Positions 1 to 36,542 of a stretch of DNA of 36,542 nucleotides are shown piece after piece (position 1 is the stretch's first letter; the number at the start of each line of letters is the position of its first letter). The DNA lies in contig JABDMI010000016.1 in assembly GCA_013001575.1 (NCBI GenBank), positions 1 through 36,542 on the forward strand, in the 5' to 3' direction. Under the pieces are notes generated by a model. That model saw only the letters and a program-made list of their open reading frames with translations. It had not been told where the DNA came from and made no database searches. The position numbers and the translations under genes are program-made. This DNA is from Gammaproteobacteria bacterium. GTDB lineage: Bacteria > Pseudomonadota > Gammaproteobacteria > Steroidobacterales > JABDMI01.

Positions 1-94
1 GTATAAATTTAATCATAAACACATCGCGGTTGCAGCATTTCTTGAATGTGCCAGATCGACTACAGGGATGTGAACTTACCCAGAGGATTTAATC

Positions 95-1186
95 ATGTCA
101 TCGCTAAATATGCAAAAGACATCCACAACAGCCAATTCATTGGAAAAGCATCCTGATCCATTAGGCGTAGACGGATTTGAATTTGTTGAATTTGCCGCCC
201 CCGAGGCCAAAGTACTGCACGACCTGTTCACGCTTATGGGGTTCACAGCGATCGCCAAACACAAAACCTTGAACATCACGCGTTATCGTCAGGGCGATAT
301 TGATTTTCTGGTTAATGAAGAAGCAGAATCCTTTGCCGCCAAGTTTGCCAAAATCCACGGTCCGTGTTGCACAGGGTTCTCCTTGCGCATAAATGATCGA
401 CATGAAGCCATTGATTACGTAAACGAGCGGGGCGCGACAGAATTAAAAGAACTGGCAGCGACACCTCTGGATGTACCCATGATCGAAGGCATTGGCGGAT
501 CAATTTTATATTTGACCGATCGCCAGCAAGGCAATTTACTCGACGCTGCTTTTGTGCCAGTTCCGGGGGTTGATCAAAATCCGGCAGGTTTTGGATTGAC
601 CTTTGTTGATCACCTGACCCACAATGTGATCAATGGCAATATGGATGACTGGGCGAAATACTACGAACGTTTGTTCAATTTCTACCAGGTAAAATATTTT
701 GACATCAAAGGTGCACAAACCGGATTGCGCTCACATGCAATGACCGCACCCAGTGGCAAGATCAGTATCCCGATCAACGAATCCTCGGATCCCAAAAGCC
801 AGATCAATGAATACATTGAAGAATACAATGGTGAGGGCGTACAGCATATTGCCTTGTTCACCGATGATATTTACCAAAGCATTGAAGACATGCGTGCGGC
901 CGGTGTGACCTTTATGGACACGCCTGACACCTATTATGAAGTTGTTACGGAACGGATTCCCGATCATGCCGAAGATATTCCCAGAATGCAGAAAAACCGT
1001 ATTCTGATGGATGCCGACGTCAATGATCAATCGAAAAAGTTGCTGCAAATTTTTACCAACACCGAGATCGGTCCGATCTTTTTTGAAGTAATTCAACGTA
1101 AAGGTAATAATGGTTTTGGTGAAGGGAATTTCCAGGCCTTGTTTGAGTCAATCGAGCGCGATCAACTTCGCAGAGGGGTTTTGTAA
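95..1186 (+). CDS. hpd: 4-hydroxyphenylpyruvate dioxygenase
   Basis: Converts 4-hydroxyphenylpyruvate to homogentisate, the committed step of tyrosine catabolism, using Fe(II) and O2 in the cytoplasm. At 363 aa it has the bacterial family length. The three iron ligands can be read as His173 (DHLTHNV), His251 (VQHIALF) and Glu331 (FFEVIQRKG). The C-terminal stretch NGFGEGNFQALFESIERDQ is the helix that closes the active site and is nearly invariant in the family. The start at 95 has an AGAGG ribosome site (81-87 area) at good spacing. It is first in a plus-strand run with the VOC gene two bases downstream, then the FAH-family and maleylacetoacetate isomerase genes. Identification is firm. Confidence 0.97.
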   Translation: MSSLNMQKTSTTANSLEKHPDPLGVDGFEFVEFAAPEAKVLHDLFTLMGFTAIAKHKTLNITRYRQGDIDFLVNEEAESFAAKFAKIHGPCCTGFSLRINDRHEAIDYVNERGATELKELAATPLDVPMIEGIGGSILYLTDRQQGNLLDAAFVPVPGVDQNPAGFGLTFVDHLTHNVINGNMDDWAKYYERLFNFYQVKYFDIKGAQTGLRSHAMTAPSGKISIPINESSDPKSQINEYIEEYNGEGVQHIALFTDDIYQSIEDMRAAGVTFMDTPDTYYEVVTERIPDHAEDIPRMQKNRILMDADVNDQSKKLLQIFTNTEIGPIFFEVIQRKGNNGFGEGNFQALFESIERDQLRRGVL

Positions 1187-1188
1187 AC

Positions 1189-1716
1189 ATGAGTATTATC
1201 AAACGAATCCATCACGTGGCCTATCGTTGTAAGGATGCCAAGCAAACGGTAGAGTTTTACAAAGAATTCCTTGATATGGATTATCAATTGGCATTTGCCG
1301 AGAATCATGTTCCATCGACCGGCGAGTATGACCCGTATATGCATGTGTTTCTGGATGCCGGCATGGGGAATGTTTTGGCATTTTTTGAGTTGCCCGAACA
1401 ACCGGAAATGGGGCGCGACGGGAACACCCCGGACTGGGTTCAGCATATCGCCTTTGAAGTGGATGATGAAAAAGCCATGCTGAACATTAAACAAAAAGTG
1501 CAACAAGCCGGAATTAAAGTGGTGGGTCCCACCGATCACACTTTGTTCCAGTCTATTTACTTTTTTGATCCCAACGGCCATCGTCTGGAAATTACTTATA
1601 ATTCCGGTACACCCGAGCAGTATCAGAAATTACGCGATATCTCAGATCAGATGCTGGAAGAGTGGAGTAAAACCAAAAAAGCACCCGAGATCGGTGCCTG
1701 GGTACACCAGCTATAA
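1189..1716 (+). CDS. VOC-fold metalloprotein (glyoxalase/extradiol dioxygenase superfamily), substrate unknown
   Basis: A 175-aa protein with the vicinal-oxygen-chelate fold: two beta-alpha-beta-beta-beta modules. Candidate metal ligands are His9 (IHHVAY), His86 (VQHIAFEV) and Glu134 (HRLEITYN), the usual two-His-one-Glu set. The phrase FFDPNGHRLEI is typical of the superfamily. It starts two bases after the hpd stop, with AGAGGGG inside the end of hpd as likely ribosome site, so the two should be co-translated. It occupies the place between HPP dioxygenase and the FAH-family hydrolase where a homogentisate ring-cleavage enzyme would be expected. Function in that pathway is inferred from position only. 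A lactoylglutathione-lyase-like or accessory role is equally open. Confidence 0.85.
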   Translation: MSIIKRIHHVAYRCKDAKQTVEFYKEFLDMDYQLAFAENHVPSTGEYDPYMHVFLDAGMGNVLAFFELPEQPEMGRDGNTPDWVQHIAFEVDDEKAMLNIKQKVQQAGIKVVGPTDHTLFQSIYFFDPNGHRLEITYNSGTPEQYQKLRDISDQMLEEWSKTKKAPEIGAWVHQL

Positions 1717-1746
1717 CTAAAGAATTTTAAAGCCAATGTAATTATT

Positions 1747-1769
1747 ACTCCTGCCAAGACAGGAATCCA
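1747..1769 (-). repeat. Palindromic intergenic repeat, family A
   Basis: On the minus strand this reads TGGATTCCTG-TCTTGG-CAGGAGT, a short stem-loop with the TGGAT-(C)C lead seen in the other family A copies. It sits in the 67-bp gap between the VOC gene and the FAH-family gene, inside the presumed operon, so it could form an mRNA hairpin between the two coding regions. Confidence 0.55.
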
Positions 1770-1783
1770 TGTGAGAAAACACC

Positions 1784-2782
1784 ATGAAATTAGGATCATT
1801 AAAAGAAGGCGGACGCGACGGTACATTGATCGTCGTGAGTAAAGATTTAAGTAAAGCGGCAGTGGTTGGCGAGATATCCAAGACCCTGCAACACGCTCTG
1901 GAGCATTGGGATCTGGTTTCGCCCAAACTGGAAAGCGTTTATCAACAATTAAATGCCGGACAGATCGAGGATGCGTTTGAGCTGGATTTCACCTCTTTGG
2001 CCTCACCTTTGCCACGCGCTTTTGAATTTGTGGATGGCAGTGCCTATCTGCCGCATGTGGAAAGGGTGCGCAAGGCGCGTGGCGCAGAAGTGCCGGATAC
2101 CTTTTACGTGGACCCGTTGATGTATCAAGGAACCTCGGCGCATTTTTTAGGGCCGCGTGATGACATTCCGGTCGTAAGCGAAGACTACGGAATTGATTTT
2201 GAAGCCGAGATCGTTGCCATTACTGGTGATATACACATGGCGGCCACACCGCAACAAGCGGGTAAAAAGATCTTGCTGCTTGGCTTGATCAATGATGTGA
2301 GCTTACGTGGTTTGATTCCGGGGGAATTGAAAAAAGGATTCGGATTTTTACAGTCCAAACCACCTTCAGCGTTTTCTCCAGTGTTTGTCACCCCTGATGA
2401 ACTGGGTGATGCCTGGGAAGGTTATGAAATTAATTTACCGGTACGCTCCTGGCTGAATGGTGAATGGTTCGGCGAGCCGGAAGCCGGCGATAACATGCAA
2501 TTTGATCTGTCGGAACTCATAGCCCATGCAGCAAAAACCAGACCTTTGATGGCCGGAACTATAGTTGGTTCCGGGACAATCGCGAATGACGATACGGGCA
2601 AGGGTGCATCGTGTCTGGCCGAAATTCGTATGCTCGAGATTATTGCCAATGGCAAACCGAGCACGTCTTTTATGAAATTTGGCGACCGGGTAAAGATCGA
2701 CATGTGGGATAAACAGGGAAACTCCATTTGTGGGTCGATCGAGCAGACTGTGGTTGAATACAAACCCGTTATCGACGTTTAA
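1784..2782 (+). CDS. Fumarylacetoacetate hydrolase family protein (fumarylacetoacetase role)
   Basis: A 332-aa cytoplasmic hydrolase of the FAH superfamily. The N-terminal part (about 1-90) is the short domain found in bacterial fumarylacetoacetase-like proteins. The C-terminal beta-roll holds DFEAEIVAITGD (about 133-144), INDVSLR, and GTIVGSGTIAND, which correspond to the metal-binding acid residues and the GxGT loop of the family. The expected reaction is fumarylacetoacetate + H2O to fumarate + acetoacetate, the last step of tyrosine degradation. That assignment rests on its place between hpd and maleylacetoacetate isomerase. The length is shorter than the roughly 420-aa eukaryotic-type FAH, so it belongs to the bacterial short type. 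The acetoacetate produced can feed the CoA-transferase at 5573-7006. Confidence 0.88.
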   Translation: MKLGSLKEGGRDGTLIVVSKDLSKAAVVGEISKTLQHALEHWDLVSPKLESVYQQLNAGQIEDAFELDFTSLASPLPRAFEFVDGSAYLPHVERVRKARGAEVPDTFYVDPLMYQGTSAHFLGPRDDIPVVSEDYGIDFEAEIVAITGDIHMAATPQQAGKKILLLGLINDVSLRGLIPGELKKGFGFLQSKPPSAFSPVFVTPDELGDAWEGYEINLPVRSWLNGEWFGEPEAGDNMQFDLSELIAHAAKTRPLMAGTIVGSGTIANDDTGKGASCLAEIRMLEIIANGKPSTSFMKFGDRVKIDMWDKQGNSICGSIEQTVVEYKPVIDV

Positions 2783-2795
2783 GCTTGTCACTTTA

Positions 2796-3437
2796 ATGAA
2801 ACTTTATACATATTGGCGCAGTTCTTCCGCTTACCGCGTGCGTATAGCGCTTAATCTCAAGGGGCTAGAGTACCAAGCGGAGCCGGTGCATCTGGTGAAA
2901 GGTGGCGGGCAGCAAAGATCACCAGGCTATAAAGCCATCAATCCGCAAGGTCTGGTGCCGAGTTTGGAAGATAAGAACAGGGTGATAACCCAATCTTTGG
3001 CCATCATGGAGTATCTGGACGAGGCTTACCCAAACACGCACCGTTTACTGCCTCAACATGCTCATGAGCGTGCCAAAGTCAGATCCCTGGCTTTGTTGAT
3101 CGCAACCGATATTCAACCACTGGATAATCTTCGGGTGTTGCAGTATTTGAAAAATGACCTACAAATTACAGACCAGAAAAAATCGCAATGGTATGCGCAC
3201 TGGATTATTCAAGGTTTTGATGCGTATGAAGCACAACTGAATAATGCAGATCGATTTTCTTTCGGTGATTCACCAGGTTTGGCAGATACCTGCCTGATCC
3301 CGCAGATCTATAACGCGCAACGCTTTAATATCGATTTAAGCGCCTATCCCAATATTTTAAAAGTGAATAAAAACTGTCTCGAGCTCGAAGCCTTTGACAA
3401 GGCCAGACCTGAAAATCAGCCAGATGCCGTTGACTAG
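2796..3437 (+). CDS. maiA: Maleylacetoacetate isomerase (zeta-class glutathione transferase)
   Basis: Isomerises maleylacetoacetate to fumarylacetoacetate with glutathione as cofactor. The start at 2796 (MKLYTYWRSSSAYRVRIALN) was chosen because the zeta-class SSxSxRVRIALN motif must lie at the extreme N-terminus; an upstream in-frame ATG at 2730 would add 22 unconserved residues and overlap the FAH gene. The thioredoxin-like domain covers about 1-80 with NPQGLVPSL and the cis-Pro, and the helical domain covers 85-213 with DIQPLDNLRVL. It follows the FAH stop by 13 bp with no strong ribosome site visible, so it probably depends on translation of the upstream gene. Confidence 0.95.
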   Translation: MKLYTYWRSSSAYRVRIALNLKGLEYQAEPVHLVKGGGQQRSPGYKAINPQGLVPSLEDKNRVITQSLAIMEYLDEAYPNTHRLLPQHAHERAKVRSLALLIATDIQPLDNLRVLQYLKNDLQITDQKKSQWYAHWIIQGFDAYEAQLNNADRFSFGDSPGLADTCLIPQIYNAQRFNIDLSAYPNILKVNKNCLELEAFDKARPENQPDAVD

Positions 3438-3514
3438 TCACGGGAATTCTGGACAACTCTAGTTTCCGGGAGTACATTGACTTGATCCAGTGATTGTTTC
3501 GGGGGGGGTAAGTC

Positions 3515-3949
3515 ATGACACAAACGACAGTAACAACAATGATCGATGCGCCAATCGCAAAGGTCTTTCCTTTGATCGCTGACGGCAGCAAGAATGTCAA
3601 TGTGGTTCCACATATCACCAAAGTCGAATATCTCAGCGAGCAAACAACCGGAGTTGGTGCCAAATTCCGCGAGACTCGCTTAATGAACGGGCGTGAATCC
3701 ACAACCGAACTGGAAATTACCGAATATGTCGAGAACGAGATGGTGAGGTTTATTGCTGACGAAGGTGGAACCATCTGGGATTCTTTGTTCACTTTCAGCG
3801 AGGAAAATGGACAAACCCGGATGAAACTGGTGATGGAAGCGCGAGCCTATAAATTTATGGCGAAAATTTTCAATCCCTTGATCAAAGGCATGGTGAAAAA
3901 GGCCATTGAAAGTGATATGCAAGCAGTGAAAGCTTATTGTGAGAGTTGA
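3515..3949 (+). CDS. SRPBCC (START/Bet v1-like) family protein
   Basis: A 144-aa single-domain protein with the opening TTVTTMIDAPIAKVFPLIADGSKN, typical of polyketide-cyclase/dehydrase-type SRPBCC ligand-binding proteins. The later GVGAKFRETRLMNGRESTTELEITEY and the C-terminal long helix (about 118-143) fit the same fold. It has no catalytic motif that fixes a reaction; such proteins bind hydrophobic ligands. The upstream gap has a run of seven G followed by TAAG before the ATG, serving as ribosome site. It lies 78 bp after maleylacetoacetate isomerase on the same strand, but a link to tyrosine catabolism is not shown. Confidence 0.8.
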   Translation: MTQTTVTTMIDAPIAKVFPLIADGSKNVNVVPHITKVEYLSEQTTGVGAKFRETRLMNGRESTTELEITEYVENEMVRFIADEGGTIWDSLFTFSEENGQTRMKLVMEARAYKFMAKIFNPLIKGMVKKAIESDMQAVKAYCES

Positions 3950-3976
3950 TCACGCACTGGATCAAGTAACGGAGTA

Positions 3977-4333
3977 ATGCAAGACCTGCTGACAAAATTA
4001 TTAAATTCACAGTCAATAGCTGTACAGATAACTACGCTTGTAAGCGTGGTGATTGCGGCTTTTTTACCAGCAATATTGTTGTTTATAGGTGCGATAAAGG
4101 TTCGAAAACGCTACAGAAATACAGGTGGTATTCTATTGGCCATTGGGGCAGTTCTGCTTGCCATTGTTACCCTGGATTTTATTATTTTTTACGTATTGTC
4201 TATGAAGAGTGCTGAAGTTTTGGCTCAATATGCGCTGATCTCATATTGGCTCAATGCGATATTGAATTGGTGCGCCTTGATATTGATTGCGGCCGGGTTA
4301 ATTAATATCGCAAATTCAAAACAGCAAGACTAA
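3977..4333 (+). CDS. Small integral membrane protein, function unknown
   Basis: A 118-aa hydrophobic protein with three predicted membrane helices at about 18-40, 50-73 and 88-112, and a basic loop KVRKRYRNTGG between the first two. I do not recognise a family. GGAG lies only two bases before the ATG, an unusually tight ribosome site. It starts 27 bp after the SRPBCC gene and probably shares its transcript. The 25 bp to the convergent zapE gene hold no clear terminator. Confidence 0.6.
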   Translation: MQDLLTKLLNSQSIAVQITTLVSVVIAAFLPAILLFIGAIKVRKRYRNTGGILLAIGAVLLAIVTLDFIIFYVLSMKSAEVLAQYALISYWLNAILNWCALILIAAGLINIANSKQQD

Positions 4334-4358
4334 TCGTATAGGTTTAGTATAAGTTCGC

Positions 4359-5474
4359 TCACGCCAAATGTTGCTTGGCCAGATAATCATGTGACTGCAT
4401 TTCTTGTAAACGACTTTCGGTTCTTTGGAATTCAAAAGTCAGGCGTTTGCCTTGATATAGCTCGAATAATGGCACTTCTGCCGAAATGATTAACTTAACC
4501 TGACGATCGTAGAATTCATCCACTAAAGCAATAAAACGTCGTGCGGCATTTTCATTGAATTCATCCATTTGTGACACATTGGATATCAGGACAGTATGAA
4601 ACTCACGCGAGAGTTCAATGTAATCATCCTGACTACGTTCAGTTTCACAAATTTCTGAAAAATCAAACCACGCGATACCATCTGCCTTGTTGCGGGCTTT
4701 GATCTTGCGATGGTTTACATCCAAAATGACTTCACCAAGGGGCTTGTTGGGAGCGATCTGATGAAAATACTCAACTAAATTTTCCTCGGCCTTTGCATCC
4801 AGTGGAGAATGATAGATTTCGGCTTGTTCCAAAACCCGTAAACGATAGTCCACTTTCCCATCCAGACAAACAAGCTCGGTATGTTGTTTAATTGCTTGTA
4901 TGGCAGGTAAAAATCGTGCCCGCTGTAAGCCGCCATAATACAGATCATCAGGGGCGCAATTAGACGTCGCAACCAAAGTGACTCCGCGATTGAATAGTTC
5001 GGTGAATAAAGTACCCAGGATCATGGCATCCGCGATATCCGACACAAAAAACTCGTCAAAACAAATGATGTCGATGTCCTTTGCCAGATCATTCGCAATG
5101 ATTGTCAGAGTGTCTGATTCATTATCCAAAGAATTCAAGCGCTCGTGTACATCGTGCATAAAACGGTGAAAGTGTTGGCGTTTTTTGCGTGGCGTATCCA
5201 GGTGATCGTAAAACAGATCCATTAAAAAAGTTTTACCACGTCCGACTTTGCCCCATAGATATAAGCCTTTAACAGGTTTGAGCTGTTTCTTGTTCCAACG
5301 TTTTAATACGGAATATAAAAAACCTTCATTACCCCAAATGGATTCATTTTTCCTGATTGGAAATATGATCTTATCCGCAAGCTTTTGCAGCCTTTCGATT
5401 ATTTCAATCTGCAGCTGATCTTCCTGGTAATCGAATTCCCTGAGTGCGGATCGGTAGGCGGAGAGAAGGTTCAT
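4359..5474 (-). CDS. zapE: Cell division protein ZapE (AFG1-like AAA ATPase)
   Basis: A 371-aa P-loop ATPase of the AFG1/ZapE family, cytoplasmic, acting at the constricting Z-ring and in stress growth in characterised enterobacteria. Walker A is GKVGRGKT (75-82); Walker B is DIICFDEFF (Asp140-Glu141). DDLYYGGLQRARFLPAI and the C-terminal FEFQRTESRLQEMQS are family hallmarks. Length fits the family. It stands alone: upstream (5475-5572) are two palindromic repeats and then the CoA-transferase genes on the same strand. Confidence 0.93.
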   Translation of the reverse strand: MNLLSAYRSALREFDYQEDQLQIEIIERLQKLADKIIFPIRKNESIWGNEGFLYSVLKRWNKKQLKPVKGLYLWGKVGRGKTFLMDLFYDHLDTPRKKRQHFHRFMHDVHERLNSLDNESDTLTIIANDLAKDIDIICFDEFFVSDIADAMILGTLFTELFNRGVTLVATSNCAPDDLYYGGLQRARFLPAIQAIKQHTELVCLDGKVDYRLRVLEQAEIYHSPLDAKAEENLVEYFHQIAPNKPLGEVILDVNHRKIKARNKADGIAWFDFSEICETERSQDDYIELSREFHTVLISNVSQMDEFNENAARRFIALVDEFYDRQVKLIISAEVPLFELYQGKRLTFEFQRTESRLQEMQSHDYLAKQHLA

Positions 5475-5485
5475 AATTACTTGTT

Positions 5486-5550
5486 CGTCATACCGCTACT
5501 AGATCGCGGTATCTGAAATAAAGATCCCGCGGTAAATCCGCGGGATGACG
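5486..5550. repeat. Pair of family A palindromic repeats in opposite orientation
   Basis: Two stem-loops: 5486-5513 (CGTCATACCGC, spacer, GCGGTATCT) and 5523-5550 (GATCCCGCGG-TAAAT-CCGCGGGATGACG). The outer ends CGTCAT and ATGACG are inverted repeats of each other, so the pair forms a compact composite element about 65 bp long in the zapE/CoA-transferase gap. It resembles REP-pair or non-autonomous palindromic elements; no transposase is nearby. Confidence 0.75.
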
Positions 5551-5572
5551 ATGTTAATAAAGTGGTCATTAA

Positions 5573-6229
5573 TTAAATCTGTATCTCCGGAATCTCACCG
5601 GCGACCACCAATTTCCCGGATGTTTTTTCACGAATTTCTTCCACACTTACACCCGGTGCACGTTCTTTAAGATGAAAAGCCCCATCCCGGATTTCCATAA
5701 CGGCGAGATCGGTAACCACTTTTTTGATGCAGTTTATTCCTGTTAGAGGCAGGCTGCATTCTTCCAGTAATTTGGACACTCCGTGTTTGTTGGCGTGGGT
5801 CATGGTGACCACAATGTTTTGTGCACCGGCGACCAGATCCATGGCGCCACCCATGCCTTTAACCAGTTTGCCGGGTATCATCCAGGAGGCGATGGAACCC
5901 TGTTGGTCTACTTCAAAAGCGCCGAGTACAGTAAGATCCACATGACCACCGCGGATCATGGCAAAGCTGTCGGCCGAGTTGAAAAATACACCACCGTCTT
6001 TCACCGTTACAGTTTGTTTGCCTGCATTGATCAAATCAGCGTCAACTTCCGCTTCAATCGGGAAGGGGCCCATGCCGAGTAAACCGTTTTCAGACTGCAG
6101 CATCACATCCATGCCGTCCGGGATATGGTTTGCCACTAAAGTTGGAATACCAATACCCAGGTTCACGTAATAACCATCTTTGATTTCCTGAGCGACACGT
6201 TTGGCGATCTGGTCTCTATTTAAAGCCAT
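5573..6229 (-). CDS. scoB: Succinyl-CoA:3-ketoacid CoA-transferase, beta subunit
   Basis: The 218-aa B subunit of a class I CoA-transferase. The catalytic glutamate is Glu47 in LQSENGLLG, and the preceding YVNLGIGIPTLVANH is the conserved family entry. The pair transfers CoA from succinyl-CoA to acetoacetate, giving acetoacetyl-CoA. It lies 78 bp downstream of the alpha subunit on the same strand. Its substrate fits the neighbourhood: tyrosine and leucine degradation both release acetoacetate, and a thiolase that can cleave acetoacetyl-CoA is encoded at 13138-14319. Other 3-oxoacid substrates, such as 3-oxoadipate, are a less likely alternative given the context. Confidence 0.93.
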   Translation of the reverse strand: MALNRDQIAKRVAQEIKDGYYVNLGIGIPTLVANHIPDGMDVMLQSENGLLGMGPFPIEAEVDADLINAGKQTVTVKDGGVFFNSADSFAMIRGGHVDLTVLGAFEVDQQGSIASWMIPGKLVKGMGGAMDLVAGAQNIVVTMTHANKHGVSKLLEECSLPLTGINCIKKVVTDLAVMEIRDGAFHLKERAPGVSVEEIREKTSGKLVVAGEIPEIQI

Positions 6230-6251
6230 AGTTTTATCTCATTTTAAATTC

Positions 6252-6299
6252 TGGTTCCCGGCTTTCGCCGGGACTGCGAGAAATTTTACAAAATTTCTC
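6252..6299. repeat. Two adjacent inverted repeats between the CoA-transferase subunit genes
   Basis: 6252-6279 is a family A-like stem-loop (GGTTCCCGGC-TTTC-GCCGGGACTGC). Immediately next, 6278-6299 is a perfect 10-bp inverted repeat (GAGAAATTTT-AC-AAAATTTCTC). Both lie in the 78-bp scoA-scoB gap and would fold in the mRNA. They may set subunit ratios or be mobile-repeat remnants; the sequence does not decide. Confidence 0.7.
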
Positions 6300-6307
6300 T
6301 TGCCCGC

Positions 6308-7006
6308 TTAACTGGTGATTGTGCGTTGTTCGATGCGTTTTTCAAAGTTGCCCTTGATAACACGGTTCACATAAATGCCCGGTGTGTGGATAAAGTTTGG
6401 GTCAAGCTCACCCGGTTCGACAATTTCTTCCACTTCGGCCACCGTGATCTTTCCCGCAGTGGCCATCATCGGGTTAAAGTTGGCGGCGGTTTTACGAAAG
6501 ATCAAATTACCAAAAGTATCGGCTTTCCAAGCTTTGATTAGCGAGAAATCTGCGGTGAATGCATCTTCCAATACATAATGCCGACCATTGATCTCACGGG
6601 TTTCTTTGCCTTCGGCTACTTTGGTGCCATAACCGGTCGCGGTAAAAAAGGCCGGAATACCGGCGCCGCCGGCACGAATTTTCTCAGCCAGATTTCCTTG
6701 CGGGGTGAGTATGACTTCCATTTCGCCGGATAAAAAAAGTTGCTCAAATAAGGCATTCTCACCGACATAAGAACCGATCATGGTTTTGATCTGACGTTTC
6801 TCGAGCCATTGACCGAGTCCAAAACCGTCAACTCCTGCGTTGTTGGAAATGCAGGTTAAACCATTCACATCCAGATCACGAACTTTGGCGATCAAACCTT
6901 CGGGTATGCCGCATAATCCAAACCCACCGACCATCACGGTCATGTTAGATTCAAAACCTTTAAGCGCATCGTCGTAATTATCGACGACTTTATTAAAACC
7001 GCTCAC
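6308..7006 (-). CDS. scoA: Succinyl-CoA:3-ketoacid CoA-transferase, alpha subunit
   Basis: The 232-aa A subunit with the CoA-binding [13 protein letters not shown] motif (about 28-40), then [12 protein letters not shown] and [16 protein letters not shown], all characteristic of the family. The start is GTG at 7006 with an excellent GAGGAG ribosome site five bases upstream. It forms the heteromer with the beta subunit encoded downstream. A TATAAT box at 7038-7043 on the same strand is a plausible promoter. Confidence 0.93.
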
Positions 7007-7037
7007 GTTGTCTCCTCGTTAATATTTTTAGGACTGT

Positions 7038-7043
7038 ATTATA
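7038..7043 (-). promoter_or_regulatory. Candidate -10 box for scoAB
   Basis: The minus strand reads TATAAT, 32 bases before the scoA GTG. No convincing -35 hexamer is seen at 16-18 bp upstream, so an activator or a weak promoter is possible. Confidence 0.4.
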
Positions 7044-7090
7044 CAAAAAGGGGTGTGAGGTATGACTCTGACACCATTAGTTTTCTTTAG

Positions 7091-7486
7091 TTAGAAATTT
7101 AGACCTGCAATAATATCATTTAACTGAGCTTGAGCAGCACTTACGCCAACAGTTACTTTACTCCCCGCATTTGCTAACAAATCCAGCGCAACTTGGCGAT
7201 CTAAAGCGATTTGGTTGCACTCCAGTATTTTGGCTTTTAGCAACTCGACATGCTGCGGTATTTCTTCCATATTTCTGGTCCAAGTTTGAATAAATAAATT
7301 GTCCGCTTCATCAATTTTTGGACTAACTTTTGAGTTTTTAAATAATCTAAGAAAATCTTCATTCCATTGCTTTGTCGTTTGCATAGACAATTCAAAAACA
7401 AGATCTATATAAGGTTTATCACTCATTATAGGCGGACGTTCGCTATCAATTCCGATCATTTTTATTTCAGTCGCGACTTGCATCAT
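7091..7486 (-). CDS. Hypothetical protein, unrecognised family
   Basis: A 131-aa protein, mostly alpha-helical by eye, without signal peptide or membrane segment. The middle carries TKQWNEDFLRLFKNSK and NMEEIPQHVELLKAKI; the tail ANAGSKVTVGVSAAQAQLNDI is small-residue-rich. I cannot assign a family. A loose phasin-like look (amphipathic helices) is not enough to name it. The DNA is visibly more AT-rich than the genes on both sides, and 254 bp of noncoding DNA separate it from etfA, so it may be a recent arrival. The first ATG (7486) has AGG at workable spacing; internal starts at residues 10 or 21 are possible. Confidence 0.55.
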   Translation of the reverse strand: MMQVATEIKMIGIDSERPPIMSDKPYIDLVFELSMQTTKQWNEDFLRLFKNSKVSPKIDEADNLFIQTWTRNMEEIPQHVELLKAKILECNQIALDRQVALDLLANAGSKVTVGVSAAQAQLNDIIAGLNF

Positions 7487-7661
7487 TATAAAACCTATTC
7501 AGTAAAAGAGTACGAGAGAGTATGCGCCATAATTTGATGGGCAATGTAAAAATATTAAATAAAATCTAATTTCTTTGAAGATTAAGGAAATTCTGTTGCT
7601 GGCTACAACTAATGCAATTCAATAAAAGGCAGTTGGTCTCTAGCAGATTATAGCGGACAAT

Positions 7662-7691
7662 AAAAAACCCGTAACACTTACATGCGACGGG
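7662..7691 (-). terminator. Intrinsic terminator of the etfBA transcript
   Basis: On the minus strand CCCGT and ACGGG pair around a 14-nt loop and are followed by TTTTTT (7662-7667). It lies about 50 bp beyond the etfA stop. Confidence 0.65.
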
Positions 7692-7704
7692 CTAAATATT
7701 TTGC

Positions 7705-7734
7705 TGGATCCCGTGGTCAAGCCATGGAATGACA
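7705..7734 (+). repeat. Palindromic intergenic repeat, family A
   Basis: TGGATCCCGTGG-TCAAG-CCATGGAATGACA, an imperfect palindrome with the family's TGGATCC lead and ATGAC tail. Located directly after the etfA stop codon. Confidence 0.75.
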
Positions 7735-7740
7735 ATAAAA

Positions 7741-8670
7741 TTAAAGGTGTTTCTCGATCTCTGGTAATGCCTCAAACAAGTCTGCAACCAGACCAATATC
7801 TGCCACTTCAAAGATCGGCGCGTCTGGGTCTTTATTGATCGCAACGATCACACCTGCGTCTTTAATCCCGGTGATGTGTTGAATAGCTCCGGAAATACCG
7901 GCGGCAATGTAGAGCCCGGGAGCAATGATCTTTCCGGTTTGACCGACCTGCATGTCATTCGGGCAAAAACCGGCATCTACCGCCGCACGCGATGCACCGG
8001 CAGCCGCACCCAGTTTGTCGGCCAGAGAATAGATCACTTTAAAATTTTCTTCACTGCCAACACCACGACCGCCTGAAACTACACGCTCGGCCGATTGCAG
8101 GTCCGGACGTTCGGAAGCCGCGGCTTGCAGTTCCACAAAACGTGTGTGAGAAGGCAGGTCAGCAGACACAGTTGCCGCATCAACAGCCGCGGAACCACCA
8201 GTGCCAGCTGCTTTGAAAGAAGCGGTACGCACAGTGCCAACAACCAGACCTTCAGGTGCTTTAACCGTGGTAATGACATTACCAGCGTAGATCGGGCGTT
8301 TGAAAGTTTGTGCGTCAATGACTTCCATGATGTCACTGATCTGCGGTCTGTCCAGTAAAGCTGCCACGCGCGGCAGTACATCTTTACCAAATGTGGTGGA
8401 AGGCATTAACAAATGCGAATAGCCATCAGACAGCGCAGCGATCTGGGGAGCCAAAGTTGCAGCCAGTGCATTGCTGTTAGCGACGTTCTCAACGCTTAAT
8501 ACTTTGCTCACGCCATCAATCTGGGCGGCTTGTTCGGCCACGGCGGCTGGCGAGTCCGAGAAAACAGCAACATGCACGTCACCAATCTGTGCGGCACAGT
8601 TAACGGCTTTGGCTGTGGAATTATTCAGTTGGCCGTTCAAGTGTTCGGCAATTACGAGTACTTGTGACAT
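7741..8670 (-). CDS. etfA: Electron transfer flavoprotein, alpha subunit
   Basis: A 309-aa FAD-binding subunit of the soluble electron carrier that takes electrons from acyl-CoA dehydrogenases. The C-terminal FAD domain is clear: RVVSGGRGVGSEENF, AVDAGFCPNDMQVGQTGKI, LYIAAGISGAIQH and AINKDPDAPIFEVADIGLV. Its ATG overlaps the etfB stop by one base (TAATG), so translation is coupled and the two subunits are made together. The likely electron donor nearby is isovaleryl-CoA dehydrogenase (14478-15644); the acceptor is ETF-QO (9535-11193). Confidence 0.97.
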   Translation of the reverse strand: MSQVLVIAEHLNGQLNNSTAKAVNCAAQIGDVHVAVFSDSPAAVAEQAAQIDGVSKVLSVENVANSNALAATLAPQIAALSDGYSHLLMPSTTFGKDVLPRVAALLDRPQISDIMEVIDAQTFKRPIYAGNVITTVKAPEGLVVGTVRTASFKAAGTGGSAAVDAATVSADLPSHTRFVELQAAASERPDLQSAERVVSGGRGVGSEENFKVIYSLADKLGAAAGASRAAVDAGFCPNDMQVGQTGKIIAPGLYIAAGISGAIQHITGIKDAGVIVAINKDPDAPIFEVADIGLVADLFEALPEIEKHL

Positions 8671-9416
8671 TACAGAACTCCTTTGTCTTTTAGGGCGGCA
8701 ATCAAGGCGGGGACATCTTCGACTTTGGAACCGGCAGTGCGACCAGCAGGTGGTTCGAAGGCCGTAGTTTCAAGTTTTGCCGAGGCCGAAATTCCAAGAT
8801 CAGCCATGGCTTTGGTGTCTAAAGGTTTTCGTTTGGCTTTCATGATGTCTGGCATTTTCACAAAGCGCGGTTCATTCAGGCGCAAGTCGGTGGTCACCAC
8901 AGCTGGCAGGTCAACTTCGATCAGTTCCAGCCCGGCGTCAACTTCGCGCAGCGCTTTGGCTTTGCCATCGGCAAAATTTAATTCAGAGGTAAAGGTTGCT
9001 TGAGGACGGCCCCATAAGGCAGCCAGCATTTGTCCGGTCTGGTTTGCGTCGTCATCAATGGCTTGTTTGCCTAACAGCACCAGATCGGCGTTTTCTTCTT
9101 CAGCAAGTTTATGAAATATTTTAGCCGCATCCAGAGGTTGCACTTCAGAGTCGGCCTCAACCAGAATGGCACGGTCGGCTCCCATGGCCAAGGCCGTACG
9201 CAATTGCTGCTGGGCATCTTTAGTACCGATGCTAACGGCAACGATCTCGGAATCGATACCGCCTTCGCGAATACGTAATGCTTCCTCAACCGCGATCTCA
9301 TCAAACGGGTTAACACTCATTTTGACACCGGCAGTTTCAACACCACTGCCGTCTTTTTTGATTTGCACACGTACGTTGTAATCAATTACGCGTTTTACAC
9401 CGACAAGTATTTTCAT
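8670..9416 (-). CDS. etfB: Electron transfer flavoprotein, beta subunit
   Basis: A 248-aa AMP-binding subunit. MKILVGVKRVIDYNVRVQIKKDG, NPFDEIAVEEALRIRE and LLGKQAIDDDANQTGQMLA are diagnostic of group I (housekeeping) ETF-beta rather than the FixA type. Ribosome site AGGA eight bases before the ATG. It is upstream of and overlapping etfA. ETF-QO lies 118 bp upstream on the same strand with a palindromic repeat between. Confidence 0.97.
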   Translation of the reverse strand: MKILVGVKRVIDYNVRVQIKKDGSGVETAGVKMSVNPFDEIAVEEALRIREGGIDSEIVAVSIGTKDAQQQLRTALAMGADRAILVEADSEVQPLDAAKIFHKLAEEENADLVLLGKQAIDDDANQTGQMLAALWGRPQATFTSELNFADGKAKALREVDAGLELIEVDLPAVVTTDLRLNEPRFVKMPDIMKAKRKPLDTKAMADLGISASAKLETTAFEPPAGRTAGSKVEDVPALIAALKDKGVL

Positions 9417-9458
9417 CTATTTTTTCCTAGGTCTTGCTTTCGATTGATTTTAAACATC

Positions 9459-9485
9459 CGTCTTCCCTGCGTAGGCAGGGATCCA
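9459..9485 (-). repeat. Palindromic intergenic repeat, family A
   Basis: The minus strand reads TGGATCCCTGCC-TAC-GCAGGGAAGACG, in the 118-bp gap between ETF-QO and etfB. Confidence 0.75.
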
Positions 9486-9534
9486 TTTCAAATATCTCAA
9501 TGGTTTCCTGCTTCAAGGAAAGACGATGCCTGTT

Positions 9535-11193
9535 CTATAAATTCTGGTAATTTGGCCCCGACCCGCCTTCTGGCGGTACCCAGTCAATAATTTGATACGG
9601 GTCCTTAATGTCACAGGCCTTGCAATGTACGCAGTTGGCTGCATTGATGTGTAATTTTTTTCCACCTTGCCCGTCGTCAACCATTTCATATACGTGCGCC
9701 GGGCAGAATTTGGTACACGGGTTGCCGTATTCGGTTGCACAAGTTGTGGCGCAGATATTAGTGTCACGAACACGCAGGTGGTGCGGCTGGCTTTCATCGT
9801 GCTCGGTTGCGGCAAAATAGACCGAGGCCAAGCGGTCACGCGGCGGCAGGTCACGTTCGACAAAATCGCGTTCCGGTGTGGCATTATGTTCCAGTTTTTT
9901 CAAACTGTCGTGATCGGAATGGTTTTTCAAGGTCCAGGGGAGTAAACCAAAGGTTGCGGTTTCCAGCATGGCGTTAAACATGCCAAACCAGAAGCCTTTG
10001 TTGAACCCTGGTCGCATGTTTCGAACTTTTTTCAGTTCTTTGCCGGCCGGAGAAGCTTTAAACGCCGCTGTGAATCCGTCCATGCTTTGTTTTTCATGGA
10101 ACAATTTGGCGGCTTGCATTCCACCACGTAAGGCCATGTGGATACCTTTGATCTTGGGTACGTTCAAAGTACCGGCAGCGTCACCAATTAATACCGCACC
10201 AGGCATTTCCATGGTTGGAAGCGACTGGTAACCGCCTTCAATTATGGTGCGCGCACCTGAGGACAGAATTTCGCCACCTTCCAGCAAGGCTTTGATCTTT
10301 GGATGATGTTTGAATTGCTGGAAAGCTTCAAAGGGTGCAAAGTTGGGGTCTTGATAATCCAGTCCAACGACATAACCGATGTATATACGGTCATTATCAA
10401 GATGGTATAAAAAACTACCGCCATAGGTTTTGTTGTCCACCGGCCAACCAACTGTGTGCTGGATCAAACCGGGTTGAACGCGACCTTCAGGAAGTTTCCA
10501 GAGTTCTTTTAAGCCCAAACCATAAGTTTGCGGCGAACAATCCTTGTCGAGTTCAAAATGATCAATGAGTTGTTTGGACACACTGCCACGACAGCCTTCG
10601 GCCAGAACGGTCAATTTTGCATGGATCTCGACTCCGGGAGCAAAGGCATCGCTCGGTGTGCCATCGTGATTTTGGCCCATGTCACCACAGCGCACACCAA
10701 TGACCTTGTCGCCGTCGAGTAGGGCGTATTGCGCCGAGAATCCGGGGAACACATCTATTTCCAAGGCTTCGGCTTGTTCGCCCAGCCATTTAACCAAACC
10801 ACCCAGGGAGATAATGTAATTGCCGTGGTTGTTCATTTGCGGTGGCGTGATGAATTTAGTTGCCTTGGTTTTGCTCAGAATGAAAAACTCGTCTTTGGTG
10901 GCGGCAACTTTGATCGGCAAATCTGCATTACGCCATTCAGGCAATAACTCATCCATCGCTGCAGCTTCAAGTACCGCACCCGACAGAGAGTGTGCGCCCA
11001 GCTCCGAGCCTTTTTCCAACACACAGATCATGCTTTCCGGATTGAGTTGCTTGAGACGGATAGCAAAGGCGAGACCGGCAGGACCGGCGCCGACCACACA
11101 AACGTCGTATTCCATGACATCACGTTCCACCTCAACACCGGGTGCGTGACTCAATTGATCAAAATTCAGGGCTGTGATGTTGGATTCACTCAT
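9535..11193 (-). CDS. Electron transfer flavoprotein-ubiquinone oxidoreductase
   Basis: A 552-aa inner-membrane-associated enzyme with FAD and one 4Fe-4S cluster that passes electrons from reduced ETF to ubiquinone. The FAD dinucleotide fold is at about 31-60 (DVCVVGAGPAGLAFAIRLKQ); GDAAGTLNVPKIKGIHMAL is the conserved FAD loop. The C-terminal ferredoxin-like part holds EYGNPCTKFCPAHVYE and NCVHCKACDIKDP, giving the cluster cysteines, and ends in EGGSGPNY. Family length is about 540-560, so it is intact. It is transcribed with or just ahead of etfBA and sits behind the terminator of the HSD10-like gene, so it should have its own promoter in 11194-11240. Confidence 0.97.
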   Translation of the reverse strand: MSESNITALNFDQLSHAPGVEVERDVMEYDVCVVGAGPAGLAFAIRLKQLNPESMICVLEKGSELGAHSLSGAVLEAAAMDELLPEWRNADLPIKVAATKDEFFILSKTKATKFITPPQMNNHGNYIISLGGLVKWLGEQAEALEIDVFPGFSAQYALLDGDKVIGVRCGDMGQNHDGTPSDAFAPGVEIHAKLTVLAEGCRGSVSKQLIDHFELDKDCSPQTYGLGLKELWKLPEGRVQPGLIQHTVGWPVDNKTYGGSFLYHLDNDRIYIGYVVGLDYQDPNFAPFEAFQQFKHHPKIKALLEGGEILSSGARTIIEGGYQSLPTMEMPGAVLIGDAAGTLNVPKIKGIHMALRGGMQAAKLFHEKQSMDGFTAAFKASPAGKELKKVRNMRPGFNKGFWFGMFNAMLETATFGLLPWTLKNHSDHDSLKKLEHNATPERDFVERDLPPRDRLASVYFAATEHDESQPHHLRVRDTNICATTCATEYGNPCTKFCPAHVYEMVDDGQGGKKLHINAANCVHCKACDIKDPYQIIDWVPPEGGSGPNYQNL

Positions 11194-11235
11194 GGCGTCT
11201 CGCGAGGTTAAAATGGAGTATTCGGTAAAATAGAA

Positions 11236-11278
11236 TAAAAAAGCCCCAAATAACGGGAATTAGACGTAATTTGGGGCT
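11236..11278 (-). terminator. Intrinsic terminator after the HSD10-like gene
   Basis: On the minus strand AGCCCCAAAT pairs with ATTTGGGGCT; the stem extends by three more pairs past one T-T mismatch and is followed by a T-run (11236-11241). It separates the short-chain dehydrogenase transcript from ETF-QO. Confidence 0.8.
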
Positions 11279-11393
11279 GCCAATTTTAGCGGATTTTGCA
11301 CTTTATTGCTTTGCAAAATAAACGTTCGTTTGCCTAGTATTTATGCAAAACCCACGGGATTCGACTCGATTGGTTGAGTAATCCCCGAATTTA

Positions 11394-12158
11394 CTACTTC
11401 GGCCCCATGCGAATCGCCCCATCCAGACGAATGGTCTCACCGTTGAGCATGATGTTCTCGGTGATGGTTTTGACCAGATCGGCAAAGTCATCCGGCTGCC
11501 CGAGGCGTTTCGGGAATGGGACCTGGGCGATCAGGGATTCCTGTACTTCGGGTTTCATGCCATCCATCATTGGTGTCCAGAAAATTCCGGGGGCGATGGT
11601 CATAACGCGAATACCAAAACGCGCCAATTCACGCGCGATGGGTAACGTCATGCCAACCACACCGGCTTTGGTGGCCGAGTAGGCTGCTTGCCCGATCTGG
11701 CCTTCGTAGGCGGCTACTGAGGCAGTATTCACGATCACACCACGTTCATCATCCGTACCGGCTTCATTATTTTGCATGGCATTGGCTGCGGCCTTGGTCA
11801 TCAGGAAAGTCCCAAGCAGATTTACTTGCAAGACCTTATGGAAAAAATTCCCATCCATCGGTCCATCACGCCCAAGCACCCGTGCTGCACCAATTATGCC
11901 GGCACAATTCACCGCCAGATCAATTCCGCCAAAGGCATCCACCGCGGCATCCACCGCTGCATTGACCTGTTGTTCGTTAGAAACATCGGTTTTCACAAAT
12001 ATCGCATTATCGCCGTAAGCGTCGGCCTGTGCCTTCCCGGAATCCTGGATGTCGACGATGCAAACCTTGCCACCAGCCGCAAGAATTTTTTTCACGGTAC
12101 CCTGACCGAGGCCTGAAGCGCCACCGGTCACGATGGCTCTGATGTTGTTGAAATTCAT
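11394..12158 (-). CDS. Short-chain dehydrogenase, HSD10-like 3-hydroxyacyl-CoA dehydrogenase
   Basis: The protein from the ATG at 12158 (MNFNNIRAIVTGGASGLGQG) is 254 aa, the size of HSD17B10-type enzymes; an in-frame ATG at 12236 would add 26 unconserved residues. It shows the NAD-binding TGGASGLG, NCAG, and the catalytic Ser plus YSATK (SDR Tyr-Lys pair). PGIFWTPMMDGMKPEVQ and the C-terminal NGETIRLDGAIRM match the type II 3-hydroxyacyl-CoA dehydrogenase group. That group oxidises 2-methyl-3-hydroxybutyryl-CoA in isoleucine breakdown and short 3-hydroxyacyl-CoAs. The surrounding branched-chain degradation genes support this; the exact substrate is inferred. Confidence 0.88.
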   Translation of the reverse strand: MNFNNIRAIVTGGASGLGQGTVKKILAAGGKVCIVDIQDSGKAQADAYGDNAIFVKTDVSNEQQVNAAVDAAVDAFGGIDLAVNCAGIIGAARVLGRDGPMDGNFFHKVLQVNLLGTFLMTKAAANAMQNNEAGTDDERGVIVNTASVAAYEGQIGQAAYSATKAGVVGMTLPIARELARFGIRVMTIAPGIFWTPMMDGMKPEVQESLIAQVPFPKRLGQPDDFADLVKTITENIMLNGETIRLDGAIRMGPK

Positions 12159-12183
12159 TTTTATCCCGTACTTGATTGAGTAA

Positions 12184-12210
12184 TGTGTTCCCTGTGAATG
12201 CAGGGGGTCT
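12184..12210. repeat. Possible degenerate family A palindrome
   Basis: TTCCCTG-TGAATG-CAGGGGG forms a short stem-loop in the leader of the HSD10-like gene. It lacks the ATGAC tail, so membership of family A is uncertain. Confidence 0.35.
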
Positions 12211-12223
12211 ATAAATATCGCGC

Positions 12224-12229
12224 TATAAT
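12224..12229 (+). promoter_or_regulatory. Candidate -10 box of the formamidase-like gene
   Basis: TATAAT lies within an 11-bp near-perfect palindrome GCTATAATAGC (12223-12233) in the divergent region between the HSD10-like gene and the formamidase-like gene. The opposite strand reads TATTAT, so the element could serve both directions. No good -35 box is seen. Confidence 0.4.
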
Positions 12230-12308
12230 AGCACACGCAAATAAACGTCTTTAGGCACTAAAGGGTTTTACTATCACTACCGTCTATCACAATTTCACGG
12301 CTGAACAA

Positions 12309-13079
12309 TTGCAACGCGAATACTCGCCGAGTTCGTGTATTGAGGATATTTCTGTGTATTTCAAAGAATATCTGGATAAGAGTGATCAGGCTTATGCAAA
12401 GCATTTGTACACCACATACGCCTATGGTGAGTCATTAGCCGAAACCATCGATATTTTCCTGCCCCCGGAACCTACCCCGCCATTGCAGGTGTATATTCAC
12501 GGCGGTTATTGGCAAATGTTGAGTAAGCAGGAGTCGGCCTTTAATGCACCGTTTTATCTGGATCAAGGCACGGCGTTCGGTGTGATGGGGTATGGCTTGG
12601 CACCGGATGTCACATTAGACGAGATCGTGCAACAAACCCGTTGGTTGATCTGGTTTTTGTATAAACACGCTGATATTTTAGGGTTTGATAAAGACCGGAT
12701 TCATTTGTCGGGGCATTCAGCCGGAGCACAGCTTGCGTTTATGGCCTTATTCACCGATTGGGAAAAAGATTATGGCATTCCCAATGATGTGATAAAAAGT
12801 GTTACAGGCTACAGTGGGCTATATGAGCTGGAACCCTTGTTACATTGTGAAGAAAACGATTTTTTAAAAATGGATGCCGAGGCTGCTAAACGTAATAGCC
12901 CGTTACACCAGATCGTGAAACGCAAATGTGATTTGAAGTTTTACTATGGCGAGAATGAGACGTCCGAGTTCAAACGCCAGACTTATCAGTTCGCGGTCAA
13001 GTTAAATAATTATGGAATGGAGTCGACGGTGAAAGAGGTCGAGGGCAAGAATCATTTTGATCTGGTGTTGTTAGAATAA
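12309..13079 (+). CDS. Alpha/beta hydrolase, kynurenine formamidase-like
   Basis: An alpha/beta hydrolase with the oxyanion motif HGGYW (64-68 counting from TTG 12309) and nucleophile elbow GHSAG (Ser137), the pair typical of kynurenine formamidases that hydrolyse N-formylkynurenine. KNHFDLV near the C-terminus holds the catalytic His. The only usual start codon after the in-frame stop at 12252-12254 is this TTG, which has no ribosome site. The frame upstream encodes TTVYHNFTAEQLQREYS, which looks like the conserved beginning of this family. Translation may therefore start at ATC 12273, seven bases after AAGGG, giving 268 aa. No other kynurenine-pathway gene is present, so the substrate remains inferred. 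Confidence 0.8.
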   Translation: MQREYSPSSCIEDISVYFKEYLDKSDQAYAKHLYTTYAYGESLAETIDIFLPPEPTPPLQVYIHGGYWQMLSKQESAFNAPFYLDQGTAFGVMGYGLAPDVTLDEIVQQTRWLIWFLYKHADILGFDKDRIHLSGHSAGAQLAFMALFTDWEKDYGIPNDVIKSVTGYSGLYELEPLLHCEENDFLKMDAEAAKRNSPLHQIVKRKCDLKFYYGENETSEFKRQTYQFAVKLNNYGMESTVKEVEGKNHFDLVLLE

Positions 13080-13137
13080 AATTCCAATACCAATCCTGAA
13101 TTCTGTTTCTAGCTTGTAAATGAGAAGCGAAAATACC

Positions 13138-14319
13138 TCAAATCACCTCAATCGCCACCGCAGTCGCCTCGCCACCACCAATACACAAACTCGCAATGCC
13201 TTTTTTCAATCCGCGATTACGTAATGAGTGGATCAAGGTCACCAACAAACGGGCACCGGTGCATCCTATCGGATGACCTAAAGCACAAGCGCCGCCTTCG
13301 ACGTTTACTTTGGCGTGATCAAGATCCAGTTCTTTCATGGCCGCCATGGTCACCACCGCAAAGGCTTCGTTGATCTCGAACAGATCCACGTCGTCCTTAG
13401 TCCAGCCAACACGTTCCATCAAATTCTTGGTTGCATACACCGGCGCGGTCGTGAACCATTCCGGTTCGTGCGCAAAGGCGGAATGTCCGACAATTTTAAC
13501 CAGGGGTTTGATACCACGCTTTTCGGCATCACTTTGACGCATCAGGATTAAACTCGCGGCGCCGTCAGAAATTGAAGACGAAGAAGCTGCGGTAACCGTG
13601 CCATCCTTGCGGAAAGCCGGACGCATGCTCGGTATTTTTTCGATATCGCACTTACCCGGCTCTTCATCGGTATCCACCACCGATTCTTTGCGGCGCACAG
13701 TAACAGTCACTGGGGCAATTTCATCTTTAAAGCGTCCTTTAGCTACGGCGCTTTGGGCACGTTTGACCGATTCAATGGAAAATTCATCTTGATCTTCACG
13801 TGTAAATTGGTAAGCGTCTGCAGTGGCTTCACCAAAAACTCCCATCATTTGCTTGTCGTAGGGGTTTTGTAAACCATCAAAGAACATATGGTCAAGAATC
13901 TCGCCATGCCCCATGCGATAACCGCCACGCGCTTTCGGCAACAGGTAGGGCGCATTGGTCATGGATTCCATACCACCTGCCAAGACCACATCTGCACTGC
14001 CAGCGGAGATCAGATCGTGAGCAAACATCACCGCTTTCATGCCCGAACCACAGACTTTATTGATGGTTGTACAGCCCACATTATTGGGAATTCCCGCGCC
14101 GAGTGAAGCTTGACGCGCAGGTGCTTGCCCTAAACCCGCAGGCAGCACACAACCGTAAATAACCTCATTGATGTCTTCGCCCACAAGCCCGGCCTGTTGC
14201 AGTGCCGCTTTCGCAGCGGTGGTTCCGAGGTGAGTGGTACTGGCGCCAGTCAAAGAACCCTGGAAAGAACCGATGGGGGTGCGTTTGGCCGCGACGATAA
14301 CGATTGGGTCATTACTCAT
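13138..14319 (-). CDS. Acetyl-CoA C-acetyltransferase (thiolase)
   Basis: A 393-aa biosynthetic/degradative thiolase. The acyl-accepting Cys90 is in TTINKVCGSGMKA; NEAFA, GGACALGHPIGCTGAR (catalytic His) and SLCIGGGEATA (second Cys) complete the active site. In this setting it should cleave acetoacetyl-CoA from the CoA-transferase to two acetyl-CoA, or 2-methylacetoacetyl-CoA from isoleucine. It is last in the minus-strand group leucine dehydrogenase, isovaleryl-CoA dehydrogenase, thiolase, with a repeat-filled 158-bp gap ahead of it. Condensation towards polyhydroxybutyrate is possible, but no phaB or phaC is present. Confidence 0.95.
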   Translation of the reverse strand: MSNDPIVIVAAKRTPIGSFQGSLTGASTTHLGTTAAKAALQQAGLVGEDINEVIYGCVLPAGLGQAPARQASLGAGIPNNVGCTTINKVCGSGMKAVMFAHDLISAGSADVVLAGGMESMTNAPYLLPKARGGYRMGHGEILDHMFFDGLQNPYDKQMMGVFGEATADAYQFTREDQDEFSIESVKRAQSAVAKGRFKDEIAPVTVTVRRKESVVDTDEEPGKCDIEKIPSMRPAFRKDGTVTAASSSSISDGAASLILMRQSDAEKRGIKPLVKIVGHSAFAHEPEWFTTAPVYATKNLMERVGWTKDDVDLFEINEAFAVVTMAAMKELDLDHAKVNVEGGACALGHPIGCTGARLLVTLIHSLRNRGLKKGIASLCIGGGEATAVAIEVI

Positions 14320-14345
14320 TTTTTAACTCCAAGTATTATTTCGTT

Positions 14346-14428
14346 TGTAGGATGGGCAAAACATCGTGTGCCCATCACAAATTGAAATTCTTAACATGAT
14401 GGGCACGCAAGCTTTGCCCATCCGACAT
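14346..14428. repeat. MITE-like palindromic element, family B
   Basis: An 83-bp element made of two inverted arms: GTAGGATGGGCAAA...GTGCCCATCA (left, to about 14377) and TGATGGGCAC...TTTGCCCATCC (right, 14397-14423), around a 19-bp AT-rich centre. Each arm is itself a short hairpin (GATGGGC...GCCCATC). It lies in the ivd-thiolase gap. A half copy occurs at 20900-20930. Confidence 0.8.
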
Positions 14429-14431
14429 GTC

Positions 14432-14459
14432 TGGGTCCCGTATCAAGTACGGGATTGCA
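14432..14459 (+). repeat. Palindromic intergenic repeat, family A
   Basis: TGGGTCCCGTA-TCAAG-TACGGGATTGCA. It abuts the family B element. It is followed by two direct copies of ACGGCTTGCT (14465-14474 and 14480-14489), the second lying inside the 3' end of ivd. Confidence 0.7.
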
Positions 14460-14477
14460 AGCCCACGGCTTGCTAAC

Positions 14478-15644
14478 CTACGGCTTGCTTGCCTTAAACA
14501 ACTCACGTCCGATCAACATACGGCGAACTTCGTTGGTACCCGCGCCAATGTCATACAACTTGGCGTCACGCAAAAAGCGGCCGCACGGGTACTCATTGAT
14601 ATAGCCATTGCCACCCAAACACTGGATGGCTTCCAGTGACACTTTTACCGCCGCTTCCGAGCAATATAATAAACTCGCAGCCGCGTCTTGTCGGGTCGGT
14701 TTGCCGGCGTCGAATTGTTCGGCGGTGCGATAAGTGAAGGCCCGGGCACTTTGTAGAGCCGTGTACATGTCAGCGATCTTGGCTTGCATCAGTCCAAATT
14801 TACCAATCTCCTGATCGAACTGTTTGCGTTCATGTATGTAGGGCATGACCACATCCATACAGGCTTGCATAATCCCGATTGGTCCACCCGACAAAACCAG
14901 TCGTTCGGAATCCAGACCACGCATTAATAAATAAGTGCCGCCATGCTCGGTGCCCAGCAAGTTTGCTTTGGGTATCTGGCAATTATCAAACACCAGTTCA
15001 CCGGTATTGGAACCACGCATACCGAGTTTGTCGAGTTTTTGCGCCTTGCTGAATCCGGCAAAATCTTTTTCCACAATAAAAGCCGAAACGGATTTGGAAC
15101 CAAGCGATTTATCAGCAGTTCGCATGTATACAATCGCAACATCGCATTCCGGACCATTGGTGATCCACATTTTATTGCCATTGGCGATCCAGCCGTCAGC
15201 GTTTTTTTTCGCATTGCAGGCCATGGAACCGATCACATCCGAACCCGCTGCGGGTTCCGACATTGCCAAAGCACCCACCCATTCGCCACTGCAAAGCTTG
15301 GGTAAATATTTTTGCCGCTGCTCTTCATTGCCATTCAGGTACAGATTGTTCATACACAAGTTGGAATGTGCGCCATACGACAAACCAACCGAAGCCGAAG
15401 CACGAGAGATCTCTTCCATTGCGATCACGTGTGCGAGATAACCCAGATCGCTGCCACCGTACTCGGCAGGAATCGTCATGCCCAGCAAACCCAGATCACC
15501 CATTTTTTTCCACAAGTCGACCGGGAAGGTGTTGCTGGTATCGATCTCGGCCGCACGCGGGGCAATCTCGGTTTCGGCAAAGCGCCGCACAGACTCGCGT
15601 AACAAGTCGAGGTCTTCGTTGATGTGGGTATTGAACAGACTCAT
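14478..15644 (-). CDS. ivd: Isovaleryl-CoA dehydrogenase
   Basis: A 388-aa acyl-CoA dehydrogenase that oxidises isovaleryl-CoA to 3-methylcrotonyl-CoA in leucine breakdown, donating electrons to ETF. Two features separate it from other acyl-CoA dehydrogenases. The catalytic base lies in GLDSERLVLSGG (Glu247), as in human IVD, and the usual C-terminal glutamate site reads IGAGTNEVRR, without Glu. AMSEPAAGSD and WITNG are the flavin-contact motifs. It follows leucine dehydrogenase by 18 bp in the same direction. The other leucine genes (methylcrotonyl-CoA carboxylase, hydratase, HMG-CoA lyase) are absent from the window. Confidence 0.95.
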   Translation of the reverse strand: MSLFNTHINEDLDLLRESVRRFAETEIAPRAAEIDTSNTFPVDLWKKMGDLGLLGMTIPAEYGGSDLGYLAHVIAMEEISRASASVGLSYGAHSNLCMNNLYLNGNEEQRQKYLPKLCSGEWVGALAMSEPAAGSDVIGSMACNAKKNADGWIANGNKMWITNGPECDVAIVYMRTADKSLGSKSVSAFIVEKDFAGFSKAQKLDKLGMRGSNTGELVFDNCQIPKANLLGTEHGGTYLLMRGLDSERLVLSGGPIGIMQACMDVVMPYIHERKQFDQEIGKFGLMQAKIADMYTALQSARAFTYRTAEQFDAGKPTRQDAAASLLYCSEAAVKVSLEAIQCLGGNGYINEYPCGRFLRDAKLYDIGAGTNEVRRMLIGRELFKASKP

Positions 15645-15662
15645 GATAAAGATCGGTTGTTA

Positions 15663-16781
15663 TTAAGCTTCGACTTGAATAGTGCGTCGGCGACCGGTCA
15701 AACGTGTTATCGCATTACGCGTATGCACCAGTTTGGTTTCACCCAGCATTTTAATGCGCTCTTCGGCAAGACGGTTGGCAGCTTCAAATGGCGGGATGCT
15801 GTCGCGTTCCGAGATTTTGTAAATGCGTTCCATAATGTTGTAAATATTACTGACCATACGGTAAGAACGATCAGTGTCATAACCTTGCAATTCAATGGCC
15901 ACATTGATCAAGCCACCGGCATTCACAGCGTAATCCGGTGCGTAAAGAATATTACGACTCTCGAGTTCATGCCCCATTTTGCTGGTGTCCAATTGATTGT
16001 TGGCCGAGCCACAAACAATGTCACACTTTAAACGATCTATGGTATTTTCATTGATCACACCACCGAGCGCACAAGGCACAAACACTTTCGCATCGGTATC
16101 GTATATATCATTCAGACCAACGGCTTCGGCACCGAGTTCCTGGACGATCTCGTCAACGCGTTTTTCATTAATATCGGTGATATAGACTTTGGCGCCTTTG
16201 TCACGCAACATTTTCACCAGATGATAACCAACACTGCCAACACCCTGTACGGCGTATGAGTAATCGCCAATATTGGTATTGCCGTATTTTTTATTCAAAG
16301 TTGCTTCGATGCTGCGGAAAGTTCCAAACGCGGTATACGGAGAAGGGTCCCCGGATCCACCATGCGCCGGGTGTACACCGACCACATTATCGGTTTCCTG
16401 ATAAATATACTCCATGTCTTCAACTGTGGTGTTGACGTCTTCTGCGGTAATGTAGCGTCCACCTAGTGTATTGATAAAGCGACCAAAGGAACGGAAAAAA
16501 GCTTCGGATTTGTCTTTCTCGGGGTCCCCGATAATAACCGCTTTACCGCCACCCAGATTGAGTCCGGATACAGCCGCTTTGTAAGTCATGCCGCGCGAGA
16601 GTCTGAGTACATCTTTCAAGGCCGCTTCTTCAGTCTCATACGGCCACATACGCAAACCGCCCAGAGCAGGGCCGAGGGTTGTGTCATGAATGGCAACAAT
16701 GGCTTTGAGGCCGGTACTTTTGGAATGGAAAAATACAACTTGTTCATGGCCCTTGTTACTGACGTAATCAAACAGTTCCAT
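15663..16781 (-). CDS. Leucine dehydrogenase (Leu/Val/Phe dehydrogenase family)
   Basis: A 372-aa NAD-dependent amino acid dehydrogenase that deaminates branched-chain amino acids to 2-oxo acids. The start at 16781 (MELFDYVSNKGHEQVVFFHS) has GGAG at the right distance; an in-frame upstream ATG at 16928 would add 49 residues of non-conserved leader. Catalytic Lys80 falls in GLNLGGGKAV at exactly the family position. GPALGGLRMWPY is the substrate loop and VQGVGSVGYHLVKML the NAD fold. It heads the leucine dehydrogenase-ivd-thiolase group, feeding 4-methyl-2-oxopentanoate toward isovaleryl-CoA. The oxo-acid dehydrogenase needed between the two steps is not in this window. Confidence 0.94.
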   Translation of the reverse strand: MELFDYVSNKGHEQVVFFHSKSTGLKAIVAIHDTTLGPALGGLRMWPYETEEAALKDVLRLSRGMTYKAAVSGLNLGGGKAVIIGDPEKDKSEAFFRSFGRFINTLGGRYITAEDVNTTVEDMEYIYQETDNVVGVHPAHGGSGDPSPYTAFGTFRSIEATLNKKYGNTNIGDYSYAVQGVGSVGYHLVKMLRDKGAKVYITDINEKRVDEIVQELGAEAVGLNDIYDTDAKVFVPCALGGVINENTIDRLKCDIVCGSANNQLDTSKMGHELESRNILYAPDYAVNAGGLINVAIELQGYDTDRSYRMVSNIYNIMERIYKISERDSIPPFEAANRLAEERIKMLGETKLVHTRNAITRLTGRRRTIQVEA

Positions 16782-17203
16782 AGCAACTCCTATTATCGAA
16801 TTTTGTGTTCCAGCACCGGATGAAGGAAACAACGGAAAAGCCCATATATTTTCCGGGGTCTTTCGAATGATTCCGGGTAATGCTTGAACGGTGAACCCTG
16901 AGTGTGGCTTTATTGTTATTGCTGCCACATCAGGCTGTTGTTAGGCTTGCAAAGCAATCCGCATAAAAAAACGAATATCCTGCAATTGGCGCGCATTATA
17001 ACGGAAGCTTGCGCAAGCGCTATTCGCGCAGGCAGTATGTAGCTGCAAGCCAGTGTTTTATCGGGGTTTTCGAATGGATTTAAAACACGCGTTTCAGGCC
17101 AGTTATCGATTTATGCGCAGTCTGCGAATATGGGATTAAAAAATTCATGCATATTTTGTATTCCATTTAAATAAATCATATAAATGCATAGACGCAAGAA
17201 CCC
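16782..17203. other. Long leader and promoter region of the leucine dehydrogenase group
   Basis: About 420 bp without a convincing gene. It holds a minus-strand TATAAT (16995-17000) and a 12-bp perfect palindrome (17007-17018), about 210 bases before the leucine dehydrogenase ATG, implying a long leader. The reading frame of leucine dehydrogenase stays open upstream to 16928, but that part does not look like the family. The part nearest plsC (17030-17203) is AT-rich with nothing recognisable. Confidence 0.6.
16995..17018 (-). promoter_or_regulatory. Candidate -10 box with adjoining palindromic operator
   Basis: The minus strand reads GCTTGCGCAAGC (17018-17007), six bases, then TATAAT (17000-16995). 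The palindrome lies between where the -35 and -10 boxes would be, a common position for a repressor operator. No -35 consensus is visible. Confidence 0.5.
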
Positions 17204-17896
17204 TCAAATATTTCCAACATGGGCCTGAAAAATTTCTTGCAAATGCTGTTTGAGTACATTGACGTTTTCAAATTTTCCGGGATAGTGCAAAGGCGCCTGA
17301 ATCTCGATAAACAAGGGGATACGGGTCAATTTCCATTCTTCCGCCGGCAGTGCTTTGCGTGCGCCATGGATGAACACGGGAATCATAGGCATATTGGTTT
17401 TGTGGGCTACCGCAAAGGCTCCTTTTTGAAAGTTGCGTAAACCCGGTTCTACCCGAAATGTGCCTTCCGGAAAAATCGCAAGGGATTCACCACTTTGTGC
17501 CCGACGAAGCATTTTTTTCAAATGATTAGCCGCTTCCGCTCGATTGGTGCGTTCCACAAAGTGCGAGCCAACCCTGCGTAACAACAAATGCATGAATGGA
17601 ACCGAGGTGACCTCGCGTTTGATCACAAAAGTAAAACGAGGTGGCAGGCTTGCGAACAAGATCATGCCATCGAGATAACTGGCATGATTGGCAATCACAA
17701 TACAGGGTTCATCAGGCAGGTTTTCCAGACCGCGGATATTTAGTTTGATGCCCATGATAAAAAAGATCATGCGGCCAACCCGTCGTGCCAGTCGACGCCT
17801 TAAACCCAGTCCGGGTAATACACTTAAAACTATTATTAACGGAATGGTGAGAAATAGAAATGCAGAATATGCGTAAACACTGTAAATGTGATGCAT
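17204..17896 (-). CDS. plsC: 1-acyl-sn-glycerol-3-phosphate acyltransferase
   Basis: A 230-aa membrane-bound acyltransferase that makes phosphatidic acid from lysophosphatidic acid. An N-terminal hydrophobic segment (about 8-28) anchors it. The HX4D catalytic motif is NHASYLD (His71, Asp76), and the substrate motif FPEGTFR is at 142-148. No clear ribosome site precedes the ATG at 17896, and the start codon lies inside a CRP-type palindrome (17884-17905). It is divergent from xerD. Some homologues use other acyl acceptors, so strict PlsC specificity is likely but not proven. Confidence 0.9.
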   Translation of the reverse strand: MHHIYSVYAYSAFLFLTIPLIIVLSVLPGLGLRRRLARRVGRMIFFIMGIKLNIRGLENLPDEPCIVIANHASYLDGMILFASLPPRFTFVIKREVTSVPFMHLLLRRVGSHFVERTNRAEAANHLKKMLRRAQSGESLAIFPEGTFRVEPGLRNFQKGAFAVAHKTNMPMIPVFIHGARKALPAEEWKLTRIPLFIEIQAPLHYPGKFENVNVLKQHLQEIFQAHVGNI

Positions 17897-17905
17897 GTCA
17901 CAAAG
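17884..17905. promoter_or_regulatory. CRP/Vfr-type binding site overlapping the plsC start codon
   Basis: AAA-TGTGA-TGCATG-TCACA-AAG has both TGTGA/TCACA half-sites exact with the canonical six-base spacer. The plsC ATG (17894-17896, minus strand) falls within the spacer. It is centred about 106 bp upstream of the xerD start. Confidence 0.55.
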
Positions 17906-18000
17906 TCGCTTTTAGAATGCCTGTAAATAATGTAAATAAGTGTGAATAAGTTGATATGTTAACTTAAATGTGACGCACAACACGAATTAAATCAGGCAAA

Positions 18001-19002
18001 ATGGCTACTCTGGCTTTCATGAACGAAGTAAGTCTCAAGTCATTAAGGGCAAAAAGTAAAGATCCAGTGCACAACACGCTGACATCAAATGCTGTTGTCG
18101 ATAGTATTGACCCCAACGAGGTTGATCTGATCGACCGTTTTCTGGATGCTATCTGGATGGAGTACGGTCTATCCAAAAACACACTGAAAGCTTATCGCAA
18201 TGACATGAATCAGCTGTTGTGTTGGGCGCATGCTAAAAAGTGTAAATTAGCCCTTTTACAGAGAGCGGACATTCAGGAATATCTGGCCGAGCGCGTGGGC
18301 AAAAAGAACAGTCCACATTCTACCGCCAGACAGATCTCGAGTTTTCGCCGTTTTTATCAATACCTGTTGCGTGAAGGCTTAATTCAAAAAGATCCCACCG
18401 AACAGATCGCGCGTCCGCGTTTGAGCCGCGGGGTACCTATCTCCTTATCGGAAGCGGATGTGGAGGCTTTGCTTAATGCGCCAGACCTCACCGATGTACT
18501 GGGTATGCGTGATAAAGCCATGCTTGAATTGCTCTACGCCACTGGTTTGCGTGTCACTGAATTGATCAAGTTACGATTATCCCAGCTCAATTTGAATCAG
18601 GGCATTGTGCGTATTGTCGGTAAGGGCAATAAAGAACGTCTGGTGCCCATGGGTGACGTCGCTCAGGATTGTCTGGAAAACTATATTGCTACTGCCAGAG
18701 ATGAGATCAAAGGCAGGCGCGAAACCGATTATGTTTTCCCGACCAAACGCAGTGACAGCATGTCGCGTCAATCGTTTTGGCATTTGATCAAGCGTTATGC
18801 CAAAAAAGCATGCATAAGCAGCGAACTTTCCCCGCACACTTTGCGACACGCCTTTGCTACGCATATGTTAAATCATGGTGCTGATCTGCGTGTGGTGCAA
18901 ATGTTACTCGGCCATAGTGATCTGTCGACCACCCAGATCTACACCCACATCGCCAAAGAAAGACTCAGCAAGTTACACAGCCAGCATCATCCGCGCGGCT
19001 AA
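18001..19002 (+). CDS. xerD: Tyrosine recombinase XerD
   Basis: Site-specific recombinase acting with XerC at dif to resolve chromosome dimers. The SAM-like N-terminal domain begins near VDLIDRFLDAIWMEYGLSKNT, and the catalytic domain follows PRLSRGVPISLSEADVEAL. Active-site residues are visible: Arg in ATGLRVTEL, Lys in VGKGNKERLVP, HTLRHAFATH, LLGHSDLSTTQIYTH. At 333 aa it is about 33 residues longer than typical XerD. The extension is polar, and no alternative ATG, GTG or TTG lies between the second Met (18019) and the conserved domain. The immediate downstream neighbour is dsbC, a common gammaproteobacterial order. Confidence 0.95.
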   Translation: MATLAFMNEVSLKSLRAKSKDPVHNTLTSNAVVDSIDPNEVDLIDRFLDAIWMEYGLSKNTLKAYRNDMNQLLCWAHAKKCKLALLQRADIQEYLAERVGKKNSPHSTARQISSFRRFYQYLLREGLIQKDPTEQIARPRLSRGVPISLSEADVEALLNAPDLTDVLGMRDKAMLELLYATGLRVTELIKLRLSQLNLNQGIVRIVGKGNKERLVPMGDVAQDCLENYIATARDEIKGRRETDYVFPTKRSDSMSRQSFWHLIKRYAKKACISSELSPHTLRHAFATHMLNHGADLRVVQMLLGHSDLSTTQIYTHIAKERLSKLHSQHHPRG

Positions 19003-19157
19003 TCCCGGTTATCACCCGGGCTTCAGCGTCGGACGTTTCCCGATGAATCTGGTATTATTCGGCCTGAAATAAGTGAACCATTACTATGGTCTTTAGTCTT
19101 AAGACCGTTACTTTTCATATTGATTTGTAAGCAAAATTTAACCCAAGAGAATTCGAA

Positions 19158-19883
19158 GTGAAATTATATAAAAGCCTAGCCCTCGCAGGACTGTTAAGTT
19201 TTGCCCTTTTGAGCACCAACCCCGGTTTTGCCGACAAACGCGCCGAATTGGCCGAAAAATTGCCCAGTGTAAGCGTTGATCAGATAAATGAATCCTGGGT
19301 AAAAGGGATTTACGCGGTTGACCTAGGAGAGCGTTACGCCTATGTGACCGAAGACGGTAAACATTTGTTCGTGGGTGAATTGATCAATATGGAGAATGGC
19401 CAGAATCATTCCCGTATCGAGATCGGTAAAAAACGCGTGGATGCGATAAATAATATTCCTGAAGAGAACTTTATTATTTTCCCGGCCAAGGATAAAAAAC
19501 ACACGATAATAGTCTTTACCGATATCGACTGCACCTGGTGTCGTCGTTTTCATGCCGAGATCAATGACTATTCCGAATTGGGTATTGAAGTGAAATACCT
19601 GTTACGTCCACGCTCTGGCCCGCAATCGAAATCCTGGCAAAAAGCCGACTCGGTATTTTGTTCAAAGAATCAGCAAAAAAACCTGACCCGCGCCAAACAG
19701 GGTATGGACGTCAGCATCAAAAACTGCAAAAGCTCGAAAGTAAAAGACAATGTCGATTACGCCGAGACATTGGGCTTCATGGGTACGCCGGTAATTTTGT
19801 CGGAAGGCGGCCAACATTTGGGTGGCTATGTGAAAGCGGCAGATCTGGTTAAGCAATTGGAGGCAGAGAAAGCCGGCAGTTAA
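19158..19883 (+). CDS. dsbC: Thiol:disulfide interchange protein DsbC
   Basis: Periplasmic disulfide isomerase. GTG start with AAGAGA seven bases upstream. A signal peptide is clear (KLYKSLALAGLLSFALL, cleavage near residue 25). The N-terminal dimerisation domain spans about 27-85. The thioredoxin domain holds the active site Cys125-Thr-Trp-Cys128 (DIDCTWCRRFH) and the cis-Pro loop MGTPVI. Two further cysteines (VFCSKN and KNCKSS) match the structural disulfide of DsbC. Family length. It ends in a strong terminator. Confidence 0.95.
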   Translation: MKLYKSLALAGLLSFALLSTNPGFADKRAELAEKLPSVSVDQINESWVKGIYAVDLGERYAYVTEDGKHLFVGELINMENGQNHSRIEIGKKRVDAINNIPEENFIIFPAKDKKHTIIVFTDIDCTWCRRFHAEINDYSELGIEVKYLLRPRSGPQSKSWQKADSVFCSKNQQKNLTRAKQGMDVSIKNCKSSKVKDNVDYAETLGFMGTPVILSEGGQHLGGYVKAADLVKQLEAEKAGS

Positions 19884-19910
19884 ATTTTCTTTTCGATAGA
19901 TTCATACATA

Positions 19911-19938
19911 AAAAACCACTGCCAGCAGTGGTTTTTTT
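19911..19938 (+). terminator. Intrinsic terminator of dsbC
   Basis: Perfect 11-bp stem AAAAACCACTG / CAGTGGTTTTT with the tetraloop CCAG, followed by further T. The A-run on the left makes it potentially bidirectional. It begins 28 bp after the dsbC stop. Confidence 0.92.
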
Positions 19939-19997
19939 GTGCCTGAAATTAATCATTGACTTAGATTTCGACTCAGCATTTGATTTAGAATCAGGGC

Positions 19998-20894
19998 ATG
20001 AAAACATTACGTACCCCACTTAAGTATTTTCAGGATCTGCCTGATTATCCGTTTGAATCCTACTACGCCGATATTGAAGTCGGTCAAATGCATTTTATTG
20101 ATGAAGGTCCGAAGGATGGAGAGCCTGTCTTGCTTTTACACGGCGAGCCAAGTTGGTCGTATTTGTATCGACACATGATTCCTCCATTGGCAGCGGCGGG
20201 CTTTCGCTGCGTAGCCCCTGATCTTATTGGATTTGGTAAATCGGATAAGCCTGCAAAACTCGATGATCACACTTACGCAAGACACGTGGACTGGATGCGA
20301 CAATTTATTGAAACCCTTGATTTACACAACATAACTTTTTTTGGGCAAGACTGGGGTTCATTGATCGGTTTGCGGGTGGCGGCTGAGAACCAGCAACGTT
20401 TTGCCCGCATCGTTTTAGCCAATGGCGGCTTGCCAACCGGCGAAGCCGAATTGCCTTCGATGTTTTATAAATGGCAAAAATTTGCAAAATACAGTCCGTA
20501 CTTTCCAATTGGAAAAATTGTTGAAAAGGGCGTGCGAGCGAGATTATCAGCAGACATTGTCAAAGCCTATGACGCACCATTTCCCGGTGGCAAATACAAA
20601 AAAGCCACCCGCGCGATGCCGCAACTGGTGCCAACCACGCCCGATGATCCTGCCGCGCAGGACAATCGCGAGGCCTGGAGGGTTTTTGAGAATTGGCACA
20701 AGCCATTTTTAACCGCTTTCAGTGATAAAGATCCGATCACTCGCGGGGGCGAAAAAGTCTGGCAAGAAAAAGTGCCAGGAGCAAAAAATCAGAAGCATGT
20801 GACTATACAAGGGGCTGGGCATTTTTTGCAGGAAGAAAAGGGGCCAGAACTGGCACAAGTAATAATTGATTTTTGTCAGGCGAATCCTGTTTAA
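19998..20894 (+). CDS. Haloalkane dehalogenase-like alpha/beta hydrolase
   Basis: A 298-aa alpha/beta hydrolase close to subfamily I haloalkane dehalogenases, which release halide from haloalkanes by a covalent aspartyl ester. The nucleophile is Asp118 followed by the halide-binding Trp119 (FFGQDWGS); the oxyanion region is HGEPSWSYLYRHM, the catalytic His is His275 (GAGHFLQEE), and the acid is Asp243 or Asp245 (FSDKDPI). The opening RTPLKYFQDLPDYPFE matches family N-termini, supporting the start. AGGG lies only one base before the ATG, too close for a normal ribosome site, so the message may have a very short leader. True substrates of such marine and soil homologues are often unknown. Confidence 0.88.
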   Translation: MKTLRTPLKYFQDLPDYPFESYYADIEVGQMHFIDEGPKDGEPVLLLHGEPSWSYLYRHMIPPLAAAGFRCVAPDLIGFGKSDKPAKLDDHTYARHVDWMRQFIETLDLHNITFFGQDWGSLIGLRVAAENQQRFARIVLANGGLPTGEAELPSMFYKWQKFAKYSPYFPIGKIVEKGVRARLSADIVKAYDAPFPGGKYKKATRAMPQLVPTTPDDPAAQDNREAWRVFENWHKPFLTAFSDKDPITRGGEKVWQEKVPGAKNQKHVTIQGAGHFLQEEKGPELAQVIIDFCQANPV

Positions 20895-20899
20895 AAATC

Positions 20900-20930
20900 C
20901 GTAGGATGGGCAAAGTTTACGTGCCTATCT
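20900..20930 (+). repeat. Half copy of family B repeat
   Basis: GTAGGATGGGCAAAGTTTACGTGCCTATCTT corresponds to one arm of the element at 14346-14428. The second arm is missing. Confidence 0.7.
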
Positions 20931-20940
20931 TTAAAGAATA

Positions 20941-21102
20941 TTGAAAAGAATTATCTTTCCAATAATTAAAGACTATGGATCCTGAATCAAGTTCAGGATA
21001 CGAACACTTGAAAAGAATTATCTTTCCAGAAGTTAAAGAATCTGGATCCTGAATCAAGTTCAGGATACGAACACTTGAAAAGAATTATCTTTCCAAGTGT
21101 TC
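20941..21102. repeat. 67-bp tandem repeat, 2.4 copies, running into the ferredoxin gene
   Basis: Units start at 20941, 21008 and 21075 with TTGAAAAGAATTATCTTTCC; the third is partial. The two full units contain a family A palindrome (20976-21003 and 21043-21070: TGGATCCTGAA-TCAAG-TTCAGGATACGA). The third copy includes the stop codon and last codons of the ferredoxin gene, which suggests the array grew from the gene's 3' end. The units differ mainly in a 16-base stretch (20962-20977 against 21029-21044). Confidence 0.9.
21069..21102 (-). other. Hairpin enclosing the ferredoxin stop codon
   Basis: GAACACTTGAAAAGA and TCTTTCCAAGTGTTC pair over 15 positions with one mismatch, loop ATTA. Read on the minus strand, the ferredoxin TAA lies in the loop. 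No T-run follows, so it is not a standard terminator; it may protect the 3' end of the message. Confidence 0.6.
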
Positions 21103-21408
21103 TATTTTACCGGGTTTGTCCTCCCACTCCTTGGCATCCTCGGGATGATCTTTCATTTCTGTGATCACTGGCCAGTCGCGAGACAGTTCTTCATTGAGTT
21201 GCAAAAAGTGTTGCTGGTTCTCAGGCAAGTCTTCTTCAGAATAAATGGCATTGATCGGGCACTCGGGTTCGCACAAGGTGCAATCGATGCATTCATCGGG
21301 ATCGATCACCAGAAAATTCGGACCTTCATGAAAACAATCCACCGGACACACTTCCACGCAGTCGGTGTATTTACATTTGATGCAATTTTCAGTTACTACA
21401 AAAGTCAT
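21085..21408 (-). CDS. fdxA: 7Fe-8S ferredoxin FdxA
   Basis: A 107-aa low-potential electron carrier. [18 protein letters not shown] supplies the 3Fe-4S/4Fe-4S ligands of the first half and [16 protein letters not shown] those of the second. The long acidic C-terminal tail (about 58-107, including [20 protein letters not shown]) is typical of the Azotobacter-type FdxA. AGGA lies seven bases before the ATG. Its stop codon lies within the third unit of a tandem repeat. The gene upstream on the same strand is the Nudix hydrolase, 42 bp away. Confidence 0.95.
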
Positions 21409-21450
21409 GGATTTTTCCTGAAAGAATTTAGCTCATCTTAATTGTTAAGT

Positions 21451-22017
21451 TCAGAAAGGCAAGGGTTGTTTAACGTCCCAACGATTTCTCTGGATCACAG
21501 CATCGTGCACGGTGTATTCGCCACGCGCGCGATCGGCAAAAAATGTTTTCAGGGCAAACGCCACTGTTGGAAAAGCAATCTCGTCCCAGGGGATATTGTC
21601 CTCGGCCACCAGATGGGTTTCAAGTGATTCTATACCGTTTCCGAATTTGTCATCGATCAGCTCGCCGCGAAACATAATGTGAACTTGCGATGCAAAGGGC
21701 ACATCAATTATGGATTGCAATCCCAGTAATTTGACCTCGGCTTCGGCTTCTTCCCGGGTCTCGCGTTTGGCGCCTTCGGCCAGGGTCTCTTTGTTCTCCA
21801 TGAAACCTGCTGGAATGGTCCAATAGCCTTTGCGCGGCTCAATTGCACGTTTGCACAACAAGATGCGACCATCGGAAGCTTCCGGAATACAGCCGACCAC
21901 ATTATTCGGGTTTTGATAATGCACCACACCACATGCGCTACAAACATAGCGATGATAGGTGTCTCCTGACGGGATTAGGAATTCAACCGATTGGCCACAA
22001 GACGAGCAAAATTTCAT
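21451..22017 (-). CDS. Nudix hydrolase with N-terminal zinc ribbon
   Basis: A 188-aa protein. The N-terminal CSSCG...VCSACG (residues 4-35) is a four-cysteine zinc ribbon, followed by HYQNPNNVVGCIPE. The Nudix box runs from GFMENKETLAEGAK through RETREEAEAEV; the usual Gly near its end is Glu. This architecture is a known group related to NudC/ADP-ribose pyrophosphatases, hydrolysing nucleoside diphosphate derivatives. The precise substrate cannot be read from the sequence. Confidence 0.9.
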   Translation of the reverse strand: MKFCSSCGQSVEFLIPSGDTYHRYVCSACGVVHYQNPNNVVGCIPEASDGRILLCKRAIEPRKGYWTIPAGFMENKETLAEGAKRETREEAEAEVKLLGLQSIIDVPFASQVHIMFRGELIDDKFGNGIESLETHLVAEDNIPWDEIAFPTVAFALKTFFADRARGEYTVHDAVIQRNRWDVKQPLPF

Positions 22018-22099
22018 ATCAGGCTCGCTTTAAGAATTGAATTGGATTGGGACAAGTGCAAAAATAAATAGATAAGTTATTGATATTCATGAATAAAAA

Positions 22100-22186
22100 T
22101 GGTGCCGAGGGAGAGAATCGAACTCTCACTCTGTTTCCAGAACCGGATTTTGAATCCGGCGCGTCTACCAGTTCCGCCACCCCGGC
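22100..22186 (-). tRNA. tRNA-Leu (anticodon CAA)
   Basis: The minus strand begins GCCGGGGTGGCGGAACTGG and ends CTCGGCACCA. The acceptor stem pairs over seven positions with one G-U. The anticodon stem CCGGA/TCCGG holds the loop TTCAAAA, anticodon CAA (22150-22152), reading UUG. A long variable arm (class II) and encoded CCA fit tRNA-Leu. Length 87. Confidence 0.96.
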
Positions 22187-22409
22187 ATTTTTACGCATCT
22201 ATCTTTTGAGCCATTCCAGGAATGACCGGGCTGCCAGTATAGGCAATTTTTTGCACTCTTCAAGCCTTTCCTGTGTGGATGCTGGATAATCACTGAGATT
22301 GGAGAAAAAATGCTCCAATTTGAAACTCACGGTTCGATTTGGGCACTAAATTGTGACCCTTTTGAGCTTGGTTACATCTAGATATTGAAAACTGCACACA
22401 GGATCTGCA
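22187..22409. other. Divergent regulatory gap between tRNA-Leu and the sigma factor gene
   Basis: No gene. It contains the tRNA promoter (22236-22263) and a 7-bp stem-loop ATTGGAG-N8-CTCCAAT (22298-22319). The sigma factor gene's own promoter should lie at about 22320-22395; TTGTGACC at 22351 is the only suggestive element. Confidence 0.55.
22236..22263 (-). promoter_or_regulatory. Promoter of tRNA-Leu
   Basis: The minus strand reads TTGAAG (22263-22258), 16 bases, TATACT (22241-22236), followed by a GC-rich discriminator GGCAGCCCGG as is usual for stable RNA genes. Transcription should start near 22229. Confidence 0.75.
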
Positions 22410-23090
22410 TTGAACGCGACTGAACAGACATTGAAAACTGCAATTGAGCTGCCAGATGAGAACATCATCAAGCTGGCTTGCACGGGAGATCAAGGCGCCA
22501 TGGAATGTATTTACCGGGCTTATGCTCCGCGTATTTTTACCCTGATGAATCGTATGGTCAGACGCAGAGACATCGCTCAGGAACTGATGCAGGAAAGTTT
22601 TGTGGATGTTTTAAAGAATCTTAAGTCGTATCGGGGTGATGCCAGTTTTTATGCCTGGCTACGCCGTATTGCAGTTAATCGTTGCTTGATGCATTTTCGC
22701 AAACACGGCAATAAAGAGAGCAGTCTGGATTACAGCAACGAACCCGGCTTTGAGGATAATACCGAAGCGTCCCTGGATCTGGCAAAAACTTTGCAATGCC
22801 TGACGCCCAAGCGCCGTATGTTGGTGTGGTTGCATGAAGTGGAAGGCATGACGCATAAAGAAATTGCAAAACTCATGGGAAAGTCGGAGAGTTTTTCCAA
22901 AACCGAATTGTCGCGAGCCATGCAACAGTTACGTGAACGCAATAAACCGCCACAAGACGAAAAAAAAACCTTGGGTGAAGCTGAAACGAAACAAATCAGA
23001 GACCGGAAAATTGTGAACAAGACAATACAAACCAAAAACGACCAAATTAGTGAGGTTGGCCTATGCACGCCACAACTGAACAACTCCTGA
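22410..23090 (+). CDS. ECF-type RNA polymerase sigma factor
   Basis: A 226-aa sigma-70 family protein of the extracytoplasmic function class. Region 2 spans about 30-100 (YRAYAPRIFTLMNRMVR, QELMQESFVDVLKNLKSYRGDASFYAWLRRIAVN); region 4 spans about 130-178 (LTPKRRMLVWLHEVEGMTHKEIAKLMGKS). TTG start with AGGA six to seven bases upstream; the first ATG (residue 31) would cut into region 2. A polar tail of about 45 residues after region 4 is unusual and overlaps the anti-sigma gene by 28 bases, so the two are coupled. Its stimulus is not known; the periplasmic PDZ partner suggests envelope or protein-folding stress. Confidence 0.92.
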   Translation: MNATEQTLKTAIELPDENIIKLACTGDQGAMECIYRAYAPRIFTLMNRMVRRRDIAQELMQESFVDVLKNLKSYRGDASFYAWLRRIAVNRCLMHFRKHGNKESSLDYSNEPGFEDNTEASLDLAKTLQCLTPKRRMLVWLHEVEGMTHKEIAKLMGKSESFSKTELSRAMQQLRERNKPPQDEKKTLGEAETKQIRDRKIVNKTIQTKNDQISEVGLCTPQLNNS

Positions 23091-23746
23091 TGTATCGTGA
23101 TGGTCTGCCACAGGATCACACTCAAAAGCAGCATATTCAAAACTGTGACGAGTGTTTACATCAAGTGCAAGAGTTACTCGAGTTGCAACACGATCTGCAA
23201 ACGCTCGAAGATACTGCACTAGGCAAAGATCAACTCGATCAAGGCTGGCAAGCCATACGTGGCGAGCTTGCCAATAATGATGCACGTAAAAAACATCATC
23301 CGGTTTGGGCGATGGCCGCTTGTATCTTTGTGGTAGCGGCCGGTGTATTGTCCTTTCTGAACCTGGATAAGGACGCCAGCCAGGAGCTATTGCAAGCCAA
23401 TACCACTAACATTCCAATTCAAAACGCTGAGCCGAATTCATTGCAAGCTGTTGAGTCGAATAATGCGCCAGAGCTTGAAGAACTGATCGCCTATTCACGC
23501 TTGTTGGAAAATCGATTGCACGCTATGCCGCAACCGCGTGTAGTACGGGCCAATACCGTGAACACCATTACAGAATTACAAGACCAGATATCCATACTTG
23601 ACGATCGTTTAAGCCTGGAGCATCAATATCCATTAACCGCCGAACAACGCAATGCCCTGTGGCAACAGCGGGTTCAATCCATGAATAATTTATATCGGGT
23701 ACGTAATGCACAACTGCAGCGCGTATCGTATTCCCAGAGCTACTGA
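23063..23746 (+). CDS. Transmembrane zinc-finger anti-sigma factor
   Basis: A 227-aa protein. The N-terminus has the ZAS signature His24-x3-Cys28-x2-Cys31 (HIQNCDEC), which binds the sigma factor in the cytoplasm. A single membrane helix lies at 81-99 (VWAMAACIFVVAAGVLSFL). The periplasmic part (100-227) is predicted coiled coil at about 133-190 and ends in a Tyr/Gln/Arg-rich tail. It starts inside the sigma factor gene. No protease of the DegS or RseP type is in the cluster. The function is inferred from the motif plus position and is well supported. Confidence 0.82.
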   Translation: MHATTEQLLMYRDGLPQDHTQKQHIQNCDECLHQVQELLELQHDLQTLEDTALGKDQLDQGWQAIRGELANNDARKKHHPVWAMAACIFVVAAGVLSFLNLDKDASQELLQANTTNIPIQNAEPNSLQAVESNNAPELEELIAYSRLLENRLHAMPQPRVVRANTVNTITELQDQISILDDRLSLEHQYPLTAEQRNALWQQRVQSMNNLYRVRNAQLQRVSYSQSY

Positions 23747-23763
23747 AACATTGAGGAAATACC

Positions 23764-24900
23764 ATGTTAACGCTTAAAAAACTTATTACACTTTTTGTCA
23801 TTTTTGGTTTGAGCTATAGCCCAACGCTTTTGGCAGACGCAAACAGTGATAAATTGGCTGAAGCACAGAAAAAGCTCGAGGAGGCTGCCCGTGAGTACGC
23901 TGAATTGTCCAGCGAACTTGGCGGCGATGCCGCAGCGCAGGTAATGCGTACTTTCAGTTTTTCAAAGCATGCTGACAAGCCGCCTAAAGCCCGACTGGGG
24001 ATCAATATCGGAAAAGTGGTGACACGCAAGACCGAAAACGGTGTGAGTGAAACCGAAACCCGTGGCCAAAAACCCGAAGACCAAAAGTCCGATGGCGTAC
24101 ACGTCATGGGAGTCAGTCCGGAAGGCCCTGCGGCCCAGGCGGGCTTAAAGGCTGGTGATGTGATCACAGCCTTGAATGGTCAGACATTACTGGCAGCACC
24201 GGATAATAGTGCGGTTAAACAATTGACCGAGATCATGAGCGAGGTAAACCCAGGGGACACTGTGGAAATCCTTTATCAACGTGATGGCGTGACGCAAAGC
24301 GCCAAAATAGTGACCGACGAAATGCCACATAAGGGAATGCGCATGCGTTTTGGTGACAATGATTTCAAATTCGGTGGACCGGGTATGCCGGGTGATTTCG
24401 ATATTGACATTAAATCTTTTGATGGTCTTGAAGGCATGAAAGATCTGGAAATATTCAAGGATATGGGCGACGTGTTCGGTGAGGCGAAATTTATTTTCAT
24501 GCATTCATCACCGCTTGGCGATGCGGAATTGGTCGAGCTGAGTGAAGATCTGGGTGAATACTTCGGAAGTGATGTGGGCTTATTGGTCGTCAAAGCGCCG
24601 AGTAATATAGACATTGAATTACGTGATGGCGATGTGATCCGCAGTATTGACGGGCGTACCCCGACCTCGGTCAGTCATGCGATGCGTATATTCCGTTCTT
24701 ACGAAGCCGGTGAAGCGGTGAATCTGGAGATATTGCGCAAGAAACGCAAACGTAAACTGTCATTGACGATCCCGGAAAATGAAAAATCCAGTTCACATGT
24801 CTGGGATTTCGATAGGCATCCCGACGGCTTGGTGAATAACCGCAAGGATGGTCAACAACACAAACGTATCAAGATCATCAAAGGACAAGATAGCACCTGA
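23764..24900 (+). CDS. Periplasmic protein with two PDZ domains, no protease domain
   Basis: A 378-aa secreted protein: signal peptide 1-25 (ends LLADA), a helical stretch 28-52 (DKLAEAQKKLEEAAREYAEL), PDZ1 about 78-170 (ARLGINI, EGPAAQAGLKAGDVITALNG), a Gly/Met/Asp-rich linker (about 185-235, GGPGMPGDFDIDIKSFDG), and PDZ2 about 245-345 (VVKAPSNIDIELRDGDVIRSIDG). The C-terminus is basic (KKRKRK; HKRIKIIKG). There is no Ser-His-Asp triad. It follows the anti-sigma gene by 17 bp, so it probably modulates or senses for that system, perhaps by binding exposed C-termini of misfolded envelope proteins. This role is inference. Confidence 0.82.
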   Translation: MLTLKKLITLFVIFGLSYSPTLLADANSDKLAEAQKKLEEAAREYAELSSELGGDAAAQVMRTFSFSKHADKPPKARLGINIGKVVTRKTENGVSETETRGQKPEDQKSDGVHVMGVSPEGPAAQAGLKAGDVITALNGQTLLAAPDNSAVKQLTEIMSEVNPGDTVEILYQRDGVTQSAKIVTDEMPHKGMRMRFGDNDFKFGGPGMPGDFDIDIKSFDGLEGMKDLEIFKDMGDVFGEAKFIFMHSSPLGDAELVELSEDLGEYFGSDVGLLVVKAPSNIDIELRDGDVIRSIDGRTPTSVSHAMRIFRSYEAGEAVNLEILRKKRKRKLSLTIPENEKSSSHVWDFDRHPDGLVNNRKDGQQHKRIKIIKGQDST

Positions 24901-24951
24901 TCAGACGTAAAATAAAGTAAGCATTCTCCGACAGTGATATCATGCCGCCCC

Positions 24952-27101
<2,150 letters not shown>

Positions 27102-27115
27102 ACCCGCATAAGAGC

Positions 27116-27144
27116 CTGAGAATAACGGGCATTTATGGCATAAT
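27116..27144 (+). promoter_or_regulatory. Promoter of yajC-secD-secF
   Basis: CTGAGA (27116-27121), 17-bp spacer, CATAAT (27139-27144), with TGG just before the -10 giving an extended -10 character. It lies between tgt and yajC, so the sec genes need not depend only on queA-tgt transcription. Confidence 0.5.
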
Positions 27145-27209
27145 ACGCGGTCTTTTGTACACGCCAGCGGTCATTGCTTTAAATGACACGGCTAATTTTG
27201 AGGTTTGAA

Positions 27210-27536
27210 ATGAATTTTTTTGATACTGCTGTGTATGCGGCACAACCCGGTCAAACGGGTTCATCGTCGATGAGTTTGATCATGATCTTTGTGATCTTTA
27301 TTGTTTTTTATTTTTTACTTTTACGACCTCAGCAAAAACAACACAAGCAACATAAAAAAATGGTTGAGGCCCTGGGAGCTGGTGATGAAGTTATTACCAA
27401 TGGCGGATTGCTGGGCAAGATCAGCAAGGTCGGCGAACAGTTTTTGACCGTTAAAATCGCCGATGGCGTTGAAATCAAGGTACAACGTCATCATATAGCC
27501 AGAGTATTGCCCAAAGGCACGATGAAAAGCGCCTGA
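27210..27536 (+). CDS. yajC: Preprotein translocase subunit YajC
   Basis: A 108-aa single-pass membrane protein of the SecDF-YajC complex. The start at 27210 (MNFFDTAVYAAQPGQ) has GAGG six bases upstream; an in-frame ATG at 27183 lacks one. The membrane helix SMSLIMIFVIFIVFYFLLLR is followed by the invariant RPQQKQHKQHKKMV and LGAGDEVITNGGLLGKI. Confidence 0.96.
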   Translation: MNFFDTAVYAAQPGQTGSSSMSLIMIFVIFIVFYFLLLRPQQKQHKQHKKMVEALGAGDEVITNGGLLGKISKVGEQFLTVKIADGVEIKVQRHHIARVLPKGTMKSA

Positions 27537-27593
27537 TAATTTGCGCCCTGAATGCGCCCCTTAATCATTACAACAATAATTTAAGAGATCAGT

Positions 27594-29477
27594 ATGAATA
27601 TCTACCCCAGTTGGAAGAATTGGCTAGTCATCATCGTAGTCGCCTTGGGAATCTTTTTTGCCTTACCCAATCTGTTTGGTGAGGATCCGGCAATCCAGTT
27701 CAAATCCAAAACCAGCGAAATACAACTCGATGACCCGGTAGTAGAGCGCATCAATGCGGTTCTGGCATCCAAGAACATCGAGGCCAGAGAGATCGTTGCT
27801 GAAAATGGCGAACTCTTGATCCGCCTGAGAGAAGTTGAAGACCAGCTCAAAGCGATTGATGACATTCGTGCGGAATTCAGTACGGGACAAGACAAGGATA
27901 AATACGGAGCCGCTTTAACTTTTGCACCGCGCACGCCTAAATGGATGAACGCAATTGGCATGGGCCAGATCGGATTGGGTCTGGACTTGCGCGGTGGTGT
28001 GCATTTCCTCTATGAAGTGGATCTGGAAAGTTTTATAAAAACCGAGTTTGAAAAATACGAAGCGTCGTCACGCACACGTTTGCGTAAAGCCAATTTACGC
28101 TCACAAACCATCAAGGCTTCTGACAATTCGGTGTATTACGAATTCAAAGATATTGCCACACGCGATGAGGCCAGAAAGGTTCTCAGTCGCGACGACACCA
28201 CACGCACCTTCACCAATGGCACCAATCCGGCTAAACCGAGTTTTACCGTGACCCTGGATGAGGCGCAATTAAAAGCGCGTCAGGATTTTGCCATCACACA
28301 AAACATCACTACTTTACGTACCCGCGTCGAAGAACTGGGGGTTTCAGAACCGCAAGTTCAACGTCAGGGTTTAAATCGCATTGTTGTGCAGTTACCCGGC
28401 GTGCAAGACCCGGCACGTGCCGACGAGATCCTGGGCTCTACCGCGACCTTGGAATTCCGTTTGGTCGATCAGGACAATGACGCATACAAGGCTGCAGAAA
28501 CAGGCCGCGCACCATTGGGCACTAAATTGTTTAATACCACCGAAGGTCAACCGATCTTGCTCAAACGCCAGGTGATTGCCAGTGGTGAGCATTTGAGTGG
28601 GGCGAGTTCCGGCGTGGATACCGAGTCTGGTACCCCGGCCGTGTTTGTTGATCTTTCCGGCACAGGTGCTGAAAACATGTTGCAAACCACCAAGGCGAAT
28701 ATCGGCAAGCCCATGGCCGTGGTGTTTATAAGTCAAGACAAACAGTTTTACGACGAGAACAAGAATAAACTTGATAAGCCGATCGTTACCGAGACCCAGG
28801 AAGTCATTAATGTCGCCACCATCAATGGGGTGTTCAGTAGCCGCTTCCAGATAACGGGCATCGACAGCATACAACGGGCAACCGACACAGCACTGCTGTT
28901 ACGCGCTGGTGCCTTGGCCGCACCGCTGTATAAAGTGGAAGAGCGTACAATCGGACCAAGTCTTGGACAAGACAATATCGACAGCGGCATGCGGGCGATT
29001 ATTTACGGCTTTATCGCAATATTCCTATTCATGTTGTTGTATTACAAAAAATTTGGCCTGTACGCCAACATTGCACTGATCGTGAACCTGGTTTTGATCA
29101 TGGCCTTGTTGTCCATCTTGCCAACATCGCTCACCTTGCCAGGTATCGCCGGTATTGTTTTGACCGTGGGTATGGCGGTGGACGCCAATGTACTGATATT
29201 TGAACGCATTCGAGAAGAGATCGATGTGGGCAGTACACCGCAAGCAAGTATTCATGCAGGATACGCAAAAGCCTTCAGTTCGATTGCGGATGCAAACGTC
29301 ACAACATTCATTGCCGCTATCGTTTTGTTTGCGCTAGGCACCGGACCGGTCAAGGGTTTTGCCGTAACTTTGATGCTCGGGATCATGACTTCAATGTTTA
29401 CCGCGATTGTTGGTACCCGTGCATTGGTTAACTTCCTGTATGGCACCAAGCCAAGGATTGATAACCTGTCAATTTAA
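27594..29477 (+). CDS. secD: Protein translocase subunit SecD
   Basis: A 627-aa inner-membrane RND-like subunit that uses the proton gradient to aid export at SecYEG. TM1 is at about 8-27. GLDLRGGVHFLYEVD is the periplasmic P1 entry motif; P1 runs to about residue 450. TM2-6 follow, with GMAVDANVLIFERIREE as the conserved segment in the transmembrane bundle. The size is as in E. coli SecD. It is in one transcript with yajC and secF. Confidence 0.98.
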   Translation: MNIYPSWKNWLVIIVVALGIFFALPNLFGEDPAIQFKSKTSEIQLDDPVVERINAVLASKNIEAREIVAENGELLIRLREVEDQLKAIDDIRAEFSTGQDKDKYGAALTFAPRTPKWMNAIGMGQIGLGLDLRGGVHFLYEVDLESFIKTEFEKYEASSRTRLRKANLRSQTIKASDNSVYYEFKDIATRDEARKVLSRDDTTRTFTNGTNPAKPSFTVTLDEAQLKARQDFAITQNITTLRTRVEELGVSEPQVQRQGLNRIVVQLPGVQDPARADEILGSTATLEFRLVDQDNDAYKAAETGRAPLGTKLFNTTEGQPILLKRQVIASGEHLSGASSGVDTESGTPAVFVDLSGTGAENMLQTTKANIGKPMAVVFISQDKQFYDENKNKLDKPIVTETQEVINVATINGVFSSRFQITGIDSIQRATDTALLLRAGALAAPLYKVEERTIGPSLGQDNIDSGMRAIIYGFIAIFLFMLLYYKKFGLYANIALIVNLVLIMALLSILPTSLTLPGIAGIVLTVGMAVDANVLIFERIREEIDVGSTPQASIHAGYAKAFSSIADANVTTFIAAIVLFALGTGPVKGFAVTLMLGIMTSMFTAIVGTRALVNFLYGTKPRIDNLSI

Positions 29478-29527
29478 TCACAACTGAATTTACATTTACA
29501 CCATAAGAATAATATACGGAAAACATT

Positions 29528-30457
29528 ATGCGAATTTTTAGCAAAGTTCCAACCATCGACTTTATGGGCAAGCGCAAGATCGCAATTGTGATCTCGATGC
29601 TCTTGATAGCAGCGTCCATTTTCGCGTTTGCAAGCCGCGGATTTAATCTGGGTATCGATTTCACCGGCGGGGTACTGGTTGAAGTTGCTTATGAGGAAAA
29701 TGTGGAACTCGAAGCCATTCGCAAATCACTAAGCGACGCCAATTATGGCGATGCGGTGGTTCAGCATTACGGCACCACGCGTGACGTGTTGATCCGTTTA
29801 TTGCCACAAGAAGGGCGTAACGATGCGGAATTGCGTGAAAAGCTTACACAAGTATTAACGGCAGAGAACGACACAGCAGTGTTGCGTGGCGTGTCATTTG
29901 TGGGACCATCGGTAGGCCAGGAGCTTAAAGAAAATGGCGGTATTGCGGCCATGACAGCCTTGACCCTGATCTTTGTATATATCTGGTTTCGCTTCAAATG
30001 GCATTTCTCGCTCGGCGCCAGTGCTGCACTTATCCATGACGTGATTCTGGTATTGGGTGTGTTTTCGTATTTCCAGATCGCCTTTGACATGAACGTGCTT
30101 GCGGCCATTTTGGCGGTGATCGGTTACTCACTCAACGATACCATTGTTGTATTTGACCGAATTCGCGAAAACCTTTTGGGACATCGCAATGCCGATTCCG
30201 AAGAGACCATGAATTTGTCGATCAACGAGATGTTGGCTCGAACTTTTGTCACCAGTTTAACCACCTTGCTGGTTGTGACATCGCTTTATGTATTGGGTGG
30301 AGAAGCCATTAAATCATTCGCACTGGCCTTGATCATCGGTATCGTGGTGGGCACCTACTCGTCTATTTACATTGCGAGTGCTACTGCACTTGGCCTGGGC
30401 ATTACCCAGGAAGACTTGATACCTGTGGTGGACGACGAACTGGATGCGATGCCTTAG
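29528..30457 (+). CDS. secF: Protein translocase subunit SecF
   Basis: A 309-aa partner of SecD. TM1 is at about 15-35, and the periplasmic loop contains GIDFTGGVLVEV. Five further membrane helices follow, with the family motif YSLNDTIVVFDRIRENL. It starts 51 bp after secD and ends before a clear terminator. Confidence 0.98.
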   Translation: MRIFSKVPTIDFMGKRKIAIVISMLLIAASIFAFASRGFNLGIDFTGGVLVEVAYEENVELEAIRKSLSDANYGDAVVQHYGTTRDVLIRLLPQEGRNDAELREKLTQVLTAENDTAVLRGVSFVGPSVGQELKENGGIAAMTALTLIFVYIWFRFKWHFSLGASAALIHDVILVLGVFSYFQIAFDMNVLAAILAVIGYSLNDTIVVFDRIRENLLGHRNADSEETMNLSINEMLARTFVTSLTTLLVVTSLYVLGGEAIKSFALALIIGIVVGTYSSIYIASATALGLGITQEDLIPVVDDELDAMP

Positions 30458-30484
30458 AGACTAATATTTACCAAGATTTTCATA

Positions 30485-30520
30485 ACCGTTCATTAACTGG
30501 TTTAGTGAGCGGTTTTTTTT
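30485..30520 (+). terminator. Intrinsic terminator of the sec operon
   Basis: A 12-bp stem ACCGTTCATTAA-type arm (30485-30496) paired with TTAGTGAGCGGT (30502-30513) through a 5-nt loop, with two G-U pairs, followed by a run of T to 30520. Confidence 0.9.
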
Positions 30521-30572
30521 ATGACAGATAGAGTACAATTTCAAAAAACAAAATCCAACAGGACGCTGCCCA

Positions 30573-31913
30573 ATGACGCCGGATGTTCAAAACCTTTATC
30601 AAGCCCATGCCACTGATCTGATCAGCCAACATCAGGACTTACTGAAAAAATACGATTTTGATGCTGCCGTGATCCCGTCGGGTGAATTGCAGTATGTTTT
30701 TCAGGATGATATGAGCTATCCGTTTAAAGCCAATGCGTATTTCAAATGGTTGGTGCCATTGTGTAAGCATCCAAATTGTTTTATGGTTATCCCGCAAAAA
30801 GGCAAGCCCACACTGATCTACTTCGTGCCCAGAGATTACTGGCATGCCGTGCCTGAAATGCCGGATGAGAATTTATTTTCGGCTTTTGATGTTCAGGTGA
30901 TATCCAAAGCCGGAGCTGCGCAAGGATTGTTACCGCATACTTCGGGTCAGATCGCGTGGCTGGGCGAAGCGCCACAGGCATTCGACCTGCCAAAAACTGC
31001 CAGCCTCTTGCCTGAACCCTTGCTCAGCGAATTGCATTGGCTACGCGCCTACAAATCGGAATACGAACAACATTGTTTGTATCAGGCTTCCTTGCTTGGG
31101 GCAAAAGCCCATCTCGCGGCCAAGCAGGCCTTTTATGCGGGGCTAAGCGAGTTACAGATCCATAATGCTTATTTACACGCAATGGGCTGTAAAGAATCCA
31201 ATCTGCCGTATGGCAATATCGTGGCATTGAATGAACACGCGGCGGTTTTGCATTTCACTGAAATGGATAATGTGGTGTATGACAAATCGGAGCTGAGAAG
31301 TTTTTTAATTGATGCCGGCGGCAGTTTTCATGGTTATGCATCAGACATCACGCGTACTTACGCGTTTCAGCACAACGATTTTGCTGAAATGATCGTAGCG
31401 CTTGACCAAAAGCAACTGGAGATTGTCGACGCGATCGAACCTGGCGATTCATACATTGAATTGCATAAACTAACCCATCGAAAGGTTGCCGAAATATTGC
31501 TTGAATTCAATGTGCTGGATTGTGCACTTGATGAGGCTTTGGAGAAGCACATCACCTCAACGTTTTTTCCGCATGGTCTGGGACATCACCTGGGTCTGCA
31601 TGTGCACGACGCCGGCGGGCATCAGGAAACAGCCACCGGCGGCAGCAAATTGCCACCGCCACCACATGATTTTTTACGCAATACGCGCACAATTGAAGCG
31701 GGGAATTATTTCACGATCGAGCCGGGTTTGTATTTCATTCCTCAACTGCTCGGGGAGCTCAAGGACAGTAAGCACTCGGGCCTGGTTAACTGGGACAAAG
31801 TCGAGGAATTCCTGCCTTTTGGTGGTATTCGTATTGAGGACAATGTGCTGGTGGGTGAAAACGCGGTAGAGAATTTTACCCGTAAAGCCTTCGCTGAATT
31901 GAATCCGGCCTGA
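30573..31913 (+). CDS. pepQ: Xaa-Pro dipeptidase
   Basis: A 446-aa metallopeptidase with creatinase/prolidase (pita-bread) fold that cleaves X-Pro dipeptides in the cytoplasm. Metal ligands are visible in order: DAGGSFHGYASDITRTYAF (two Asp), HGLGHHLGLHVHDAGG (His), TIEPGLYFIP (Glu) and FGGIRIEDNVLV (Glu). The length matches E. coli PepQ (443). It has its own transcription unit after the sec terminator. Homologues also hydrolyse organophosphates as a side activity. Confidence 0.94.
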   Translation: MTPDVQNLYQAHATDLISQHQDLLKKYDFDAAVIPSGELQYVFQDDMSYPFKANAYFKWLVPLCKHPNCFMVIPQKGKPTLIYFVPRDYWHAVPEMPDENLFSAFDVQVISKAGAAQGLLPHTSGQIAWLGEAPQAFDLPKTASLLPEPLLSELHWLRAYKSEYEQHCLYQASLLGAKAHLAAKQAFYAGLSELQIHNAYLHAMGCKESNLPYGNIVALNEHAAVLHFTEMDNVVYDKSELRSFLIDAGGSFHGYASDITRTYAFQHNDFAEMIVALDQKQLEIVDAIEPGDSYIELHKLTHRKVAEILLEFNVLDCALDEALEKHITSTFFPHGLGHHLGLHVHDAGGHQETATGGSKLPPPPHDFLRNTRTIEAGNYFTIEPGLYFIPQLLGELKDSKHSGLVNWDKVEEFLPFGGIRIEDNVLVGENAVENFTRKAFAELNPA

Positions 31914-31939
31914 TCCGGAAAACTGTCTGGGCAAACTCC

Positions 31940-32689
31940 CTACACACCGTTTAGTGAGAAATCCACGACCAGTGGGCGGTGGTCGGAATATTGCACATCG
32001 CAGACAGTGAAATTATCGATCTGGATCGGTTTTTCATACAAGACAAAATCCAGTTCCAGGCGGGGCTTGTCGCTGGGAAATGTTGGTAAAGAATCCTTAT
32101 TGGCAGACAACAAACCGGTGGCTTGCTTAAACAGGTTTAATTCGCTACTGCCCCAATAGGTATTGAAATCACCCGCAATGATCACCGGTTTGTCAATTTT
32201 TTTCATCAGTTGATGCAGTTCCCATAATTGTTCTTGGCGGTGGCGATACCATAGCGACAGATGTACCAGAAAAACACACACTTCATCGGTCTCCAGTTCG
32301 ATGATCAGACGTTTCACACCGCGATTGAAATAATGAAAATTAGGGTGATGTAATTCGTTTGAGGCGATAAATGCATTGGCCTGGGCATTGAGGATGGGCA
32401 GGCGCGATGTGAATGACCCTTCATGATATTTGCATTGGTACAAGGAGTAATGTCCCAGGTCCTTAGCAATTTTTTCAGCCTGGTTGATGTTGCCGGTACG
32501 TTTCGAGCCGGTATCGACTTCGAGTAATCCGACCAGATCCGGTTTTTGTTGTTGCACGAACTGGCTGATCTTCTCCAGGTGCGCCGGATTGGTGCGTAAA
32601 TATCCCGATCCTGGCATGGGAATATTCATGCGCCGCCCGTTCCCTGCCGCATAACGCATGTTGTAGACCAGTAAACGGTTTTTAATCAT
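31940..32689 (-). CDS. Endonuclease/exonuclease/phosphatase (EEP) family protein
   Basis: A 249-aa metal-dependent phosphoesterase of the EEP superfamily. The fold's four active-site blocks are LLVYNMRYA (Asn), VGLLEVDTGSKR (Glu), VIIAGDFNTYWGS (Asp and Asn) and YSDHRPLVVDF (Asp-His). No signal peptide is present. Substrate is undefined; members act on DNA, phosphoinositides or nucleotides. It is convergent with pepQ and lies 53 bp downstream of the universal stress protein pair, so it may be cotranscribed with them. Confidence 0.87.
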   Translation of the reverse strand: MIKNRLLVYNMRYAAGNGRRMNIPMPGSGYLRTNPAHLEKISQFVQQQKPDLVGLLEVDTGSKRTGNINQAEKIAKDLGHYSLYQCKYHEGSFTSRLPILNAQANAFIASNELHHPNFHYFNRGVKRLIIELETDEVCVFLVHLSLWYRHRQEQLWELHQLMKKIDKPVIIAGDFNTYWGSSELNLFKQATGLLSANKDSLPTFPSDKPRLELDFVLYEKPIQIDNFTVCDVQYSDHRPLVVDFSLNGV

Positions 32690-32742
32690 TTGCCAATCTT
32701 AATTCAAATATTACGGAATTCAACACCCAGAGCAAAATGAAT

Positions 32743-33210
32743 TTAGTGATCAATTTTCACGACTAATACATCACACGGCGTATTTTGCACAATCGCTTTC
32801 GCAGTTGAACCAAAATAGGGGCGTTTTTCTTTTTTATGCTGACTGGCGGTGATGATCAGGTCACAGGCATTGGCCTGCGCAAATTCGGGAATACGTTCCT
32901 TGGGATCTCCGGTTTCAATAATGCATAAACTTTCATCGAGAGAATGGTCTTTGGCAATCTCTGCGAATAATTCCTGTTTGGCCGTAAAAACGCGTTCTTC
33001 AAAAGCGTCTTTATCGCCTAATGGCATAACCGGGATATACGGCATGGTTCCAAAAAATGTGGTTTCAAACGGGCGAACCACGTGCAGCAGTCGAATGCTT
33101 GTTGAAGCGCTTGCCAGTCTTTTGGCGCGTTCGATCAGGGCAACGGTGTTTATCCCCAGGTCAGTGGCGATCAGAATATTCTGATACTTATCCGTTTCTT
33201 GTTTACTCAT
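32743..33210 (-). CDS. Universal stress protein, degenerate ATP-binding motif
   Basis: A 155-aa UspA-fold protein beginning NILIATDLGINTVAL. It is paralogous to the next gene upstream (shared FxTxFFGTMPYxPV and GST-A segments). The ATP-binding Gly-x2-Gly-x9-Gly-Ser motif is altered: the stretch reads ASQHKKEKRPYFGST, so the first two glycines are gone. That suggests a non-ATP-binding (UspA-type) member. It lies 33 bp after its paralogue in the same direction and probably shares the FNR-type promoter. Confidence 0.9.
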   Translation of the reverse strand: MSKQETDKYQNILIATDLGINTVALIERAKRLASASTSIRLLHVVRPFETTFFGTMPYIPVMPLGDKDAFEERVFTAKQELFAEIAKDHSLDESLCIIETGDPKERIPEFAQANACDLIITASQHKKEKRPYFGSTAKAIVQNTPCDVLVVKIDH

Positions 33211-33243
33211 GGCTAATCCCTGTGAGTCAATATCAATTAAGTA

Positions 33244-33690
33244 TCAACTATACACTCTGACGGCCATTACATCACAAGGTGCATCATGCAACACCGCGCT
33301 GGCAGTAGACCCGAGCAGGGCACGCACACCTTTTTCGCCATGCGAACCAATGATGATCAGGTCCACCATGTTTTCTTCAGCGTATTCCTTGATCATGGTA
33401 GACGGCTTGCCGATCTCCAGGCGCCATTCTGTATTTGCCAGTTCATGTTCTTGAATAATTTTTTCAAAATGTTCCTTTTTGGCTTCGACCACACGATTTT
33501 CAATCTCTTCACCATCGATGATCACGGGAACGTAAGGCATGGTGCCGAAATAAGTGGTTTCCATTGGGCGCACAGCGTGCAACATAGAAAGTTTAGTGGT
33601 TTTCGACATCAAGCGGTTGGCTCGATCCAGAAGTGCTTCGGTATCAACCGAGAGGTCAGTGGCAATTAATATGTGTCGATAGTAACTCAT
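33244..33690 (-). CDS. Universal stress protein, ATP-binding type
   Basis: A 148-aa UspA-fold protein (HILIATDLSVDTEALL) with an intact nucleotide motif GSHGEKGVRALLGST, so it should bind ATP. It shares ETTYFGTMPYVPV with its paralogue downstream. The promoter region carries an exact FNR-type box at class II spacing from a TATGAT -10 box, predicting induction at low oxygen, which is common for Usp genes. Confidence 0.92.
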   Translation of the reverse strand: MSYYRHILIATDLSVDTEALLDRANRLMSKTTKLSMLHAVRPMETTYFGTMPYVPVIIDGEEIENRVVEAKKEHFEKIIQEHELANTEWRLEIGKPSTMIKEYAEENMVDLIIIGSHGEKGVRALLGSTASAVLHDAPCDVMAVRVYS

Positions 33691-33741
33691 GCGGATTCTC
33701 CAATCGGGTTTTTATTGATGTTATGGATGTTCATGGTGCTA

Positions 33742-33782
33742 ATCATAAGCATGTTAATGATCTTGTATTTGATCTGAATCAA
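33742..33782 (-). promoter_or_regulatory. FNR-type class II promoter of the usp genes
   Basis: TTGAT-CTGA-ATCAA (33769-33782) matches the FNR/Anr consensus exactly. On the minus strand a TATGAT -10 box lies at 33747-33742. The box centre is 28.5 bp from the -10, within 1 bp of the canonical class II geometry (centre near -41). Predicted start near 33735, leader about 45 nt. Confidence 0.75.
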
Positions 33783-33808
33783 TTTATGTAGAAAATTAGT
33801 AATTAATC

Positions 33809-33814
33809 TATACT
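33809..33814 (+). promoter_or_regulatory. Candidate -10 box for the FixL-like operon
   Basis: TATACT on the plus strand, 33.5 bp from the FNR-box centre, placing the box near -45. No -35 consensus. Divergent use of the same FNR site is possible but the spacing is not ideal. Confidence 0.4.
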
Positions 33815-33840
33815 TTAGCAACTACAAATAGAGAATTACC

Positions 33841-33936
33841 TTGAAAGAATTACTTCATTTGACCCTGATCTGGAGTAGCGTGTTTCTGGCGACTATTCTG
33901 GCCAAAAAGACACGCCTGGCCCCGGTATTGTGCTAG
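33841..33936 (+). pseudogene. Truncated N-terminus of a membrane antiporter-like gene
   Basis: A 31-codon frame from TTG, KELLHLTLIWSSVFLATIL then AKKTRLAPVLC, and stop. This looks like the first membrane helix and the following (A/R)xxLxPVL turn of CPA2-type monovalent cation:proton antiporters (KefB/KefC relatives), cut off where the second half of the motif (PVLxYLxxG) should continue. The FixL-like gene begins 13 bases after the stop. Alternatives are a small membrane peptide or a leader peptide for the operon. Confidence 0.45.
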
Positions 33937-33948
33937 CATCCAGTCATT

Positions 33949-35460
33949 ATGCCGAACTTTGAAAGTTTAAAATATTTCCCCGGAATGATCTACAAAGGGG
34001 TAGAACGAAAGGGGGAATTACTGGCGTTTGAAAGTGCCGGTAGTGATGAGCTGTACGGAGTCAGTAACGAGGATTTCTTGAGTGGTCGGGTGAACTGGCT
34101 TGATCTGGTGCACCCGGATCAAAAAAACCGGGTCATTCAACACACCATTCAGGCCCTTAAGCAGGGCACGCCGTTATCACTTGAGTTCAGAACCAGGCCA
34201 ATTCGTGGCCAGTCCAAATATGTCTGGGACCATCGCTATTTTGATTTCTCAAATTACTCCGATGAGGATCCGCTCATGGAGTTTGAAGGCTACACCCTGG
34301 ATATAAGCGAGCGTATACGTGTTCAGCAACAATTGCAGGAAAGCAAGGGCTTTGCCGATGCGGTTCTTGATACTTCGGTTGAGGCGATTATCACCATTAA
34401 TCGACAAGCCATTGTTGAATCCTTTAACCATTCAGCTGAAAGTATGTTTGGTTATCAAAAAAGTGAGGTCATTGGTAAGAACGTCAAGCTCCTGATGCCA
34501 CAGCCTTTCCACGACCAGCACGACAAATACGTAAAAAATTATGTGACTACCGGCAAGGCGAAAATTATCGGCAAGGGGCGAGAAGTGATCGGCTTGCATA
34601 AATCCGGACATCAGTTTCCAATCTATCTGGCGGTGAGTGAGGTGTTTCATCAAACCGAGAGAAAGTTTGTTGGGTTGATCCGTGATCTAAGCCATGAGCG
34701 ACAGATTGAACTCGAAGCCGCCGAGGCGCGTAACCAGTTAGCCCATCTTGATCGCATTAACATGCTGAATGAGATGGCCACAGGCATTGCGCATGAGATA
34801 AACCAGCCACTTACGGCAATTTCCATGTATGCCCAGACCGCTTTGCGGACCCTGAATGCACCTGCGCCAAAACTTGATCTGTTGGCGCGCTCACTGGAAA
34901 AACTCAGTACCCAAGCCCATCGAGCCGGCGAAGTGATCGAGCGTATGCAGCAAATGGTCAGACAGGAAGATAGTCAACGCGAAGTCATTGATTGCAATGA
35001 TCTGCTCAGGGGAATTGCCAATCTTGCTGAAGTCGAGGCACAGTTGCGAGACATTGACATTGAGTTTACTCCTATTTCCCGACAAGTCCTGGTGCATTCA
35101 GACAAAGTTCAAATACAACAAGTTGCACTGAATTTATTACGTAATGGCATGCAGTCTATGGAAGCGGTCAATCGTAAGCACGGGTCTCGCATTACTATGA
35201 GCGTCGAAATAGAGAAAGACTCGGCCAGGATCTCAATTATTGATAGCGGGACAGGAGTCAGCTCAGAGATTGAAAGTATTTTATTCAAACCTTTTTCGTC
35301 GAGTAAACAAAACAGTTTGGGTATTGGTTTGTCATTGTGTCGCTCTATAATCAATGCGCATGGTGGCAAGCTTGGGTATACTAATAATATTCAGGGTGGA
35401 GCAACATTTTATTTTACTTTACCTCTTTATGTGGCAACTGAGAAAGATCCGGAAGAATGA
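33949..35460 (+). CDS. FixL-like PAS-PAS sensor histidine kinase
   Basis: A 503-aa soluble kinase with PAS1 (about 10-125), PAS2 (about 130-250), HisKA and HATPase. PAS2 carries the FixL haem signature: His191 in DQHDKY and Arg211 in IIGKGREV, exactly 20 residues apart as His200 and Arg220 are in Bradyrhizobium FixL. FixL positions Arg206 and His214 are here Asn and Lys. The phospho-accepting His282 is in GIAHEINQPL; ATP-binding boxes are NLLRNGM, DSGTG and GIGLSLC. There is no membrane segment. The stop overlaps the response regulator start (ATGA). A haem-based oxygen or NO sensing role is likely but inferred. Confidence 0.88.
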   Translation: MPNFESLKYFPGMIYKGVERKGELLAFESAGSDELYGVSNEDFLSGRVNWLDLVHPDQKNRVIQHTIQALKQGTPLSLEFRTRPIRGQSKYVWDHRYFDFSNYSDEDPLMEFEGYTLDISERIRVQQQLQESKGFADAVLDTSVEAIITINRQAIVESFNHSAESMFGYQKSEVIGKNVKLLMPQPFHDQHDKYVKNYVTTGKAKIIGKGREVIGLHKSGHQFPIYLAVSEVFHQTERKFVGLIRDLSHERQIELEAAEARNQLAHLDRINMLNEMATGIAHEINQPLTAISMYAQTALRTLNAPAPKLDLLARSLEKLSTQAHRAGEVIERMQQMVRQEDSQREVIDCNDLLRGIANLAEVEAQLRDIDIEFTPISRQVLVHSDKVQIQQVALNLLRNGMQSMEAVNRKHGSRITMSVEIEKDSARISIIDSGTGVSSEIESILFKPFSSSKQNSLGIGLSLCRSIINAHGGKLGYTNNIQGGATFYFTLPLYVATEKDPEE

Positions 35461-36068
35461 GCGAAGAACAATTTGTATACGTTGTAGACGATGATGATGC
35501 AGTACGTGATGCGCTGGGTATGTTGCTGGAATCAGTGGATATTCCGCATCAAACCTACAACAACGGTTTGGAATTCCTTGAAACCTATGATTCAAGCTTG
35601 CGAGGCTGTGCCGTTGTGGATATTCGTATGCCAGGAATGAATGGCCTCGAATTACAAAAACAACTAAATCTCAAGCACTCTACACTGCCGATCATATTTA
35701 TAACCGGGCATGGTGATATCCCGATGGCGGTGGAGGCTATCCGCAATGGTGCAATTGATTTTATGCGTAAGCCAATACGCGAACAGGATCTGTTAGACCG
35801 GATCCAGGAAGCCTTGAGCATTGAGGAAAATCAGCACGAGCACCAAATGCGCCGCGTCAAGCAGCAAGAGGCATTAAGTTCATTGACCAAACGCGAACGT
35901 GAGGTTTTTGATCTGGTTGCGGAAGGCAAGGCCAATAAAGTGGTTGCCCAGGACCTGGGTATCAGTGAACGAACGGTGGAAGTGCACCGTTCACAAGCCA
36001 TGCGTAAGCTGGGCGCGCGTTCCCTGGCTGAATTGGTCAAGATCAAACTGGAAGCACAAGCCAGCTAA
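35457..36068 (+). CDS. FixJ-family response regulator
   Basis: A 203-aa two-domain regulator. The receiver (1-125) has the acid pocket VVDDDD (Asp11-Asp12), phospho-acceptor Asp55 (VVDIRMPGMNG), Thr in FITGHGD and Lys in MRKPI. The LuxR-type HTH lies at about 140-198 (LTKREREVFDLVAEGKANKVVAQDLGISERTVEVHRSQAM). It overlaps the kinase gene by four bases and is its obvious partner. A candidate target is the palindrome/direct-repeat cluster just downstream (36105-36163). Confidence 0.95.
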   Translation: MSEEQFVYVVDDDDAVRDALGMLLESVDIPHQTYNNGLEFLETYDSSLRGCAVVDIRMPGMNGLELQKQLNLKHSTLPIIFITGHGDIPMAVEAIRNGAIDFMRKPIREQDLLDRIQEALSIEENQHEHQMRRVKQQEALSSLTKREREVFDLVAEGKANKVVAQDLGISERTVEVHRSQAMRKLGARSLAELVKIKLEAQAS

Positions 36069-36104
36069 CAAACTTGCAAAATTCTTTAATTTAGACCTGG
36101 TATC

Positions 36105-36163
36105 TACGTATTTTCCCTATACGTAATTTTCACAATATCAAAATTTTGATTTTTTCCCTAGAC
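36105..36163. promoter_or_regulatory. Candidate operator array upstream of the second receiver gene
   Basis: Two TACGTA palindromes (36105-36110, 36120-36125) are 15 bp apart. Two direct copies of TTTTCCCTA(T/G)AC (36111-36122, 36152-36163) are 41 bp apart, about four helical turns. A perfect 14-bp palindrome ATCAAAATTTTGAT (36137-36150) lies between them. The minus-strand ATACGTAG resembles the GTAMGTAG core I recall for FixJ sites. Binding protein not proven. Confidence 0.5.
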
Positions 36164-36216
36164 TGCAGTTGTTCAAAAATAAAATAATTATTAGACAGTA
36201 AGACAGAATAGGTTTT

Positions 36217-36542
36217 ATGAGCAGTTCAAACAAAGTCGTTTTCCTGGTTGAACCGGACAGTGCGGTGCGAGACAGCATCCGCTCATTATTGGAAAGTTTT
36301 GATGTTTCAATTAAAACCTACGCCAGTGGCCGCTCGTTCTTGAACAACGCCAAACCAAATGGTCACGGTTGTGTGTTGGTTGAAAGCGATCTGCCGGATA
36401 TGACCGGAGTTGACCTGTCAAAGTACATCAGGCAACAAGGGCAAACATTGCCCGTGGTCTTACTGACCAGTAGCAATGATGTCGGTTTTGAAAAGCTGAA
36501 CCAGCCCGCGGTATCAGCCATTTTGCACAAACCTCTGAAAAG
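36217..36542 (+). CDS. FixJ-like receiver protein with Glu at the phosphorylation site (partial)
   Basis: The reading frame opens at ATG 36217 and runs off the window after 108 codons. It aligns along its length with the receiver of the preceding regulator: AVRDSI, GCVLVESDLPDMTGVDL, LPVVLLTSS, LHKPLK. Key changes are Glu56 where the neighbour has phospho-accepting Asp55, and Glu12-Pro13 in place of the metal-binding Asp pair. The Thr/Ser and Lys positions are kept. It is probably a pseudo-receiver not controlled by normal phosphorylation. Whether a DNA-binding domain follows cannot be seen. Confidence 0.85.
   Translation, partial: MSSSNKVVFLVEPDSAVRDSIRSLLESFDVSIKTYASGRSFLNNAKPNGHGCVLVESDLPDMTGVDLSKYIRQQGQTLPVVLLTSSNDVGFEKLNQPAVSAILHKPLK

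Follow-up and report, generated by a model that had tools for sequence, protein, structure and literature searches.

FixT, a single-domain receiver of S. meliloti and Caulobacter crescentus, lowers the autophosphorylation of FixL and is itself unphosphorylated (PMC7078487); in S. meliloti, fixT lies immediately after fixL and fixJ. Osp of Rhodobacter sphaeroides, a single-domain pseudo-receiver without the Mg-binding acid pair and the Lys of canonical receivers, inhibits CckA, and CtrA, the response regulator of that inhibited system, induces it (PMC9430884). The ALR/PsR domains (CmrT, RitR, ChxR) are also recognised by PF00072 and have altered phospho-Asp and Mg-binding residues, and most of those studied have an output domain. 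Where receivers lack the Asp, Glu is the residue that most often replaces it (26%), and such a replacement can be activating in some receivers (PMC4395418). Several percent of all receiver domains are pseudo-receivers, whose activation mechanisms were called a mystery in a 2025 review (PMC12632262).

The window analysed here is a whole contig (G000:C16) of 36,542 nucleotides, the last part of which encodes a FixL-like kinase, a FixJ-like regulator and a pseudo-receiver (Table 1). PAS2 of the kinase has its best PDB match in the FixL haem domain (1d06, E 2.9e-25), and its haem ligand H191 and FG-loop R211 align with those of S. meliloti FixL and are conserved in all kinases of the syntenic loci described below; the kinase probably binds haem and senses oxygen. 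The receiver of the regulator is complete (D11, D12, D55, T83, K105). Since neither protein reaches its NCBIfam equivalog cut-off (FixL, 324.9 bits against 850; FixJ, 224.6 against 255), we call them FixL/FixJ-like. A haem-PAS kinase with the conserved His and Arg, a FixJ-like regulator and a FixJ-type operator are what the locus shares with the oxygen-sensing FixL-FixJ system, from which it differs in having an additional, promoter-controlled pseudo-receiver and in that no nitrogen-fixation genes were seen alongside. Two tandem universal-stress-protein-like genes (32743-33690, minus strand) stand directly upstream of the kinase gene, and a universal stress protein gene likewise adjoins fixL in S. 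meliloti (L079, 1239-2063).

Table 1. Features of the FixL/FixJ-like locus at the end of the window (positions count from the first base of the window).
Feature	Position	Strand	Remarks
FixL-like sensor histidine kinase, 503 aa	33949..35460	+	Pfam: two PAS, HisKA, HATPase
FixJ-like response regulator, 203 aa	35457..36068	+	PF00072 and GerE; canonical receiver and LuxR-type HTH
Candidate auxiliary FixJ site GTATTTTCCC	36108..36117	+	Matches 9 of 10 positions of the in-vitro-selected FixJ site GTAGTTTCCC
Predicted FixJ operator TACGTAATTTTCACAATA	36120..36137	+	18-bp motif, directly before the pseudo-receiver gene
-10-like hexamer TAGACT	36159..36164	+	Offset of 39 bases from box start; inferred from spacing
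Stand-alone pseudo-receiver gene	36217..36542	+	First 108 codons; 11 further codons on contig C108, 119 aa in total

The third gene encodes a Response_reg domain (PF00072, E 2.6e-15; 57 bits against a gathering threshold of 30.2) with 34% identity to the neighbouring FixJ-like protein. In the alignment of the two, the acid pair D11-D12 of the regulator corresponds to E12-P13 and its phospho-Asp D55 to E56, and T84, K105 and D14 are retained. A first-pass annotation of this DNA had read these positions in the same way and had placed the gene with a FixL/FixJ-like pair that has a haem-type kinase; both observations hold. Recognised by PF00072, without the phospho-Asp and with altered Mg-binding acids, the protein has the marks of a pseudo-receiver, and it is, as the first-pass annotation expected, unlikely to accept phosphate from the kinase.

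The reading frame (36217-36540, plus strand) is still open where the contig stops at 36542. Reverse-complemented, the terminal 127 bases of the window (36416-36542) are identical to the end of a second contig from this assembly (G000:C108:28204-28330), their sole other match in the genome. Such an overlap is expected of neighbours in an assembly graph, and it is the basis on which the two contigs are here provisionally joined, which places the trio of genes beside those of C108. Across the join the protein ends in HKPLKSQDLVKLIESL and closes at 119 aa; its last residues, ILHKPLKSQDLVKLIESL, form a normal receiver C-terminus. A LuxR-type HTH, which the first-pass annotation proposed to seek past 36542, is absent from the continuation on C108: because the frame stops at 119 aa, the product is a stand-alone receiver, and without a DNA-binding domain it is not the second, always-on transcription regulator that had been envisaged. 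Like FixT, it therefore consists of a single receiver domain with no output domain. The next gene on C108 encodes an ABC-transporter ATPase. The genes beyond the window end (L003, G000:C108:12000-28330), named by eye, presumably include a MacAB-like ABC transporter, a P-type cation ATPase, Hsp20, an FNR-type regulator with an N-terminal Cys cluster, and genes like those of a ribosome hibernation factor and BCAM0308; we take this set to be reminiscent of a low-oxygen persistence island. No Rfam match was found between 30000 and 36542.

The arrangement recurs well beyond this genome. Among 59 relatives searched, with neighbourhoods of ~11 kb inspected, 21 loci from the same taxonomic order have histidine kinase, FixJ and stand-alone receiver genes consecutive on one strand, and further examples occur in other families of the class. 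Two genomes of the window's own genus (G001 and G002, 73% and 89% complete) yielded no match to the FixJ-like protein or the stand-alone receiver, so that the module looks patchy within the genus; a scan of one named genome returned distant receivers only. We compared 25 stand-alone receivers from FixL-FixJ loci, 22 of them from the window's order and three from elsewhere in the class. Not one has a complete active site, and just two have an acidic residue at the second Mg-binding position; the loss of this residue in nearly all members marks the family as a whole as pseudo-receivers. FixJ keeps the acid pair, the phospho-Asp and the Lys in every one of these loci. A sequencing error, which the first-pass annotation had named as a possible source of the substitutions, and chance as well, are ruled out by the degeneracy of the same positions in syntenic genes of other species.

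The phosphosite itself is Glu in six of the 25 proteins and Asp in another six, the others having Ala, Asn, Ser, Gly, Lys or His, and the Glu share is similar to that in Asp-less receivers generally. The suggestion that Glu56 is a built-in phosphomimic fixed among orthologues and making a permanently on regulator is for this reason very improbable: the window protein does combine Glu56 with Thr84 and Lys105, but the residue is not fixed in the homologues and there is no output domain. At the level of the family a fixed Glu phosphomimic is refuted, and the idea could still hold for the window protein alone.

The third gene also has a predicted promoter with a FixJ-type box, which the first-pass annotation had not noted. 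Unsupervised motif discovery in the intergenic regions between fixJ and the third gene (148 bp in the window) gave the motif TACGTACATTTCCGTATT, with a model log-likelihood of 158 against 45-59 in shuffled sets. Every one of the 22 trio loci has the 18-bp box (13-26 bits), and these scores are partly circular since the same loci trained the profile; behind 18 FixJ genes that lack a third gene the score is at most 10.4 bits. Four checks, on the window itself, a held-out trio, S. meliloti and other genes of relatives, are free of this circularity. When the window was excluded from training, 36120-36137 was still the top site on either strand of the 36.5 kb (15.4 bits against 11.7 for the next), although this box is among the weaker ones of the set. 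In a held-out trio from another family the box scores 21.5 bits at the expected place, together with a -10; of the two weaker held-out loci, L144 has a box of 11.2 bits before an FNR gene, itself followed by the pseudo-receiver, and L143 lacks a FixJ-type box. Applied to S. meliloti, the trio-only profile returned TAAGTAATTTCCCTTAGT as the best site in 9.4 kb (17.6 bits against 8.9 for the next), thereby ranking first TAAGTAATTTCCCTTA, the FixJ site established by experiment in the fixK promoter (quoted in PMC4999443).

In most trio loci the box is accompanied by a -10-like hexamer at an offset of 39-41 bases (counted from the box start), a spacing that would put the centre of the box near -42, the position of a class-II activator. 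With the FixJ-type operator and the -10 at conserved spacing, the pseudo-receiver gene may be under FixLJ control. The candidate auxiliary site at 36108, which resembles the consensus obtained by SELEX (quoted in PMC4999443), scores low with the 18-bp profile (3.2), and GTANTTTCCC occurs once in the window where 0.27 occurrences are expected. Among relatives the box is also found upstream of genes whose translations read as ccoN, FNR/FixK-type regulators and universal stress proteins. All of these are familiar low-oxygen targets of FixJ-type regulators. In this genome, matches to a loose consensus (three mismatches) were not enriched genome-wide. In the genomes of L071 and L074, which have FixL and FixJ and no pseudo-receiver, a FixJ-like box, TAGGTAGTTTCCGC, lies in the gap that separates fixJ from a ccoN-like cbb3 oxidase gene.

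This conserved promoter also bears on whether the gene does anything at all. Pseudo-receivers share a mean identity of only 28%, their active-site residues have been lost in many ways and they evolve fast, as might be expected of a functionless, decaying duplicate of the FixJ receiver. Against this stand intact reading frames at 22 loci, a fixed gene order, a dedicated and conserved promoter, and dN/dS ratios which, in close pairs, are 0.09-0.36 for the third gene against 0.03-0.13 for fixJ, well below 1. Judged by these ratios, the gene is fast-evolving yet constrained by purifying selection. A pseudogene is ruled out by the dN/dS values together with promoter conservation, and the decaying-duplicate reading, largely refuted, retains hardly any probability.

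Part of the phosphomimic idea does survive in the distribution of the switch residues. Four of the six Glu proteins retain both Thr/Ser and Lys, against none of the 19 others (Fisher 0.001), and the four (the window protein and those of L070, L142 and L143) come from different families. It may be that these members hold an active-like form, or just that they have degenerated less than the rest. A FixJ-made, constitutively folded pseudo-receiver could act on some other partner as an output adaptor, with Glu56, Thr84 and Lys105 keeping the Glu members in an active-like form. In the CmrT-type model on which such an adaptor would be built, the two-component system merely alters the amount of an always-active receiver. 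The predicted FixJ box before the gene is compatible with this proposal, as are the activating effect of Asp-to-Glu changes in some receivers (PMC4395418) and the coincidence of Glu with the kept switch residues. Most syntenic members, however, lack both Glu and the switch Thr, and an active-like form therefore cannot be the general mechanism of the family; the Glu members may just have degenerated least. We regard the adaptor as quite unlikely.

If the protein acts by contact within the module, its target could be the kinase or the regulator. The window protein is closest to FixJ in beta1-alpha1 (50% identity) and least like it in beta4-alpha4 (25%), a contrast which, in this one protein, fits docking on the kinase in the absence of FixJ-type dimerisation. 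The alternative is that the target of the pseudo-receiver is FixJ and not FixL: it would serve as heterodimer partner, as decoy or as stabiliser of one FixJ state, with the promoter logic unchanged. Its ancestry speaks for such a role, since the best NCBIfam match of the window protein and of four other pseudo-receivers tested is the FixJ model, and the tree too points to descent from FixJ-type receivers; heterodimers of a pseudo-receiver with a regulator are known as well, in WhiI/BldM (quoted in PMC12632262). The alpha4 region, however, is part of the usual dimer face and is where the window protein is least FixJ-like, and alpha4 is also the low-confidence part of the structure model. We consider this alternative unlikely. 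The general notion of a partner or decoy, raised by the first-pass annotation, is supported. The structure predicted from a two-row alignment is receiver-like, with a mean pLDDT of 66 and alpha4 unresolved, and was set aside for those reasons. At the kinase-docking face, pseudo-receivers did not co-vary significantly with their own FixJ (p 0.1-0.5), and the low identity among pseudo-receivers makes a single shared contact less than obvious. In a tree of short receivers, those of FixJ group in one clade, outside of which the third-gene proteins fall on long branches, the place of the window protein being weakly supported.

On balance we think it probable, with modest confidence, that phosphorylated FixJ switches on a pseudo-receiver that feeds back negatively on FixL/FixJ in the manner of FixT and Osp. 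Low oxygen, or the loss of another haem ligand, would activate the FixL-like kinase, which would phosphorylate FixJ; FixJ~P would bind the box at 36120-36137 and induce the pseudo-receiver, whose gene would have a class-II-type promoter of its own. The product, to which ordinary phosphorylation should be impossible, would work through contact with another protein: its FixJ-like alpha1 face would most likely dock on the FixL transmitter, and it would either damp autophosphorylation or compete with FixJ. That the pseudo-receiver damps FixL is proposed because it resembles FixT and Osp in place, size, degeneracy and wiring. Gene order, the loss of catalytic residues across species, purifying selection, the conserved FixJ-type operator and the conserved haem-ligand residues are computational findings; that FixJ activates rather than represses the gene, that FixL is the partner and target, and that the effect is inhibitory are inferred.

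The likeness to FixT extends to a degenerate, stand-alone receiver of ~115-120 aa tied to FixL/FixJ, to control downstream of FixJ (here predicted), to a presumed lack of phosphorylation (FixT is not detectably phosphorylated), and to a Cys at the start of beta3, which FixJ has as well. The window protein has a single Cys (C52) and lacks the four-Cys Fe-S motif, which is found in Caulobacter FixT only. It is also much nearer to FixJ receivers than FixT is, and its predicted FixJ box precedes the gene; the S. meliloti box instead follows fixT and stands ahead of the FixK-type gene that comes next. The NCBIfam model for FixT (NF051882) has no match at the pseudo-receiver gene, the best in the genome being 12.5 bits elsewhere against a cut-off of 150, and an equivalog of FixT was rejected on this ground; the model is narrow, given that S. 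meliloti FixT itself scores only 28.8 bits. Osp shares the single pseudo-receiver domain, the missing Mg-binding acids and induction (here predicted) by the response regulator of the system, and differs in acting on CckA and in being monocistronic and not adjacent to its kinase gene. From the ALR/PsR domains studied, most of which have an output domain, the window protein differs in standing alone in a FixL/FixJ module with a predicted FixJ operator.

Two other arrangements were seen. At L144 (1900-3360, minus strand) the order is FixL, FixJ, box, FNR and pseudo-receiver, and the FixK-like gene between fixJ and the pseudo-receiver is reminiscent of the rhizobial fixLJ/fixK/fixT set. Plasmid-borne trios of Rhizobium indicum (L150) and Sinorhizobium medicae pSymA (L152) were rejected as parallels as their third receivers are canonical; they possibly represent the ancestral, phosphorylatable form of the arrangement.

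A literature search found no description of such a module outside the Alphaproteobacteria. As a tentative proposal, FixJ-controlled pseudo-receivers may constitute an undescribed and widespread feedback arm of FixL/FixJ there, derived from FixJ receivers independently of FixT and working free of phosphorylation; members that keep Glu, Thr and Lys, the window's among them, could then be locked in an active-like form. From the genomes of more than 20 species one can read off both probable partners, the kinase and the regulator encoded alongside, and, through the FixJ operator, the probable inducer, so that function is directly testable. The evidence is suggestive of a brake built into the oxygen response, not of an always-on regulator, and, if this is true, FixT-like feedback on oxygen sensing would extend beyond the Alphaproteobacteria.
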